Under the pieces are notes generated by a model, which worked only from the letters and a program-made list of their open reading frames with translations, was not told the origin of the DNA and made no database searches. A program made the translations under genes and the position numbers. A stretch of 64,000 nucleotides of DNA from Campylobacter sp. RM12651 (GTDB taxonomy: Bacteria > Campylobacterota > Campylobacteria > Campylobacterales > Campylobacteraceae). Where the stretch lies: positions 1,488,001 to 1,552,000 of the forward strand of contig NZ_CP059600.1 in the NCBI RefSeq assembly GCF_022369475.1, read 5' to 3'. Each line of letters begins with the position of its first letter. Position 1 is the first letter of the stretch. This document shows positions 1 through 64,000 of this stretch, in pieces.

Positions 1-501
1 TAAAATAAGTATTTTTGGCTTAATTGAAATAGCTCTTGCTATGCTTAGCCTTTGTAATTGTCCCCCACTTAGCATTGAGCATTTTTTATCTAATAAGTCT
101 TGATTTAATTCTAATAATTCTAAGCATTCTAAAGCTCTTTTTTTAATCTCGCTTTTACTAAAATTAGTAAGATTTTCTAAAGGTTCAATCAAGGCTTCAT
201 AAACGCTAAAATCAGGGTTAAAAGATGCTCTTGAATCTTGAAATACTATTTGAATTAATTTTTTATACTCTTTATTATCTTGTATTTTTACATTGTTTAA
301 AAATACATTTCCAGAATTTGCTTTGTAAATATTAGCAATGATTTTTGCTAAAGTGCTTTTGCCACTTCCACTAATTCCTAAAATACCTAAAGAATTATTC
401 TCATCTAAATTAAAGCTAACTCCATTTAAAACTTGAGTATATTTATCGCTAAATAAATTTGAGTTTTTATATGAATATGAGATATTTTCTACCTTAAGCA
501 T
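1..501 (-). CDS. nikE: Nickel ABC transporter ATPase NikE, C-terminus cut by window edge
   Basis: This is the second ATPase of the nickel importer and would hydrolyse ATP at the cytoplasmic face. The reading frame starts at an ATG (499-501) and stays open for 167 codons to the window edge, so the 3' end is missing. The Walker A loop reads GISGSGKST. A Q-loop region (IVFQDSRASFNPDFSV) is typical of oligopeptide/nickel ATPases, and the signature LSGGQLQRLSIARA lies close to the edge. The start overlaps the nikD stop by 8 nt (ATGCTTAA), which suggests translational coupling. The family is certain; nickel specificity follows from nikA in the same operon. Confidence 0.88.
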   Translation of the reverse strand, partial: MLKVENISYSYKNSNLFSDKYTQVLNGVSFNLDENNSLGILGISGSGKSTLAKIIANIYKANSGNVFLNNVKIQDNKEYKKLIQIVFQDSRASFNPDFSVYEALIEPLENLTNFSKSEIKKRALECLELLELNQDLLDKKCSMLSGGQLQRLSIARAISIKPKILIL

Positions 502-1219
502 TGCTAACTCCATATAATGATAAATGTGAATTAATTAATTCTTTTGTTATATTTGCTTGTGGGTTTTTAAATATATCAATACAAGTTGCTTCTTCAACAA
601 TCCTTGCATTATCCATAACATAAACATAATCAGCAAGTCTTGCAACCACTCCAAAATCATGAGTTATTAACAATATCCCTATTTTGCTTGATATTTCTTC
701 TAATATATCTAAAACTGCAGCTTGAGAAATCAAATCCAAATCACTCGTAGGCTCATCAGCTATTATAAATTTTGCACGAGATACTAAGGCTAAAGCTATC
801 ATAATTCTTTGAAGCATTCCGCCACTGCATTCGTGTGGATAAAGATTTAAAACGCTTTCGTTCAATTTAACTTTATTTAAAATCTCTTTTATATATTCAT
901 TATCAATTTTTAAATTCCTTGCCTTTAAAGTCTCATAAAAGCAGTTTTTGATACTAAATAAAGGATTAAAAGCTGTTCTTGGATTTTGCATAATACAAGC
1001 AATATTTTGCTTTGAATTATCATCTAAACAAATACTCCCGCTAAGCTTTAAATTATTTGCTACATATCCCATAATAGCTGTTGCTATTAGGCTTTTTCCA
1101 CTTCCACTAAGCCCTAATAAAGCCGTGATTTTTCCACTTTGTATATTCATACTAACATTATTTACTAAGGCTGTATCTTTATAAAATATATTTAAATTTT
1201 TTACTATTATTTTATCCAT
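494..1219 (-). CDS. nikD: Nickel ABC transporter ATPase NikD
   Basis: This is the first ATPase of the NikDE pair. It has Walker A GLSGSGKSL, a Q-loop (IACIMQNPRTAFNPLFS), the signature CSGGMLQRIMIA and Walker B FIIADEPTSDLD, so it should be catalytically competent. An upstream in-frame TTG (1228) would add three residues. I prefer the ATG at 1217-1219 because it overlaps the nikC stop by 8 nt (ATGGATAA), as at neighbouring junctions. About 241 aa is normal for NikD/DppD proteins. Nickel as substrate is inferred from the linked NikA. Confidence 0.9.
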   Translation of the reverse strand: MDKIIVKNLNIFYKDTALVNNVSMNIQSGKITALLGLSGSGKSLIATAIMGYVANNLKLSGSICLDDNSKQNIACIMQNPRTAFNPLFSIKNCFYETLKARNLKIDNEYIKEILNKVKLNESVLNLYPHECSGGMLQRIMIALALVSRAKFIIADEPTSDLDLISQAAVLDILEEISSKIGILLITHDFGVVARLADYVYVMDNARIVEEATCIDIFKNPQANITKELINSHLSLYGVSNA

Positions 1220-2033
1220 GACTTTCAACTTGTATTAAATTTTCAAATTTATCTCTTAAAATATCGCCTAATAAATTAAAAGCAATAATTACAATTAACA
1301 TAGCAATTCCAGGATATAAAATAAGCTCATAATGAGTTAAAATATAATCTTTTGTTTCAGCTATCATTATCCCCCATTCAGCCTGTGGTGCTTTTACCCC
1401 AAGCCCAAGCAAACTAAGACCTGAAATATGCAGCATTATATGCCCCAAATCAAGTGTGCTTAATACCAGTAGCTGCATACAAATAGGCTTTGCAAAATGC
1501 TTTTTAAAAATCTTAAAATTACTAGCTCCACAAGTTTTGCTAATTAATACATATTCAGTATTTTTTAACTTTAAAACAATGCTTCTAATAATCCTTGCAT
1601 ACCAAGCCCAGTGAGTTAAAGCAATGGCTATAATTATATTTAATAAACCAGTTCCTAAAATCCCTACGAAAAATAAAGCCAAAACAATAGTAGGAAAGCA
1701 TAAAAATATATCACAAATTCTCATTAAAAAATTATCAATTTTATTATTTGAAAATCCAGCTATAAAACCTACACTAACGCCTAAAACTATTATTATAATA
1801 ATGGTTGAAAAGGTAGCTAGAATTGAAATATAAGCACCTTCTAAAATCCTTGAGAAAATATCTCGCCCTAAATGATCAGTCCCAAAAATATGCAATAATG
1901 AATTACTAGCAAATTTATTCGCTAAATTAATCTCATTTGCACTATAAGGTGCATAATATTTACCAAATAAAGCAAGTAAGATTATAAAAGCACATAAAAA
2001 ATACACGAAATATTCATAAATTTTCTTACTCAT
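1212..2033 (-). CDS. nikC: Nickel ABC transporter permease NikC
   Basis: This inner-membrane permease belongs to the DppC/NikC family. It has an N-terminal membrane segment, then the FGTDHLGRDIFSRI motif diagnostic of the C-type subunit, then five further hydrophobic segments. The ATPase-contact EAA loop is CGASNFKIFKKHF, and a GLGVKAPQAEWGIMI block follows. The open frame extends to 2051, but the ATG at 2033 has a good Shine-Dalgarno (AAGGA) and overlaps the nikB stop by 8 nt (ATGAGTAA). It should pair with NikB to form the channel. Confidence 0.88.
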   Translation of the reverse strand: MSKKIYEYFVYFLCAFIILLALFGKYYAPYSANEINLANKFASNSLLHIFGTDHLGRDIFSRILEGAYISILATFSTIIIIIVLGVSVGFIAGFSNNKIDNFLMRICDIFLCFPTIVLALFFVGILGTGLLNIIIAIALTHWAWYARIIRSIVLKLKNTEYVLISKTCGASNFKIFKKHFAKPICMQLLVLSTLDLGHIMLHISGLSLLGLGVKAPQAEWGIMIAETKDYILTHYELILYPGIAMLIVIIAFNLLGDILRDKFENLIQVESHG

Positions 2034-2955
2034 ATCTAATCCTTGGGTCAATTATCGCATATAAAATATCAGTGATTAAATTAATTAAAATAAACACAAA
2101 ACACATCATCATACTAAAAGCTTGAATTACAGGATAATCACTATAATAAATAGCACTTACAGCATAACGACCAACTCCAGGATAAGCAAAAATATTTTCA
2201 ATCACCAAAGCCCCACCAAAAAGTTCAGCTATATGCATACCAAAAGCAGTTATTAAAGGTAGTAAAGAATTAAATAAAATATGTTTTGAATATATCTTAT
2301 ACTTTCCTACGCCACGCATTTTTGCATAAGCTATAAATCTTTCATTACAAGCTTGTAAAAAATTAATCCTAATAAATCTAGCATTAATTGCAATTGACAT
2401 AAAAGATATTGCTAATGCAGGCATTATTAAATGATTAATCCCACCTATGCCAAAAGGAGGCAATAAATTAAGCTCAACAGAAAAAAATAAAATAAATAAT
2501 AAACCAAGCCAAAAACTAGGAGTGCTAACACCTAAAAATGAAAAAATCCTTACAAAATAATCAAAAAAATGATTTTTATAAATTGCAGAAAACACCCCAA
2601 AAGGAATAGAGATTACAAACGTTATAAGCAAGGCAAATGATGTTAGCTTTAAAGTATTTCCTAAGTATTCAAACAAATCAGGTGCGATTTTACGATTAGT
2701 AAAATATGATGTCCCAAAATCTAATTGCAAGGCGTTTTTTATCCAAACTATATATTGAGTAATTATTGGCTCATTTAAGCCTAACATAATTCTTGTATGC
2801 TCTATCGCTTCATTAGTCGGTGCTATCCCACTAACTTGCAAATAATTCATAACTGCATCAGTTCCATTCAGCCTAATTAATAAAAAAATAAAAATTGATG
2901 CTAAAAACAAGCAAATAATGGCATATAAAGTTCTTTTTAATATGAATTTTTTCAT
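2026..2955 (-). CDS. nikB: Nickel ABC transporter permease NikB
   Basis: This inner-membrane permease belongs to the DppB/NikB family (309 aa). The N-terminus has a single membrane helix and the periplasmic block LGLNEPIITQYIVWIKNALQLDFGTSYF, characteristic of B-type subunits. Further membrane segments follow, with an EAA-like loop (MRGVGKYKIYSKHI) and the conserved FGGALVIENIFAYPGVGRYAVSAI block. It begins 1 nt after the nikA stop and overlaps nikC, so all five genes should be co-transcribed. It forms the channel with NikC. Confidence 0.9.
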   Translation of the reverse strand: MKKFILKRTLYAIICLFLASIFIFLLIRLNGTDAVMNYLQVSGIAPTNEAIEHTRIMLGLNEPIITQYIVWIKNALQLDFGTSYFTNRKIAPDLFEYLGNTLKLTSFALLITFVISIPFGVFSAIYKNHFFDYFVRIFSFLGVSTPSFWLGLLFILFFSVELNLLPPFGIGGINHLIMPALAISFMSIAINARFIRINFLQACNERFIAYAKMRGVGKYKIYSKHILFNSLLPLITAFGMHIAELFGGALVIENIFAYPGVGRYAVSAIYYSDYPVIQAFSMMMCFVFILINLITDILYAIIDPRIRYE

Positions 2956-2956
2956 A

Positions 2957-4492
2957 CTACTCCTTAATTTCTATATCATCAAAAGGAATTTCATATTTTA
3001 AAATACTCGTTTTAACTCCTTTTAATTTAGGACTTGCAACGCATATATTTGTATGATATACAATAGGAATATATACCGCTTCATCGTGTAAGATTGTAAG
3101 TATTTCTTTAGCTAGTTTAGATTTTTCATCTTTATTCATTGTTTTAGATAATTTTTCTATATTTTCATCAATTAGTGGTTTTTGCTTTAATCCAATTTGA
3201 GCCATATAATCAGCGTGAGCTGGTGCAACCATAGAAGCCATAAAAATTTCAGGCTCATAAGGAGCTCCCCAAGTAGCATTAAAGATTAATTCAAATTCCC
3301 CATTTCTATGTCTTTTATAAAATATAGTGCTTTCATTAGCTTGTAAGATTAGATTAATTCCTATTTCTTTTAAATTCGCTTGTAATACTTCTGATATAGC
3401 CTTTTGCTCTGCGTTAATGCCTATATAAGAAATCACTATATCTAATCTTTTGCCATCTTTTTCTAAAAAGCCATTTTTAAATTCCCAACCATTATCAAGT
3501 AATAATTGCTTAGCTTTTTTAGGATTATATTCGTATGCACTTCTATCAATTTTGCCATTTGGCACATTATCATCATAGAAAAAATCAGCCTTTGGTCTTG
3601 TCCCATAGAAAACATATTTGCTAATTTCATCTTTATTAATAGCCATATTAATAGCCTTTCTTACATTAATATCATTTGTTGGATATTTTGCTGTATTTTG
3701 CGCTATTAAAATAGTGCTAAGTGGCTTTGAGATTAGCGTTTGATAATCGCTTTTTTGCAAGTTTATAAAATCTTCTAAGCTAATTTCTCCATCAGTATAA
3801 ATATAATCAATTTCTTTTGTTTTTAGAGCTATTACTTTTGAGCTTGGATCAGGAATTATTTTACATACTATGCTATCAATTTTAGCTTTTTCGCCCCAAT
3901 AATTTTCGTTTTTAACAAACTTATCATAAACGCCTAATTTAGTATCAACGAATTTCCATTTACCTGTGCCAATTGGTGCTTTTATACCATCTTTTGTATT
4001 ATTGTCAATCATAGCACTTGGAGCTATAAATCTAAAAGGACGAATAAGACTAAGTTCTCTTAAAGTAGGTTCATAAATATGTTTTAAATGTAGCTTTACT
4101 TCATAATCATTAACCACTTCAAGATAATCAAAAGCTCTTACAAGTGCAAAAGAAATATGCCTTTGTTTATTAGCAAAAATTGCATCAAAATTAAGCTTTA
4201 CTGCATTTGCATTAAAGTCTTCTCCATTAGAAAACTTAACTCCTTTTCTAAGATAAAAAGTATATACCAAACCATCTTCGCTAATCTCCCATGAAGTTGC
4301 TAGGCTAGGTATTATTTGATTATCTTGCGAGTATGAGACAAATCCTTCATAAACCATATTTTGAGCAAACATTTCATTTGGAGAATACAAATGTGGATTT
4401 AGTTCTCCTACATTTTTAGAAGTAGCTACTTTTAGCTCACTTGAATTTAAAAAACTAATTAATAAAATAAATACAAAAAATAATTTTTTCAT
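2957..4492 (-). CDS. nikA: Periplasmic nickel-binding protein NikA (NikZ type)
   Basis: This solute-binding protein captures nickel in the periplasm, probably as a chelate, and delivers it to NikBC. A signal peptide covers about residues 1-18. The mature part is strikingly like E. coli NikA: matching blocks include NVGELNPHLYSPNEMFAQ, RPFRFIAPSAM, IKAPIGTGKWKF, NENYWGEKAKI and TWGAPYEPEIFMASM. His426 in VAPAHAD aligns with the metal-contacting His416 of E. coli NikA, and Trp408 with its Trp398. Length (511 aa) is normal. It lies 9 nt downstream of the CDF gene. Nickel in these organisms feeds hydrogenase and, in some species, urease; neither is in the window. Confidence 0.92.
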   Translation of the reverse strand: MKKLFFVFILLISFLNSSELKVATSKNVGELNPHLYSPNEMFAQNMVYEGFVSYSQDNQIIPSLATSWEISEDGLVYTFYLRKGVKFSNGEDFNANAVKLNFDAIFANKQRHISFALVRAFDYLEVVNDYEVKLHLKHIYEPTLRELSLIRPFRFIAPSAMIDNNTKDGIKAPIGTGKWKFVDTKLGVYDKFVKNENYWGEKAKIDSIVCKIIPDPSSKVIALKTKEIDYIYTDGEISLEDFINLQKSDYQTLISKPLSTILIAQNTAKYPTNDINVRKAINMAINKDEISKYVFYGTRPKADFFYDDNVPNGKIDRSAYEYNPKKAKQLLLDNGWEFKNGFLEKDGKRLDIVISYIGINAEQKAISEVLQANLKEIGINLILQANESTIFYKRHRNGEFELIFNATWGAPYEPEIFMASMVAPAHADYMAQIGLKQKPLIDENIEKLSKTMNKDEKSKLAKEILTILHDEAVYIPIVYHTNICVASPKLKGVKTSILKYEIPFDDIEIKE

Positions 4493-4501
4493 TTTAATCC
4501 T

Positions 4502-5494
4502 TTATATTGTTTCTGGCTGAATAGTAATATGATGTATATTAAACTCATTCTTAAGTAAAGCATTAAGCTTTTGTAAAACACTTTTAAACTCATTTAAATC
4601 ATCTAAGATTATATGAGCTGTTAGTATATGATAATCTTGAGATATTGAATGAATGTGTATATCGTGAATATCTTTTATATTTAAATCTTGCTTTAATATA
4701 AATTCTTTTACTTCACTAATCTCAATAAATGAGCTCTCAAGTAAAATATCTAAGCTTTGTTTAAATAATGATATAGACCACTTAGCAATTACTAAAGCTA
4801 TTATTAAAGCTAGTATTGAATCAATAAAATAAAAATCAGTGTAATAAACAATAATCCCACCAATAATAATTGCAACAGAACTAAGTAAATCACTTAGCAT
4901 ATGAATTAGACTTGATTTAATATTTAAATTACTTGTATCAGCTTTCATTAATAATAAAGCACTAATTATATTTGCTACAAGTCCAAAGCAAGATACTATA
5001 AGCATAGTCTTTATATCTATTTTACTTGGGTTTAATAGTTTTTCAATAGCTTCATAGATAATAAATATAGTAAATATAGCTATCATAATAGCATTTATAA
5101 AAGCAGCTATTATTTCACTTCTATAATATCCATAAGTTTTTTTACTATCTTGTTTATTAATAAATATTAGTGCAATAAAACTTATTATCAATGCAAAAGC
5201 GTGTGTTATCATATGAAGTGCATCACTAATTAATGCTAAAGAATTAGCCAAATACCCATAAATTAATTCAGCAAACATTACTACAAAAGTTACTATAAAG
5301 CTTAATAATAATGCTTTTTTATTCTTAGTAAAATCATAAGAATGAGTATGAGAATGGTCGTGATGTTCTTGTGAGTGATTAGAATTATGGTGTGAATGAT
5401 TATGGGAGTGGTTATGGTGTGAGTGATTGCAAGAATGATTGTTTGAATGTTGTTTTATTGGTTTATGAATTAAATCTTGATAGGTGCAAGTCAT
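4502..5494 (-). CDS. Cation diffusion facilitator with His-rich N-terminus, first gene of the nik operon
   Basis: This is a CDF-family metal/proton antiporter (ZitB/CzcD-like, 330 aa) that should export divalent metal from the cytoplasm. Residues 1-55 hold 17 histidines in HSH/HNH-type clusters. Six hydrophobic segments and a C-terminal cytoplasmic domain follow. The transmembrane metal site reads H94-x3-H98 in TM2 and H198-x3-D202 in TM5. Zinc CDFs normally have HxxxD in both, so the TM2 Asp is replaced by His. The gene lies 9 nt before nikA, so exporter and importer are probably on one transcript, which suggests Ni or Co rather than Zn as substrate. That last point is inference. Confidence 0.88.
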   Translation of the reverse strand: MTCTYQDLIHKPIKQHSNNHSCNHSHHNHSHNHSHHNSNHSQEHHDHSHTHSYDFTKNKKALLLSFIVTFVVMFAELIYGYLANSLALISDALHMITHAFALIISFIALIFINKQDSKKTYGYYRSEIIAAFINAIMIAIFTIFIIYEAIEKLLNPSKIDIKTMLIVSCFGLVANIISALLLMKADTSNLNIKSSLIHMLSDLLSSVAIIIGGIIVYYTDFYFIDSILALIIALVIAKWSISLFKQSLDILLESSFIEISEVKEFILKQDLNIKDIHDIHIHSISQDYHILTAHIILDDLNEFKSVLQKLNALLKNEFNIHHITIQPETI

Positions 5495-5609
5495 TGTTTT
5501 TCCTTTAAATTTAGTTTAAACAAATAAATAACAAATGTAACATTTATTTCTTAATTTAAAATAAACTTAAAAAATATATTTGAATTAAAATTAAAATATT
5601 TTATAATTT

Positions 5610-5629
5610 TAGGAGCTAAAAAGCTCCTA
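5610..5629 (-). terminator. Hairpin after aldA
   Basis: A perfect 8-bp stem (TAGGAGCT/AGCTCCTA) with an AAAA loop lies 4 nt beyond the aldA stop. On the minus strand the following bases are not a strong U tract, so it may be a weak terminator or an mRNA 3'-end stabiliser upstream of the nik operon promoter region. Confidence 0.5.
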
Positions 5630-5632
5630 TTT

Positions 5633-7075
5633 TTAGCCGTTGAATTTAGTATTGTAATCAAGATAAACAACATGAGTTGCAAGGTATTCATAAAGTCCGT
5701 GCTTACCATCAGCACCACCTATGCCACTCTTTCTAAATCCTGCGTGAAAGCCTTGCATAGCTTCAAAATTCTCACGATTGATATAAGTTTCGCCAAATTT
5801 AATCTCACGGCAAGCTCTCATAGCTGTGTTTAGATTTTCTGTATAAATACTACTTGTAAGCCCATATTCACAATCATTTGCCATATCAATTGCTTCATCT
5901 AGTGTATCAAAACTTGTAACTGGTAAAATTGGTGCAAAGATTTCTTTTTGCATAATATCACTCTTATGGTCTGCATTGCTAAGTAGTGTAGCTGGGTAGA
6001 AATATCCACTAGTATCAGTTATCTTGCCACCAACTTCTAATTTTGCACCTTGCTCAAGTGCGCGTTTTAGCATTGCATCAGCATTTTTAACACCAGCTTC
6101 ATTTACAAGTGGCCCCATATCAAAATTACCTTTTGCAGTATTTCCGAATGTAATTTTGCTAAACTCATCAGCCATTTTATTAATAAACTCATCATATCTT
6201 GATTTATGCACATAAACACGCTCAGCACAATTGCAAACTTGCCCGTTATTACAAATTCTACTTGCTTTAATTGCAGGAATTACTAAATCCATATTTGCAT
6301 CTTTACATACTATTGCAGGTGCTTTTCCACCAAGCTCAAGATTTACTTTTATAACATTTTTTGCAGCTGCTTGCATAACTCTAACTCCAGCTTCTACGCT
6401 ACCTGTTACACTTACCATTCCAATAAGTGGGTTTGAGCTTAGCTCATCTCCAACCTCACTTCCTTTTCCGCTAACAAGTGAGAAAACTCCCTTAGGAACT
6501 CCAGCTTCGTGAGCTAATTTTGCAAATTCAAATGCGTTGTTTGGAGTTTCGCTACTTGGCTTAATTACTATTGTATTTCCTGTTACAAACGCAGGTGCAA
6601 GTTTTCTAACTATTAAGAAAAACGGGAAATTCCAAGGTAAAATTCCTGTCGTAACACCAATTGCAGTTCTAAATAAAAATATATTTTCATTTGCCCTATC
6701 ACTTTGAATAATTTCGCCTTCATAAGTTCTTGCAAATCCTGCCATATAATCTAAATAATCAGCCGCAAAATCAATCTCAACTTCAGCTAAACCTCTAACC
6801 TTGCCTTGCTCTTCTTGTAAAATATCAGCTAGTTTTACTCTATCTCTACGAATTAATTGTGCGATTTTTTTAAGATATGCCGCACGCTCAATAGCTGGAA
6901 GTGCTTCCCAGTTTTTACCCGCTCTTTTTGCAGCTTCAAGCGCTCTTTTAGCATCATCTCTTGTGCCTAGTGGATATTCACTAACTTGCTCTTTTGTAGC
7001 AGGATTATAAACAGGTGCCATTTCTCTTTTTTCAGTAACAAACTCACCATCAATATACATTTGATAACTCTTCAT
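5633..7075 (-). CDS. aldA: Lactaldehyde/glycolaldehyde dehydrogenase AldA
   Basis: This NAD-dependent aldehyde dehydrogenase (480 aa) oxidises small hydroxyaldehydes such as L-lactaldehyde or glycolaldehyde to the acid. The sequence follows E. coli AldA almost block for block: YEGEIIQSDR, AIGVTTGILPWNFPFFL, AAKNVIKVNLELGGKAPAIV, GETYINRENFEAMQGFHAG and KSGIGGADGKHGLYEY. The catalytic Cys is in GQVCNCAERVYV (Cys281) and the general base Glu is in LELGGK (Glu247). It stands alone: a terminator separates it from betT upstream. In C. jejuni a related gene is linked to fucose use, but no fucose genes are seen here. Confidence 0.9.
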   Translation of the reverse strand: MKSYQMYIDGEFVTEKREMAPVYNPATKEQVSEYPLGTRDDAKRALEAAKRAGKNWEALPAIERAAYLKKIAQLIRRDRVKLADILQEEQGKVRGLAEVEIDFAADYLDYMAGFARTYEGEIIQSDRANENIFLFRTAIGVTTGILPWNFPFFLIVRKLAPAFVTGNTIVIKPSSETPNNAFEFAKLAHEAGVPKGVFSLVSGKGSEVGDELSSNPLIGMVSVTGSVEAGVRVMQAAAKNVIKVNLELGGKAPAIVCKDANMDLVIPAIKASRICNNGQVCNCAERVYVHKSRYDEFINKMADEFSKITFGNTAKGNFDMGPLVNEAGVKNADAMLKRALEQGAKLEVGGKITDTSGYFYPATLLSNADHKSDIMQKEIFAPILPVTSFDTLDEAIDMANDCEYGLTSSIYTENLNTAMRACREIKFGETYINRENFEAMQGFHAGFRKSGIGGADGKHGLYEYLATHVVYLDYNTKFNG

Positions 7076-7205
7076 AACTTCTCCTTTTTTAAATGATTTT
7101 GAAATATCTTATCAAGGAATATTAATTATTTTTGTATATTCAAAAAAAATTATAATTTTTTTACGAGAATGTGAAAAAAAGTAACACTTTAGTATTTTTA
7201 AAAAA

Positions 7206-7233
7206 AGAATTTGAAATAAGTATTTCAAATTCT
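7206..7233 (-). terminator. Rho-independent terminator after betT
   Basis: A perfect 12-bp inverted repeat (AGAATTTGAAAT/ATTTCAAATTCT) with an AAGT loop starts 7 nt beyond the betT stop. On the minus strand it is followed by a TTTTTT run. It should isolate betT from aldA. Confidence 0.8.
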
Positions 7234-7240
7234 GTAAAAG

Positions 7241-9190
7241 TTATTTTCTATAACCCATTGTAAATATTTCATTTGAGCTATCATCTAAAAGATTTAAATA
7301 CCTTTCGTAATGCTTTAAAATATCTACTATTATTTCTTTTTCATTTAAATATTTTATATCATAACCTAGTCTATCATCGCCAAAAAATGTTATAGGTCTA
7401 TATTCAAATTCCTTTGATAAATTAGGCAAATTCTCATCATCTAATAAGGTTTTATTTACTTCGTGTTTTTCTATTTTTACCCCGTAAATAAAATCTTTTG
7501 ATAAGTCTTTTTTAATCACTAAACTAATTTTATTTTTTTCTTCTTTTATTAGTGCTTTTAATCCACGCTCACTTAATTTATTGCAAATCTTTTGCATAGC
7601 AGGTTTTACAAGCTCGTTTAAAAACTCTTGCATATCTTTTATTTGAGATTGTTTTAAGATTAAATCAAGCCTTTGCTCCCAAAAATCCCCACTCCAATAA
7701 ACACTAGCCTTACTAACTCTTGTATTAAAATATCTACTATCAACTATTAAGCCTTTAAGTAGTGATGCACACATAATTACAAGCATTAAAGCAAACGGAA
7801 GTGCGACTATCATAGTAACGCTTAAAATAGTATCAAGACCACCAGAATACGATAAAGATATTGCAATAGCAATTAAACTAATGCCCCATAAAATACTTTG
7901 CCATTTATAAGGTTTTTCTTTACCACCACTTGCTAAAGAATTTAAAACAAATATCCCACTATCAGCGGAAGTTATAAAAAATAAAACTAAAACTACTAGA
8001 GCTAAAATAGTGCTAATTTGTGAAAATGGTAAAAGATTTAAAAACTCAAATAATAATTTTTCAGAACTTTGAGAAAAATTACTTAAAATTTCATTATATT
8101 TTAAAGCAGAATTTCCAAATACACTAAACCATAAAACATTAAAAGAAGTAGGAACAATCAAAACTCCAAATATAAATTCTCTAATAGTTCTACCACGAGA
8201 AATCTTTGCTATAAAAAAGCCAACAAAAGGCGCCCAACTAAGCCACCAAGCCCAATAAAAAATAGTCCAAGAATTAAACCAGCTAATATAATCTTTATTA
8301 TATGTATAGGTTTTAAAACTAAACTCAACTATATTTGAAAAATACAGCCCTAAATTAGAACTAAAATCAGATAATAGCTCAACCAAATCACCACTAACTA
8401 ATACAAAAATCATTAGTAAAAATGCTAAAAGCAAATTAATCTCGCTTAATATTTTAAGCCCTTTATTAACTCCACTAATAGCTGAAATAGTAGATAAACT
8501 AACAACTATTAATATAATAATTGCTTGTTCGCTAAATGAAATATCACTAAGCCAAGCAATATTAACAAGTCCTGCATTTAAAGAACTTGCAGAATATCCA
8601 AGTGTTGTGCTAATTCCAAAAACGGTTACAATTAATGCCAAAATATCAATAACATTGCCCCAAAATCCATAAATTTTATCTTTTAAAAAAGGATAAAAAG
8701 CACTTCTTAAAGTTAAAGGCATTTTATAACGAAAACCAAAATAAGCCATAGCTAAAGCACAAACCCCATAAATAGCCCAAGGATGAATTCCCCAGTGAAA
8801 TAGAGTATGAATTAAAGCTTCTTTATCATCTATATTTAATGATTTTTTATGGATTATAGGCTCAGCCACACCAAAATACATAAGCCCAACACCCATTCCA
8901 GTAGCAAACAACATAGAAAGCCACGAAAAAAAACTAAAACTAGGCTCATCATCATCTTTACCTAATTTTATATCTCCAAATTTAGATAAAGCTAATAAGA
9001 CCATAAATCCTACAAAAAAACTAACACTAAGTATAAAAAACCAAGAAAAATTAGTAAAAACTGAAGTTTTAATATTATTTAAAATACTACTTGTAAATTC
9101 TGGTAAAAATATACTTAGTAAAACTAAAATTACAATAAATACTATGCTTGGAACAAACACAGCGGGTAAAAAACTCGTTTTTATCTTCAT
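7241..9190 (-). CDS. betT: BCCT-family choline/glycine betaine transporter, BetT type
   Basis: This inner-membrane transporter takes up choline, betaine or carnitine for osmoprotection (649 aa). The family signature is clear: GMGVGLMYFGVAEP, FHWGIHPWAIYG, and the Trp-rich WAWWLSWAPFVGFFIAKISRGRTIREF of TM8. About 12 membrane segments are predicted to residue ~490, then a ~150-residue cytoplasmic tail. That tail resembles E. coli BetT (IIVDILKHYERYLNL), where it senses osmotic stress. The GMGVG motif resembles Na+-coupled BCCT members more than the GIGID of H+-coupled BetT, so the coupling ion is uncertain. A good Shine-Dalgarno (AAGGAG) precedes the ATG. Confidence 0.87.
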   Translation of the reverse strand: MKIKTSFLPAVFVPSIVFIVILVLLSIFLPEFTSSILNNIKTSVFTNFSWFFILSVSFFVGFMVLLALSKFGDIKLGKDDDEPSFSFFSWLSMLFATGMGVGLMYFGVAEPIIHKKSLNIDDKEALIHTLFHWGIHPWAIYGVCALAMAYFGFRYKMPLTLRSAFYPFLKDKIYGFWGNVIDILALIVTVFGISTTLGYSASSLNAGLVNIAWLSDISFSEQAIIILIVVSLSTISAISGVNKGLKILSEINLLLAFLLMIFVLVSGDLVELLSDFSSNLGLYFSNIVEFSFKTYTYNKDYISWFNSWTIFYWAWWLSWAPFVGFFIAKISRGRTIREFIFGVLIVPTSFNVLWFSVFGNSALKYNEILSNFSQSSEKLLFEFLNLLPFSQISTILALVVLVLFFITSADSGIFVLNSLASGGKEKPYKWQSILWGISLIAIAISLSYSGGLDTILSVTMIVALPFALMLVIMCASLLKGLIVDSRYFNTRVSKASVYWSGDFWEQRLDLILKQSQIKDMQEFLNELVKPAMQKICNKLSERGLKALIKEEKNKISLVIKKDLSKDFIYGVKIEKHEVNKTLLDDENLPNLSKEFEYRPITFFGDDRLGYDIKYLNEKEIIVDILKHYERYLNLLDDSSNEIFTMGYRK

Positions 9191-9333
9191 ATTTTCTCCT
9201 TGCGTTTTCAGTCTAACAAGGCTTAGTTAATGAGATTTGCAAGATTTAGATGATAATTACATAATTTGTCTATATAAAAGAAAAATTAGCCATTAACCTA
9301 AAAAATTTTTTATATCAATTTCTTCAAAAAAAA

Positions 9334-9810
9334 TTATATAATTTTTAATAAATTTTTTATAAATATATATGTAATAATTATAAAAGATAATAATAAAAAA
9401 TAAAAATTATAATATGCAAATACACTTAAAAAATCTAAAATTAAAATATTATAAGATTTTAAAAAAGATTTATATATCAGCATATTTAGAATTAAAATAG
9501 CTAATATAAATAACTTAATAAGTAAAGATTTTTGACTTGTATTAGTGTTTATATTAGTATTAAGATTTGCAAAAATCATTATAAATAAAAACAACAATAA
9601 AAATATAAAATTAAACCCTAAAAATAAAACTTCACTTTTTAATAAATAATAATTTATAAAAGGATAAGATAAAAATAAAATCAATAAAATATTTTTATAT
9701 ACTTTCTTAACCCTATAAACCAAGCTAATGCCTAGAATATAAAGAAAAATAAATACAAAAGATATATTTAAAATTTGAAAAACATATTCAAATAATATAT
9801 AAAAAAACAA
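9334..9810 (-). CDS. Hypothetical membrane protein, probably the 3' part of a frameshifted gene
   Basis: The product is not recognised. The 158-aa frame starts with TTG, lacks a convincing Shine-Dalgarno and is nearly all hydrophobic, with about five membrane segments. A second frame opens upstream at an ATG (9914-9916) that overlaps the marR stop by 14 nt; it encodes about 41 residues before a TGA inside this ORF. Removing one T from the 7-T run at 9801-9807 (A run on the plus strand) joins both into one ~194-aa membrane protein. The break is therefore a mutation, a slippage-controlled switch or an assembly error. It would be the last gene of the MBL-marR operon. Confidence 0.5.
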   Translation of the reverse strand: MFFYILFEYVFQILNISFVFIFLYILGISLVYRVKKVYKNILLILFLSYPFINYYLLKSEVLFLGFNFIFLLLFLFIMIFANLNTNINTNTSQKSLLIKLFILAILILNMLIYKSFLKSYNILILDFLSVFAYYNFYFLLLSFIIITYIFIKNLLKII

Positions 9811-9902
9811 AAAATATACCTAGTAAAGATAGGAATTTAAAATAAAGTTTTTTAGATAAATCTATATGAAAATTCAATAAAAATATATTTAGCAAAATCT
9901 CT

Positions 9903-10325
9903 TTAATTTCTTTCATTTTCAATACTCTTTTGTATATTATCTAGCTTATTTATAAAATAATCAAGCTCATTTTCATCTTTAAAAACACTTAGAATTTTAT
10001 CTAACATAATATTGTCTATTTTGGTGCAAATTAGTGCTAATTCTTTGGCTTTTTTTGTAGGACTTAAAATAAAGGCTCTTTTATCATTTTGATTAGTTTT
10101 TCTAATAACTAAGTCTTTTAAAACAAGCTTATCAACTATTGCTTTTATTGTGTTTTGGTCTTTTTGGGTAAGTTCTGAAAGCTCTTTTTGTGAGATTTTT
10201 GGGCTTTTACATAAAGCATTTAAGACTATCCATTGTTCAGGTGTAATGTCTAAGTCTAAAAATGATTTATGTAAATGCTGATAAATAATCCTAGCAGTCG
10301 CACAGATTTTAATACCTATATTCAT
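9903..10325 (-). CDS. MarR-family transcriptional regulator
   Basis: This winged-helix repressor has the MarR-fold order: helix, HTH (ISQKELSELTQKDQNTIKAIVDKLVLKDLVIR), then the wing (QNDKRAFILSPTKKAKEL). The frame is open to 10340. I choose the ATG at 10325 because AAGGAG lies six bases before it. It follows the metallo-beta-lactamase-fold gene with a short gap. It may bind the inverted repeat upstream of that gene (11234-11253) and so regulate its own operon. Confidence 0.85.
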   Translation of the reverse strand: MNIGIKICATARIIYQHLHKSFLDLDITPEQWIVLNALCKSPKISQKELSELTQKDQNTIKAIVDKLVLKDLVIRKTNQNDKRAFILSPTKKAKELALICTKIDNIMLDKILSVFKDENELDYFINKLDNIQKSIENERN

Positions 10326-10355
10326 ATTATCTCCTTGCAACTGCTATTTTAACTA

Positions 10356-11213
10356 TTAATTGTTATCTAATTTTGCTTTTATATGTCCTTTGTATTCTTT
10401 ATACCAAGCATCTATGCCTTCTTTTCCTATGATATATGGATGGGTTTTGAAATTATTATTATAAATGTTTTCTAATTTTTCATATCCATTATTTCTAAAT
10501 AAATGTGATTCTAGCTTTGCTACTACATTGTTTTTATCAAGCTCTTTTTTAAACTCATCTAAAGATTTATCATAAGCAATTTGTAGATTTTTATCTTTTG
10601 AAATTCCATTACCGCCCCATAAAAATACATTAAATTTCTTACCATTAAACGAGCTTTCAAAGATAATTGAAGTAGTTCCTATGGTATGCCCTGGGGTTAA
10701 GAAAGTTTTGATTTCTTTATTACCGAGCTTTATTATTTCTTTATCTTTTAGTAAATGATTAATCGTTGGCTTAGGATATTTTGGGTCATTTGGGCCTTCG
10801 TTGTATGAATACATAAAATCCTTATCAATAGCACTCATCATAACTTTTGCGTTATATTTATCTTGAAAATACTTAGCCCCACCATAATGATCGCCATGTC
10901 CATGAGTAATTAAGACAATTTTTACATCTTTTGGGTCTAAATTATAAGCTTTTAACCCATTTTCAATCACTTTTGCATCATCATTATCCCACATAGCATC
11001 AATTAAAATTATGCCTTCGCTAGTTGTTATTGCGTATGCTACAACGCTTTTTGTCCCAAGACAATAAACATCATCAAAAACCTTAGTAGGCTTTAATGGA
11101 GTATGGTCGTGTAATAATTGTAAAAGCTCCTTAGGAGGCGTGTCATCATTAGCTAATAAATTAGCACCTAAAATACTAAATGCACAAAATAAAATCGTTG
11201 CAAATCTTTTCAT
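10356..11213 (-). CDS. Secreted metallo-beta-lactamase-fold hydrolase (subclass B3-like)
   Basis: A signal peptide (residues 1-21, ending ANLLAND) sends this 285-aa protein to the periplasm. It carries the zinc motif HGHGDH, a second His in PGHTIGTTSI and a third plausible ligand in LESHLFRNN. The fold is MBL; secretion and motif spacing recall B3 beta-lactamases. Whether it cleaves beta-lactams, lactones or other esters cannot be read from sequence. It is first in an operon with a MarR regulator, a common arrangement for inducible detoxification enzymes. Confidence 0.78.
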   Translation of the reverse strand: MKRFATILFCAFSILGANLLANDDTPPKELLQLLHDHTPLKPTKVFDDVYCLGTKSVVAYAITTSEGIILIDAMWDNDDAKVIENGLKAYNLDPKDVKIVLITHGHGDHYGGAKYFQDKYNAKVMMSAIDKDFMYSYNEGPNDPKYPKPTINHLLKDKEIIKLGNKEIKTFLTPGHTIGTTSIIFESSFNGKKFNVFLWGGNGISKDKNLQIAYDKSLDEFKKELDKNNVVAKLESHLFRNNGYEKLENIYNNNFKTHPYIIGKEGIDAWYKEYKGHIKAKLDNN

Positions 11214-11233
11214 ACTAGACCTTTCTTTAAAAA

Positions 11234-11253
11234 TTAATATGTATGCGTATTAA
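11234..11253. promoter_or_regulatory. Candidate operator for the MBL-marR operon
   Basis: A 20-bp inverted repeat, TTAATA-N8-TATTAA, lies 21-40 bases upstream of the MBL start, about where the promoter -10 region would be. MarR proteins bind inverted repeats of this size, and a marR gene is in the same operon. Binding is inferred. Confidence 0.4.
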
Positions 11254-11281
11254 ATTTACACCATAAAAATTAATAACAAAC

Positions 11282-12205
11282 TTAAAACCTATTAATTATT
11301 TCTATTTCGCTTTGTTTAAAGTCTAGCGTTTGGGCTTTATTATTTAAATTAAGCTCTATATAAACAACATCACTTAAGCTAGATAAAATCAATACATCTT
11401 TTAATACATAATTTCCATCGCTTAATTTACAGATATTTTTCTCCCCTTTTTTAATATCACAATCATTAATATCTAGCTTTTTATAATTTATAAAATAACT
11501 CATATATAAACTATTTTTACTAACCACAATATCAGTTCTAAACCCACCAATATTGGCTAATTTAACAACTTTAATATCAAGACTAAAAAAATACCAAATA
11601 GAGCAAATTATCCAAATAATTTTTATAATCAAACTAAATCTTTTAAAAAAATATGCAAAAAAACATAAAGTAATAAATATAGCCATCATAACATTTAAAC
11701 AATGATTTATCGTTGGAAAAGTTACATTTTCGTTTTGATATATTTGAACTAAACTTAAAAATACTAATTCAATTATGATAATTACTATAATTACAAATAA
11801 TAAAAATACTCTTTCATACAAAAAATTAAGAATTTTAAAGCCAAATTTATTTGACTTTTTTCTTTTACAAGCTAAAAGCACAACAAATTCAATCATAACA
11901 TAAGGAATAATCCCAATAAAAATAGAATAAACAAAACACACATATCCAAATGTAAGTAATAAATTAAAATCAAATCTAGGCAAATACCCAACTTCAAATA
12001 AATAATATTTTGTATAAGCTATTACAGAAACAAAAGTTATTAAAACTAAAGAAAATCTCATAGTTTTTACAAATATATTGGCGAGTTTTAATAATTTAAA
12101 ATAATTAAAATAAAGCCTTTTAAATTCTATTTTGTAATTTAACATTAATCTTTTAGTATTCCTAGCAAAACAAATTCTAAATTTTTTAAAAAATTTATCA
12201 GACAT
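11282..12205 (-). CDS. Hypothetical integral membrane protein
   Basis: The family is not recognised. I start it at the ATG at 12205 (MSDKFFKKF), five bases after a strong AAGGAG, rather than the frame's first ATG nine residues earlier. The 307-aa product has a basic N-terminus (residues 1-50), about five hydrophobic segments between roughly 55 and 215, and a ~90-residue C-terminal soluble domain ending LDFKQSEIEIINRF. It stands alone between the MBL operon and the plus-strand marR gene. Confidence 0.6.
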   Translation of the reverse strand: MSDKFFKKFRICFARNTKRLMLNYKIEFKRLYFNYFKLLKLANIFVKTMRFSLVLITFVSVIAYTKYYLFEVGYLPRFDFNLLLTFGYVCFVYSIFIGIIPYVMIEFVVLLACKRKKSNKFGFKILNFLYERVFLLFVIIVIIIIELVFLSLVQIYQNENVTFPTINHCLNVMMAIFITLCFFAYFFKRFSLIIKIIWIICSIWYFFSLDIKVVKLANIGGFRTDIVVSKNSLYMSYFINYKKLDINDCDIKKGEKNICKLSDGNYVLKDVLILSSLSDVVYIELNLNNKAQTLDFKQSEIEIINRF

Positions 12206-12281
12206 TTTTACTCCTTTTTTTAAATTTAGCAAAAATATCTTTTACTTTTTAAAAAATTCAATAAATTTTTTAATATTTTTA

Positions 12282-12287
12282 TATAAT
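12282..12287 (+). promoter_or_regulatory. -10 element for marR/cupin genes
   Basis: A perfect TATAAT lies 23 nt before the marR ATG, within T-rich DNA typical of Campylobacter sigma-70 promoters. No clear -35 is seen, which is normal in this group. Confidence 0.4.
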
Positions 12288-12310
12288 AAAAAAAATTATA
12301 AGGACAAAAT

Positions 12311-12733
12311 ATGAACTCAAGCTTATTTTTAATGGGAAGAATAAAAGAACTATCAAATGAATTGATTTTAAAAGAACTTAGCAAAAGAGTAGAATTTGAT
12401 TTATCCTTTTCTCACGCTGATATTTTAAATATATTATTTGATGAAAAAGAATATTGTATGGTTCAAATAGCACAAAAAATACATAGAAGCAAGGCTACAA
12501 TTAGCTCTTTAATAGACAAATTAGAACAAAATGGATATATCACAAAAAGCCAAAGTAGTAACGATAGTAGAATGTATTTAATAAAAGCAACTCAAAAAAC
12601 TTTAGATTTAAAACCAATATTTGAAGAAGTATCAAATATAGTTTTTGAAAAATTACTTAAAAACTTTTCAAAAGCAGAAGAGTTATTTTTAGAAGAATTA
12701 TTAGAAAAAATGCTAAATAACATAAAAAATTAA
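12311..12733 (+). CDS. MarR-family transcriptional regulator
   Basis: This 140-aa winged-helix protein has the MarR layout: N-terminal dimerisation helix, HTH (YCMVQIAQKIHRSKATISSLIDKLEQNGYITK), wing with conserved Asp-Ser-Arg (NDSRMYLIKATQKT), and a C-terminal dimer helix. AAGGAC precedes the ATG. A cupin gene follows 57 nt downstream on the same strand, so regulator and cupin are probably co-transcribed. The ligand is unknown. Confidence 0.82.
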   Translation: MNSSLFLMGRIKELSNELILKELSKRVEFDLSFSHADILNILFDEKEYCMVQIAQKIHRSKATISSLIDKLEQNGYITKSQSSNDSRMYLIKATQKTLDLKPIFEEVSNIVFEKLLKNFSKAEELFLEELLEKMLNNIKN

Positions 12734-12790
12734 AATATATTTAACTTTTTATGCAAAAATAGTTCGTTATCAAACTAAAAAGGAGTCAAA

Positions 12791-13150
12791 ATGAGTAATG
12801 GATTTAGTGTAAAAAGTCTAGGAGAATTTAAAAATATTCAAAGAATTGATTTAAAAGAAGCTTTAGGATTTACATCTTGTGAAATAAGTATTAACACAAT
12901 GGAAGCAAATACTAATGTGCCTTTTGTTCATCATCATAAAGAAAACGAAGAAGTTTATATTGTCTTAGATGGTAATGGGGAAATAAAGTTAGATAATGAA
13001 CTAATTTTAATTAAAACAGGAGATATAATTAGAGTTGCACCTAGTGTAAAAAGACAGATTTTTGCAAAAACTAAACTAAATTATATCTGTATTCAAGCAA
13101 AAGAAAATTCTCTAACCCAATACACTTTTAGCGATGGCGTAGTAGAGTAA
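12791..13150 (+). CDS. Small cupin-domain protein
   Basis: This 119-aa single-domain cupin has motif 1 (VPFVHHHKENEEVYIVLDGNGEI, with three His and a Glu for a metal) and motif 2 (KTGDIIRVAPSVKRQIFA). Motif 2 lacks the usual second-motif His (Lys/Arg instead), so metal binding may be partial. Single-domain cupins include isomerases, small dioxygenases and ligand sensors; no specific role can be chosen. Its neighbour is a MarR regulator. AAGGAG precedes the ATG and a bidirectional terminator follows. Confidence 0.75.
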   Translation: MSNGFSVKSLGEFKNIQRIDLKEALGFTSCEISINTMEANTNVPFVHHHKENEEVYIVLDGNGEIKLDNELILIKTGDIIRVAPSVKRQIFAKTKLNYICIQAKENSLTQYTFSDGVVE

Positions 13151-13151
13151 T

Positions 13152-13177
13152 TTAACTTAGGAGCAATCCTAAGTTAA
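13152..13177. terminator. Bidirectional terminator between cupin gene and gltS
   Basis: A perfect 11-bp inverted repeat (TTAACTTAGGA/TCCTAAGTTAA) with a GCAA tetraloop lies between two convergent genes and overlaps the gltS stop codon. The stem's A/T ends can act on either strand. Confidence 0.75.
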
Positions 13178-14364
13178 GCAAATATATTAATCAAATAAGT
13201 ATTCAAAGGAATAGCCACAATATCTATCAAAACAGAACCACACAAAGGAACTATCAAAAACGCAGGTTTTGAGAATAAAGAATATCTATTGCAAGCAGCA
13301 TTCATATTTGCAACCGCATTAGGAGTAGCACCCAAGCCATGCCCCATTAATCCAGCACACATAATAGCACTATCATAGTTTTTCCCACACAATCTAAACA
13401 CAACAAATATTGCAAACAATACTAAAACAACAACTTGAACAAAAAGCGTAATCAATAAAGGCATAGCAACCACGCTTAATTCATTGATTTTTAAACTCAT
13501 CATAGCCATAGTTAAAAATATTCCTAAGCTAAGCTCACTAATAGTATCTATTGTGTATTGATTTAGTTTAAATATATTAAAGACATCATTTATATTTCTA
13601 ATTAGCATTGCTATTAACATAGCACCCACATAGCTTGGCAAAGAATAGCCACTAAGTTTTGTAAATAATGAACTTATATAAAATCCAATGCACATAATAC
13701 AAAGTATTAAAAATAAAGATTTTAAAAATTCTTGATAACTTGCGTGATGAATATTGTGCTTTAGCGGGTCAATATCTTGTATATCTTCGTTTGTTTTTAT
13801 CTCTAATTTATATTTAAGTATTAAATATCTACATAAAGGCCCACCGAGTAAAGAGCCGCTTATTAAACCAAAAGTAGCCGCTGCAATTGCTACTACTTTA
13901 GCATTGCTAAGACCACTTAAATCTTCCACCATACCACCAAAAGCAATAGCATTTCCGTGTCCTCCTTCTAAAGCAACAGCCCCACTTAAAATTCCATATA
14001 AACTATTTAGCCCAAAAGCATTCATCATAGTAATTCCAATAGCATTTTGCATAATAGCCATTGCCCAGCAACACGCTAAATATATTAAAAGCAATTTACC
14101 ACCAACTTTTAATAATCTAGCACTTCCGCTAAGCCCTACAACACTAAAAAATACAACCATAAAAGGAGTTTGCAATGACTTATCAAATTCAATATTAATA
14201 TCTATAAAGGTTAAAAACCATACTAAAATACTTACCAAAAATCCACCAACAACAGGAGCTGGGATACAAAATTTTTCTAAAAAATTGATTTTAGTTTTTA
14301 AAAACATTCCAAACAATAAAACACCAATGCTAATTGCCAATACGCTCAAACTATCAAAACTCAT
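13174..14364 (-). CDS. gltS: Sodium/glutamate symporter GltS
   Basis: This inner-membrane Na+-coupled glutamate permease (396 aa) has the two inverted halves of the ESS family. Diagnostic blocks are SGAVALEGGHGNAIAFG in the first half and CAGLMGHGLGATPNAVANMNA in the second, which form the re-entrant loops of the substrate site. Around ten membrane segments are visible. Its start overlaps the hutG stop by 4 nt (ATGA), so glutamate transport is translationally coupled to a glutamate-producing enzyme. Confidence 0.9.
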   Translation of the reverse strand: MSFDSLSVLAISIGVLLFGMFLKTKINFLEKFCIPAPVVGGFLVSILVWFLTFIDINIEFDKSLQTPFMVVFFSVVGLSGSARLLKVGGKLLLIYLACCWAMAIMQNAIGITMMNAFGLNSLYGILSGAVALEGGHGNAIAFGGMVEDLSGLSNAKVVAIAAATFGLISGSLLGGPLCRYLILKYKLEIKTNEDIQDIDPLKHNIHHASYQEFLKSLFLILCIMCIGFYISSLFTKLSGYSLPSYVGAMLIAMLIRNINDVFNIFKLNQYTIDTISELSLGIFLTMAMMSLKINELSVVAMPLLITLFVQVVVLVLFAIFVVFRLCGKNYDSAIMCAGLMGHGLGATPNAVANMNAACNRYSLFSKPAFLIVPLCGSVLIDIVAIPLNTYLINIFA

Positions 14365-15233
14365 ATAACAGCCTTTCTTAATAAAATATAAGCTAAATAA
14401 GCGCTTAATTTAGCAGTATGATTATCTATATCATATTTTGGATTAAACTCGCAAATATCAGCTAAAGCAACTTTTTTACTATCTAAAATAATTTTTAGTA
14501 TCGGTAAAATTTGTTGCAAACTAATACCATAAACAGCAGGAGCACTAACACCTGGTGCATAACTTAAAGAAAACACATCAATATCAATACTAAGATATAA
14601 AACATCGCAATCTAATATAAATTCTTTTACAATTTTTGCTGAATTATCAAAGTCTTTATCTAAAACATATTTAGCATTCATATCTTGCATAGTATTAAAT
14701 AAAGCTTGAGTATTTGATAAAGCATTTGCCCCAATACATAAATATTTATAAAAATAATTATTTGATTTTGCGTATTTATAAGCTTCATAAAACGAATTGC
14801 CTGAAGTGTGTTGGGGTTGAATTCTCACATCAAAATGTGCGTCAAAATTAATAACACCTACATTTTGTTTATTATCTAATAAAGCCTTAATTCCAGCCAA
14901 AGAAGTTTCGTGACCACCACCTAAAATAACGCAATAATCTTGATTTTTTAATACTAAATTAAGCTTATCGTATAATAAATCATCAGCTTCTTCTAGGCTT
15001 TTAAAATTATCAATATTACCTAAATCATCAAAGCTAAAATCATCAAATACAGCAAAATTTGCCATATTTTTTCTAATAATATTCGGTGCTAATTCGCTAC
15101 CAACTCTTCCGTGATTTCTATCTACACCTAAACTAGAACAAAATCCTATTAATTTATTTGAAGATGAAGTATTTAAACATTTAAAAACTCTGTTATGAAT
15201 ACTTTCTTCGCCATCATTTCTTCCAATCCACAT
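14361..15233 (-). CDS. hutG: Formimidoylglutamase (ureohydrolase family)
   Basis: This manganese enzyme would hydrolyse N-formimidoyl-L-glutamate to glutamate and formamide, the last step of one histidine-degradation route. Metal ligands of the arginase fold are present: His108 in GGGHE, Asp131/His133/Asp135 in FDAHFD, and Asp217/Asp219 in SIDIDVF. The N-terminal WIGRNDGEE and the loop HTSGNSFYE resemble HutG more than arginase or agmatinase. No hutH, hutU or hutI is in the window, so the substrate source is unknown. It sits first in a two-gene operon with gltS. Other ureohydrolase specificities remain possible. Confidence 0.75.
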   Translation of the reverse strand: MWIGRNDGEESIHNRVFKCLNTSSSNKLIGFCSSLGVDRNHGRVGSELAPNIIRKNMANFAVFDDFSFDDLGNIDNFKSLEEADDLLYDKLNLVLKNQDYCVILGGGHETSLAGIKALLDNKQNVGVINFDAHFDVRIQPQHTSGNSFYEAYKYAKSNNYFYKYLCIGANALSNTQALFNTMQDMNAKYVLDKDFDNSAKIVKEFILDCDVLYLSIDIDVFSLSYAPGVSAPAVYGISLQQILPILKIILDSKKVALADICEFNPKYDIDNHTAKLSAYLAYILLRKAVI

Positions 15234-15327
15234 AAAACTCTCCTTAAATATCTTATACTTTAAGTTGTTTTAATTAAATAAACAAGAAATACTTAAAAAT
15301 TGAGTTTAATATGTGTAATTTGGTAAT

Positions 15328-15354
15328 AAAATTAGGAAATAAATTCCTAATTTT
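15328..15354 (-). terminator. Terminator after citF
   Basis: A perfect 11-bp stem (AAAATTAGGAA/TTCCTAATTTT) with an ATAAA loop overlaps the citF stop codon (TAG). On the minus strand the 3' arm itself ends in TTTT. Confidence 0.75.
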
Positions 15355-16897
15355 GTAAAGATTTATAAATCACATCTAAAACGCTGCCATCACGATATTC
15401 TACAACGCCTACTACCTCATCGCCAAATTTAATACTAGCTGGTTTGCCTGTGATTTTTTCCGCCATTTCTTTTAGTTCTTCAATCGTATATAATTTAATA
15501 CCTGCTTTTGTGAAATTCTCTATTAAATCAGTTCTTTTAGGATTTACTGCAATTCCGTAATCAGTGCAAACCACATCAACATTTGCTCCTGGGGTGCAAA
15601 TCGTGCTTACATTATCAACTACAATTGGAATTCTAGCACGAATTAATGGTGCTAAAATCATTGCAATTTTTGCACCTTCAGCAGTATCTTGGTGTCCGCC
15701 TATTGCTTGATTAATAACACCTGTTGAAGTAGTAATTACATTTACATTGAAATTCGTATCAATCTCAAGTGCTCCTAACATTACAAAATCTAATTGATTT
15801 ACCGCTGGAGTAACTAGATTTGGATTTGCATAAAAAGATGCTGATATTTCATAATGTTTTGGATTTTTTGCAAGTGAACTAACAGCATCTAAATCAAAAC
15901 TTTGAGTATCAAAAAGCGCATCCATTAAACCATTTTCATGCAAATCAACTAAGGCAGCAGTGATACCACCAACACCTAAACTAGCAGTGATATTATGCTT
16001 AATCATCTCTTCTTTTAAAAGCTTAGTTACAGCTAAAGAAGCGCCCGCAGCTCCTGTTTGGAAACTAAAGCCATTTTTAAATAAACCTGATGCTAATATA
16101 CATTTTAAAGCATTTTCAGCTATTAAAATATCTCTTGGATTATCATTAAAACGAATTGCACCTGATACTATACCTTTTGGATCGCCAATACTCTCAATCT
16201 CACAAACAAAATCCACCATAGTTTGGTCAATACTAGCAGGAAGATTTATTCCATCTACTAAATTATCAGTAATTGCAATAACTTTATTAGCATACATAGC
16301 ATCAACCTTAGCATAACCTAAACTACCACACGCAGATTTGCCTGTATAACCATTAAGATTACCAAATTTATCACAACTTGGAGCACCAATAAATGCTACA
16401 TCAATTTTAAGTGAGCCATCTTCAATAGCTCTAGCACGACCACCATGACTTCTAATAATTACAGGAGTTTTTAATCCGCCATTACTAATAAAAGAACCCA
16501 ATGGCTCTCTTAGACCACTTGTTTGAAGACTTGTTACAACACCATTTTTAATATGCTCAATTAAAGGTTTATGGCAAGTTGAAAGAGAACTTGCTGCTAC
16601 GCAAAGATTTTTAATACCTAGCTTGCTTATTTCTTCTAAAACTAGATTTAAAATATAATCTCCACTTCTAAAATGGTGATGAAAACTTATTGTCATACCA
16701 TCTTTTAAGCCTGATTTTATAATAGCGTCTTTTATACTTGAGACTAATTTATCTTCTTTTTTGCCAACTCTAATAGCTGCACCGATTTTACGCTCTTTTG
16801 GTTGTTTTAATTCTCCACTATATACAACTACATCTTTATAATTAGCAATTTTATTAGGTATTTTTCTATTAACTGCATTTACTTTATACATAATCAT
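15347..16897 (-). CDS. citF: Citrate lyase alpha subunit (citrate:acetyl-ACP transferase)
   Basis: This cytoplasmic subunit swaps acetyl for citryl on the acyl carrier CitD. The 516-aa protein shows family I CoA-transferase features: GMTISFHHHFRSGDYILNLVLEEI near the N-terminus, the GLREPLGSFISNGG block, RSHGGRARAIEDG, and the C-terminal PIVVDNVSTICTPGANVDVVCTDYGIAVNP. Its start overlaps the citE stop by 4 nt. Together with CitE and CitD it makes citrate lyase, which cleaves citrate to acetate and oxaloacetate without ATP. Confidence 0.93.
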   Translation of the reverse strand: MIMYKVNAVNRKIPNKIANYKDVVVYSGELKQPKERKIGAAIRVGKKEDKLVSSIKDAIIKSGLKDGMTISFHHHFRSGDYILNLVLEEISKLGIKNLCVAASSLSTCHKPLIEHIKNGVVTSLQTSGLREPLGSFISNGGLKTPVIIRSHGGRARAIEDGSLKIDVAFIGAPSCDKFGNLNGYTGKSACGSLGYAKVDAMYANKVIAITDNLVDGINLPASIDQTMVDFVCEIESIGDPKGIVSGAIRFNDNPRDILIAENALKCILASGLFKNGFSFQTGAAGASLAVTKLLKEEMIKHNITASLGVGGITAALVDLHENGLMDALFDTQSFDLDAVSSLAKNPKHYEISASFYANPNLVTPAVNQLDFVMLGALEIDTNFNVNVITTSTGVINQAIGGHQDTAEGAKIAMILAPLIRARIPIVVDNVSTICTPGANVDVVCTDYGIAVNPKRTDLIENFTKAGIKLYTIEELKEMAEKITGKPASIKFGDEVVGVVEYRDGSVLDVIYKSLQN

Positions 16898-17784
16898 TCT
16901 CCTTTATAAAGACCACTAGCTTTAGCTAATTCAAGCACTCTTAAAGCTCTAATAATAATTGGACCATCTACCATTTTGCCATCAACTGCAATTACACCTA
17001 TGCTATTTTTTTCAGCTTCTTTAGCTGCATTTACTACTTTTAAAGCATCTATTATTTCTTTTTCTTTTGGAGTATAAATATCATGAACTATTTTGATTTG
17101 ACTTGGATGAACTACTGATTTGCCATCAAAACCTAAGTCTTTTATAAATTGCACTTCTTCAGCAAATGAAACTTTATCTTTTATATTTGAAAAAACGGTG
17201 TCAAAACAATATAAATTATTGCTTCTTGCTGCGTGAATTATCTGCTCTCTTGCATAATAAAGCTCCATTGCGTGTTTGCTTCTAGTTGTTTTTAAATTCG
17301 TTACATAATCTTCAGCTCCAAGAGCAATCCCCATTAATCTATCACTTGCCTTTGCAATCTCACAAGCATTAATAACCCCAGTAGCACTCTCAATTGCTGC
17401 TAGAATTAAAGTTTTTTTAGGACGATTTAATTTATGCTCAACTTCGCTTATTAATTCATCTACTTCTTTAACTTCGTTTGCATTATCAGTCTTTGGAAGT
17501 CTTATAACATCAACTCCAGCACTAACCATAGCTATTACATCATCTCTTCCGTAAGGAGAATTTAAAGCATTTATTCTTACAACAACTTCAGTTGAACCAT
17601 AATTAATCTTTTTAAGAGTTTCATAAGTTAGCATTCTAGCCGCATCTTTTGCTGAAATACTTACTGCATCTTCTAAGTCAATCATAATAGAATCACTTCC
17701 ATAAATATGTGCGTCTATTAATTTTGCAGGTGCATTTCCGGGCAAGAACATCATACTTCTTCTAAGTCTATCTTTATTTAGCAT
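16894..17784 (-). CDS. citE: Citrate lyase beta subunit (citryl-ACP lyase)
   Basis: This subunit splits citryl-ACP to acetyl-ACP and oxaloacetate. The 296-aa TIM-barrel protein starts with the family hallmark RRSMMFLPGNAPAKL and continues with DSIMIDLEDAVSISAKDAAR, where Glu and Asp bind Mg2+. VVVRINALNSPYGRDD and the later GKSVVHPSQI are also conserved. It overlaps citD by 7 nt and citF by 4 nt, so the subunits are made in one transcript. Confidence 0.94.
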   Translation of the reverse strand: MLNKDRLRRSMMFLPGNAPAKLIDAHIYGSDSIMIDLEDAVSISAKDAARMLTYETLKKINYGSTEVVVRINALNSPYGRDDVIAMVSAGVDVIRLPKTDNANEVKEVDELISEVEHKLNRPKKTLILAAIESATGVINACEIAKASDRLMGIALGAEDYVTNLKTTRSKHAMELYYAREQIIHAARSNNLYCFDTVFSNIKDKVSFAEEVQFIKDLGFDGKSVVHPSQIKIVHDIYTPKEKEIIDALKVVNAAKEAEKNSIGVIAVDGKMVDGPIIIRALRVLELAKASGLYKGE

Positions 17785-18071
17785 AATTCACTCTCCCAAT
17801 CATAATCTTTTAAACTAGCTCTAAAAATAGCAGTTTTAAGTCTTGCACGAATTACTAAATCAAGCGCTCCTTTATCTTCTATTTTTATTGTTACATTTTT
17901 AATATCATATTCATCTAATACTTCATTAACGCTAGCTAATATTTGTTCTCCAAATTGTTTATAAACACTAGAATTTAATTCAATTTTCCTTCCCACATTA
18001 GCAGGACTTACACTAATTAAAACATCGCCTGATTCTAATGAACCAGCACTTGCAATAGTTGTAATCATCAA
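17778..18071 (-). CDS. citD: Citrate lyase gamma subunit (acyl carrier protein)
   Basis: This 97-aa acyl carrier has the prosthetic-group site SAGSLESGDVLI: Ser14 aligns with the serine of Klebsiella CitD that carries phosphoribosyl-dephospho-CoA. KGALDLVIRARLKTAIFRAS near the C-terminus also matches. Two ATGs occur back to back; AGGAG six to nine bases upstream supports the first. The genes that make and attach the prosthetic group (citG, citX) are not in this window. Confidence 0.92.
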   Translation of the reverse strand: MMITTIASAGSLESGDVLISVSPANVGRKIELNSSVYKQFGEQILASVNEVLDEYDIKNVTIKIEDKGALDLVIRARLKTAIFRASLKDYDWESELC

Positions 18072-18124
18072 ATCTCCTAATTAATTAAATTTTTTAAGTT
18101 TTCTTTTATTATTACAAAGATAAC

Positions 18125-19123
18125 TTAATTTTTAGTTATTAAATTGTTTTTTAAATACTCATAAGTTGAATTAGCACAAAGGGATTTTAACTCCTTATTA
18201 TTTAAATAATCCTTATCATTTAAAATAATTTTTCTAATCCTACTTGCACTTATTACTTTTTTATTCATTCTAGCTCTACTGATTTCATAGAATTTGATTT
18301 TAAATTCTTTTAAAATTTCTTTTGCTTTTTGGTTGTAATCTTTTGTTATTTTATCTTTTGGTTCTGTCCCAAAAAATCTCATATTTATCCCTAAAATAGG
18401 TGCTATTTTTGTAGCAAATAATGTAATATCAAGCCTTGAATAAATCTCATTAACATTGGCATTATCCTTTAAAAAATATGTAGGAAAAGTAGCTTTTGAA
18501 ATAATATAATTTTTACTTTCGTGAATTATTATATTTTTATAATCTTTTAATTCATTTCTTACAATCTCAAGCCTTGCTTTTGTATTAAACATACTTAAAT
18601 CTTCGCTTAAAATAAATATATGCAAGATTTCGCAGTGTTTTAAGGCTTTTTGAATTAAATATAAATGCCCTTTACTCATAGGATTTAAATTCATTACAAT
18701 TGAGCCAATTTTTTTTGCTTTTTTATAATGTTTAGCTAGTTCAAATTTATAATTTTCATAATTTAATTTTGTGTTTTCAAATAACGCAACATCTTTTGTA
18801 AGACATAATAAATAAAGCCCTAAACTCTCAAATACTTTTACATTACAAGGCTTTGTAAATATAAAATATTCATTTATATTTAATTCTCTTAATTTATCTG
18901 CAATTTGAGTTAGTAAAGTAGCACTAAAATTATTACCTTGTAAAGATTTATCAATTGCTATACACTTTACAATATTACCGCTTATACAAGCACTTGCTTT
19001 AATCTCTTCATTTTCTTCATAAACTAAAGCATATTCTATATCTTCATCGCATTTTAAATCAAATCTTTTTAAAAATAATTCTAATTTTTCTCTTTCATAA
19101 GCTAATAATAAATATCTAAACAT
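18125..19123 (-). CDS. citC: [Citrate lyase] acetate:ACP ligase CitC
   Basis: This ligase activates citrate lyase by acetylating the CitD thiol with ATP and acetate. Residues ~1-125 form a GNAT-like domain; the rest is a nucleotidyltransferase fold with GSIVMNLNPMSKGHLYLIQKAL (the T/SxGH-type ATP site) and a late ISASRIRKIIL block. Length 332 aa is typical. It starts on the last base of the SDR gene's stop and lies 53 nt before citD. Its presence indicates that the lyase is meant to be functional. Confidence 0.9.
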   Translation of the reverse strand: MFRYLLLAYEREKLELFLKRFDLKCDEDIEYALVYEENEEIKASACISGNIVKCIAIDKSLQGNNFSATLLTQIADKLRELNINEYFIFTKPCNVKVFESLGLYLLCLTKDVALFENTKLNYENYKFELAKHYKKAKKIGSIVMNLNPMSKGHLYLIQKALKHCEILHIFILSEDLSMFNTKARLEIVRNELKDYKNIIIHESKNYIISKATFPTYFLKDNANVNEIYSRLDITLFATKIAPILGINMRFFGTEPKDKITKDYNQKAKEILKEFKIKFYEISRARMNKKVISASRIRKIILNDKDYLNNKELKSLCANSTYEYLKNNLITKN

Positions 19124-20034
19124 TAAAACCTAGCTTCGTGTTCTAATTGATTTTTGCAAATATCTTCTATTGAATACTCTAATTCATATTTTAATAAATT
19201 ACAAGACTTAATTTTATCGCAATGGTCATTTTTTAAAGCTATTGTTATATCTATTTCTTTTTTGCTTAACTTTTCTACTAATTTAATTAGATTTTCTACA
19301 CTTATACTTTCTTTGCTAGCTATTGTAGTGCATATATTTTCTTTGGTTGTATAAAGCTCGCTAGCTACTTTTAAATTAATATTAACAATATCATCAATAT
19401 GTGCGAAATGATAATTCTCATCATAGTTAAAATCACGACCTAATTCAGACTTACCGCAAGCAATTCTTGTGATATTTTTAATAATTGAATAATGTTCAAA
19501 TTCTCCTAAAAATATCTTAGAATAATATCCTGCAATATTGCAATATCTTAAAATTGCATAAGAAAAATCAGGATTGCTTCTAGCATAATCTTGTATCATA
19601 TTTTCAGCTAAGATTTTTGTCTTAACATAAGCATCACAGGTATTTTCCAATCCTACATTAGCAAATATACTTGATGGATATATTAAAGTCTTAACTTTAA
19701 ATTTTTTCATAGCTTTTAATAATTTAAAAAGATTTATGATATTGTTTTCATAAAAAGTTAGATTATCTTTTTTACTAAAATTCTCATTGCTAGTTGCTGC
19801 AAAATGAAATACCATATCAATTTTAAATCTTGACATTACATCTTCTAAAGCTTCGCTATTTGAAATATCAACTTCATAAAAATCAACTTCATAATATTTT
19901 TTTATATTTTTTATAGCTTTTTTATTTTTACCACTTAAATTATCAATTCCAATTACCTTATGCCCAGCTTCTAAAAATCCAGATGCAGTGGCTGAGCCAA
20001 TATATCCTGCAACACCTGTTATTAAAACTACCAC
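19123..20034 (-). CDS. NAD-dependent epimerase/dehydratase (extended SDR, GalE-like)
   Basis: This 303-aa Rossmann enzyme has TGVAGYIGSATASGFLEAGHKVIGIDNLSG at the N-terminus, a catalytic Tyr-x3-Lys (AYVKTK) and YCNIAGYYSK, as in UDP-glucose 4-epimerases. It starts with GTG behind AAGGA. It is shorter than typical GalE (about 330 aa), so the sugar substrate is uncertain. It directly precedes citC with a 1-nt overlap, which is an unusual partner for citrate lyase; it may belong to an unrelated pathway read in the same operon. Confidence 0.75.
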   Translation of the reverse strand: MVVLITGVAGYIGSATASGFLEAGHKVIGIDNLSGKNKKAIKNIKKYYEVDFYEVDISNSEALEDVMSRFKIDMVFHFAATSNENFSKKDNLTFYENNIINLFKLLKAMKKFKVKTLIYPSSIFANVGLENTCDAYVKTKILAENMIQDYARSNPDFSYAILRYCNIAGYYSKIFLGEFEHYSIIKNITRIACGKSELGRDFNYDENYHFAHIDDIVNINLKVASELYTTKENICTTIASKESISVENLIKLVEKLSKKEIDITIALKNDHCDKIKSCNLLKYELEYSIEDICKNQLEHEARF

Positions 20035-20043
20035 TTTACTTCC

Positions 20044-20844
20044 TTAACTTAATTTTTGTTTTAAAATCTCATAAGCTTCATTAATCTCATGAAATTTCTC
20101 TATCCCTGCTCTTAGCTCGCTTTCGCTAAGATTTTTTGTGTTTAACACATCAGGATGATATTTTTTAGCAAGTCTTCTATATGCTGCTTTTACTTCAACT
20201 AAACTAGCATTAGGACTTAATTCTAAAACCTCATAAGGGTCTTTTTTAATTTTATTATTATTTTGTTTGTTATTGTTACCAAAATTTATAAATTGTGCAA
20301 ATTCTTGTGTAACGCCAAAAATCTCTGCAATTTCTTTTAACGCAAAAATCTTTTTTTCACTAAAGCCATCAATACTCGCACAATAAAGCAAACTTTGCAT
20401 AATATTAAGCTTTTCATTTTTGCTTAAAATAAAATTATTTTTAAGCTCTTGTGCAACTATTCTATAATTTTCTGGATTTTCTTTAGCTTCTTTAAAAACC
20501 TTTTTTAATCTCTCACGCTCAACTAAATTATAAGAATTATTATCTAGTATTAATTTTATAAATTCAGCTTCTTTAGGCGAAATTACTCCATCAAGTTTAG
20601 CTATTTTTGCAATAAGTGCGACTAGGTATTCAGCATATCCGCCTTTCATTTTAGTAAATTGATTATTTAAAATATTTCCTTTAAAAAATAAAGGTAATAA
20701 AATTGCTCCAATAAGCCCTAAAATCGCCGTTAAAATAGTCCCTAATATTATCGCAAAAAATGATATTATGGTTCTAATAATACCCTTACCTGTAATAAAT
20801 CCTATAATTGCTAAAATTATTATTAATAATAAAAATATATTCAA
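20044..20844 (-). CDS. djlA: DjlA-like membrane-anchored J-domain protein
   Basis: This co-chaperone would recruit DnaK at the inner membrane. The 266-aa protein has two hydrophobic N-terminal segments (about residues 3-55), a TerB-like helical domain (about 70-190; acidic metal-site pattern [13 protein letters not shown] and SIDGFSEKK), an Asn/Lys linker, and a J domain. The catalytic His-Pro-Asp is at 230-232 in KKYHPDVLN. It overlaps the upstream TM2 gene by 4 nt (ATGA). Confidence 0.82.
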
Positions 20845-21308
20845 TTTTCTTCCTTTATAACACTTAAAATCTTTTGAAAATTATCCTTTTTTATCCCACG
20901 ATAGACTAAAAACCAATCTAATATAACCCAAATAATAAATATAAACCATATTAAAATAAAAGAAAAAGCAACTATATTTAAATATATTTTTGATTGCAAA
21001 ATAAATGGAGGTGGCGGTGCATCAGGTCCAGAATAAAAAAGCATTGCAAGTGGAATATGTAAAACAAATAATAAACAAAAATGAGAAATAAAAAACAAAA
21101 TAAACTTAATAAATCCTAAAAATCCATCTCCTTTATAAAATCTATCAGCTCCTAAAATACCAAAAAATATCCCTAATATTAGTCCTATTTTTGGTTCTTT
21201 TAGTTTTATTTCACTAAGCTTATTTATATCAATTTGCTTATCTTCTAAGCTAAGCAAATTGATATCTTTAATTTTGTTATTTAAAAATAGTTTTTGGGCT
21301 GTATCCAC
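20841..21308 (-). CDS. TM2-domain membrane protein
   Basis: This 155-aa protein has the TM2 signature of two membrane helices joined by a short turn: [34 protein letters not shown] third hydrophobic segment ([21 protein letters not shown]) follows. TM2 proteins have no established enzymatic role. It lies between prfB and the djlA-like gene and is coupled to the latter by a 4-nt overlap. Confidence 0.7.
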
Positions 21309-21335
21309 GATAATCCTTTATGTTTATCACAATAA

Positions 21336-22442
21336 TCAATCTTCGCTACTATCCTTTTGAGCAATTAATACACCTTCTATCATTTTTTTAATATCGCCAT
21401 CAAGTATCGCATCAACTTGGCTAAATGCCTCATTGCTTCTAGCGTCTTTTACTTGCTGATAAGGAGCTAAAACATATGAGCGAATTTGATGCCCGAAACT
21501 ATTTTCGCCAACTCCTCCCGTATCTTTTCCATCGTTTAATTTCTCCATTTCAAGTTCATATAATCTTGAACGAAGCATTTTATAAGCTGTGGCTTTGTTT
21601 TTATGCTGACTTCTATCGTTTTGGCATTGCACTACAATTCCTGTTGGAATATGAGTAATTCTTACCGCACTTTCTGTCTTATTTACATGCTGACCACCTG
21701 CACCACTTGCTCTATAATAATCAATTCTTATATCTTTTTCTTCAATTTCAATTTCTATATCATCATCAATTTCAGGTGCAACGATTACGCTACAAAAACT
21801 CGTATGGCGTCTTGCATTGCTATCAAATGGGCTAATTCTTACAAGTCTATGAACCCCGTGTTCAGCCTTAAAATACCCATAAGCATTAAGCCCACGAGCA
21901 ACAAAGCTAACATCTTTTATCCCTGCTTCATCGCCTTCTTGATAATCTAGTGTTTCAACTTTAAAGCCTTCTCTTTCACAAAATCTCAAATACATTCTAT
22001 AAACAATACTCGCCCAATCATTACTCTCCGTTCCACCTGCTCCTGGGTGAATATTAATAATTGCGTTTTTAGTATCATTTTCCCCACTTAAAAGCATTGA
22101 TATTTCAAGACTTTTAATAGTTTCTTCTAAATTAGGACTATCTATAAATAAAGCTTCTAAAGTCTCATAATCATTTTCTTTCACCGCAAGTTCAAACAAC
22201 TCGCTAGTGCCTACTAATTCACTATTTGCAATTTCATATTTTGATACTAATTGATTTAATTTAGTTTTTTCTTTACCAAGCTCGGCTGCTCTTTTTGCAT
22301 CAGCCCATAATGCTGGGTCTTCTTGCTCTTTTTCTATTTCTTTTATTCTTTCTTTTGCCTCGTTTGGTTTGATTATTTTTTCTATATTGTCAAGTTTTAT
22401 TTGTAATTCTTTTAATAATTCACTAAATTCATAATTATCCAA
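21336..22442 (-). CDS. prfB: Peptide chain release factor 2
   Basis: RF2 ends translation at UGA and UAA. The 368-aa frame has the codon-recognition tripeptide SPF (204-206) and the peptidyl-transferase motif GGQ (249-251, [16 protein letters not shown]). It appears to start at TTG, six bases after GGAG. Unlike E. coli, the frame is uninterrupted, so there is no programmed +1 frameshift. It is divergent from rimO. Confidence 0.93.
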
Positions 22443-22522
22443 ATTTTGCTCCGTAGTTGTATTTTAAAGGCAAATCTTAGCTAAAATTTATTAAGATAAT
22501 AGCTTTTTTAAAAGGAATTTAA

Positions 22523-23836
22523 ATGAAATTATTTTTACAAAGTTTAGGCTGTAATAAAAACTTAGTTGATAGTGAAATTATGCTAGGTCGCTTAAAAGAA
22601 TATGAAATTACTAATGAAGCAAGTGAAGCTGATGTATTGATAGTAAATACTTGTGGCTTTATAAAAAGTGCAAAAATTGAAAGTATTAATGCTATTTTAG
22701 AACTACACGAAATTAGAAAAAAAGGCTCAATTTTAGTAGTAACTGGCTGCTTAATGCAAAGATACAAAGATGAATTGGTTAAAGAATTGCCCGAAGTTGA
22801 TTTATTTGCAGGAGTTAGCGAGTATGCAAAAATTGATGAATTAATAGCAAGTCGTGAAAGTAGATTTAGAGATTTTGTATATTTACAAGACGCAAATACT
22901 CAAAGAGTAATAACAGGCTCAAATACTCACGCTTATATAAAAATCGCTGAAGGTTGCAATCAAACCTGTAGCTTTTGTGCTATTCCTACATTTAAAGGCA
23001 AGTTAAAATCTCGCCCAATAGATGATGTAGTAGCTGAAGTTAAAGGCTTAGTTGCTAGGGGATTTTATGATTTTTCATTCATTGCTCAAGATACAAGCTC
23101 TTATTTAAAAGACTTAAAAATTAGCGATGGTTTAGAGAATTTAATTTCAGAAATTGAAAAAATTGAAGGCATAAAGGCTGCTAGAATTTTATACCTATAT
23201 CCAAGCTCAATTAAGCCTAGTTTAATTACTAAAATAATTAATTCAAAAGTATTTGTGAATTATTTTGATATGCCACTTCAACACTCAAGCGATAAATTAT
23301 TAAAAATTATGAAGCGTGGCTATGATAAGGCTAAGGCTATTAACTTTTTAGAGCAAATGAGAGCAGCTCCTAATAGCTTTTTAAGAACTGGTTTTATCGT
23401 AGGACACCCAGGAGAAAGTGAAGAAGATTTTGAAGATTTATGCGAGTTTATTAAAGAATTTGATTTTGATAGAATTAGCGTATTTGCTTATTCAAAAGAA
23501 GAAGATACCGCCGCTTACTCAATGCAACAAATCAATGCAAATACTATTAAAAGTAGGCTAAAAAAGATTGAAAAAATCGTAGACGCTAAAATCAATGCAA
23601 GTTTTGAAAAAATGCTAAATCAAGAAATAATAGCAAGTTGTTTAGGAGAATCTAGCGAAGGCGAGTTTTTTATAGGTGCTAAGCCGCTTTTATTTGATAG
23701 AGATATAGATGGAGAAATCTTAATAAATGAAAGTGAAATAGGAGAGCTAAAAGTGGGTGATTTAATAGTTTGTAAAATCACTCAAGTGCATGAAAAAACA
23801 CTAATAGCAACTGCAATTAGACGCTATGAGAATTGA
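22523..23836 (+). CDS. rimO: Ribosomal protein S12 methylthiotransferase RimO
   Basis: This radical-SAM enzyme methylthiolates an Asp of ribosomal protein S12. The N-terminal cluster cysteines are Cys10, Cys44 and Cys76; the radical-SAM cluster is Cys145-x3-Cys149-x2-Cys152 ([12 protein letters not shown]). A C-terminal TRAM-like domain ends the 437-aa protein. AAGGA precedes the ATG. It overlaps tilS by 11 nt, so the pair is co-transcribed. Confidence 0.93.
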
Positions 23837-24824
23837 ATATTTAGAAGAGCTAAAAGGTAAAAAAAACCTTTTAGCATTTTCACACGGGACTGATAGCACG
23901 GCACTTTTTTATGCACTTTTAGAACTTTGTGAGTTTGATTTATGCCTTGTGAATTATCAGACTAGAATTAATTCAAATAACGAAGAGCAAAGCGCTATAA
24001 AATTAGCAAAAGCTCATAATAAAAAAATCTTTACTAAAAAAGTAAATCTTGATAATAATAATTTTGAAAGCAATGCTAGAAAATATAGATATGACTTTTT
24101 TGATGAATTAATGCAAGATTATGATAATTTAATAGTAGCTCATAATTTAAATGATAGGTTTGAGTGGTTTTTAATGCAAATTACAAAAGGTGCGGGATTA
24201 TGCAATCTATTGGGTTTTAACGGGATTGATACAAGGAAAAATTACAAAATAATTCGCCCATTAATCAATACTAGCAAAGATGAAATTATGCTGTATTTAA
24301 ATGAGAATAGTTATGAATATTTTCAAGATGAAAGTAATTTTAATACCAAATATAAAAGAAACGAAATTAGATTAAATTATGCAAATGATTTTATAAAACA
24401 CTACGCAAATGGCATAAGAAATACTTTAAAATATTTAGAATTTGATAAGAGTAAAATATGTAAAGATAGCTTGGTTTATAAAGGAATTTATTTTTGTAAA
24501 GATGAAAATTCTTTAGATAAAGCTATTAAAAAACTAGGTTTTGTAAGCTCATCAAAGCAAAAATTAGAGCTAAAAAACCAGCTAAATAAAAACAACGAAG
24601 CCGAGCTTTATTTTAGGACTGATTGTGTTTGTGTTTGCTTTTATAAAGGATTTTTTATGGTTTTTTTAAAGGCTATTACAAAGCTTAGTAAAGAGCAAAA
24701 AGACGCTTATAGACTAGCAAAAGTGCCAAAAAATCTTAGATTTTTCCTAGCGTTAAATAATATAAAACTAAATGAATTAATAAATCTTACAAAAAACCTA
24801 AAATCAACTCATAATAATTATTGA
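23826..24824 (+). CDS. tilS: tRNA(Ile)-lysidine synthase TilS
   Basis: TilS converts C34 of tRNA-Ile(CAU) to lysidine, needed to read AUA codons, which should be frequent in such an AT-rich genome. The PP-loop reads SHGTDST (residues 19-25) in place of the common SGGx[26 protein letters not shown] and [13 protein letters not shown] are typical TilS blocks. The 332-aa length lacks the long C-terminal domains of E. coli TilS, as is usual in epsilonproteobacteria. Confidence 0.88.
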
Positions 24825-24838
24825 TATTTGATTTTAGG
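24797..24838 (+). terminator. Terminator overlapping the tilS stop
   Basis: An 11-bp inverted repeat (CCTAAAATCAA/TTGATTTTAGG) flanks a 20-nt loop that contains the tilS stop codon. A T-rich stretch (TTTCTTTTTA) follows. The remaining ~240 bases to 25079 hold no ORF or RNA I can recognise. Confidence 0.65.
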
Positions 24839-25079
24839 AATTTCTTTTTATGTAAAGATTAAATATTTAAAATAATGATTTAATACTTAATTTGCTGATT
24901 TTATAGTAATTTTTACTAAAACCAATAACTACAATTTTAATCATTTTTAAAATATAAATAAAAAATATTTAATTTACTTCAAGCAAATTTGTTGTTTTAT
25001 AGTAACTCTTCTTTATTTTTAAATTATATTTTTTCATAAAATCTTTTTTAATAAATTGAAATTCCTGTTTTAAATTCCC

Positions 25080-26378
25080 TTAATATTCATCAAAATATAT
25101 AATATCAGTATCTTCATCGTAGTTTTTATAGTATTCTAAATAAAAATCAGGCAAGGTTTTTAAACTTTCACACCCATCAAACATCTCATACATATTCTCA
25201 ACACTATTTGTGTATAAATTAATAAATTTATCAAAACTCGTGCAATCTTTAAACATCTCGCTCATATCCACTACATTTTTTGTATCAAAATCTACATATT
25301 GATTAAAACTAGAACATTTAGCAAACATCGCATTCATATTTACTACATTTTTTGTGTCAAAATCAAGCTCTTGATTAAATTTAGAACAACCCGCAAACAT
25401 AGCACTCATATCTTTTACATTGCTTGTATTAAAATCAAGCTTTTGATTAAATTCTTTACAATCATAAAACATACAATTCATATCTTCTACATTTTTGGTA
25501 TCAAAACTAAGCTTTTCATTAAAACTAGCACAGCCCATAAACATACAGCTCATATCTTTTACCTTACTAGTATTAAAATTTAAAGCTTGATTAAAGCTTT
25601 TGCAATTCCAAAACATAGACTCCATATTCATTACACTACTTGTATCAAACTCTAGCAAATGATTAAAATTCTCGTAATTAACAAACATTTGGCTCATTTC
25701 TTTTACATTTTTGGTATCAAAACTAAGCTCTTGATTAAATTTCTTACAATAAGAAAACATTTGACTCATATCTATTACATTTTTGGTATCAAAACTAAGC
25801 TCTTGATTAAATTTCTTACAATAAGAAAACATTTGACTCATATCTATTACATTTTTGGTGTCAAAATTAAGTTCTTGATTGAAATTCTTACAACCATAAA
25901 ACATTTTACTCATATTTTCCACATTGCTTGTATTAAAATCAAGCTCTTGATTAAACTCATAACAATTATAAAACATATAATTCATATCTTCTACTTTGCT
26001 AGTATTAAAGCGAATCGCTTGATTTAGCTTTTCACATCCATAAAACATTCCCTCCATACTGATTACATTTTTTGTATCAAATTTTAGCTCTTGATTAAAA
26101 TTACTGCACCGTGCAAACATTGCTGCCATATCTTTTACTTTACTTGTATTAAATTCAAGCTTTTCATTTAGATTAGTGCATCTTAAAAACATTTGTTTCA
26201 TGCTTACTACATTGCTAGTATCCCACTCGTTTATACCACTAAAATCAGTCCTTTTACTGTCTTCAAAAAGCCTACTCATATCGGTAATTAAACTTGTATC
26301 AATATCACCTAGATAAATGCTTTCATCTTTGATTAATTCTTTTAATTCTTCTTTTGTGCTTGGCTTGTATTTTTTCAT
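25080..26378 (-). CDS. DUF285 (BspA-like) repeat protein, 16 repeats, no signal peptide
   Basis: The 432-aa protein starts with a ~50-residue header (KPSTKEELKELIKDESIYLGDIDTSLI) shared with two other island proteins. About 16 leucine-rich-like units of 24 residues follow, each with an MxxMF core and an F-N-T/D-S/K-V pattern. Homologues are usually named BspA surface proteins, but there is no signal peptide or membrane segment, so this one should be cytoplasmic. The start overlaps the previous gene by 4 nt (ATGA) with AAGGAG upstream. Two adjacent repeats are identical in DNA. A scaffold or recognition role is inferred. Confidence 0.8.
   Translation of the reverse strand: MKKYKPSTKEELKELIKDESIYLGDIDTSLITDMSRLFEDSKRTDFSGINEWDTSNVVSMKQMFLRCTNLNEKLEFNTSKVKDMAAMFARCSNFNQELKFDTKNVISMEGMFYGCEKLNQAIRFNTSKVEDMNYMFYNCYEFNQELDFNTSNVENMSKMFYGCKNFNQELNFDTKNVIDMSQMFSYCKKFNQELSFDTKNVIDMSQMFSYCKKFNQELSFDTKNVKEMSQMFVNYENFNHLLEFDTSSVMNMESMFWNCKSFNQALNFNTSKVKDMSCMFMGCASFNEKLSFDTKNVEDMNCMFYDCKEFNQKLDFNTSNVKDMSAMFAGCSKFNQELDFDTKNVVNMNAMFAKCSSFNQYVDFDTKNVVDMSEMFKDCTSFDKFINLYTNSVENMYEMFDGCESLKTLPDFYLEYYKNYDEDTDIIYFDEY
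25703..25859 (-). repeat. Perfect 72-bp tandem duplication within the DUF285 gene
   Basis: Bases 25703-25774 recur exactly at 25775-25846, and the match runs on to about 25859. The unit encodes one 24-residue repeat. Neighbouring units are only similar, so this copy is recent and the repeat number may vary between strains. Confidence 0.9.
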
Positions 26379-27265
26379 ATTCTTTCTCCTTTAAAATCTA
26401 AATAAAACTTAGGCAAAGTTTCTAAACTCTCGCATTCAGCAAACATCGCATTCATATTTACTACATTGCTAGTATTAAAATCTAGCTCTTGGTTAAAATT
26501 ACTTATAAAAAACATCCCTCTCATATCCCTTACATTGCTAGTATTAAACGAAAGTTTGTTATTAAAATTACAACAAGCAAACATAAAGCTCATATCAACT
26601 ACACAAGATGTATCAAAACTAAGCTCTTCATTAAAGCCATAACAACGCAAAAACATACAACTCATATTTACTACATTACTAGTATCCCAATCATTTATCC
26701 CGCTAAAATCAGTCCTTTTGCTATCATAAAAAAGCCCACTCATATCAGCGATAAGGCTTGTATCAATGTCACCTAGATAAATGCTCTCATCATTTACTAG
26801 TTCTTTTAATTCTTCTTTTGTGCTTGGCTTTAGAGTGTTTTTGTTAGAAATTTTACGTTTTACTAAAGGCTCTTTTGGACTTAAAACTAATATTTTAAAA
26901 TCACTACCCAAGCAAGGATCAAAAAAGCATCTTTCATCATCTTTTAATCTACATTGCAATTCATCCACTGCTTCGACGTATTTAGCAAAACTATAATCCT
27001 CTGGAAGTTCTGTGCATATAATGCAAGCATTTTCTAATTTTATTGCGTCGTAATTATCATATATTTTTAATACCCCGCTTTTTATACTCTCAAGCATGTC
27101 ATCAAAATTATGATAAAAAGTATCTCCTATACCCCAACTTATAAAATCTTTTAACTGAATATTGCAAATAATCTTTAAAACAACGCTTTCTTCTACAAAC
27201 AAGCCTTCTTTGGTATATGCTTGGTTTAATTTATCTCCATATGTTTCTTTTATGATTTTTAGCAT
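26375..27265 (-). CDS. Island protein: unique N-terminal domain plus five DUF285 repeats
   Basis: This 296-aa protein has two parts. Residues 1 to ~140 form a domain not recognised by name; its second half (GVLKIYDNYDAI through DFKILVLSPKE) resembles the C-terminal ends of the 132-aa and 586-aa proteins of the same island. From ~143 the shared DUF285 header appears (KPSTKEELKELVNDE), followed by about five MxxMF repeats. There is no signal peptide. It begins its own transcription unit from a promoter nearly identical to that of the 586-aa gene, and is coupled to the 432-aa gene by a 4-nt overlap. Confidence 0.75.
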   Translation of the reverse strand: MLKIIKETYGDKLNQAYTKEGLFVEESVVLKIICNIQLKDFISWGIGDTFYHNFDDMLESIKSGVLKIYDNYDAIKLENACIICTELPEDYSFAKYVEAVDELQCRLKDDERCFFDPCLGSDFKILVLSPKEPLVKRKISNKNTLKPSTKEELKELVNDESIYLGDIDTSLIADMSGLFYDSKRTDFSGINDWDTSNVVNMSCMFLRCYGFNEELSFDTSCVVDMSFMFACCNFNNKLSFNTSNVRDMRGMFFISNFNQELDFNTSNVVNMNAMFAECESLETLPKFYLDFKGERI

Positions 27266-27288
27266 TTTTTCTCCTTTAATTTTATTGT

Positions 27289-27326
27289 AGTTATACCATA
27301 AGCGTATGCTAAAATCTGTCCATATA
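27289..27326 (-). promoter_or_regulatory. Island promoter/operator element A
   Basis: On the minus strand this reads TATATGGACA, 15 nt, TTATGGTATAACT, ending 23 nt before the 296-aa gene start. The same two boxes with the same spacing occur before the 586-aa gene. TGGACA resembles a -35 (TTGACA) and TATGGT a -10 at 16-nt spacing. TTAT-GGT-ATAA is a small inverted repeat that may be an operator. Confidence 0.6.
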
Positions 27327-27437
27327 AAAATATTTTGAAAATATTTGGAATTTAAATTCGGAATTTCATTTTAAATTTAGTCTTGGAATTTTTACTTTCA
27401 CTCTCGTAAAATCATTTAATTTAGATTAAAATACACG

Positions 27438-27470
27438 AAATAAATTCATCTCGTGCATTTGAATTTATTT
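27438..27470. terminator. Hairpin after the DUF262-DUF1524 gene
   Basis: An 11-bp inverted repeat (AAATAAATTCA/TGAATTTATTT) with an 11-nt loop starts 8 nt beyond the stop of the second DUF262 gene. It is weak and AT-only, but it separates the two transcription units of the island. Confidence 0.4.
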
Positions 27471-27478
27471 TATGTATT

Positions 27479-29392
27479 TTAAAAAGATTTTTGTAAGACT
27501 TCTAGCATTGCCTTTTGGTGGTCTTCAATTTGTGTTTTCTTCCACTCTTTGTTCTTTTCATATACATCCAATAATTTTAAGCTGATTATTTTTTTATCTT
27601 TGTTTTTATAATTGTCAAATATTCTTTTCTTTTCAGTAAATACATTATTGCTAAAAGTTGAGTTTTCACTGTCTGTTATTAGAGCTAGGTTTCCAAAATT
27701 ATTAAGCACTTTTTTATTTTCTTCATCTTTACTTAAATCTTCTAAATCATTTTGTGCTAAAACATGTTCTACTGAATTAACATATCTAAAACGATAGCTT
27801 TCATTATTATTTGAATAATTGCTAATTAACAAATAATACTCCAAACGATAAAACCAATAATGCGGGGTATTTGTGCCTTTATTTAAAAAATCAAAATTTA
27901 TGTCTTTATTTGTGCATGCTTGATTTATAAAATCATCTAAAGCTTCAATTAAATTTGAAGCACCACCAATCGTTTTGCAAGCCAAGAAATCATCAATGTT
28001 TTTTAGATATTTTCTAAGATTATCTGTATTAACACTATCTTTTAAATTATCCAAACATTCTTCTCTAGTTATTTTTTCTTTTTTCACAATTTCGTTTTTA
28101 CAAAATTCTAAGTAATGCGTTAAAAAATGATGGTAATTGGCATTATCTCCACGCCTTGCTACCCTTAGATAGTTTTGAATGGTTGCCAAATCATAAAGAC
28201 TTGTTTTATCACTATCTAACTTATCTCCAGAGTGATTATAAAATCCATAATAAGCTTTATCTTCATCTTTTATTAGCTTTTTCTTTATCACAAAGGCATC
28301 GAAGATGATTCTGTAATCTTGTAAAGCTTCTATGATTGTTTTTGCTTGCCCTTCATCCAACTTATCATTTAATTTATCCCAAGTGTTTTCAAGGAATTTA
28401 TCTTTTTTTATTGATATTTGTGTTTCTTCTTTGAAAATTTTTTTATTAGGTTCTTCTTTTAATTCTTGCCTTGATAAAATCTTAAAAACATGTAAAATAA
28501 AGGTAGGAAAATCAATTATACTCTCAAACTCGGCTCTATCTTTATCATTGTTTGAATAATTTTGTAAATATTGTTGATTTTTAATTATATTTTCAATAGT
28601 TGGCTGATGAGTTGTATTAGGGTCTTTACTATTATTTACAAAACCAAAATCTGAAAAATAATTCATCTGCGAACATTCATCAAATATCCTAGCGTATTCT
28701 GTAACTTGGCTTTTATCATTATCGCTTATTAGCTTTAATAATCTTGCCTTTAAAATGTCTGTGCCATCAAGCTGAACGCCTGTATTATTCATCCTTACGA
28801 AATATTTATTTAGTTCTACTTGATCGCCTAAAATCACTAGGTTGAACTCAACTTTAGTAAAGATAAAATCACAAAAGCTTTTTAGCTCAGCTTTTTTTAA
28901 AGACTCATCAAAACAATTAAAAGCTAATCTAATATTTGCATTTGTTTTATCAAAATCATAATTCCAAATGGCATTTTCATCATCTTCTCTAATAGGCATA
29001 TGAATTCTGCATTTATGGTTATTAGAGTTATTGTCTTCACTATTTACAAAAGCAAATTTATAAGCTTTTTCAAAATATCCTTCTGCTTTTTGCATTTTGC
29101 CATCTTCACGACACATATATACGCATAAGAAAAATATCGTGCTAAGCCTTTGCTGACCATCTACAAGCTCAAAATTATCTTCGTTGTTAGCCACTACAAC
29201 ATTTCCTATAAAATGAGCTTTGTTATTATCATTTATGCAAGTTCTAAAATCATCTAAAAGAGCTTTTATTTGCTCATCTTTCCAAGCATAAAGCCTTTGA
29301 TAGGGTGGGATTATAAATATTTTATTAAATTTATTGTTTGATAAAATTTTGCCTAAATTACAAATCTGCGAAGTTGTTTTATTTTGCTCCAT
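27479..29392 (-). CDS. GmrSD-like DUF262-DUF1524 protein
   Basis: This 637-aa protein has an N-terminal DUF262 domain: PPYQRLYAWKDEQIKALLDDF (from residue 29) and the nucleotide-site motif DGQQR (78-82). Its C-terminus has a DUF1524 HNH-type block with His543 in VEHVLAQND and GNLALITDSENSTFSNN. This is the layout of GmrSD type IV restriction enzymes, which use an NTP to cut modified phage DNA. It overlaps by 14 nt a second DUF262 gene that lacks DUF1524. A defence role is a family-based inference. Confidence 0.85.
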   Translation of the reverse strand: MEQNKTTSQICNLGKILSNNKFNKIFIIPPYQRLYAWKDEQIKALLDDFRTCINDNNKAHFIGNVVVANNEDNFELVDGQQRLSTIFFLCVYMCREDGKMQKAEGYFEKAYKFAFVNSEDNNSNNHKCRIHMPIREDDENAIWNYDFDKTNANIRLAFNCFDESLKKAELKSFCDFIFTKVEFNLVILGDQVELNKYFVRMNNTGVQLDGTDILKARLLKLISDNDKSQVTEYARIFDECSQMNYFSDFGFVNNSKDPNTTHQPTIENIIKNQQYLQNYSNNDKDRAEFESIIDFPTFILHVFKILSRQELKEEPNKKIFKEETQISIKKDKFLENTWDKLNDKLDEGQAKTIIEALQDYRIIFDAFVIKKKLIKDEDKAYYGFYNHSGDKLDSDKTSLYDLATIQNYLRVARRGDNANYHHFLTHYLEFCKNEIVKKEKITREECLDNLKDSVNTDNLRKYLKNIDDFLACKTIGGASNLIEALDDFINQACTNKDINFDFLNKGTNTPHYWFYRLEYYLLISNYSNNNESYRFRYVNSVEHVLAQNDLEDLSKDEENKKVLNNFGNLALITDSENSTFSNNVFTEKKRIFDNYKNKDKKIISLKLLDVYEKNKEWKKTQIEDHQKAMLEVLQKSF

Positions 29393-30713
29393 TTTGTTCT
29401 CCTAAAAAATGACCTAAAATTCCATATTTTTTAAATTCTTCATCTAAATAATCTTTACATAGTTCTTTATAGTCTCCACGCTTTCCACCATCGATTGGAT
29501 TTTCTGCGATCTTTTCTTGCTCATACGCATAACACTCCCTAGCTATCTCATCAAGACCTTCATAAATCTTGCTCTCGTAATTGTTTACAAATATAGCTCT
29601 TATGATTTTTTCGCTACTACCCATCGTGCTTTCCCATCGCACACTTTTACCAACAAGTCTATTTGTATAAATAATCCTTGTAGCAAATCTTATCATCTTA
29701 TCAAAATTACCACTCTTAAACCTATCCATAAACACTACAATACACATACACAATGCGTTTTGTAAATACCCTGTCCCATCTAAATGATTTAGCTTTTGAT
29801 AAAAATCTGTTTGCCTTATAATTTTCAGTATTTCATAGAATTTTCTAAAATATTCAAAAAACTCAACCCCGTTTGCAAAATCGCTAATAACCCCATAATC
29901 GCACGAACTTTGTCCTGATAAATTCTCCTTACAAAACTCATCAAATATCAAATCATCACTCCACCACTTGGTTCTTTCATACTCTTGCTTGATGATTTTT
30001 CTAGTAAAATTTAATGTTTGGTTTAAAAAACTATCGATATTGTCTTTATCGGCTTTTATAACACTTTCAAAATATTTGGCATTAGCATTTTGCAAATCCT
30101 TATGACGCTCTTGCATGGCTTGTAAATGAAAGGCTTTTATAAGGTCGTAATTTTCTAGCTTTTTTCCTTTTGAGTTGGTATTGTCAAAAAAGATAAAAGC
30201 ATCATCGGCTTTTGTTGTAGCTACTATTATAAATTGAGTTTTTTCTAGATTTTCTAAAAAATCTTTAGCCTTATCTTCATTACTTAAATAGTTTTTAATA
30301 TACTCGTAATTAGCCTTGATATTGTCTTGAGAAATTTTATGAAAAAAGCTTACATTACTTAGGTAGTTACTATATCCATTGTGATTTTCCATAACAATTT
30401 TATATTCACTTAACACCATCAGAATAAGCTTAATCGTAGTTAGCCTTTGCTGTCCGTCTATCACTTCATAAATTATCTCATCATCTCGTTTAGTTTCATG
30501 CAAAATAATAGAGCCTAGCAAGGCTCCATTTTCACTATTTTCAATATCTTTTAAAAGCATTCTTGTTTGCTTTATCTCCCATACATAAGGGCGTTGATAA
30601 TCAGGTATGCTAAGCTCTAATTCACTTGCCAAAGCACTAAAACTTGCGACATTAGAACCTACTGGATTTTTATCGCTTAGATTAAATTTAATCCCACTTT
30701 TAATCTCATTCAT
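29379..30713 (-). CDS. DUF262-only protein (GmrS-like)
   Basis: This 444-aa protein has an N-terminal DUF262 domain: SIPDYQRPYVWEIKQTRMLLKDI (from ~35) and DGQQR (86-90). A helical region follows. The C-terminus ends without a His-centred DUF1524 block, so it should bind and perhaps hydrolyse NTP but not cut DNA itself. It starts 2 nt after the 132-aa HTH gene and overlaps the DUF262-DUF1524 gene by 14 nt. The tight spacing suggests the two DUF262 proteins form a hetero-complex. Confidence 0.83.
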   Translation of the reverse strand: MNEIKSGIKFNLSDKNPVGSNVASFSALASELELSIPDYQRPYVWEIKQTRMLLKDIENSENGALLGSIILHETKRDDEIIYEVIDGQQRLTTIKLILMVLSEYKIVMENHNGYSNYLSNVSFFHKISQDNIKANYEYIKNYLSNEDKAKDFLENLEKTQFIIVATTKADDAFIFFDNTNSKGKKLENYDLIKAFHLQAMQERHKDLQNANAKYFESVIKADKDNIDSFLNQTLNFTRKIIKQEYERTKWWSDDLIFDEFCKENLSGQSSCDYGVISDFANGVEFFEYFRKFYEILKIIRQTDFYQKLNHLDGTGYLQNALCMCIVVFMDRFKSGNFDKMIRFATRIIYTNRLVGKSVRWESTMGSSEKIIRAIFVNNYESKIYEGLDEIARECYAYEQEKIAENPIDGGKRGDYKELCKDYLDEEFKKYGILGHFLGEQNGAK

Positions 30714-30715
30714 AT

Positions 30716-31114
30716 TTACTCCTTGCTAATCGCTATTATCTTTAAATCACTTTTAGGATCATAATGGGTATTGTAATATATTTTATCATCTTGCAACCTT
30801 TCTTGGAATTCTAAGAGTTCAAACATTCCTAAATCATCATTGTGTATGATATGTAATATCGTTGGGGTGCTAAAGCCTTGTATCTCATCAAAACTCTTAT
30901 ATATCCTAACTTTGCCACCATCCTTACAAACCTTACAAATCTCATCTAAAAAGCTTATAATTTCGTTTGTTGATTGGCACTCTTCTTTACTAGTCATTTC
31001 ATCTTTTATGCTTTCTATTAGCCTTCTTGCAGTGTTGTAACCTATGCCTAATTCTCTTTGCACATATGCTATGCTAGGCTTTTGTTTATAAAGTTCTTTT
31101 ACCTTTTTTAGCAT
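30716..31114 (-). CDS. Small FtsK-gamma-like winged-helix protein of the island
   Basis: The first ~40 of 132 residues (SIAYVQRELGIGYNTARRLIESI) closely resemble the FtsK gamma domain, a winged helix that reads short DNA sequences, but no ATPase is attached. Residues ~65-132 form a strand-helix-strand segment (KVRIYKSFDEI, ILHIIHNDDLGMFELLEFQERL, DLKIIAISKE) also found in the 586-aa and 296-aa proteins. It overlaps the 586-aa gene by 7 nt and is 2 nt from the DUF262 gene. It may be the operon regulator or a DNA-targeting subunit. Confidence 0.72.
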   Translation of the reverse strand: MLKKVKELYKQKPSIAYVQRELGIGYNTARRLIESIKDEMTSKEECQSTNEIISFLDEICKVCKDGGKVRIYKSFDEIQGFSTPTILHIIHNDDLGMFELLEFQERLQDDKIYYNTHYDPKSDLKIIAISKE

Positions 31115-32868
31115 TTCATCTCCTTAAAAACTATCATTTCATCTTTTGCTCTTGAATCTGTATAAATCTCAAAAGTTAATTTTGATGGGATACTACCTCC
31201 TCCATAATAGCCCAAAAATTCCCTATATTCATCACCGCTAAAATCCCTGTGAAGCCTTACCGCTACGACATTTTTAGGCTCAAACTTATAAAACTTTTTA
31301 TACTCACTAATCTTTAAAGTCTTATATTTACAAATTTGCTCATAAAACTCATCGCAATACTCATCATTATAAAAAATCTCTTCAAGCACCCTACTATCAC
31401 CCTTACAAACAAAATCATATTTATTAGCACTTATGATATGCAAAATCCCATCACCCCTTGGGCTAAGATTTGTTATCTTTTTTAGTATTTTTCTAGCCTT
31501 TATATCTAAAAAGTTTTTATACTCTAAATGATGAAGGATGGTATTTGCTCTAGCTATATCAATTTTAAGTTTAAGGCTTAGATACCTTGCGTCTATCAAG
31601 CCACCTTTATGTAAAAGCTTCTTTGCATAGTCATAAAGCTCATCTTTAAATAATGTATCCTTACCATATCTTATAAAACTTCTAGCGTTCCGACGATTTA
31701 CCACCCAAGCTCTATAAATCTTATCATTTGTGTCACATAACTCTTCATAAACATCAAAAATCCCCCTATCATAAACCACATCTATAAACTTATAAGAACT
31801 AGTTTTTGCGATCTTGCATTCTGTATTACGTCTAATTAGTGGCTCAGTAAAAACCACGCTTGAGTTTGTATGAATATCTCTTAAAGAATATAAATCGCTA
31901 GAAAATATAACTCTAGGATGTTTTAGACTAAGACAACCCATAAACATTTCATCAGCATTCTCAACGCCTTTTAAATCAAGCTTATTTATATACCTTAAAT
32001 TAGTGCAGTTTTTAAACATTCTTTTAGTGTTTCTTAGATAATTTGAAAAACAATGTGGCTTTTTTGTGATATTCATATCAAGGCTTGCAAGGTTTTTGCA
32101 CCCGTGAAACATACCTTCAGCACTTTTAAGCTTGCTAAATACTAGCTTAGGAAGGCTTTTTAGATTTATGGCGTTATTAAACATATATGAAGTATCTCTA
32201 ACTTGTCTTAACTCCCAAGATTTTAAGCCACTAAAATCACTCCTAGTGCTACCATCAAAAACAAAACTCAAATTAATTATCCTAGAAGTATCAATAAGGC
32301 TTAAATCATCTATGCAAAACACCAAAAGCTTTAACTCAAATCTGTTTTTAGGCTGATATTTTTCGCCGTTTTTTCTAATGTTTGCGTGGCGAAGTAAAAA
32401 ATCTTTGTATGATTTATGGCTATGACGATAGATATCAAAAAATGGACTTTCGCTAAGCTTTTTTAGATTTAGGTTTTTAAGCTCTAAATTATCATAATCC
32501 ATATCCACCCCAACCATAAAAAACCTAAACTCCTCACAACTTTTCATATCAAGGCTGATTTTAGTAGTGATTTTACCCATGCCATCTAAAGCTAGATTTG
32601 TTTGATTGAAAATATAAGAAAAATCCTTGCATTTGCTAGTATTTAGACAAATTTCATTTGTCAAGATGGCGTTTTCAAACATAGCTTTAACACTTAAAAC
32701 ATTGCTAAAATCCCAGTGGTTTATATCAGCTAAATCAGCTCTTTTGCTGTCTTTAAAAAGATAGCTCATATCGGTAATCACGCTTGTATCAATTAGCTTT
32801 AAATCTATTTTTGGATTTTGAACTAGTCTTGATAATTCAGCTTTGTCCTTAGGAAAATACTTTTTCAT
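31108..32868 (-). CDS. DUF285-repeat protein with C-terminal FtsK-gamma-like winged helix
   Basis: This 586-aa protein opens the island operon. It has two DUF285 headers (residues ~1-50, and ~170-225 with FELKLLVFCIDDLSLIDTSRI), each followed by degenerate repeats. A winged helix similar to FtsK gamma lies at about 409-470 (LYDYAKKLLHKGG, YLSLKLKIDIARANTILHHLEYKNFL). The C-terminal ~75 residues match the small domain of the 132-aa and 296-aa proteins. No signal peptide is seen. Combining a leucine-rich-like scaffold with a DNA-binding module suggests a cytoplasmic sensor or regulator; this is inference. Confidence 0.75.
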   Translation of the reverse strand: MKKYFPKDKAELSRLVQNPKIDLKLIDTSVITDMSYLFKDSKRADLADINHWDFSNVLSVKAMFENAILTNEICLNTSKCKDFSYIFNQTNLALDGMGKITTKISLDMKSCEEFRFFMVGVDMDYDNLELKNLNLKKLSESPFFDIYRHSHKSYKDFLLRHANIRKNGEKYQPKNRFELKLLVFCIDDLSLIDTSRIINLSFVFDGSTRSDFSGLKSWELRQVRDTSYMFNNAINLKSLPKLVFSKLKSAEGMFHGCKNLASLDMNITKKPHCFSNYLRNTKRMFKNCTNLRYINKLDLKGVENADEMFMGCLSLKHPRVIFSSDLYSLRDIHTNSSVVFTEPLIRRNTECKIAKTSSYKFIDVVYDRGIFDVYEELCDTNDKIYRAWVVNRRNARSFIRYGKDTLFKDELYDYAKKLLHKGGLIDARYLSLKLKIDIARANTILHHLEYKNFLDIKARKILKKITNLSPRGDGILHIISANKYDFVCKGDSRVLEEIFYNDEYCDEFYEQICKYKTLKISEYKKFYKFEPKNVVAVRLHRDFSGDEYREFLGYYGGGSIPSKLTFEIYTDSRAKDEMIVFKEMKC

Positions 32869-32892
32869 GCTAACTCCTTAAATATTTTATGA

Positions 32893-32930
32893 AGTTATAT
32901 CATAAAAGTAGTCCTGATTATGTCCATATA
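32893..32930 (-). promoter_or_regulatory. Island promoter/operator element B
   Basis: On the minus strand this reads TATATGGACA, 15 nt, TTATGATATAACT, ending 24 nt before the 586-aa gene start. It matches element A in both boxes, in spacing and in distance to the start codon. TTAT-GAT-ATAA is a perfect small palindrome. Confidence 0.6.
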
Positions 32931-32948
32931 GAATTTTTTAAAAAAAAT

Positions 32949-32979
32949 TTTAGGAATTTTAATTTATAAAATTCCTAAA
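32949..32979 (-). terminator. Terminator after hipO
   Basis: A perfect 12-bp stem (TTTAGGAATTTT/AAAATTCCTAAA) with a 7-nt loop starts 5 nt beyond the hipO stop. A T run follows on the minus strand. It also marks the upstream border of the island. Confidence 0.8.
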
Positions 32980-32984
32980 TGAAA

Positions 32985-34136
32985 TTATTTTAAATATTTT
33001 AAACATACTCCTGAATAAAATGCAGCGGCATTAACTAAAGTATCATCATCATAAATATATCTAGGGTCGTGTAGATAATAATCATTCTTATTTAAAATAA
33101 AGGCATAAGCACCTTTGCAATGCTCTAGCATAAAAGAAAAATCTTCGCTACCCATTAATGGCTCGTGAAATTCATCACAATTTTGCTCTCCAAATAATTC
33201 ACAAGCTACACCAAAAGCTAATTTTTGCGCTTCATCATCATTAATTGTAGCTGCTCCTATTTGAATAAATTCAAGCTCAACTTTTACCTTAAAAAGCAGC
33301 TCGCAAGATTTAGCAATATTGTTTAATTGCTCTATTATCGTATTTCTATCATCATTATTAAAGGTTCTAATATTAGCAAGTAATAATGCCTTATCTTGTA
33401 AGATATTAAAGCTAGTTTCATTTCCACTTAGAGCTGCTCCAAATGTTATAACAGCTTGATTTTTAGCTGCTATATTTCTAGCAGTTATAAATCCCGCTTG
33501 GGTTATAAAATGAGCCATCGCACCCATTATATCACTAGCTTTTTCAGGAGCACTACCATGCCCACCAACTCCACTAATATTTACCCTAAGTGCGTCAGCT
33601 CCTGCCATCATAGCCCCGCGCTTAAGACAAAATAATTTATTAGTTTTACTTGGGATATTGTGATAACCAAATATAAAATCACTTTTAAATCTAGTAAATA
33701 AATTATCATCAATCATAGCTTTAGCACCGCCTCTACCTTCTTCAGCAGGTTGAAAGACAAAATTAATAGTGCCATCAAATTCACTCTTACTTAAATATTT
33801 AGCCGCTAATAATAAACTCGCCGTATGTCCATCATGCCCACAAGCGTGCATTAAACCTTCGTTCTTAGAAGCATAGCTTACTCCACTAGCTTCGTTTATT
33901 ACAAGTGCATCCATATCAGCTCTTAAAGCTATGCTTTTATTTGAATTACCTTTCTTTAAAACCCCAACAACTCCTGTTACGCCTACATTTTCATAAACTT
34001 CTATGCCAAATTCTCTTAATTTGTTCGCAACTAACTTTGCTGTTTTAAATTCTTTTAATCCTAGTTCAGGATTTTCGTGAATACATTTTCTAATCTCTAT
34101 AAACTCGCTTGAGAGTTTTTTAATCTCTTCTATCAT
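32985..34136 (-). CDS. hipO: M20-family amidohydrolase, hippurate hydrolase-like
   Basis: This zinc amidohydrolase (383 aa, the same length as C. jejuni HipO) would release an amino acid from an N-acyl amino acid such as hippurate. Metal-site blocks are MHACGHDGHTAS, QPAEEGRGGAKAMI and the C-terminal HEPLMGSEDFSFML; GGHGSAPEKASD is the dimerisation-domain His loop. C. jejuni HipO is similar throughout, but related enzymes act on other acyl-amino acids, so specificity is not proven. It overlaps uvrA by 4 nt (ATGA). Confidence 0.8.
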   Translation of the reverse strand: MIEEIKKLSSEFIEIRKCIHENPELGLKEFKTAKLVANKLREFGIEVYENVGVTGVVGVLKKGNSNKSIALRADMDALVINEASGVSYASKNEGLMHACGHDGHTASLLLAAKYLSKSEFDGTINFVFQPAEEGRGGAKAMIDDNLFTRFKSDFIFGYHNIPSKTNKLFCLKRGAMMAGADALRVNISGVGGHGSAPEKASDIMGAMAHFITQAGFITARNIAAKNQAVITFGAALSGNETSFNILQDKALLLANIRTFNNDDRNTIIEQLNNIAKSCELLFKVKVELEFIQIGAATINDDEAQKLAFGVACELFGEQNCDEFHEPLMGSEDFSFMLEHCKGAYAFILNKNDYYLHDPRYIYDDDTLVNAAAFYSGVCLKYLK

Positions 34137-36931
34137 TTTAACTCCTTTTTCATTTCTTTAAATTCTTGTGCTAAAAACTTCGCTGTATAGCTTTTATCAG
34201 CATATTTTTTAGCAAGTTCTAATGGATTACCTGTTGCAATTATCTTACCACCCCTAAAACCGCCTTCAGGACCCATATCTATAATATAATCAGCGTTTTT
34301 GATTAAATCCAAATTATGCTCAATTACAAAAACACTATTTCCAGCATCTACTAAATGCTGCAATACTTTTACTAATTTTTGTGTATCTGCAAAATGAAGC
34401 CCCGTAGTTGGTTCATCAAGTAAATAAAGTGTATTTCCTGTATCACTTCTACTTAATTCTTTAGATATTTTTATCCTTTGAGCTTCCCCACCACTTAAGG
34501 TTGTAGCGTTTTGACCTAAGGTTATATAATCAAGCCCTACATCCATTAAGGTCTTTAATTTTTGCTTAATCTTAGGGTGTTTTGCAAAAAACTCATAAGC
34601 TTCTGCTACACTCATTTCTAAAACATCAGCTATATTTTTGTCTTTATATTTAATCTCTAGTGTTTGATGATTGTATCTTCTACCCCCACAAGCATCACAG
34701 GTAATATTTACATCAGGTAAAAAGTGCATAGAGATTTTAAGCTCACCTTCTCCGCTACATTTTTCACACCTTCCACCTGCAACATTGAAGCTAAAGCGAC
34801 CAATTTTATATCCTCTAATCTGTGCTTCAGGAACATTAGCAAATAAATTCCTAATCTCATCCATAAGCCCTGTATATGTTGCTGGATTGCTTCTTGGAGT
34901 TTTTCCTATTGGACTTTGATCTAGGAAAATTACTTTGTCTAATTTATCAAGACCTTTATATGTAATATCATTAATTACTGCTTTTGCTCTATTTAGATTT
35001 GCTCTTGCAATTGGTAAAAGTGAATGCAACATTAATGAGCTTTTACCACTACCGCTTACTCCTGTTACACAAACTAAATTCCTAAGTGGGAATTTCACAC
35101 TTAAATCCTTTATATTGTTTTGATTAATTCCGCTTAATTCTAAATATTCATCACTCTTTCTAGCCTTATAAAGGTCTATGTCTTTTTTACGATTTATATA
35201 CAATGCAGTTTCGCATTTGCTTTTAAGCAATTCTTTATAAGTGCCATTAAAGATAATCTCCCCACCGCTAGTTCCAGCCCTAGGTCCAATCTCAACGATT
35301 ACATCAGCACTCTCAATTGTCTTTCTATCGTGTTCTACTACTATTAGAGTATTTCCTTTAGCCTGCAAGCTTTTTAGGGTATTTATTAGTTTTTGCGTAT
35401 CTCTTTCATGAAGACCTATGCTAGGCTCATCTAATACATATAAAACTCCGCTTAATCCACTTCCAATTTGAGAAGCAATCCTAATTCTTTGAGCTTCTCC
35501 ACCACTAATTGTCCTTGCATCTCTACCTAGTGTTAAATACCCCAAGCCAACATCATTTAAGAAAAATAATCTTTCATTAATTTCTTTAATAATAGGATAA
35601 GATATTTCATAATCTTGCTTATTTAAATTATTAAAATTCTCTATTTTAAAAAATTCGCAAATCTCTTCAATAGGTATGCTAATAACTTCTGCTATGCTTT
35701 TACCATTTACTAACACAGCTAAGCTTTGCTCGTTTAGTCTAAAGCCTTTACAAGATGGGCAGGTTTTTTCTGTTATGTATTCGTTAAAATCTTTATCATC
35801 TTTTAAGATTTCATAACTTATCTTAATAGCTCCATCAAAAGTTTTTTTGATATTATGTTTATTCCATAAAAAGCTAAATTCCGTAGCACTTCCGTATAAA
35901 ATAAGCTTTTTTTGATATTCACTTAATTCTTCATAAGGCTTATTTGTAGGGATTTTTTCTGCTTCACAAAATGCTAAAAGTAACTTTGAATAATAACTTT
36001 TATTAAAGCCCATCATAGTGCGAACTGCACCATCTTCTATACTTCTTTCATAATTTATAATTTTTTCTTGGTCAATACTCATTCTAATGCCTAAACCATC
36101 ACATAAAGAACAAGCTCCTTTAGGGCTATTAAATGAAAAGCTTAAAGGCTCAAGTTTATTAAATGAAATTTTGCATTTAAAACAAGCATTATGAAGCGAA
36201 TAATGAATATTTTTATTACTTTCTAATAATTCTAACTCACACTCACCATAACTTAAACTTAAAGCTTTTTCAACAGCTTGAGCTAAACGACTTTTATTAT
36301 CATCACTAATTCTTAGCCTATCAACTACTAATTTAATAGTATGCTTTTTAGTTTTAGCTAATTCTATTGGCTCATCTAGTCGTGTTAGTGTGCCGTTTAT
36401 TAAAATATTTATAAAACCTTGAGCTTTTAGGCTTTCAAGAAGTGGTGCGAATGTGCCTTTTTTTTCTTTAACTAAAGGAGCTAAAATCATTGCCTTTTCG
36501 CTAAATTTTGCCATTTCGTTTATTATATCTTCTGTATCCATTTTATTGATTTTTTCTCCACATTTATGACAATGCTGAACTCCAATTTTTGAATACAAAA
36601 GTCTTAAATAATCATATATTTCAGTAATTGTTCCAACGGTTGAGCGTGGGTTTTTGCTAGTTGATTTTTGATCAATTGCAATAGCAGGGGTTAAGCCTTC
36701 TATTTTTTCTACATTTGGTTTTCTAAATTTATCTAAAAATTGCCTAGCATAAGCACTAAGACTTTCTATATAACGGCGTTGTCCTTCTGCATAAAGCGTA
36801 TCAAAAGCTAAAGTAGATTTTCCACTACCACTAAGCCCTGTAAAAACTATTAATTTATTTTTAGGTAGTGTTAGGCTTATATTTTTTAAGTTATTTTCAC
36901 TTGCGTTTATAACTTGAATTTCATTATTCAT
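34133..36931 (-). CDS. uvrA: Excinuclease ABC subunit A
   Basis: UvrA finds DNA damage and loads UvrB in nucleotide excision repair. The 932-aa protein has two ABC modules: Walker A GLSGSGKST and GVSGSGKSS, signatures SGGEAQRIRIA and LSGGEAQRIKIS, and Walker B segments VLDEPSIGL and LLDEPTTGL. Zinc-binding cysteine pairs are CHKCGEK, CFKCKIS...CSLCDG and CEKCSGEG...CDACGG. Its start overlaps the stop of the upstream TSUP gene by 8 nt (ATGAATAA). Confidence 0.97.
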   Translation of the reverse strand: MNNEIQVINASENNLKNISLTLPKNKLIVFTGLSGSGKSTLAFDTLYAEGQRRYIESLSAYARQFLDKFRKPNVEKIEGLTPAIAIDQKSTSKNPRSTVGTITEIYDYLRLLYSKIGVQHCHKCGEKINKMDTEDIINEMAKFSEKAMILAPLVKEKKGTFAPLLESLKAQGFINILINGTLTRLDEPIELAKTKKHTIKLVVDRLRISDDNKSRLAQAVEKALSLSYGECELELLESNKNIHYSLHNACFKCKISFNKLEPLSFSFNSPKGACSLCDGLGIRMSIDQEKIINYERSIEDGAVRTMMGFNKSYYSKLLLAFCEAEKIPTNKPYEELSEYQKKLILYGSATEFSFLWNKHNIKKTFDGAIKISYEILKDDKDFNEYITEKTCPSCKGFRLNEQSLAVLVNGKSIAEVISIPIEEICEFFKIENFNNLNKQDYEISYPIIKEINERLFFLNDVGLGYLTLGRDARTISGGEAQRIRIASQIGSGLSGVLYVLDEPSIGLHERDTQKLINTLKSLQAKGNTLIVVEHDRKTIESADVIVEIGPRAGTSGGEIIFNGTYKELLKSKCETALYINRKKDIDLYKARKSDEYLELSGINQNNIKDLSVKFPLRNLVCVTGVSGSGKSSLMLHSLLPIARANLNRAKAVINDITYKGLDKLDKVIFLDQSPIGKTPRSNPATYTGLMDEIRNLFANVPEAQIRGYKIGRFSFNVAGGRCEKCSGEGELKISMHFLPDVNITCDACGGRRYNHQTLEIKYKDKNIADVLEMSVAEAYEFFAKHPKIKQKLKTLMDVGLDYITLGQNATTLSGGEAQRIKISKELSRSDTGNTLYLLDEPTTGLHFADTQKLVKVLQHLVDAGNSVFVIEHNLDLIKNADYIIDMGPEGGFRGGKIIATGNPLELAKKYADKSYTAKFLAQEFKEMKKELK

Positions 36932-37706
36932 TAAATACTCCGTGTTGTTTTAGAACTTCTATTATTGATAAAGTCAATACAAACAATAAAAATCCTATGA
37001 AAAGTTTTTTTTGCGTATTATTGCTAATTTTATGAAACAGCCAATTACCAACCCAAACTCCAGGCAAACTTGAAATAGCAATTATTGCACCAGCAGTATA
37101 ATCAACATGATTTGTAATTGCCATAGAAACAAAAGCAGCACTTCCAGCAAAAGCTACAAAAAGACCACTAAATGAAGCAGCTTTTTTAATATTAAAATTA
37201 CAAATTGCAACTAAAGCAGGCGTGAGTAATGCTCCACCACCTATCCCACCACTTGTAGCAATTGCACCTATTATTAAACCTACGAAAAATTGTAATAATT
37301 TTGAATTCTTTTCAGGCTCAATTGGATTTGCAGGAGTAAAATAAAGTTTAACAATAGCCCAAATAATTAAAAAACAAATAATATAAGCAATCATTAAATT
37401 ACTTGCAAATTTCATAATAAAACCAACGCTAAAACCACCAACTAAACCACCTAAAGCAGGATATAAAGCATTTTTTACTTGCAATGTGCCTTTTTTATAA
37501 TTTAAATATGAATTATAAAAAGATGAAAAAACCATTTGCATAACGCTAATTCCAACAGCAATCTTAGGTGAATACCCAACAAAAGTTGTCATAATAGGCA
37601 CAACAGCAGTCCCACCACCTATTGCAAAAAGCCCTGCAGTAAAACCAACTAAAAGCCCATCTAAAATAAAAATAATATAAGTAAGTAATGTGTATTCTTC
37701 TATCAT
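36924..37706 (-). CDS. TauE/SafE (TSUP) family membrane permease
   Basis: This 260-aa protein has two homologous halves and about eight membrane segments, as in TSUP proteins that move sulfite, sulfonates or organosulfur anions. The paired Gly-rich motifs are FAIGGGTAVVPIMTTFVGYSPKIAVG near the N-terminus and TSGGIGGGALLTPALV in the second half. The substrate is unknown. It is first in a minus-strand row with uvrA and hipO, though the functions seem unrelated. Confidence 0.85.
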   Translation of the reverse strand: MIEEYTLLTYIIFILDGLLVGFTAGLFAIGGGTAVVPIMTTFVGYSPKIAVGISVMQMVFSSFYNSYLNYKKGTLQVKNALYPALGGLVGGFSVGFIMKFASNLMIAYIICFLIIWAIVKLYFTPANPIEPEKNSKLLQFFVGLIIGAIATSGGIGGGALLTPALVAICNFNIKKAASFSGLFVAFAGSAAFVSMAITNHVDYTAGAIIAISSLPGVWVGNWLFHKISNNTQKKLFIGFLLFVLTLSIIEVLKQHGVFNE

Positions 37707-37758
37707 AAAAAACTCCTAAGGCGTAATCTTAATTAACTTAGCTTACACTTTTCTTTCT

Positions 37759-37764
37759 TATAAT
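37759..37764 (+). promoter_or_regulatory. -10 element for the cheX-fliN operon
   Basis: A perfect TATAAT lies 27 nt before the cheX-like start codon, with AAGGA as Shine-Dalgarno. It suggests sigma-70 rather than sigma-54 or sigma-28 control. Confidence 0.45.
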
Positions 37765-37791
37765 AATTAAAACTTATTTAAGGAAAGATTA

Positions 37792-38220
37792 ATGCTTGAT
37801 ACAATTGATTATTCAGTTAAACATTTTTTTAAACATATTTTAAGAAGTAAATTAGAAACCACAAATTCTTTAGATGAAGCTGAATATTATGGTGCTAGTA
37901 TTTGTTTAGGAGATAATGTAAAAGAATTATTTTGTTATTTAATATTTAAAAAAGAAAGCTTACAAGCTCTTGCTTCAAGATTATTAGGCGATGATGATAA
38001 GATGAGTGAAGATGATTATTGTGATTTATGCAAAGAAGTAGCAAATCAAATCATAGGTTATGCAAAAAGATTATTAGCTGATGCTTATGATGATTATTCA
38101 ATTAGTGTGCCTGAATATTTAGGAAGGGTAAGTGATTTTAAATTAGGCTTTACTCACGAGTTTTTTTATAAACTAGAAAATAATACCTTTTGCGTTGGTA
38201 TAGTAGAGAAGAAAAAATAA
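37792..38220 (+). CDS. CheX-like CheY-P phosphatase
   Basis: This 142-aa protein carries the CheC/CheX phosphatase motif D-x3-E-x2-N followed by Pro: Asp78, Glu82 and Asn85 in DLCKEVANQIIGYAK, then Pro107 in SISVPEYLG. CheX dephosphorylates CheY-P and resets chemotaxis signalling. Its stop overlaps the fliN ATG (TAATG), placing it beside the switch protein FliN, where CheY-P acts. The family call rests on this motif and context. Confidence 0.78.
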   Translation: MLDTIDYSVKHFFKHILRSKLETTNSLDEAEYYGASICLGDNVKELFCYLIFKKESLQALASRLLGDDDKMSEDDYCDLCKEVANQIIGYAKRLLADAYDDYSISVPEYLGRVSDFKLGFTHEFFYKLENNTFCVGIVEKKK

Positions 38221-38522
38221 TGCAAACACAAGAGCAACCTACTAGAATTCTAAATGCAACTTATGAAGAATTGCTAGATGTTAGCGTAGATTTTATAAGT
38301 GAGTTAGGAACTACACAACTTAGCGTTAGAGAATTTTTAGAACTTGGAATTGGCTCTGTTATTGATTTAGAAAAACCAGCAGGTGAGAGTGTAGAACTTT
38401 ATGTAAATAATAGAATTTTTGGTAAAGGCGAAGTAATGGTTTATGAAAGAAATTTAGCAATTCGTATCAATGAAATACTAAGCTCAAAAACCGTTATTCA
38501 ATATTTTAAAAAAGAGTTGTGA
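38220..38522 (+). CDS. fliN: Flagellar motor switch protein FliN
   Basis: FliN builds the C-ring and is part of the rotation switch. The SpoA-type domain is clear: VSVDFISELGTTQLSVREFLELGIGSVIDLEKPAGESVELYVNNRIFGKGEVMVYERNLAIRI. The open frame extends 30 nt upstream, but the ATG at 38220 overlaps the preceding stop and gives a 100-aa protein of normal length. It is followed with overlap by a fliO-like gene. Confidence 0.93.
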   Translation: MQTQEQPTRILNATYEELLDVSVDFISELGTTQLSVREFLELGIGSVIDLEKPAGESVELYVNNRIFGKGEVMVYERNLAIRINEILSSKTVIQYFKKEL

Positions 38523-39319
38523 TGAAAAAAATAATCTTACTACTAATTAGTTTAAATCTTTTTGCGAACAATATCATAAATTATAATATTTATAAAAGAG
38601 ATGATAGGATTGATGTTATGCTAAGCTTTGATTCTCCATATAACGCAAAAGATGGAGATATTAGAATATTAAGTGGAAGCGATTATGTAGGCGTAGTATT
38701 AAATAATGTTAAAATTTCTGAAAGAAATTCTCAAATATTAAATATGCCTTACGTAGAACAATTATTAATGTATCCATTAGGCGAAAGCACGGTTTTAGAA
38801 TTTAAAACAAAAGAAAAAATAAATGTCATTCCTGCACTTACAAAAGATGATGGTTTTGGGCTTAGAATTAGAGTTATGCCAAAAACCACAAACCAAGTGC
38901 AAAATAATGAAATAAAATATGCAGAAGATAATAATATAGATAGTAAATTGTATTCAATGATAGGTGTTTTAGCAATATTAGTTTTAGTATTAATATTTGT
39001 AAAAAGACAACTTGCAAAAAAAGGAAAAATATCTAATTTAAATTCTAAGCAAAAAGTTGCTAGTTTTTTAAATATTAATGAAAATCAAGCCGTAGTAATT
39101 TGCGAAAAACAACTTGATAAAGATAACAAATTCATAGTTATTGATTATGAAAATTCAAGATACAAATTAATAATAGGAAATACAAATATTTGGCTTGATG
39201 CACCTAATCAAACTGAAGAGAATTTTGAAAGTTATTTTGAAGAAAACAAACAGAAATTACAAAATATGATAAAGCAAAATGCTCTTAATTCATATAAAGA
39301 AAAAATAAGTAAAATATAA
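38522..39319 (+). CDS. FliO-like membrane protein
   Basis: This 265-aa protein has a signal peptide (about 1-16, ending LFANN), a periplasmic domain to about 145, one membrane helix (MIGVLAILVLVLIFVKRQLAK) and a cytoplasmic tail with NINENQAVVICEKQLDKDNKFIVIDYENSRYKLIIG. The tail resembles the small beta domain of FliO, and fliO often follows fliN. I prefer the ATG at 38522 over the adjacent GTG. FliO helps assemble the FliP export gate. The assignment is mainly from position and topology. Confidence 0.6.
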   Translation: MKKIILLLISLNLFANNIINYNIYKRDDRIDVMLSFDSPYNAKDGDIRILSGSDYVGVVLNNVKISERNSQILNMPYVEQLLMYPLGESTVLEFKTKEKINVIPALTKDDGFGLRIRVMPKTTNQVQNNEIKYAEDNNIDSKLYSMIGVLAILVLVLIFVKRQLAKKGKISNLNSKQKVASFLNINENQAVVICEKQLDKDNKFIVIDYENSRYKLIIGNTNIWLDAPNQTEENFESYFEENKQKLQNMIKQNALNSYKEKISKI

Positions 39320-39328
39320 GGAGTTAAA

Positions 39329-40705
39329 ATGAGAAATAGAAATAAAAAAACAAAAATAACAATATTTTTTTCAATAATTATAGTTGTTGTATTGGCAAGT
39401 TTTATTGCTTTTTCAAATACTTTTGAAAGAATTGCTCCTAATATTTCTTTAGACAACAACCAAGAAGATACAATTTATTGGAATGCTAGAGATAAAATAA
39501 ATTTAAAAGTTGAAGATAATTTAGGACTAAAAAATTTAAAAGTTGAATTTAGTAAAGATAACGAAGAAACAAAAAATATATTAATAAATAAAACTTTAAA
39601 TGGTAAAGAATTTAATGTTGAATTAGACCTTCCAAAACCAAAATTTAATGAAAAATTAGATAAATACACAATATATATTAAAGCTAATGATAAAAGTTTG
39701 TGGAATTGGTTTGGTGGAAATGTAAGCGAAAAAATAATTAATGTTATAGTAGATAATAAAAAACCTCAAGTAAGCGTAATAGCTAATTCATATAATATAA
39801 CTCAAGGTGGTGCTGCTAGCGTTGTATTTTACGCACAAGATGATAATCTAACTGATTTATATATAGAAGTTAATAATAGAATTTTCAAAGTTGCTCCTTT
39901 TATGAAAGATGATTATTACATAGCTTTAATTGCTTGGGACTTAAGAGATGGAGATGAATTTGAAGCTAGAATTGTTGCAAAAGATAAAGCAAATAATATA
40001 ATTAAAGAAAGAATTCCATATTATTACTCAAATAAAAAATATAGAGTTTCACATATTGAAGTAGGAGACGCTTTCATTGATGGTAAAATTAGAGATTTGT
40101 ATGAAGCAAATTCTGATAATTCTTTAAGCGATAGAGCTTTAATATTTGACTTTGTGAATGCGAAATTAAGACAAGAAAATGAAAAATTAATTCATAAAGT
40201 TACACAAGTAGTAAGCAATGAATTAGTAACTGATTTTAAGCTAAATGCGTTTTTACCACTAAAAAATGGTATGAAAGTTGCAGATTTTGGTGACCATAGA
40301 TATTACAAATATAATGGAAATCAAATTAGTGAGAGCTATCATATGGGACTTGATTTAGCAAGTACAAAAATGGCACCTATTGTGTTAGGAAATGATGGTA
40401 AAATAGTTTTCGCACAAGATAATGGAATTTATGGATTAAATTTAATAATTGATCATGGTTTAGGTCTTTATACTTTATATGGACACTGCACTAAAAAAAA
40501 TGTAGAAATTGGCGATATAGTTAATGCTAAAAGCACTATAGCTAATACAGGAACAAGTGGTTTAGCATTAGGGGATCATTTACATTTTGGTGTTTTGGTT
40601 CAAGGTGTTGAGGTAAGACCAGAAGAGTGGATGGATACTAAGTGGCTTAATGATAATATATTTGGAATTATCAAAAAAGCAAAAGAAGTTATAAACAAAA
40701 AATAA
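39329..40705 (+). CDS. Membrane-anchored M23 peptidase
   Basis: This 458-aa protein has an N-terminal anchor (residues 10-30), immunoglobulin-like middle domains and a C-terminal LytM domain. Zinc ligands are in YHMGLDLAS (HxxxD), GHCTKKN and DHLHFGV (HxH), so it should cleave peptidoglycan cross-links. Such enzymes set cell shape in Campylobacter and Helicobacter. AAGGAG precedes the ATG. It is immediately followed by lpxC, the same order as in C. jejuni. Confidence 0.88.
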   Translation: MRNRNKKTKITIFFSIIIVVVLASFIAFSNTFERIAPNISLDNNQEDTIYWNARDKINLKVEDNLGLKNLKVEFSKDNEETKNILINKTLNGKEFNVELDLPKPKFNEKLDKYTIYIKANDKSLWNWFGGNVSEKIINVIVDNKKPQVSVIANSYNITQGGAASVVFYAQDDNLTDLYIEVNNRIFKVAPFMKDDYYIALIAWDLRDGDEFEARIVAKDKANNIIKERIPYYYSNKKYRVSHIEVGDAFIDGKIRDLYEANSDNSLSDRALIFDFVNAKLRQENEKLIHKVTQVVSNELVTDFKLNAFLPLKNGMKVADFGDHRYYKYNGNQISESYHMGLDLASTKMAPIVLGNDGKIVFAQDNGIYGLNLIIDHGLGLYTLYGHCTKKNVEIGDIVNAKSTIANTGTSGLALGDHLHFGVLVQGVEVRPEEWMDTKWLNDNIFGIIKKAKEVINKK

Positions 40706-40714
40706 GGGAAAAAA

Positions 40715-41608
40715 ATGTTACAAACTACAATAGCTAAAGAAGTAACAAATGTTGGAATTGGACTACATAAAGGTAGTGCTATTAAGATAAAATTTAGCCC
40801 ACTAGGTGCTAATAGTGGAGTGGTATTTCATAGAACAGATATTAATAAATTTTACGAAGCAAATTATAAAAGCGTAATCAATACTCAAATGGCTACGGTA
40901 ATTGGAGATAAAGATGGTTATATATCTACAATTGAGCATTTAATGAGTGCTGTTAGCTCTTATGGAATTGATAATTTATTAATAAGTATTGATGCAAATG
41001 AAGCACCTGTTTTAGATGGTTCAGCGGCTGGTTTTTGTGCTATGCTTGATGAAGCAGGTATTAAACAACTTGACGCTAAAAAACAAATATTTGTTGTTAA
41101 AAAAGAAATAAAAGTTCAAGAAGGAGATAAATTTGCAAGTCTTAGTCCTACAAATGCTCCTACTTATGATTTTACTATAAACTTTAAGCACCCATCAATT
41201 AATACTCAAAACTATATTTACAAGGCTAATAAACAAAATTTCATAAATGAAATTGCAAGTGCTAGGACTTTTGGGTTTTTAAAAGATGTTGAGTATTTAA
41301 AATCAAAAGGATTAGCATTAGGTGGTAGTTTAGAAAACGCTGTTGTTTTAGATGATAATGGCATATTAAATCCTGAAGGATTAAGATTTAGCAATGAATT
41401 TGTAAGACATAAAATCCTTGATGCGATTGGTGATTTATATATGTTAGGTAAAGCAACTTTTGCTAACTATAAAGCTTACGCAAGTAGCCATGATTTAAAT
41501 CATAAACTAACTCTTGAATTGCTAAACAATCCAAATTCTTATGAATTAGTAACTCTTAGTGATGATACAAACAAAGATTTATTAAAGGCATTCACATTAA
41601 ACTTTTAG
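40715..41608 (+). CDS. lpxC: UDP-3-O-acyl-N-acetylglucosamine deacetylase LpxC
   Basis: LpxC catalyses the committed step of lipid A synthesis. Zinc-site residues are seen in STIEHLMSAV (His75) and VRHKILDAIGDLYMLG. LDGSAAGF and ASARTFGF are other LpxC hallmarks. Length 297 aa is normal. It lies between the M23 peptidase and the tsaB-like gene. Confidence 0.96.
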   Translation: MLQTTIAKEVTNVGIGLHKGSAIKIKFSPLGANSGVVFHRTDINKFYEANYKSVINTQMATVIGDKDGYISTIEHLMSAVSSYGIDNLLISIDANEAPVLDGSAAGFCAMLDEAGIKQLDAKKQIFVVKKEIKVQEGDKFASLSPTNAPTYDFTINFKHPSINTQNYIYKANKQNFINEIASARTFGFLKDVEYLKSKGLALGGSLENAVVLDDNGILNPEGLRFSNEFVRHKILDAIGDLYMLGKATFANYKAYASSHDLNHKLTLELLNNPNSYELVTLSDDTNKDLLKAFTLNF

Positions 41609-41610
41609 TA

Positions 41611-42033
41611 GTGCCTATGGCAAATCTCATTGGAATATATGATGATAATAATTTGTTAAAAGAAGAAATCAAAATCATAAATAAAACCAGTGAAGATTTG
41701 CCAAAAATTATGCAAGAGCTATTAAATAAATATAATTTTAGCGAATTAGCCTATGCTAATGGACCAGGCTCATATATGTCTTTAAAAATTGTTTATGTAT
41801 TTTTAAGCACAATTGCCCTTGTTAAAAACATACCATTAAAAGCAATTAGTGGTTTTACATTTACAAAGAATAACTTAATAAAAGCTAATAACAACTTATA
41901 TTTTACCCTTGCTGATGATAAAATCAAATTAATTAAAAATGATAATTTTAAAGATGAGTTTTTTATACCAAATGAGTATAATTTCAAATTCTTAGAAAGT
42001 AATTTGCCAAATTATTTTTTACCTGCTATTTAG
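41611..42033 (+). CDS. tsaB: TsaB-like tRNA threonylcarbamoyladenosine protein (short)
   Basis: The hallmark AYANGPGSYMSLKIVYVFLSTIALVKNIPLKAISGF matches the GPGSFTGLR region of TsaB, which with TsaD and TsaE makes t6A37 in tRNAs that read ANN codons. At 140 aa it is much shorter than E. coli TsaB (231 aa), as is usual in Campylobacter. The start could be GTG at 41611 or ATG at 41617; neither has a clear Shine-Dalgarno, and the gene is probably read by coupling from lpxC. Confidence 0.75.
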   Translation: MPMANLIGIYDDNNLLKEEIKIINKTSEDLPKIMQELLNKYNFSELAYANGPGSYMSLKIVYVFLSTIALVKNIPLKAISGFTFTKNNLIKANNNLYFTLADDKIKLIKNDNFKDEFFIPNEYNFKFLESNLPNYFLPAI

Positions 42034-42041
42034 GAATATAA

Positions 42042-42932
42042 ATGAGAAACGAAATATGTTTAAAATCACCCGCTACTAGTGCGAATTTAGGTGCTGGATT
42101 TGATTGTCTAGGACTTGCTTTAGACTTTTATAATGAAACAATAATTAAAAGAAATAATTTTTTTAAAATATCTATTAAGGGTGAAGGTGAAGATAATCCT
42201 TATCTTAAAAAACATAATTTATTTATTACCATTTTTAATGAAACTTACATAAAGCTAACTGGTAAAAAAGACTTATTTAGCTTTAATTTCATAAATAATA
42301 TTCCTTTAAGTCGTGGATTGGGTAGTTCTAGCTCTATAATTGTAGGAGCAATTGCTAGTGCTTATTATCTAGCAGGACTTGAAGTTAATAAAAATACTAT
42401 ATTAAACAATGCCTTAATATACGAAAATCATCCTGATAATATTAGCCCTGCAGCACTTGGTGGATTTGTTTGTTCGGTAGTTGATAAAGATAATGTAAAA
42501 TATATAAAAACTGATATTTCTAGTGATGTTAAAGCAGTAGTTTGTATCCCAAATAAACAAATCTCAACAAATGTTAGTCGTTCGGCTTTACCTAAGCATT
42601 TAAGCCTTGCTGATACTAGCTTTAATATAAGCAGAAGCTCACTTACAACTGCAGCTTTTATGAGTAAAAATTATGAAATGTTAAAGATTGCAAGTTTTGA
42701 CAAGCTTCACGAAAATCGTAGAATGAAAGCTGTTCCTGAATTATTTAAAGTGCGTGAATTAGCTCGTAAAAATGGTGCATTAATGAGTAATTTAAGTGGT
42801 TCTGGTTCAACTTTTTTTAATCTATGTTATAAAGATGATGCAAACAAACTAAAAACCATACTAGAAAATAATTTTCCTAATATGAAAGTATTAGAGCTTA
42901 ATTTCAATAATCAAGGAATAATAATAAGCTAA
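42042..42932 (+). CDS. thrB: Homoserine kinase
   Basis: ThrB phosphorylates homoserine for threonine synthesis. GHMP-kinase motifs are SPATSANLGAGFDCLGLALDFYN at the N-terminus, the ATP loop SRGLGSSSSIIVG (residues 90-102) and the C-terminal ALMSNLSGSGSTFFNL. Length 296 aa is normal. Its stop overlaps the convergent recG stop by 4 nt. Confidence 0.94.
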   Translation: MRNEICLKSPATSANLGAGFDCLGLALDFYNETIIKRNNFFKISIKGEGEDNPYLKKHNLFITIFNETYIKLTGKKDLFSFNFINNIPLSRGLGSSSSIIVGAIASAYYLAGLEVNKNTILNNALIYENHPDNISPAALGGFVCSVVDKDNVKYIKTDISSDVKAVVCIPNKQISTNVSRSALPKHLSLADTSFNISRSSLTTAAFMSKNYEMLKIASFDKLHENRRMKAVPELFKVRELARKNGALMSNLSGSGSTFFNLCYKDDANKLKTILENNFPNMKVLELNFNNQGIIIS

Positions 42933-44728
42933 TTTTGCTTATTTAAATATTCCTTAGCTTTATATAAAATATCCTTATCTAAAACCTCATCAAAATACTT
43001 AAAGCTAATTCCGTGCTGAACATCTCCATCTATTAAATCCCCGCTTTTTCGGTTTTCTAAGTCAATTTCGGCTATTTTAAATCCATCTAAGGTATTAGCA
43101 AATTTAATCAATCTATCACTAAATTCAAACTTGCTAAGCAAATAACAATAGCTCTTAACCCCATTTCTTCCTACTCTTCCACGAAGTTGATGAAGTGTAG
43201 ATAAGCCGTATCGCTCGGGTGCAACGATTACAATTATACTTAATCTTGGCAGTGAAATTCCAACTTCTACGATAGTAGTGCTTAGTAATACATTTCCATT
43301 TTCAGCAAATTGCAATAATATATTATCCTTTTCTTTATCCTTGCCGTGAGTGTAATAAACTTTATCAAAATTCTTCTCATAAAAGCTAATAACACTCTCA
43401 AGTGGTTTATAAGATGAGCTTTTACTTTCTTCTATTAAAGGATAGACTATTATTGCTTGATGATTTTGTTTATTTTCACTTTTTATGTGATTAAATAATT
43501 CATTGCTATTTGCTATTGTGATTAGTTTTGTTTCTATTTCTTTTTTAAATGGTAGTTCTTTTATGAAAGAATAGCTGTAAATATCACTATGAATTAATGC
43601 AGTTGTCCTTGGTATTGGCGTAGCTGAAAACTCTATATAATGCGGATTTTCTTTATCATTTGTAGCTAAATCTTTAAGCTTCATTCTTTGCTTAGCCCCA
43701 AATCGTTGTTGCTCATCAACCATAACTAAAGTAGCATCATCTAAACTAGCCCACAAAAGTGCGTGAGTGCCTATTACAAAATTTGCTTCTTTTAATTCAT
43801 CTTGCATTAATTTAGTCTTGCTAGATACAAAATGCAATATCTTTAAAAACCCTGGCAAAAGTCTTTTAGCTTCATTATAAAGTTGTTGGGCTAAAACGCT
43901 TGTTGGTGCCATTAAAACCACTTTTTTAGGATAGCACATAAGCGCTGCTGCAAAAATCACTAAGCTTTTTCCACAACCAACATCTCCCATTACTATTCTA
44001 ATTTTATGATGAATACTTTCAAGGTCATTTTTAATATCATTTATCGCATTTATCTGGTCGCTTGTCGGCTTAAAAGGTAGAGATTTTAGCCATTTGTTTA
44101 TATCAAAAGTTTTAATTTTTTTGTATAAAATATCGTTTTTATAAGTTTCGTTAAGTCTTTTTATGTGATGATAAATTTCAACAAATTTTAAGCATTCGTT
44201 TAATTCTTTTGAATTAAGCAATTTCATTGCTTCTTGGCTATTTTCTTTCATAATTAATAGCAATTTTATATGCTCATCTAATAAATTAAATTCTTTTAAA
44301 GCTTCATAAGTTAAATATTTATTTTTTATCTTACAAATCTCTTTATCACTTACACCTTTTATCAAATAATTAGCAGTGATTTCTCCACTATCTTTAATGA
44401 TTTTTGGATTAATAAATTGCAAAAGCCCTGCAAAATCGCCTAATTTCCCATAAATAATTAGCTCTTTATTTATAGCAAAAAGTGCATTATGAAAAGGTCT
44501 TAGATTAAATATAGTAATAGTGCATTCACACTCCCAATTATATGAATACGCAATTATACTAAGCCTTTTGCCTGGTAGTTGTTTTTTAGATTTTATTATA
44601 ACTTTTGTGCAATTTAGCTCATTTAATATAGGCTCATTATTTAATCTTAAATCATCAAATTTTTTAGGCATTAAAAGAGCTAATTCAACTATATCTTTAC
44701 AAGATAATTTTTCTAAATCCTTATTCAT
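42929..44728 (-). CDS. recG: ATP-dependent DNA helicase RecG
   Basis: RecG remodels stalled replication forks and Holliday junctions. Helicase motifs are GDVGCGKSLVIFAAAL (Walker A), LMAPTSVLAQQ, MVDEQQRFGAKQR (DEQQ-type box), FSATPIPRTTAL, and the C-terminal LSTTIVEVGI and LHQLRGRVGRN. At 599 aa it has a reduced N-terminal wedge region relative to E. coli (693 aa), as expected in this group. It overlaps the M16-like gene stop by 8 nt (ATGAATAA). Confidence 0.94.
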   Translation of the reverse strand: MNKDLEKLSCKDIVELALLMPKKFDDLRLNNEPILNELNCTKVIIKSKKQLPGKRLSIIAYSYNWECECTITIFNLRPFHNALFAINKELIIYGKLGDFAGLLQFINPKIIKDSGEITANYLIKGVSDKEICKIKNKYLTYEALKEFNLLDEHIKLLLIMKENSQEAMKLLNSKELNECLKFVEIYHHIKRLNETYKNDILYKKIKTFDINKWLKSLPFKPTSDQINAINDIKNDLESIHHKIRIVMGDVGCGKSLVIFAAALMCYPKKVVLMAPTSVLAQQLYNEAKRLLPGFLKILHFVSSKTKLMQDELKEANFVIGTHALLWASLDDATLVMVDEQQRFGAKQRMKLKDLATNDKENPHYIEFSATPIPRTTALIHSDIYSYSFIKELPFKKEIETKLITIANSNELFNHIKSENKQNHQAIIVYPLIEESKSSSYKPLESVISFYEKNFDKVYYTHGKDKEKDNILLQFAENGNVLLSTTIVEVGISLPRLSIIVIVAPERYGLSTLHQLRGRVGRNGVKSYCYLLSKFEFSDRLIKFANTLDGFKIAEIDLENRKSGDLIDGDVQHGISFKYFDEVLDKDILYKAKEYLNKQN

Positions 44729-45851
44729 TATTACCTATTACATAAAAACTAAGCTCGGTAATACTTTTTTGATTTTTTAAAAAATCATTACAAGTTTTAA
44801 GCTCTAAATCTTTAATTATCTTTGTAATTTCTCTTAATTCTCCTTGTTTTAAATCACTAAAACACTCGCTACTTGCAATGCTATGACGATTTTGAGTGGT
44901 TGAGTATTTTAAAATCTCACTACCTACTAAAAAATCTTTAGCCTTTTTAAACTCATCTTCGCTTATTCCAAATTCTACTAATTTTTTAAACTCTTCTTGA
45001 ACTATTTTTATAGCTTCTTTTTTGCTTTCATTTTTTGTTTGCAAATACCCTGAAATAAGATAATTTTTCTTAAACGCTACTAAAAACGCAAAAGCCGAAT
45101 AAGCTAAGCCCCTTTTTACTCTGATTTCTTCTGTAATTCTTGAGCCAAATCCACCGCCTAAAACATAAATAGCAAGACTTATAATAGCTCTTTCATAAAT
45201 GCTTTTAATCTCTACACTGCTTATAAACCTAACAAAAGCTTGTGATATTTCTTTGCTTTCTTCTTTATAAAAACTCTCATTTGTTTTTAATTTTTCATAA
45301 GAACTTTGCTTATTGTTTAAAAGTTTTTTAACTTTACTAATATCATCTAAATTTGCACTAATTACTATCTTATTTGCTTGATTTTTAAGGTTTAAAATAT
45401 AGTTTTTAAATTCTTTTTCATCTAAAACTTCAAAATCGCCAAATTTATCATTCTTAAAATCATTTTTAAAATAATTCTCATATAATTTCATCTTTGCTAA
45501 ATTATCGTAATCTTGAATATGGATTAAAAAATAATTTTTTATTTTGTTTTTGATTAATTCAAAATTAGTAATTTTGGTATTTAAAAGCATATTATTAAAA
45601 GCATTTAAGCAATTATCAAGCTCTTTTTTAAGACAAACTATATCAAATGTAAAATCAAAATAATTAGCACTTGCACTAATATTAATTGCACTTTGCTCTA
45701 ATTTTATATAAAACTCATCATCTAAACTCTCATTGTAAAAAAACTCAGCTGCCATAGCATTAGCATTATAAAAAATCCTTCCATAATTAGGATAGCTAAT
45801 ACTAATATATACTAAATCATCATTAGTTTTTAAATGCACAAAATTATTCAT
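44721..45851 (-). CDS. M16-like peptidase homologue without the zinc motif
   Basis: The C-terminal half has the typical M16 block YVLGGGFGSRITEEIRVKRGLAYSAFAF. The N-terminal half lacks the HxxEH zinc motif of active members and looks shortened, so this is probably a non-catalytic partner or a diverged protein. The frame is open to 45902, but the ATG at 45851 overlaps the mqnC stop by 8 nt (ATGAATAA) and gives 376 aa. The order mqnC, M16-like, recG is the same as in C. jejuni. Confidence 0.8.
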   Translation of the reverse strand: MNNFVHLKTNDDLVYISISYPNYGRIFYNANAMAAEFFYNESLDDEFYIKLEQSAINISASANYFDFTFDIVCLKKELDNCLNAFNNMLLNTKITNFELIKNKIKNYFLIHIQDYDNLAKMKLYENYFKNDFKNDKFGDFEVLDEKEFKNYILNLKNQANKIVISANLDDISKVKKLLNNKQSSYEKLKTNESFYKEESKEISQAFVRFISSVEIKSIYERAIISLAIYVLGGGFGSRITEEIRVKRGLAYSAFAFLVAFKKNYLISGYLQTKNESKKEAIKIVQEEFKKLVEFGISEDEFKKAKDFLVGSEILKYSTTQNRHSIASSECFSDLKQGELREITKIIKDLELKTCNDFLKNQKSITELSFYVIGNNE

Positions 45852-46998
45852 TGTAGTATTCCAAAATATTATATGCTGTATCTCTTTTAGCTGGATTTTC
45901 ACCTAAATCACGGATTAATTCTATCATTTGCTGTTCATTCATTCTATATTTTGCACCTGCAGCTGCAACAACATTTTCTTCCATCATAGTCGAGCCTAAG
46001 TCATTTGCGCCAAATTTTAATGCGAGTTGCCCTACTGCACTTCCTTGAGTAACCCAAGAGCTTTGAATGTTTGCAAAATTATCTAAATATATTCTAGAAA
46101 TTGCTAATAATCTTAAATATCTATTAGAACTTGCATTCATTAAATGTGGATTTTCAGCCTTTAATCTAGTGTTTTTACCTTGAAAACTCCATAAAATAAA
46201 TGCTCTAAAGCCACCTGTTATATCTTGAAGATTTCTTAAATAGTCTAAATGCTCAATTATTTCTTCATCGCTTTCAACATGCCCAAACATCATCGTTGCA
46301 CTACTAAGTAAGCCTAATTCGTGAGCTTCTTTATGAATTCTTAACCAAGTAGCAGTATCGCATTTACTAGGTGCTACCATATCTCTTACTCTATCGCTTA
46401 AAATCTCCGCACCTGCTCCAGGGATAGAAAACAACCCACAATCGCTCATTCTTTTTAAGACTTCTTTAGTGCTAATTTTGCTAATTTTTGCAATATATTC
46501 AATCTCAACCGCACTAAAGCCGTGAATTGTAATGCTAGGATAATTTGTGCTTATATATCTTAATAAATCTTCATACCAAGTAATATCAAGCTTTGGATGA
46601 ACCCCGCCTTGAAATAATATTTGAGTGCCACCAATTGCTAATAATTCTTCAATCTTTTGTCCAATTTGTTCGTATGTTAAAATATAACTATCACTATCCT
46701 TTGCGTGGCGATAAAAAGCACAGAATTTACAATCAACTAAACAAATATTTGTGTAATTAATATTTCTATCTACTACAAAAGTAGTAAGTTTGCTTGGATG
46801 AAGCTTATTTTTTACTGCATAAGCAATCTGACCTAAAGTAGCTAAATCAGAATTTCTTAATAAATTAAGTGCTTGTTCTTTAGTAATTCTTGGGACTATT
46901 CCTTTTGGTGCATAAGGATTTTCCCAATCTTTATGGATATTAAATGCTGAAGTTTTATAATTTGTATTTATTTTTTTACTTAATAATGCTGCGTTCAT
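45844..46998 (-). CDS. mqnC: Dehypoxanthine futalosine cyclase MqnC
   Basis: This radical-SAM enzyme of the futalosine menaquinone pathway cyclises dehypoxanthine futalosine. The cluster cysteines are Cys86-x3-Cys90-x2-Cys93 in ICLVDCKFCAF. LFQGGVHPKLDITWYEDLLRYI, GFSAVEIEYIAKIS and PGAGAEILSDRVRDMVAPSKC are typical of MqnC rather than MqnE. Menaquinone is the respiratory quinone of this group. AAGGAC precedes the ATG. Confidence 0.9.
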   Translation of the reverse strand: MNAALLSKKINTNYKTSAFNIHKDWENPYAPKGIVPRITKEQALNLLRNSDLATLGQIAYAVKNKLHPSKLTTFVVDRNINYTNICLVDCKFCAFYRHAKDSDSYILTYEQIGQKIEELLAIGGTQILFQGGVHPKLDITWYEDLLRYISTNYPSITIHGFSAVEIEYIAKISKISTKEVLKRMSDCGLFSIPGAGAEILSDRVRDMVAPSKCDTATWLRIHKEAHELGLLSSATMMFGHVESDEEIIEHLDYLRNLQDITGGFRAFILWSFQGKNTRLKAENPHLMNASSNRYLRLLAISRIYLDNFANIQSSWVTQGSAVGQLALKFGANDLGSTMMEENVVAAAGAKYRMNEQQMIELIRDLGENPAKRDTAYNILEYYNE

Positions 46999-47005
46999 AT
47001 TGTCC

Positions 47006-47821
47006 TTACTTTATATAATTTATTAATGAGCCAAGACGCTCTATTCTACATTCAATCTTATCGCCACTTTTTAAAAATTTAGGTGGATTAAAGCCCATTC
47101 CAACACCACTTGGAGTGCCTGTGCTAATGATAGTTCCAGCCTTTAAACAGGTGTAATTTGATAATTCTTTTAAGATATAAGGAATATCAAAAATTAATAA
47201 ATTAGTATTAGAACTTTGTCTTAATTCATCATTTACAAAACATTCTATTTTTAAATTACTTGCTTCTTTTATACTAAGACTTGTATTTATAAAACTACCA
47301 AACGGGCAAGAATTAGCTAAACTTTTTCCCATATACCATTGCTTATGTTTGTTTTGAATTGCCCTATCGCTAATATCATTTAAAATGGTATATCCTAAAA
47401 TATAATCATCAAAATCACTTGTATCATCTAATTTATAAGCGTCTTTTCTAAGTATAAATGCAAGTTCGCATTCATAGTCTAATTTTTCGCCACTAATATC
47501 TAAAATATCAAATGGATTAGAAAACTCATTTACTCTTTTTGCAAAATAAACAGCTTCTTCTCTTTTGCCATCAAACTCAATTCCTTTAAATTTATAGCTT
47601 TCTTTTGCGTGTTCTAAATAATTTATCCCTAAGCATATAATATCTTGATAAGGAGATTTGATTGGAGATAATAACTTAACTTCGCTAAGCATAAAAGCAT
47701 CTTCAATCAATTCTAATCTATCAAAATAAGAAGAATAATTTTTAAAATAACCCACCTTATTATTATCGCCTAAATTCCCATGATAAACTACATTATCTTT
47801 CATAAATCTAATCAATTTCAT
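47006..47821 (-). CDS. Fumarylacetoacetate hydrolase (FAH) family protein
   Basis: This 271-aa protein has the FAH fold: IICLGINYLEHAKE, the metal ligands in LDYECELAFIL, the block ILGYTILNDISDRAIQ and GTIISTGTPSGVGMGFNPPKFLKSGDKIECRIERLG near the end. Members act as hydrolases, decarboxylases or oxaloacetate tautomerases/decarboxylases; the substrate cannot be named here. It lies 7 nt upstream of mqnC and 1 nt after a small membrane protein gene. Confidence 0.85.
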   Translation of the reverse strand: MKLIRFMKDNVVYHGNLGDNNKVGYFKNYSSYFDRLELIEDAFMLSEVKLLSPIKSPYQDIICLGINYLEHAKESYKFKGIEFDGKREEAVYFAKRVNEFSNPFDILDISGEKLDYECELAFILRKDAYKLDDTSDFDDYILGYTILNDISDRAIQNKHKQWYMGKSLANSCPFGSFINTSLSIKEASNLKIECFVNDELRQSSNTNLLIFDIPYILKELSNYTCLKAGTIISTGTPSGVGMGFNPPKFLKSGDKIECRIERLGSLINYIK

Positions 47822-47822
47822 A

Positions 47823-48305
47823 CTAACCCCTTTTTACTAGATTTTCTAAAATATATTGCTCTAATTTAGTCTTAGGTATGCTAAGTTCATTTGCTTTATT
47901 ATAAATTTCAACAACAATTGCGTTGTATTTTTCATATTCAAAATGCGATAAATGTATTTGCCACGCTGCTTTTATTTGTCTAAGACTTGCTATTTTTCTT
48001 GTATAAATCTTAAAAATATCAAAACATATAAAAATAGCAGAAGTTACAAATACAGCACTAATTAAACTAAAATGAAAGTCAATTTTTTCAAATAAAAAAT
48101 GAGTAGCAATAGTTAATGGAGTAAGCACGATTAAACACAATATAAAATATATAAAATAAGTATTAAAATAATTAAACTTAAAATGTAATTTCGCTGGGTC
48201 AATTAACATTCCTTCATTATAAAGACTATTTGCTTCTATTAAATCTAAAAATTTTACAGGCTCATTTGAGAATTTAAAAAGCTTATTAATTAGTAATTCT
48301 TTCAT
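47823..48305 (-). CDS. Hypothetical membrane protein
   Basis: The 160-aa product, started at the ATG at 48305 (AAGGA upstream, 1 nt after the previous stop), is not recognised. It has two hydrophobic segments between about residues 50 and 105 (YFIYFILCLIVLTPLTIATHFLF and FSLISAVFVTSAIFICFDIF) and soluble ends. It is packed between the coiled protein gene and the FAH gene, probably in one operon from rarD to recG. Confidence 0.55.
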   Translation of the reverse strand: MKELLINKLFKFSNEPVKFLDLIEANSLYNEGMLIDPAKLHFKFNYFNTYFIYFILCLIVLTPLTIATHFLFEKIDFHFSLISAVFVTSAIFICFDIFKIYTRKIASLRQIKAAWQIHLSHFEYEKYNAIVVEIYNKANELSIPKTKLEQYILENLVKRG

Positions 48306-48306
48306 T

Positions 48307-48750
48307 TCAATCCTTAAAAATTTCATTATATTTTAACGCTGCTAAATCAAAAAATTCTTTAGCTTTTTCATCTCCTAAAGATTTTTGAACGCACTCTTCA
48401 AATTCTGGTAAAAGTTTTAATAATTTATCTTTTAATTCATCGCTAGGTAAAGTCTTTATGGTATTTAAAACAGATACTAAAGCTAAGGCTTTTTCTTTAT
48501 CATTTTCAGGCATTAAACTTGCGTATTTATTAAATATTTCTTCTAAATTATCGCACAATAATGCACATTTTTCGTTTTCATTATGAATTAGGCTTAAAAC
48601 TTCTTCTTGAGTAAAATTAGCTGTATTTTTTTCTTCTTTTCTTACAAAATCTCCGTGTTTATCAAGCTCTTTAAAAACCTTTTTTAAAATAGTTACGAAA
48701 AACAATACTATAAAAATTATACCTATTACATAAATTCCAACTTCATTCAT
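48307..48750 (-). CDS. Hypothetical single-helix membrane protein
   Basis: This 147-aa protein has one N-terminal membrane helix (VGIYVIGIIFIVLFFVTIL) and a charged, helical remainder facing the cytoplasm or periplasm. No family is recognised. It overlaps rarD by 4 nt (ATGA) and precedes another membrane protein gene by 1 nt. Confidence 0.55.
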   Translation of the reverse strand: MNEVGIYVIGIIFIVLFFVTILKKVFKELDKHGDFVRKEEKNTANFTQEEVLSLIHNENEKCALLCDNLEEIFNKYASLMPENDKEKALALVSVLNTIKTLPSDELKDKLLKLLPEFEECVQKSLGDEKAKEFFDLAALKYNEIFKD

Positions 48751-49610
48751 AGTTTATTTCCTTTTTTAAACACATTATCATAAACACTTAAAGCTACTGC
48801 TATAAAAATTATAATAAATGATATTAATTTATGTTGATTTATTGGCTCATTGTATAAAAAAATAGCAACTAAAAAAGAAATTATCGGGCAAATATATTGC
48901 ATATATGAAAGTAATGTTAAGCTTAATTTTTGTGTAGCATAATTGTATCCTAACATAGGTAGCAAGGTTACAAGCCCACTAAGTGCAAGTAATACTCCTA
49001 AATAATCAATATCAAAATGAGCTAAATTCGTTGGGATAGAAAATAAAAATATTAAAGCAAAAGGAGTGATTAATAATGTCTCTAAGAAAAACCCATAAAC
49101 GCTACTTACATAAACTTTTTTACGAATAATCGTATAAAAATTAACTAAGAGCGCTAAAGTAATTGATAATATAGGTAAAGCTCCTAAAGTAATTACTTCA
49201 AATAAACACGCAAAAATCACTAAACTAACACTAATAATTCCTAATTTACTCATATTTTCTTTTAAAAATACTTTTGCAAAAATTATCCCAAATAATGGAC
49301 TTAAAAAATATCCTAAAGAAGTTTCTAAAATCAAATTCTTTTGAATCATATAAATATAAAGCCCCCAATCTCCACTAATTAAAGCACCACAAATAAAAAG
49401 ATTAAAAGCCATTTTTAAAGATTTTAATTCTTGTAAAGCTTTTTTAAATTGCCCTATAATTATTAAAAATATTGCTAAAAATATAACCGACCAAACTATC
49501 CTATGCGACATTACTACAAAGGCATCTAATGTATCAAGTTGTTTGTAAAAAATAGGCACTAAACCCCAAAATACAAAAACAACAAAAGCTACAAAAAATC
49601 CATAATTCAT
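48747..49610 (-). CDS. rarD: RarD-type EamA permease
   Basis: This 287-aa protein has about ten membrane helices arranged as two EamA halves. The N-terminal FVFWGLVPIFYKQL and HRIVWSVIF, and SLGYFLSPLFGIIFAKVFLKENM, match RarD. Substrates of RarD are not established. It is the first gene of a minus-strand row that runs to recG. Confidence 0.85.
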   Translation of the reverse strand: MNYGFFVAFVVFVFWGLVPIFYKQLDTLDAFVVMSHRIVWSVIFLAIFLIIIGQFKKALQELKSLKMAFNLFICGALISGDWGLYIYMIQKNLILETSLGYFLSPLFGIIFAKVFLKENMSKLGIISVSLVIFACLFEVITLGALPILSITLALLVNFYTIIRKKVYVSSVYGFFLETLLITPFALIFLFSIPTNLAHFDIDYLGVLLALSGLVTLLPMLGYNYATQKLSLTLLSYMQYICPIISFLVAIFLYNEPINQHKLISFIIIFIAVALSVYDNVFKKGNKL

Positions 49611-49644
49611 AAAAATTTTTCCTTAAAATGTAAAACTTATCTCA

Positions 49645-49650
49645 TATAAT
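49645..49650 (+). promoter_or_regulatory. -10 element for aroF-aroK
   Basis: A perfect TATAAT lies 32 nt before the DAHP synthase ATG, with AAGGAG as Shine-Dalgarno. Confidence 0.45.
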
Positions 49651-49682
49651 CATAATTTACTAAATTAAAAAAAGGAGAAACG

Positions 49683-51017
49683 ATGAATTGGTCGCTAGAT
49701 TCATATAAAAATTATAAAGCTCTTCAGCAACCAAACTATGAAAACAAGGAAGAATTAGAAAATGTAGTAAATGAATTAAAATCGTATCCACCTTTAATAT
49801 TTGCTATGGAAGCAAATGAATTAAAAAACGAATTAGCAGCAGTTTGTAAAGGAGATGCGTTTTTATTACAAGGTGGTGATTGTGCTGAAAGTTTTAATGA
49901 TTTTAGTGCAAATAATATCCGTGATATGTTTAAATTATTTTTGCAAATGGCATTAGTTTTGCAATTTGGTGGGTCAAAAAAAGTAGTAAAAATTGCTCGT
50001 ATGGCAGGACAATTTGCAAAGCCTAGAAGCTCTGATTTTGAGAATAAAGATGGTATAAGCTTACCAAGTTATCGTGGAGATATTATAAATGATTGTGAGT
50101 TTTGCGAAAGTGCAAGAGTTCCAAAAGCTAAAAAAATGCTAAAAGCTTATATGCAAAGCTCTGCTACGCTTAATTTGCTTCGTGCATTTAGTGTAGGTGG
50201 ACTTGCTGATTTAGCCCAAGTGCATAAATGGAATTTAGGTTTCGTAAGACGCGCTGATATTGATGATAAATACGCACTTTTAACTCAAAGATTAACAGAA
50301 GCACTTGATTTTTTTAAGGCTTGTGGAATAACTAGCTTAAATGATGCTAGATTACACGAAACAAAAATCTACACAAGCCACGAAGCCTTGCTTTTACCTT
50401 ACGAAGAAGCACTTACTAGAATAGATAGCTTAAGTGGAGCTTATTATGATTGTTCAGCTCATATGCTATGGATTGGCGAGAGAACTCGTGGGCTTGATGA
50501 TGCTCATGTGCATTTTTTAAGCGGAGTTAAAAATCCAATAGGTGTTAAAATAGGACCTAGTGCTAGTGCTAGTGATATATTAGCCTTAGCTGATAAGCTA
50601 AATCCACAAGATGAAGCAGGAAGATTAAATATAATCATTAGAATGGGTGCTAGTAAGATTAAAAATCTTGAAAATATCTTTAAAGAATTAAGCAAAGAAC
50701 AAAGAAATATAATCTATAGCATAGACCCAATGCACGGCAATACTCAAAGCATAAATGGCTATAAGACTAGAAAATTTGATGATATTTTAGATGAAGTTAA
50801 AAATTTCTGGCATATTGCAAGAGCTAATAATATAATTCCTGGTGGGGTTCATTTTGAAATGACAGGACAAAATGTAACCGAATGTTTAGGCGGAAGCGTA
50901 GGAGTTAGCGAAAGCGATTTAGCAAGACGCTATGAGACCCAATGCGATCCTAGATTAAATGCAGACCAAGCATTAGAACTTGCATTTTTAATAGCTGAAT
51001 TAATGAAGCAAAAATGA
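49683..51017 (+). CDS. aroF: Class II 3-deoxy-7-phosphoheptulonate (DAHP) synthase
   Basis: This enzyme starts the shikimate pathway from PEP and erythrose 4-phosphate. It is the plant-type (class II) form: WSLDSYKNYKALQQPNY at the N-terminus, FLLQGGDCAESF, RMAGQFAKPRSSD, MLWIGERTRGLDDAHVHFLSGVKNPIGVKIG and DPMHGNT, including metal-site Cys and His. Length 444 aa is typical. It overlaps aroK by 4 nt, so two shikimate-pathway enzymes are coupled. Confidence 0.94.
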   Translation: MNWSLDSYKNYKALQQPNYENKEELENVVNELKSYPPLIFAMEANELKNELAAVCKGDAFLLQGGDCAESFNDFSANNIRDMFKLFLQMALVLQFGGSKKVVKIARMAGQFAKPRSSDFENKDGISLPSYRGDIINDCEFCESARVPKAKKMLKAYMQSSATLNLLRAFSVGGLADLAQVHKWNLGFVRRADIDDKYALLTQRLTEALDFFKACGITSLNDARLHETKIYTSHEALLLPYEEALTRIDSLSGAYYDCSAHMLWIGERTRGLDDAHVHFLSGVKNPIGVKIGPSASASDILALADKLNPQDEAGRLNIIIRMGASKIKNLENIFKELSKEQRNIIYSIDPMHGNTQSINGYKTRKFDDILDEVKNFWHIARANNIIPGGVHFEMTGQNVTECLGGSVGVSESDLARRYETQCDPRLNADQALELAFLIAELMKQK

Positions 51018-51610
51018 AAAACATTGTTTTAATCGGTTTTATGGGCTGCGGTAAAAGCACAACTGCAAGAAGGCTTAGTAAGATTATTAAAAAAGAAGTA
51101 GTAGATACTGATAGCATAATAAAACAAAGAACTGGGCTTGAGATTAAAGAGATTTTTGAGCGTTATGGAGAAGAATATTTTAGGAATTTAGAAAAAGAAT
51201 TAAGAGATGAATTAGCCACAAAAAGTGATTTAATCATCTCTTGCGGCGGTGGTTTTGCTAATTTACAAGATTTAAGAAAATTAGGTTTTGTAGTGTTTTT
51301 AGACCTTAGTTTTTACAAAATCGCAACAAGGCTTAAAAACGATACTAAACGCCCATTATTTGATGAAAAGGCGAAATTGCTTTATGATAAAAGAATGCCA
51401 CTTTATAATAACGCTTGTGATATAAAAGTAAATATTTTAAATCTAAAAGCAAGAGAACTTGCTAAGATTTTAGAATTTTTCTTAGGCACTAATATCACAA
51501 ATGATGTTAGAAAAGCCTTTATAAAACCTAGCCTAAATAGAAAAATAAATCGTAAAATTAAACCTATAAAAACTGATAAGTTTAAATTAAACCCAATAAG
51601 AGCTAATTAA
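51014..51610 (+). CDS. aroK: Shikimate kinase
   Basis: AroK phosphorylates shikimate. The P-loop FMGCGKST is near the N-terminus, followed by DTDSIIKQRTGLEIKEIF, the substrate-site CGGGFAN and the lid Arg region KNDTKRPLF. At 198 aa it has a ~30-residue basic C-terminal tail (Lys/Arg/Asn-rich) beyond the usual ~170 aa. Confidence 0.93.
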   Translation: MKNIVLIGFMGCGKSTTARRLSKIIKKEVVDTDSIIKQRTGLEIKEIFERYGEEYFRNLEKELRDELATKSDLIISCGGGFANLQDLRKLGFVVFLDLSFYKIATRLKNDTKRPLFDEKAKLLYDKRMPLYNNACDIKVNILNLKARELAKILEFFLGTNITNDVRKAFIKPSLNRKINRKIKPIKTDKFKLNPIRAN

Positions 51611-51623
51611 CTTAGCTCTTATT
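51595..51623. terminator. Bidirectional terminator between aroK and hxlR gene
   Basis: A perfect 12-bp inverted repeat (AATAAGAGCTAA/TTAGCTCTTATT) with a TTAAC loop overlaps the stop codons of both convergent genes. Confidence 0.75.
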
Positions 51624-51932
51624 ATTGCTTCCCCATTTACACATCATATTAAGAATTGGTATTAATGATTTTCCTTTATTGCTTAGACTATATTCAACCT
51701 TAGGTGGGATTTGCGGATATTCGGTGCGTATTATTAAATCATCTTGCTCTAATTCTTTTAATGCCTTTGTTAAACTCTTAAAAGAAATTCCAATAAGCAT
51801 TCTTTTAAGCTCATTATATCTTATAATCTCATTGATTGATAAAAGATACAAAATACTCATTTTATATTTTCCTGAAATTAGGTTTAGCGTATAATAAATT
51901 CCACATTTATTATAATCATTTTTTCTTTTCAT
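51612..51932 (-). CDS. HxlR-family transcriptional regulator
   Basis: This 106-aa winged-helix protein has the HxlR pattern: a Cys near the N-terminus (CGIYYTLNLISGKYKMSILYLLS), then IRYNELKRMLIGISFKSLTKALKELEQDDLIIRTEYPQIPPKVEYSLSNKGKSL. HxlR members often sense reactive electrophiles or oxidants through that Cys (as YodB and HypR do). It is divergent from mdaB, the likely target, with a palindrome between them. C. jejuni has HxlR-type peroxide regulators (RrpA/RrpB). Confidence 0.87.
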   Translation of the reverse strand: MKRKNDYNKCGIYYTLNLISGKYKMSILYLLSINEIIRYNELKRMLIGISFKSLTKALKELEQDDLIIRTEYPQIPPKVEYSLSNKGKSLIPILNMMCKWGSNNKS

Positions 51933-51945
51933 TACTCTCCTTTTG

Positions 51946-51958
51946 GTTAGTATCTAAC
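51946..51958. promoter_or_regulatory. Candidate HxlR operator
   Basis: The perfect palindrome GTTAG-TAT-CTAAC lies in the divergent region 14-26 nt upstream of the regulator's own ATG and just upstream of the mdaB -35. It is well placed to control both genes. Confidence 0.55.
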
Positions 51959-51971
51959 AATTTTGTTCGTA

Positions 51972-52000
51972 TTGACTTAAAATAAAGTAAAAATTATAAT
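51972..52000 (+). promoter_or_regulatory. Sigma-70 promoter of mdaB
   Basis: TTGACT (51972-51977) and a perfect TATAAT (51995-52000) are 17 nt apart, close to the consensus and stronger than typical Campylobacter promoters. The ATG lies 30 nt downstream with AAGGAG. Such a strong promoter fits a gene held off by a repressor. Confidence 0.75.
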
Positions 52001-52029
52001 ACAATTTTATTTTTAAACAAGGAGAAATT

Positions 52030-52617
52030 ATGAAAAATGTTTTATTAGTTAATGGTGCTAAGGCTTTTGCTAATGCAGGTGCAAGACTAAATGCAAGTTT
52101 GCAACAAGTTGCGTATGATACTTTAGTAGAAAATGGTTTTAATGTAGAACAAACCATAATTGATGATGGATATGATGTATTAGAAGAAGTAGAAAAATAT
52201 GTAAGAGCTGATATTATAATTTATCAAATTCCAGGATTTTGGATGAATGCACCTTGGATAGTATGGGAATATTTTTCAAAAGTTTTTGGAGCTGCTTTTG
52301 GTAAATTATGTGCTAGTGATGGAAGAAGTAGAAGTGATGCTAGTAAAAAATACGGCTCTGGTGGGCTTAGTCAAAATAAAAAATATATGCTATCTTGGAC
52401 TTGGAATGCACCTGAAGAAGCATTTACTGATAAAGAGCAATTTTTTGGTGGTGTCGGTATTGATGGAGTTAGCTTAAATCTTCATAAAACTCACGAGTTT
52501 TTAGGTATGAGTGCACTTAAAACTTTTGCTTGTTATGATGTAGTAAAAGACCCGCAAGCAGAAAAATATTTTAAAGACTATAAAGAACATATCTTAAATG
52601 AAATAGTAAAAAAATAA
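52030..52617 (+). CDS. mdaB: NAD(P)H quinone reductase MdaB (flavodoxin fold)
   Basis: This 195-aa FAD/FMN enzyme reduces quinones by two electrons and protects against oxidative stress. Typical MdaB blocks are LLVNGAKAF at the start, IIYQIPGFWMNAPWIVWEYFSKVFG, KYGSGGL, KYMLSWTWNAPEEAF, and HKTHEFLGM near the end. It faces a HxlR regulator across a region with an operator and a near-consensus promoter. Confidence 0.88.
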   Translation: MKNVLLVNGAKAFANAGARLNASLQQVAYDTLVENGFNVEQTIIDDGYDVLEEVEKYVRADIIIYQIPGFWMNAPWIVWEYFSKVFGAAFGKLCASDGRSRSDASKKYGSGGLSQNKKYMLSWTWNAPEEAFTDKEQFFGGVGIDGVSLNLHKTHEFLGMSALKTFACYDVVKDPQAEKYFKDYKEHILNEIVKK

Positions 52618-52619
52618 TA

Positions 52620-52648
52620 TTTTGGATTTAGGTTTTCTAAATCCAAAA
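52620..52648 (+). terminator. Terminator after mdaB
   Basis: A perfect 12-bp stem (TTTTGGATTTAG/CTAAATCCAAAA) with a GTTTT loop begins 3 nt past the stop. The bases to 52784 hold only very AT-rich DNA and the next promoter. Confidence 0.75.
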
Positions 52649-52741
52649 TTAAAAAAAATTAAATTTATTTTAAATATTTTTAATAATTTTATAATTTAAA
52701 TTATAAACAAATAATTTATATATTTTTAAGTTCATATTACC

Positions 52742-52747
52742 TATAAT
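52742..52747 (+). promoter_or_regulatory. -10 element for the chemoreceptor gene
   Basis: A perfect TATAAT lies 37 nt before the ATG in AT-rich DNA; no clear -35 is seen. Confidence 0.4.
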
Positions 52748-52784
52748 CAAAATCTTAATCTAAATCAACAAACAAGGAAAAACT

Positions 52785-54470
52785 ATGAAACTATCAACCA
52801 AAATTGCATTGTTTTCATTCATTGGAATTTTAATTAATTCTATAGTTTTAGTATCACTTCATAAATACTATGATAACTACTCTGTAAATTACACAAAACA
52901 TACGGTAGAAGATGAAATCTTAACCGCTAAAAAACAACAGGTTAAAGCCCTAGTAGAAAGCGTTTTAAGGTATTCTGGTGCTATTTATGAAAAGCATAAA
53001 AACGATGGCACTTTAAATAATTTTAAGGCTGAATTACAAGAATATTTATCAAAAGTAAGATTTGGTAGAGCAAATAGTTATTACACCGTATTTGATAAAG
53101 ATGGAAATATATATTACCATCCATCATCATCTTGGATTAATACTAATAAATATAACGAAAACGACGCTAAAGGTATGAAATTCGTCCAAGAAATGATTAA
53201 GAGTGCTGATAATAACGATGGTTATGTTAGATATTTTTATGAAGACGCAAATACAAATAAAGTAATGGAAAAATTATCATACACTAGCAAAGATAAAGCA
53301 AGCGGTCTTTATTTTATGACTTGGTTATCTTGGGAGACAATTAGCAAAACTTCAATAGAAAAAGTATCAAAAGATACAGAAGAACAAAGCTATAATAATA
53401 TGATTACTTTTATAATTACTACTGCACTTATAATAATTGCGATTGTAAGCTTATCAATTATCTTCGTAAAATTCCAAATCACTCGCCCACTAAACAATCT
53501 AACAGCTAAATCAAACGAACTTAGCAGTGGAGATGGAGATTTAACTAAAAAGCTAGATGATAAAGGTAATGATGAAATAGCTCAAGCTTGTAAAGCTATT
53601 AATATATTCTTAGAAAAAGTAAGAATTCTAATAGCACAAGCAAAAGATATCTCAAATGAAAACGCTTCAATAGCAAATGAATTAAGCCACACAAGTCTTC
53701 AAACAGGTAAGCGTGCAGAAGAAGGTAGCGTAATAGTTACAGAAGTAGCTAATAAAGGAACTAATACTAAAGCAAACCTTGATAAAGGTGTAATTGGTGC
53801 AGCTAAAGGTAAAGATGAATTAAGTAATGCAAGTAAGTTTATAAAATCAGCAAACGATGCTATTAATTCATTAACTAATCAAATAAATCATAGTGCTGAT
53901 ATAGAAAGTGCTTTAGCTAGTAAGATTGAGCAATTAAGCCGTGATGCTGATAATGTTAAATCTATTTTAGAAATAATTAATGATGTAGCAGACCAGACTA
54001 ACTTACTTGCACTAAATGCTGCAATAGAAGCAGCACGTGCAGGAGAGCATGGTAGAGGATTTGCCGTAGTAGCTGATGAAGTAAGAAGCCTAGCAGAAAG
54101 AACTCAAAAAAGCCTTAGTGAAATAAATGCAACAATAAGCGTTATAGTTCAAGGTATTAAAGATGCAAGCGAACAAATGAGCACTAATTCAGCAGAAATT
54201 AGTAAATTAACTCAAGTAGCAAGTAATACCCAAGATACAATTAATGAAATGGGTAAAGTAATGAGTGAAGCTGTAAAAATTAGTGAAGCAACTGTAAATG
54301 ATTATATAAGCACAAGCAAAGATATGAGCGAGATATTAAGTGGAGTAAATAATATGAATACTATCACTAATGAAAACGCAAGAAGCGTAGAAGAAATAGC
54401 AGGAGCAGCAAATCATCTAAGTGAGATGACAGAACAACTAAACAAAAAGCTAAATGAATTTAGAACTTGA
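52785..54470 (+). CDS. Methyl-accepting chemotaxis protein with Cache sensor
   Basis: This 561-aa transducer has TM1 (about 7-27), a periplasmic single-Cache-type domain (about 35-200; [32 protein letters not shown]), TM2 (about 208-230), a HAMP domain and a signalling domain. The hairpin tip reads [39 protein letters not shown], which contacts CheA and CheW. No C-terminal CheR/CheB tether pentapeptide is seen (it ends NEFRT). Ligand unknown; Cache sensors often bind amino or organic acids. Confidence 0.93.
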
Positions 54471-54495
54471 TTTATTAGCTTAAAAATAAACTTAT

Positions 54496-54525
54496 TATTA
54501 GGAATTAGTATGCTAGTTCCTAATA
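54496..54525. terminator. Bidirectional terminator between mcp and rdgB
   Basis: A 13-bp inverted repeat with one mismatch (TATTAGGAATTAG/CTAGTTCCTAATA) and a TATG loop lies between two convergent genes. Confidence 0.7.
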
Positions 54526-54534
54526 TGTAATTTA

Positions 54535-55128
54535 TTAAAAAATCTTTTTTAATTCTTCTAAAGCCTTAAATCTGTGGCTAATTTTATTTTTTTCATCTTG
54601 ACTAAGCTCTGCAAAAGTCTTACTTAATCCTAAAGGAATAAACATACTATCATAGCCAAAACCATTATTACCGCTTTCTATTTTACTAATCGTTCCATCG
54701 CAAACGCCTTTTGCAAATTCTATCTTTGAATTAGTAATTAAGCATAAAACGCAAACAAAACTAGCCTTACTAAAATCAACTCCAACTTTTGTTAATTCAA
54801 GGCGTAATTTTTCTCTATTTTTAGCATCTTTTTCATCACTAAAATCATTTGCGTATCTAGCAGAAAAAATGCCTGGAGCATTATCTAAAGCCTCAACGCA
54901 AAGACCACTATCATCAGCTAATACTGCATAATTTTTCTTATCTTCTTCGCTTAATTTATCCCACAATGCTTTTGCTTTAATTTTTGCATTTTGTTTAAAG
55001 CTATTTCCATTTTCAATAGGATTAAAATCACTCACAAAATCACTTGCTAAATAAAGCTCACAATTTGTTAATAATTCTTTAAATTCTTTTAATTTACCAC
55101 TATTTGAACTCGCAATTATTATTTTCAT
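54535..55128 (-). CDS. rdgB: Non-canonical purine NTP pyrophosphatase RdgB/HAM1
   Basis: This housekeeping enzyme removes dITP and XTP. Family blocks are IIIASSNSGKLKEF at the N-terminus, NYAVLADDSGLCVEAL, PGIFSARYA, GNNGFGYDSMFIPLG, and KNKISHRFKALEEL. Length 197 aa is normal. It is divergent from the flavoprotein gene. Confidence 0.93.
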   Translation of the reverse strand: MKIIIASSNSGKLKEFKELLTNCELYLASDFVSDFNPIENGNSFKQNAKIKAKALWDKLSEEDKKNYAVLADDSGLCVEALDNAPGIFSARYANDFSDEKDAKNREKLRLELTKVGVDFSKASFVCVLCLITNSKIEFAKGVCDGTISKIESGNNGFGYDSMFIPLGLSKTFAELSQDEKNKISHRFKALEELKKIF

Positions 55129-55186
55129 TATCTATCCTTTATAATTTTTAGTATTATAAGTAATAAAAATACCAAAAGGACAAACC

Positions 55187-56305
55187 ATTAAAGATTTAAT
55201 AATTATTGGAGCTGGAGCAGCGGGATTATTTTTGGCTGCTAATTTGAAAAAAAATGCTTTAATTTTAGAGCAAAATAACGCCGTTGCTAAAAAACTTTTA
55301 ATAAGTGGTGGTGGCAAATGTAATGTAACAAATGAAAATATCAATATTAAATCGTATTTATGCGATGATTATGATAAATTAAAGCAAAGTTTAGATGAGT
55401 TTAGCTATCAAGATAATCTTAATTTTTTTAAAGGAATTAAGTTTAATAAAATTAGAAATAAGCAGTTTTTTGCTCCTAATTCTTCATTAATCCTTGATAG
55501 ATTATTAAGTCAAAATAAATCAAAAATTATGCTAAATACTAAAGTTTTAGGCTTAGAAAAGGCAAATAATTCTTATAAAATCATCACAAATAAAGGCGAG
55601 TTTTTAGCTAAAAATGTAGTAATTGCTACTGGTGGGATTTCTTTTGCTACTTTAGGAGTAAGCGATATTGCATTAAAAATTGCAAAAGAATTTCAAATAG
55701 GATTTAGCGAGTTTTTACCTGCTTTAGTGCCACTTACTTTACAAAAAGATGAGTTTTTTATGAAAAATCTTAGTGGAATTAGCATTGAAGTTTGCATTAA
55801 TGATATTTTTAAAGGTTCTATGTTATTTACCCATAAAAGTATTAGTGGCCCTGTGGTTTTGAGTGCTTCATTGTTTTGGACTAAAGGCAAAATCAAAATT
55901 AATTTTCTAAATGATTTTAAAATAGATTTTAGTAGTTTAAAGCAAGCTAGCACGCATTTATCTTTACCTAAAGCTTTTATTAAAGAATACTTAAATGCAA
56001 ATAATTTAAGCGATAAAGCAATGAATAAATATAATTTAGAAGAAAAAGAGATTATAAATAAATTATATAATTATGAGTTCGCACCAGCAGGAAATCTAGG
56101 CTTTAATAAAGCAGAAGTTTGTAAAGGTGGAGTTAGTCTAAAAAGCCTAAATGAGCATTATGAAAGCTTAGAAAATAAAGGTTTATTTTTCATAGGTGAA
56201 TGTTTAAATGTAGCAGGGATTTTAGGCGGATTTAATATACATTTTGCATTTGCTAGTGCAAAAAAATTGGCAAATTATTTAAACAAGGAGTTAAAAGATG
56301 ATTGA
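55187..56305 (+). CDS. BaiN/HI0933-type flavoprotein, apparent AUU start
   Basis: This FAD-dependent oxidoreductase has an N-terminal dinucleotide motif DLIIIGAGAAGLFLAANL, LLISGGGKCNVTN, VVIATGGISFATLG and a C-terminal GECLNVAGILGGFNIHFAFASAKKLA. The motif begins upstream of the first in-frame TTG (55232). The frame continues 5' to a stop at 55157 with no ATG, GTG or TTG; the best start is ATT at 55187, six bases after AGGA, giving MKDLIIIGAGAAG and 372 aa. It overlaps hisC by 8 nt. The physiological substrate is not known. Confidence 0.8.
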   Translation: MKDLIIIGAGAAGLFLAANLKKNALILEQNNAVAKKLLISGGGKCNVTNENINIKSYLCDDYDKLKQSLDEFSYQDNLNFFKGIKFNKIRNKQFFAPNSSLILDRLLSQNKSKIMLNTKVLGLEKANNSYKIITNKGEFLAKNVVIATGGISFATLGVSDIALKIAKEFQIGFSEFLPALVPLTLQKDEFFMKNLSGISIEVCINDIFKGSMLFTHKSISGPVVLSASLFWTKGKIKINFLNDFKIDFSSLKQASTHLSLPKAFIKEYLNANNLSDKAMNKYNLEEKEIINKLYNYEFAPAGNLGFNKAEVCKGGVSLKSLNEHYESLENKGLFFIGECLNVAGILGGFNIHFAFASAKKLANYLNKELKDD

Positions 56306-57290
56306 TTTATCAAATAATGAAAATACCTTAATAAAGCACGATTTTAAAAGCATTATGAATGATTATGATTTAATGTGTAAATACCCTTGCGATAGCGAGT
56401 ATTTGCTAAAAGAAGAACTAGCCAAAAAGCATAATGTAAAATCAAATAACATAAGCTTAGGTTGTGGCTCAAGCGATATTATTTATAGAACAATTTGTGC
56501 TTTAAATGCAAGAGCAAAAAGCGAAAATAAAGAGCTTAATTTAATAGTTCCTATGCCAACATTTGATTTGGTTTTAAGCATTGCAAAAGCTTTAAAAGTA
56601 AAAATCACTTATATTTATTTAAAAGATGATTTTATCCTAAATGTAAATGATATAAAGCCATTAAAAAACTCATATAATTTAATTTACATTACCAATCCAA
56701 ACAACCCAAGTGCAAAAGAGCTTAGCCAAAATGATTTAGAGTATTTATGCTCAATTTGTAAGGATAATACTTATATGATTTTAGATGAAGCTTATGCTGA
56801 ATACAATGCTAATTTTATAAGTATTAAAAAATGTCAAAAAAATATAATAATTACTAGAACCTTTTCTAAAATCTATGCTCTAGCAGGACTTAGAATAGGA
56901 TATGCTATTGCTGAAAATGAATTGCTTTCTTTTATTGATGAGTTTATTTTAATAGACAATATCAATGCTTATGCTTTATTTTGTGCTATAAATGCTTTAA
57001 AAGATGAAGAATTTGTAAATAAAGCAAGAGCTATGACCTTAGAAAATAAGGCTAAATTAGAGCAAGTTTTAAATGAGTTGGATATTTTTTATTTTAAATC
57101 TAATGCTAATTTTATTTTACATAAAATAAAAAGTGAAAATTATCATAATTTTATGCTAGAAAACGGCGTTAAAGTAGGTAGAAAAATACATAATTACCCT
57201 TTATTTAACAGAATTAGCGTAGGAAATATTGAAGAATTAAATGTATTTTTTAAAGCCTTAAAATTAGCAAAAGAAAAAGATTTAGTGTAA
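56298..57290 (+). CDS. hisC: Histidinol-phosphate aminotransferase-like enzyme
   Basis: This PLP-dependent class II aminotransferase (330 aa) has ISLGCGSSDIIYRTICAL, YITNPNNPSAKELS, YMILDEAYAEY, and the PLP lysine in TRTFSKIYALAGLRIGYAIA. It starts with LSNNENTL, typical of HisC. It is shorter than E. coli HisC (356 aa); other substrates such as aromatic amino acids are possible. It is coupled to the flavoprotein gene by an 8-nt overlap. Confidence 0.83.
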   Translation: MIDLSNNENTLIKHDFKSIMNDYDLMCKYPCDSEYLLKEELAKKHNVKSNNISLGCGSSDIIYRTICALNARAKSENKELNLIVPMPTFDLVLSIAKALKVKITYIYLKDDFILNVNDIKPLKNSYNLIYITNPNNPSAKELSQNDLEYLCSICKDNTYMILDEAYAEYNANFISIKKCQKNIIITRTFSKIYALAGLRIGYAIAENELLSFIDEFILIDNINAYALFCAINALKDEEFVNKARAMTLENKAKLEQVLNELDIFYFKSNANFILHKIKSENYHNFMLENGVKVGRKIHNYPLFNRISVGNIEELNVFFKALKLAKEKDLV

Positions 57291-57292
57291 AA

Positions 57293-57321
57293 ATAAATTA
57301 AGAATTTAATTCTTAATTTAT
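57293..57321. terminator. Bidirectional terminator between hisC and ruvB
   Basis: A perfect 12-bp inverted repeat (ATAAATTAAGAA/TTCTTAATTTAT) with a TTTAA loop lies between convergent genes and overlaps the ruvB stop. Confidence 0.7.
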
Positions 57322-58323
57322 ATCAAATAAAGAAGGTGTATAACCACTTAATTTTAAAAGCGAATAAGCTTTAGTGGTTGCTACTCTTCCTTTTGCACTT
57401 TTTTCTATGTAATTATTTGCTATCAAATAAGGCTCGATTACATCTTCAATAGTTCTTTCATCTTCACTTAAAGCTGCTGCAATAGTATTTAAGCCCACTG
57501 CTTTTTTAGCCTTGCATAAAAACTCAAGATAATTTAAATCACACTCATCAAGACCTAATTCATTTACACCTAAACTCTCAAGCGCTAATTTAGCTCTTTT
57601 TAAAGTGATTTTTGTTTCATTATTTACTATGGCAAAATCCCTAACTCTTTTAAGAAGTCTAAGGGCAATTCTTGGTGTGCTTCTGCATCTTTTAGCTATT
57701 TCTTTACTAGCGTCGTTATCACAGGTAATATCAAGCTTTAAAGCAGCTTTGCTAATAATTAAGGCAAGTTCATCAGGGGTATAAAACTCTAGCCTACAAT
57801 TAATCCCAAATCTATCCCTAAGCGGAGTTGAAATTCCACCGCTTTTAGTAGTAGCAGCAATTAAGCAAAACTTAGCTAAATCAATTTTAACGGTTTGAGC
57901 TGCAGGACCACTTCCTATTATAATATCAAGACGAAAGTCCTCCATCGCTGGATATAAAACTTCTTCAATAGCAGGGCTTAAGCGATGAATTTCATCAATA
58001 AATAATATATCTCCATCTTCAAGATTTGTAAGAATTGCAGCTAAATCTCCGCTTTTTTCTATCATAGGGGCTGCTGTGGTTTTGATATTTACTCCCATTT
58101 CATTTGCAATTATATTTGCTAAAGTAGTTTTTCCAAGACCTGCAGGGCCAAAAAATAAAGTATGATCAAGCGGAGCATTTCTTAACTTTGCTGATTTTAT
58201 AAATACTTTTAAATTCTCTTTAGTTTTGTTTTGACCTACATATTCATCAAAAGTGCTTGGTCTTAAGCTAATTTCATATTTGCTATCATCTTTAAATTGT
58301 TCAATTTCAACTATTCTTTCCAT
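57313..58323 (-). CDS. ruvB: Holliday junction helicase RuvB
   Basis: RuvB drives branch migration with Ruv[20 protein letters not shown], Walker [12 protein letters not shown], Walker [11 protein letters not shown], sensor 1 LIAATTKSG, the arginine-finger segment PLRDRFGI and the C-terminal TKAYSLL block are all present. Length 336 aa is normal. It is divergent from the HPt gene. Confidence 0.97.
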
Positions 58324-58356
58324 TTTTTACCTTAAATAATGTTTGTAAATAATTTG

Positions 58357-58362
58357 TATAAT
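58357..58362 (+). promoter_or_regulatory. -10 element for the HPt-permease operon
   Basis: TATAAT preceded by TG lies 29 nt before the HPt ATG in the divergent region with ruvB. Confidence 0.4.
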
Positions 58363-58391
58363 CTTAGCAAAATATAAAAACGAGTGATTAC

Positions 58392-58811
58392 ATGAATAAA
58401 AATTTAGGACTTTTAGGGCAATTAGAATTAGAATTTGATTTTGATATCGTTGATGATTTTATGACCCATTTTAATATTTTTTGCGATTCTTTAGAGCCTG
58501 TTATTATCGCACTTGAAGATGAAGATAAATATAAAAATAAAGTAAATGAGCTTTTTAGAATGTTTCATAATATGAAAAGCGCTAGTGGTTTTTTAAAAAT
58601 TAATCAATTCGTAAATATTTGTAAAATTGTTGAAGATGTCTTAGATGAAGCTAGAGATATGAGAGGTCCTGCTAGCGATGAATTAGTAGATTGGCTACTT
58701 TTTGTAACTGACCAATTTATGATATACAAAAGAGATTTTAACGATAATAATCCTTATCTATCGGCGTTAAATCCAAAAATTATTCACCTACCACAAAGGC
58801 TAAATAAATGA
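58392..58811 (+). CDS. Orphan histidine-phosphotransfer (HPt) domain protein
   Basis: This 139-aa helical protein has an HPt-type motif FRMFHNMKSASGFLKI with His59 as the phosphorylation site. It is a stand-alone domain with no kinase or receiver beside it. It overlaps the AI-2E permease gene by 4 nt. In C. jejuni a similar gene stands between ruvB and the permease. Its kinase partner is unknown; CheA or another hybrid kinase is possible. Confidence 0.75.
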   Translation: MNKNLGLLGQLELEFDFDIVDDFMTHFNIFCDSLEPVIIALEDEDKYKNKVNELFRMFHNMKSASGFLKINQFVNICKIVEDVLDEARDMRGPASDELVDWLLFVTDQFMIYKRDFNDNNPYLSALNPKIIHLPQRLNK

Positions 58812-59839
58812 ATGCTAAATATTTTATAACAGCTATTGTTTTATTGGTTTTATGTTGTTTGCTTTATTTATTTAAACCTTTTTTATTAACTATTGCAATT
58901 GCTGTTTTAATGGCAGTTGCTACTGCAAATCTTCATCATAAAATATTCGTAAAAACAAAAAGAAAATATGTAGCTCCAATAGTTTTAACAACTATGATGT
59001 CTTTATTGTTTTTTGCTCCACTTGCATACACTAGCTTTTCTTTAGCAAGTTCAATTAAAGACTTAGATATAGCTCAAATTCAAACAACAATTACAAAATT
59101 AAAATCAGCAGAATTTAATTTACCAAGCAATTTAGACTACATAGAGCCAAAAGTAAAAGAAGCTTTAAATGAAATAGATTTAAATAATGTAGGTAAAAAT
59201 ATATTAAATTATGCTTCAAATTTTACAAAATCAGGTGTTAAATTCTTTACTGAACTTATATTAATAATAATATTTTATTTCTTCGCAAATTATTATGGAG
59301 TAGAACTTGTAGGATTTTTTAGAAAACTTATGCCGCTTAAAAAAAGTGAATTTGAAAATGTATTAGGCGAAGTATCTAATGTAATGAGCGTTGTGTTTTA
59401 CTCTGTAATTATTACTGCTGTTTTTGAAGGTTTATTATTTGCAGTATTTTTAATGTATTTTGGATATAACGGACTTTTAATGGGTATTTTATATGCAATA
59501 TCTTCGCTAATTCCATTAATAGGCGGTGCTTTACTTTGGGTTCCTGTTAGTTTGTATGAATACTCTCACGGCAATACAGCAAATGCTATAATAATTGCAC
59601 TTTATTCAATTATTATGATTTCTATTATTGCAGATACTTTTGTAAAACCATTAATAATTAGATGGATTAATGAAAAATTGTTAAAAACACCAGCAAATGT
59701 AAATGAGCTTTTGATATTTTTTGCAATGATTGCTGGTATTTCTACATTTGGCTTTTGGGGAGTTATATTAGGGCCTGCTATTTTGGCTTTATTTTTATCA
59801 GTTGTAAAACTTTATGTATTAATTATAGAAAAGCATTAA
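58808..59839 (+). CDS. AI-2E/PerM family membrane permease
   Basis: This 343-aa integral membrane protein has about seven to eight membrane segments with the family pattern: FKPFLLTIAIAVLMAVATANL near the N-terminus, a polar region, then LLMGILYAISSLIPLIGGALLWVPVSLYEY and STFGFWGVILGPAILAL at the C-terminus. Members are proposed Na+/H+ antiporters or AI-2 exporters; the C. jejuni homologue is called AmaA. Its stop overlaps the convergent alr stop by 4 nt. Confidence 0.85.
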   Translation: MNAKYFITAIVLLVLCCLLYLFKPFLLTIAIAVLMAVATANLHHKIFVKTKRKYVAPIVLTTMMSLLFFAPLAYTSFSLASSIKDLDIAQIQTTITKLKSAEFNLPSNLDYIEPKVKEALNEIDLNNVGKNILNYASNFTKSGVKFFTELILIIIFYFFANYYGVELVGFFRKLMPLKKSEFENVLGEVSNVMSVVFYSVIITAVFEGLLFAVFLMYFGYNGLLMGILYAISSLIPLIGGALLWVPVSLYEYSHGNTANAIIIALYSIIMISIIADTFVKPLIIRWINEKLLKTPANVNELLIFFAMIAGISTFGFWGVILGPAILALFLSVVKLYVLIIEKH

Positions 59840-60825
59840 ATTATTATTTTTTTAATACTTGGATTTAATCTAACTAAAGCTTCATAAACATTAGTATTAA
59901 AATAATTTGCGTATTTTAAAGCATCGTTAAATACGCAGATATTTTCTTTATTAGTATCTTCAATACTAAAGCTATCCATTGAGATTTTGCCTAAAACTTG
60001 TTCGTTATTTGCTAATTTAAATTCTTTTAAACCTTTATAATATAAAAGCCCATCTCCATATCCTAAATCATAATTAGCAACTTTTAAATCCTTATTAGAT
60101 ACAAAAATCTCATCATATCCAATACTATCTCCAGCACTAATAATTCTTGAGCTAATTTTTTCAGCCCAAAGACTTAAAACCGGCTTTAAATTAGCCTTTA
60201 CATCGCAATATCCAAATTGTGCTAAACCTACTCTAGCAGCCTTATCGTATTCATTTTCATCTAAAAATAAAGTGCTAGAATTTGAAGAGTGAAAAAACAC
60301 TTCATCAGAATAATTATTCTTTATAAACTCACACATTTTTATATAAAGTGGTTTTTGATTTTTAATATTATTGGGACTTGAATAATGAGTGAAAGCTGAT
60401 ACTAATTTCAGCTTTTTTTCTTTAATAATTTTTAGAGCTAATTCTAAATTGTTTTCACATATTCCACTTCTATGCATATTAGTATCAAGTTTTAAAGCGA
60501 CTTTATCTTCATTATTTAAATAATCAAAATAACTCAAATCATTAATCGCTAAAATATAATTATCGCAAGCTTTATAATGCTTTGGAATTTGAGATAGTAT
60601 TAATATATTTTTAAATTTATTTTGAATAATACTAGCTTCATTTATGTTTTTTACTGCGACATTTTTAATACCAAATTCTAAAGCCAAATCACTAATTATA
60701 TTAATATCGTGCCCGTAAGCATTGTCCTTTAAAATAATGATTAATTTATCAATGCTACTAACTTTTTTTAAGCACTCATTTAAATTATAAAAATAATTTG
60801 CTTTATTAATTGTGATAAATGCCAT
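59836..60825 (-). CDS. alr: Alanine racemase
   Basis: Alr makes D-alanine for peptidoglycan. The PLP lysine is Lys33 in LIIILKDNAYGHD, followed by VALKLDTNMHRSGI, FFHSSNSS, RVGLAQFGY and GKISMDSFSIED. At 329 aa it is shorter than E. coli Alr (359 aa), as in other Campylobacter. It starts on the last base of the preceding peptidase gene's stop (TAATG), joining two cell-wall genes. Confidence 0.92.
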   Translation of the reverse strand: MAFITINKANYFYNLNECLKKVSSIDKLIIILKDNAYGHDINIISDLALEFGIKNVAVKNINEASIIQNKFKNILILSQIPKHYKACDNYILAINDLSYFDYLNNEDKVALKLDTNMHRSGICENNLELALKIIKEKKLKLVSAFTHYSSPNNIKNQKPLYIKMCEFIKNNYSDEVFFHSSNSSTLFLDENEYDKAARVGLAQFGYCDVKANLKPVLSLWAEKISSRIISAGDSIGYDEIFVSNKDLKVANYDLGYGDGLLYYKGLKEFKLANNEQVLGKISMDSFSIEDTNKENICVFNDALKYANYFNTNVYEALVRLNPSIKKIII

Positions 60826-61787
60826 TATTGCTCCGTTAAGATTGACATTTTTCCATTTACTAATTCAATATATAAAACTTTTTCGCCATTAAAAGTATAA
60901 CTTGAAGTAGCATAATTTTCATAAAAAGTAATCTTAAATATTTTTCTTTGCTCTAAATTAGGATAAGGAATTATATTTATATCTTTAAATTGTATTGTTT
61001 TATCCTGCTTTCTACTAAAAATTGCCTTTTTTTGCTCCTTAAAAGCAGATATTTTCGTGCCATCATATTTAATAAACTCATCACTATAATAACTAAGATA
61101 TGTTTTATAATCATTATTAGTCCAAGCATTTTTCCAGTCAAATAAATTAGCCAATATTAAAGCAATTTCATCAGCATTTGTGCTAACAACGCCTTTTTCA
61201 TTAATTAATACATATATTTTTTTATTATTTACAATGCCATTAAAATCTAGCAAAACATCATTAGTCATTACAACACAACCCTTAGTCTTATAAGCATCAT
61301 ATCTTACATCGCCTTCAAGTGGAAAACCATGAATCCAAATTCCAGAGCCTGTTTTTTTACGAACTTTATCATATAAATTAGGATAGTTTAAAACAAAAGC
61401 ATAAGGTCCATAATAATTATCAGGTGGAACCATTTTGTTTAAAACTTGATAAGCTCCAATAGGGGTTTTTAAGTCCCCTTCTCTTTCTTTATTACCCATA
61501 AGACCTGTTATTACGCTTTGCTCGAATTTAGGTGTTAATTTGTTGTTTTTTTCTTCAAATAAAACTAATTTTTGTTTATCTTTATCAACTACTACCACCA
61601 TAGCATCATCGCTATAGTATCCATATTTTAAATCAAGTCCTTGCAATTGAGTTTGCCAAAACTTAACATCACTAAGTCCAGCTTCAAGCTTATTTTCAAC
61701 TGCACCTATGCCATCTTTTAAATAAATTTGTAATAAATTGTCTGAATATAAATAAATTGATAATAATAAAATTATGATTTTTTTCAC
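60825..61787 (-). CDS. pgp2: YkuD-fold L,D-peptidase of the Csd6/Pgp2 type
   Basis: This periplasmic enzyme trims peptidoglycan tetrapeptides to tripeptides and is needed for helical cell shape in Helicobacter (Csd6) and C. jejuni (Pgp2). A signal peptide covers about 1-16. The YkuD domain has His153 (WIHGFPLEGD) and catalytic Cys171 (TKGCVVMTN). The C-terminal ~120 residues are an NTF2-like domain, the architecture specific to Csd6/Pgp2. It begins with GTG behind AGGAG. Length 320 aa matches the family. Confidence 0.88.
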   Translation of the reverse strand: MKKIIILLLSIYLYSDNLLQIYLKDGIGAVENKLEAGLSDVKFWQTQLQGLDLKYGYYSDDAMVVVVDKDKQKLVLFEEKNNKLTPKFEQSVITGLMGNKEREGDLKTPIGAYQVLNKMVPPDNYYGPYAFVLNYPNLYDKVRKKTGSGIWIHGFPLEGDVRYDAYKTKGCVVMTNDVLLDFNGIVNNKKIYVLINEKGVVSTNADEIALILANLFDWKNAWTNNDYKTYLSYYSDEFIKYDGTKISAFKEQKKAIFSRKQDKTIQFKDINIIPYPNLEQRKIFKITFYENYATSSYTFNGEKVLYIELVNGKMSILTEQ

Positions 61788-61894
61788 TATTAGCTCCTAT
61801 AAAAGTTAAGGACTAATTATAAAAAGTAATTTTAAAGCTAAGTTAATACCAAAAATGTTTTTTTGATTATTGCTTTCATTAAGAAAAATTTATT

Positions 61895-61900
61895 TATAAT
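61895..61900 (+). promoter_or_regulatory. -10 element for the PCu(A)C-Sco operon
   Basis: A perfect TATAAT lies 31 nt before the PCu(A)C-type gene ATG. The open reading frame extends upstream of it, which argues against a longer protein. Confidence 0.45.
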
Positions 61901-61931
61901 CCTTATCGTTTTTATTAAAAAGGAGAATTCA

Positions 61932-62357
61932 ATGAAAAAGATATTATTAGCGTTAAGTTTATGTGCAAGTTTATTTGCAAACAACATAGAAATAAGTGAG
62001 CCTTATGTTAAAATTACCCCACCAAATGCAAAAAATTCAGCTATTTTTATGAGTATTAAAAACAACTCAAATGAAGATATAAAATTAGTTGATGCTAAAT
62101 GTGATTTTGCAAAAAATACAGAAATCCACACTCATATTCACGAAGATGGTATGATGAAAATGATTAGAATACAAGACGCAACAATCAAGGCAAATGATAC
62201 TTTAGAACTAAAACCAAAAAGCTATCATATTATGCTAATGGATATTAAAGATAGCATTAAAGAAGATACTAAACTTAATTTAGAACTAAGCTTTAGTAAT
62301 GGCGAAAAAGTTGAATTAAAAGACATTCCAGCAAAATCAATAATTCACGCTCATTAA
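61932..62357 (+). CDS. Periplasmic copper chaperone, PCu(A)C family
   Basis: This 141-aa secreted protein (signal peptide 1-18, ending LFANN) has the PCu(A)C metal-site pattern: His and Met residues in EIHTHIHEDGMMKMIRI and SYHIMLMDIK. It binds Cu(I) and supplies the CuA or CuB site of cytochrome oxidase. The longer upstream frame is rejected because AAGGAG directly precedes the ATG at 61932. It overlaps the next gene by one base (TAATG). Confidence 0.87.
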   Translation: MKKILLALSLCASLFANNIEISEPYVKITPPNAKNSAIFMSIKNNSNEDIKLVDAKCDFAKNTEIHTHIHEDGMMKMIRIQDATIKANDTLELKPKSYHIMLMDIKDSIKEDTKLNLELSFSNGEKVELKDIPAKSIIHAH

Positions 62358-62791
62358 TGAAAAAATTAATATTTTTATTAGTAATAATTGCTATTTTTGC
62401 AAGTTTGTTTTATTTTTATCCAAATTCTAAAAAAAGGGAGTTAATCACTACATTAACTCCACTTAGTTGCGATTTAAATGTAAGTGAGTGTGAAGTAGAT
62501 TATAATGGTAAAAAAATCATATTTGATTTAAGTCCAAAACCGCTAAAAACCTTAGAAGAAACAAAAGTAATTATTAAAAATTTAGAAGATTTTCCCAAAT
62601 TAAATGCAAGACTTTATGGGCTTAATATGTATATGGGAGATATTGTAGGAGAATTTGAAAAGATTGATAATGCTTATATTGCAGATATTGTTTTTAGTGC
62701 TTGTACTGAAAATACTATGAGATATAGATTAGAATTATTTAATGATAATAAAAGCCTTGATTTATCTATAGATTTTGATGTTAGGAGATAG
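62357..62791 (+). CDS. Small membrane-anchored protein of the copper-chaperone cluster
   Basis: The 144-aa product has one N-terminal helix (LIFLLVIIAIFASLFYFY) and an extracytoplasmic domain with three cysteines (SCDLNVSEC and FSACTEN). It is not a recognised family. The same small gene stands between the PCu(A)C and Sco genes in C. jejuni, so a role in copper delivery or oxidase assembly is likely by context. Confidence 0.62.
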   Translation: MKKLIFLLVIIAIFASLFYFYPNSKKRELITTLTPLSCDLNVSECEVDYNGKKIIFDLSPKPLKTLEETKVIIKNLEDFPKLNARLYGLNMYMGDIVGEFEKIDNAYIADIVFSACTENTMRYRLELFNDNKSLDLSIDFDVRR

Positions 62792-62792
62792 T

Positions 62793-63323
62793 ATGAAAAA
62801 GCTAATTATTTTTATTTTTTTAGGATTAATCTTAACTGCTTGTTTTAATAATAAATATGATTTTAATTTAAAAGGAGCAGGTGATAAAACTTATACCCTT
62901 AAAGATTTTAAAGGAGATAATTTATTAATTTACTTTGGCTACACATTGTGTGCTGATATATGCCCTACTTCTTTAGCTATTGCCACTAAAGCTTTAAATG
63001 AATTAAATAGAAATGATATAAAAATATTATTTATTAGTCTTGACCCTAAAAGAGATACGGCAAATGATATAAATGAATATGTGCAATATTTTTATAAAAA
63101 CTCACTAGGACTTGTGCCTAGCGAAGATGAGCTTAAAAGAATTTCAAAAAACTATGGGGTAAAATATGAGTATATTTATCAAGATAGTGCTGCTGAATAC
63201 ACCGTAGCCCATAGCTCAAGTTTTTATATAATTGATAAAGATGGTAATTTCAAAGGAGAAATAAGCAATTTAACAAATGCGAATGTTAAGAAAAAAATTA
63301 GCGAATTTTTAGGTAATAATTAA
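62793..63323 (+). CDS. SCO1/SenC-type lipoprotein
   Basis: This thioredoxin-fold protein helps metallate cytochrome oxidase. It is a lipoprotein (lipobox LTAC, Cys17). The copper/redox motif is Cys53-x3-Cys57-Pro (TLCADICPTS) with a conserved His140 in YTVAHSSSFYIID. AGGAG precedes the ATG at 62793; the frame is open 18 nt earlier. It completes the copper-chaperone operon. Confidence 0.9.
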   Translation: MKKLIIFIFLGLILTACFNNKYDFNLKGAGDKTYTLKDFKGDNLLIYFGYTLCADICPTSLAIATKALNELNRNDIKILFISLDPKRDTANDINEYVQYFYKNSLGLVPSEDELKRISKNYGVKYEYIYQDSAAEYTVAHSSSFYIIDKDGNFKGEISNLTNANVKKKISEFLGNN

Positions 63324-63369
63324 CTATTTACTTTTACAATTCGGTTTTTAAATATATAAAGGAGAAATA

Positions 63370-63789
63370 ATGGCTACTAAAAAAACTAGCGAAAAAGAAA
63401 CAAAGCAAACAGCTAAAAAAACTACTGCTAAAAAAGAAACGGCTAAAAAAGAAGTAAGTAAAAAAGAAACTTCTAAAGAAGTAGCAAAAAAACCAACTGC
63501 AACAAAAGCTGAAAAAGTAGAAAAAGAAGTAGTTGAAGATAAAGCTGTTAAATCTAAATCAAAGGAAACTACATTGTCTAACGAAGTAAGTAAAGTTGAA
63601 GAATTACAAAATGAAATTGAAAAATTAAAAGCTGAACTTGGTATTATGAAACAATTCAACAATAATCGTGATAAAAACTCAAGCGATAAAATCTTTATGG
63701 AACTTGAAAAATTAAAAGAGATTATTTATGGTTTAGAAGATAGAATTGAAGAGCTTGAATATCAAGTAAGCGAAAAAGACGATTATTAA
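63370..63789 (+). CDS. Lysine-rich N-terminal tail plus coiled-coil protein
   Basis: The 139-aa protein has a Lys/Thr/Ala/Glu-rich first half (residues 1-65) with repeated TAKKxT/ETAKK-type units resembling histone H1 or nucleoid-protein tails. The second half (about 70-135) has heptads (VEELQNEIEKLKAELG, LEKLKEIIYGLEDRIEELEYQV) that should form a coiled coil. No family is recognised. AAGGAG precedes the ATG. A DNA- or envelope-associated role is possible but unproven. Confidence 0.65.
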   Translation: MATKKTSEKETKQTAKKTTAKKETAKKEVSKKETSKEVAKKPTATKAEKVEKEVVEDKAVKSKSKETTLSNEVSKVEELQNEIEKLKAELGIMKQFNNNRDKNSSDKIFMELEKLKEIIYGLEDRIEELEYQVSEKDDY

Positions 63790-63790
63790 T

Positions 63791-63815
63791 ATTCATTCCG
63801 TTTTTCGGAATGAAT
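63791..63815 (+). terminator. Terminator after the lysine-rich gene
   Basis: A perfect 10-bp inverted repeat (ATTCATTCCG/CGGAATGAAT) with a TTTTT loop begins 1 nt past the stop. No strong T tract follows. Confidence 0.65.
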
Positions 63816-63822
63816 TAAACTT

Positions 63823-64000
63823 ATGCTATTTACATTTATTCTTTCATTAATTAGTTTTGTTGTTTTAATTATTTTTAAAGGTATTGATTTTACTTATTTA
63901 AATTCTTTATATGATTTTATAAGTTTTAAGACACTTGCCCTACTTTCTATGTTTATAGCTGTTAATAAATCCTTAGAATTAATAGGAGCATTTAAGCTAC
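63823..64000 (+). CDS. Integral membrane protein, N-terminal fragment
   Basis: A frame opens at ATG 63823 and runs off the window edge after 59 codons. It encodes two hydrophobic segments (LFTFILSLISFVVLIIF and TLALLSMFIAVNKSLELIG). The second resembles the ALLxMxxxNxxLExxG region of SLC13/ArsB-type anion permeases, but too little is present to be sure. No clear Shine-Dalgarno is seen. Confidence 0.5.
   Translation, partial: MLFTFILSLISFVVLIIFKGIDFTYLNSLYDFISFKTLALLSMFIAVNKSLELIGAFKL

Follow-up and report, generated by a model that had tools for sequence, protein, structure and literature searches.

The closest described relatives of the locus analysed here are type IV restriction enzymes containing DUF262 and DUF1524 domains. 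In TgvAB from the VPI-2 island of Vibrio cholerae, a DUF262-only subunit (TgvA) is encoded next to a subunit that combines DUF262 with DUF1524 (TgvB); this architecture and the requirement for both subunits have been published, TgvAB sensu stricto sits in a type I RM operon, and homologues are common outside RM operons (PMC11411939). In GmrSD, BrxU, SspE and HEC-06, the two domains are carried by a single chain. Other described proteins that bear on the locus are the PARCEL/DUF285 (BspA-type) proteins, for which untargeted ORFs with no assigned function were described in 2010 (PMC2996958), and the gamma domain of FtsK, a chromosome motor, in which loss of R1300 or E1303 impairs KOPS recognition (PMC2680272). 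Here we describe a six-gene block in a 64,000-nucleotide stretch of Campylobacter sp. RM12651 DNA (the window). The block contains what is probably a known kind of restriction cassette, and what differs is its unusual genus-specific HTH and DUF285 partners.

Organization of the gene block

The first-pass annotation had described six minus-strand genes in two packed units between tilS and hipO, and all ORFs were recovered at their positions; domain search identified the flanks as tilS (PP-loop) and an M20 peptidase gene. We name the genes by the length of their products in amino acids. The reading frames of 586/132, 444/637 and 296/432 overlap, the spacing between 132 and 444 is 2 nt, and the two tight units are separated by 213 bp. 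The features are as follows.

32894–32930, minus strand: promoter-like upstream element TATATGGACATAATCAGGACTAC...TATGATATAAC, before unit 1
27479–32868, minus strand: unit 1, genes 586, 132, 444 and 637 in that order
31108–32868, minus strand: 586-aa protein, first of unit 1; two DUF285 (LRR-like) stretches, HTH and alpha/beta tail
31510–31647, minus strand: FtsK-gamma-like HTH of 586 (profile match below the cut-off)
30716–31114, minus strand: 132-aa HTH protein with a genus-specific C-terminal domain; FtsK_gamma match at residues 10–39 (30998–31087)
29379–30713, minus strand: 444-aa DUF262-only subunit, TgvA-like (domain search; YQR, DGQQR and FxxxN motifs intact)
29394–30116, minus strand: C-terminal half of 444, residues about 200–440, DUF7834; candidate specificity half
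27479–29392, minus strand: 637-aa DUF262–DUF1524 subunit, TgvB-like (domain search; DGQQR (78), His-Me-finger EHV(542)...GNLAL(567)...N)
27290–27325, minus strand: the same upstream element, before unit 2
25080–27265, minus strand: unit 2, genes 296 and then 432
26375–27265, minus strand: 296-aa protein, first of unit 2; N-terminal domain of ~140 aa, then DUF285
25080–26378, minus strand: 432-aa DUF285 protein, predicted LRR-like solenoid without a signal peptide
25261–26103, strand not assigned: 72-bp tandem array coding for a 24-aa repeat (11.7 copies, 73% matches)

The core of the upstream element, ATATGGACA-N21-TATAAC, has exactly two occurrences in the genome, one per unit, as counted by exact and 23-bp genome scans; a loose scan across loci allowing 3 mismatches returned mostly noise and was discarded. 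The element also precedes DUF285 genes in two congeners (G001 and G002). Its presence before both units could reflect mere shared descent of two DUF285 promoters, although it is absent from the majority of the genus's remaining DUF285 genes. Searches found no RNA families, and no RM genes in the neighbourhood of the block in the window.

A TgvAB-like nuclease pair

Domains and motifs bore out the earlier proposal that the block has a GmrSD-related DUF262/DUF1524 core. GmrSD_N (DUF262) matched both 444 (E = 7e-34) and 637 (E = 1e-31), and GmrSD_C (DUF1524) matched 637 (E = 9e-16). The DUF262 motifs YQR, DGQQR and FxxxN are present in both proteins, and the DUF1524 His-Me-finger nuclease was found in the second subunit (637) only. 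The two genes adjoin on one strand with a 14-nt overlap, and the pair is also adjoining in three congeners of the window genome (G001–G003). The likeness to TgvAB is one of domains and motifs: a DUF262-only gene next to a DUF262–DUF1524 gene, with the QR, DGQQR, FxxxN and His-Me motifs in the same domains (PMC11411939). Unlike TgvAB, the 444/637 pair lies outside a type I RM operon, with 586 and 132 before it and DUF285 genes after it. The domain pair of 637 is that of the single-chain enzymes, and 637 matched the PADLOC models HEC-06 and SspE and the PDB entries 9jfl and 6jiv, with mostly the N-terminal domain covered; in contrast to these enzymes, the block encodes a second DUF262 subunit.

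In comparison with its G001 counterpart, the N-terminal half of 444 is 62–97% identical, whereas the C-terminal half is 25–40% identical; by alignment, 444 is a protein with a conserved N-terminal half and a swapped C-terminal half. By analogy with characterized relatives, and with its motifs intact, the 444/637 pair is probably a GmrSD/TgvAB-like type IV restriction enzyme, for which we infer restriction activity from the family.

Mobility, mosaicism and decay in relatives

The order 586–132–444–637 is also found in G001 and 132–444–637 in G002, each elsewhere on the chromosome, and the tilS interval of G001–G003 is without the cassette. This rules out a fixed core locus and upholds the first-pass view of a mobile defence-type block between housekeeping genes; 586–132–444–637 is a conserved mobile cassette. 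Its 586 gene is frameshifted in G001 and was not found in G002, where 132 contains a stop, and in the position of 296/432, G001 carries a bpMoxR gene and G002 a DUF285 pseudogene. The bpMoxR gene following the cassette in G001 recalls the MoxR–vWA conflict systems (PMC7159879), from which the island in the window differs in having no MoxR/vWA genes.

The nuclease pair occurs without the other block genes in five genomes (G003, G004, G030, G047 and G058). Because a pair of the 444/637 type stands alone in other Campylobacterota, it is an autonomous core, and because the DUF285/HTH genes are decaying in G001 and G002 while the pair is intact, they look accessory and may be hitchhikers. The autonomous pair, together with the broken, missing or replaced state of 586, 132 and 296/432, rules out a single obligate six-gene system, as had been proposed at first pass. 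The DUF262 pair and the DUF285 genes are scattered independently, the pattern that the first-pass annotation had named as refuting its proposal, but 586–132–444–637 are not within the genus. A wider genome-contig scan for relatives returned only two distant DUF262 matches.

A probable restriction cassette with genus-specific partners

Starting from the observed gene order, domains, motifs, mobility, mosaicism and shared unique upstream element, we regard the block as best read as a restriction cassette of the TgvAB-like type, accompanied by regulator/sensor genes specific to the genus, a reading that we hold to be slightly better than an even bet. In such a cassette, 444 and 637 would form a two-subunit NTP-dependent enzyme recognising foreign, probably modified, DNA; recognition is likely to reside in the rapidly changing C-terminal half of 444, and the recognised DNA would be cut by the His-Me-finger domain of 637. 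The 132 and 586 proteins, both specific to the genus, may be accessories to the restriction enzyme that serve as regulators or DNA adaptors, and that they act on the element common to both promoters is a guess. The most likely role of the DUF285 proteins 586, 296 and 432 would be to modulate the system, with a phage or stress protein as their binding partner. Both the regulator role of 132/586 and the sensor role of the DUF285 proteins are what we infer only. The cassette offers a testable TgvAB variant, the possible specificity (C-terminal half of 444) and control (132/586) parts of which are comparable across species.

The main competitor, to which we give appreciable weight though well short of even, is a composite hotspot in which the DUF262 pair alone is defence, 132 is an autoregulator of the ordinary kind, and the DUF285 genes are mobile repeat genes that have no relation to the pair but gathered at shared variable sites. 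Such a hotspot would account for the autonomy of the nuclease pair in other genomes and for DUF285 genes that are multi-copy, scattered and in some cases broken (for example, in G002); DUF285/PARCEL is known to be horizontally mobile (PMC2996958). It fits poorly with the order 586–132–pair being kept at different places, the DUF285–HTH fusion within the operon, the unique upstream element common to both units and the fusion of DUF285 to DarT and bpMoxR elsewhere.

DUF285 proteins and their neighbours

All three island proteins matched DUF285 (432, E = 3e-106; 296, E = 6e-25; 586, E = 8e-22). The DUF285 model had a pLDDT of 88, and its best PDB matches were BspA-type LRR structures (top E = 2.7e-3); 586, 296 and 432 are predicted to be cytosolic LRR-like solenoids. 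Like PARCEL proteins, they have 24-aa repeats from 72-bp tandem DNA and an LRR-like solenoid; unlike the PARCEL proteins described (PMC2996958), they are cytosolic and operonic with nuclease and HTH genes. Visual inspection raised the suspicion of an alpha/beta domain common to 132, 296 and 586; 132–586 was not significant, and 132–296 was borderline (E = 2.7e-5 pairwise for the 296 N-terminus, but about 2.5 when searching all ORFs compared).

About half of the examined DUF285 loci lie beside or are fused to defence/conflict genes (BrxU, Wadjet, Leo-like GTPases, DarT and bpMoxR), and 56 control proteins gave only generic ATPase- or regulator-type matches. In G022, a bpMoxR–DUF285 fusion is accompanied by a vWA gene. 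Tentatively, and with a probability that we consider low, intracellular immunity in Campylobacterota could use cytosolic DUF285/PARCEL proteins as an interchangeable recognition module, and the present block would be one plug-in, equipped with HTH adaptors of the FtsK-gamma type. Sensors resembling LRR proteins, comparable to those of NLR or TLR immunity, would then plug into unrelated effectors, which we also put forward as speculation; equally speculative are the links, by fusion (DarT, bpMoxR AAA+) or as neighbours (GmrSD-like, BrxU, Wadjet, Leo-like GTPases, PDC-M09A and PDC-S26). If true, a variable cytosolic LRR-like repeat protein, fused or operonic with several unrelated effectors, would parallel LRR immune receptors. 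Repeat proteins with DUF285 have for the most part been classed as surface or virulence proteins, and of 38 papers naming DUF285 that were screened by title and abstract, none appears to connect it with immunity in bacteria.

It is improbable that DUF285 proteins, instead of being sensors that turn effectors on, are antitoxin/immunity-like inhibitors that hold them inactive in the absence of infection. Repeat scaffolds do serve as inhibitors in other systems, the DarT–DUF285 fusion (locus L054) has no DarG gene adjoining, and a C. coli plasmid carries a DUF285 gene alongside AHH and immunity genes in an array linked to a T6SS. However, the nuclease pair is intact in G002, with its linked DUF285 pseudogene, and in G003, which lacks a linked DUF285 gene, so no linked copy is required to neutralise it.

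FtsK-gamma-type HTH proteins

The first-pass label of FtsK-gamma-like HTH proteins held for 132, with an FtsK_gamma score of 31.4 bits, just above the curated cut-off of 30.6, and weakly for 586, the match of which is below the cut-off (12.1 bits) but ranks third genome-wide, behind FtsK itself and 132. The best PDB matches of the 132 HTH were 2j5p, 2j5o and 2ve8. The structure predicted for 132 from its sequence alone shows a helical HTH with a low-confidence alpha/beta tail and without a clear wing, contrary to its earlier description as a winged helix. Unlike the gamma domain of FtsK, the HTH of 132 is N-terminal, has no motor domains and no predicted wing, and is followed by the genus-specific C-terminal domain.

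The C-terminus of 132 had no homologue outside the genus among 397 genomes, nor had that of 586 among 299 genomes of the order, in which the C-terminal half of 586 had a homologue in G001 only and one other weak match, FtsK. Viral contigs held no homologue of 132 or 586, and plasmids none of 132. On these searches, 132 and 586 are confined to this genus. Each of the two 132 homologues within the genus immediately precedes the nuclease pair, so that 132 is linked to the pair in all three genomes having it, and the homologue of 586 in turn immediately precedes 132.

Binding of KOPS-like skewed motifs by 132/586, marking self DNA or positioning the nuclease, seems very improbable. The 132 HTH aligns with FtsK gamma and keeps two of the three KOPS-recognition residues, the equivalents of R1300 and E1303 (PMC2680272); however, E1306 is K in the alignment, 586 keeps none of the three, the host FtsK itself differs from 132 at the KOPS-contact position R1300, there is no translocase domain, and such an HTH could bind any site. 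The database name and the signal-peptide-like N-termini of DUF285 copies in G053, G041, G059 and G046 would fit BspA-family surface proteins unrelated to defence, a reading of next to negligible probability: a hydropathy scan found no signal or membrane segment in the three island proteins, which rules them out as surface proteins, and 586 carries a DNA-binding domain. Two more DUF285 genes lie on a 123-kb replicon, for which the close match was limited to a short replication-gene stretch.

A predicted GmrSD/TgvAB-like pair in a variable island

Six minus-strand genes at 25080-32868, between tilS and hipO, encode proteins of 586, 132, 444, 637, 296 and 432 amino acids, each with the open reading frame and domains that the first-pass annotation had described. 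The 586 and 132 reading frames overlap at ATGCTAA, 132 lies 2 nt from 444, and 444 and 637 overlap by 14 nt; unit 1 (586-132-444-637) is fully coupled, and unit 2 (296-432) begins 213 bp past it. We found no tRNA genes in the window and no RNA families in the block, the GC content of which is not distinct.

Both 444 and 637 carry the DUF262 motifs YQR, DGQQR and FxxxN, and 637 also has the His-Me-finger motif of DUF1524. In the PDB they match a DUF262 protein (9jfl) and SspE, and among PADLOC models HEC-06, Orf5 and SspE. The two-gene architecture is that of TgvAB, in which defence requires both subunits (PMC11411939), and by sequence the pair is a member of the GmrSD/TgvAB-like kind. Reasoning from the family, the pair very probably binds foreign DNA, with NTP hydrolysis by its DUF262 domains, and we expect with high confidence that 637 would do the cutting. 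Compared with congener G001, 444 is 62-97% identical over its first 200 residues but only 25-40% over residues 200-440; compared with congener G002, it is 62-95% identical over the full protein. At DNA level, 30120-32962 matches G001 at 92% identity, with close homology ending right at the boundary between the 444 halves. Residues 200-440 thus appear to be either swapped or fast-evolving, and this half is a natural candidate for recognition; whether it sets specificity we regard as evenly balanced.

The block is a variable island: the tilS interval is occupied by different genes in congeners G001, G002 and G003, and the cassette lies elsewhere in relatives. In G001, the 586-132-444-637 order recurs after lepB, on a different contig from tilS, with a 1-nt deletion in the 586 gene. 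In G002, a 132-444-657 order adjoins oorC at 679 kb (tilS is at 1187 kb); its 132 lacks the N-terminus owing to a stop, and a DUF285 pseudogene and a broken third DUF262 gene lie 3′ and 5′ of the pair, respectively. G003 lacks 132, 586 and the neighbouring DUF285 gene, and has a related pair at dnaE with subunits 57% identical; pairs without 132 or DUF285 also occur in G004, G030, G047 and G058. The four-gene order is therefore a conserved unit with the pair as its autonomous core. The proposal of an undescribed six-family defence system in an island is partly supported, for the core and the island but not for joint dependence, the pair being autonomous elsewhere. What is new is that the core has HTH and LRR-like partners specific to the genus, along with a broader DUF285-effector association.

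DUF262 pairs also lie 5′ of dnaE in three species (this genome, 1222.3-1224.0 kb of contig C1, L028; G001, L031; G003, L078), a hotspot with DUF285 genes only at the G001 site. At protein level, prfB and rimO show 98-99.5% identity between this genome and G001, whereas the adjoining tilS is 70% (L037 versus window 21336-24824), a sharp recombination boundary at the island-site edge.

HTH proteins and a shared upstream element

Ranked across the whole genome, the FtsK_gamma profile matches FtsK (1.7e-22), then 132 (3.5e-8), then 586 (0.34, sub-threshold), and solved FtsK gamma domains align with the 132 HTH. Structure prediction is confident for this HTH alone (pLDDT about 80; the C-terminal part is mostly <55). 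Outside FtsK, homologues of 132 occur only in G001 and G002 among 60 genomes, and its C-terminal domain has its sole other match in G001 among 397. Of the three residues named in E. coli KOPS recognition (PMC2680272), 132 keeps two (R1300, E1303); the third, E1306, is K, and the host FtsK itself differs at the first (R1300) position. KOPS binding is therefore no more likely than promoter control.

A scan of the 2.19-Mb genome gives exactly two matches to ATATGGACA-N21-TATAAC, one before 586 and one before 296 (reversed-pattern control, 0 matches). G002 has a single near-identical form, preceding its DUF285 pseudogene (reversed-pattern control, one match). Allowing <=3 mismatches, the 23-bp form TATATGGACATAATCAGGACTAC is present in 2 of 41 genomes, with two copies here and four in G001. 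Copies precede 586 and a small hydrophobic ORF adjoining DUF285 pairs in both genomes; others precede the bpMoxR gene closing the G001 cassette and a DUF285 gene 3′ of a dynamin-like operon. In most of the remaining DUF285 genes of the genus, the upstream region differs. Since the element is common to both units and otherwise rare, they are probably co-regulated, although common descent could instead have left the promoters alike. Transcription control of both units by 132 and/or 586 through this element, or a role for these proteins as enzyme-to-DNA adaptors, is a tentative proposal.

Hydrophobic peptide beside DUF285 gene pairs
L025:9128-9330, and L045 near 6013 (minus strand): ~47 aa (MWILGLLFILALLLFFGLGVFRLLLVVFIFLIFLAIIAKVVELLFKD)

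This ORF begins about 40 bp past the shared element, and a similar ORF sits 5′ of the second DUF285 gene in L025. Other G001 DUF285 genes (L042, L043) have a different palindrome, AAAGACAC..GTGTCTTT, ~60 bp before the start codon.

DUF285 proteins beside defence genes

For the 432-aa protein, which a 72-bp tandem array largely encodes, the structure model is a regular solenoid (pLDDT 88, 11 sequences). Its best PDB matches are the BspA-type LRR proteins 4h09 and 4fs7 (probability 1.0, E 0.003, TM 0.3-0.4); matches to viral DUF285 proteins are much stronger. Signal and membrane segments are absent from all the island proteins; untargeted PARCEL ORFs were already remarked in 2010 (PMC2996958). 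The DUF285 profile has matches in 15 of 60 relatives. Among about 23 cytosolic DUF285 loci from the genus and from G004, G007, G022 and G048, 11-12 adjoin or are fused to a defence or conflict gene; because this is a by-eye count of non-independent loci and defence islands cluster, the association is a lead, not proof.

Defence or conflict genes with DUF285
GmrSD pairs: this genome (G000), G001, G002
PDC-M09A: G000
BrxU/HEC-05 with WYL: G001
Wadjet JetA3 with IIG RM: G001
Type II RM: G001
Leo-like GTPases: G003, twice
DarT-DUF285 fusion, PDC-S26 nearby: G007
bpMoxR-DUF285 fusion, vWA and WYL genes: G022
PDC-S26 with WYL: G048

As a control, 56 other window proteins match only ABC/helicase/regulator-type models. 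Titles and abstracts of 38 papers naming DUF285 reveal no apparent tie to bacterial immunity. Tetratricopeptide repeats are reportedly enriched near GmrSD genes, a precedent for repeat proteins adjoining such enzymes (PMC4619093). As a low-confidence proposal, the solenoids would tune the response by binding a protein derived from phage or from stress; a rival of similar probability is that the DUF285 genes are passengers.

In G007, DUF285 repeats are fused to DarT, an ssDNA thymidine ADP-ribosyltransferase (L054:5005-6939), with no adjoining DarG antitoxin gene and a PDC-S26 PD-(D/E)XK gene close by (L054:8566-9864). In G022, DUF285 is fused to a bpMoxR AAA+ ATPase (L107:3434-6575), and genes for a vWA protein and a WYL regulator come next; this may be a MoxR-vWA conflict system in which DUF285 replaces the beta-propeller. 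An 86-kb C. jejuni plasmid (NZ_CP038863; L056/L092) carries a long BspA/DUF285 gene array adjoining conjugation genes, and a T6SS-linked array on C. coli plasmid CP059370 (L057) includes a DUF285 gene with AHH-domain, ankyrin and immunity genes.
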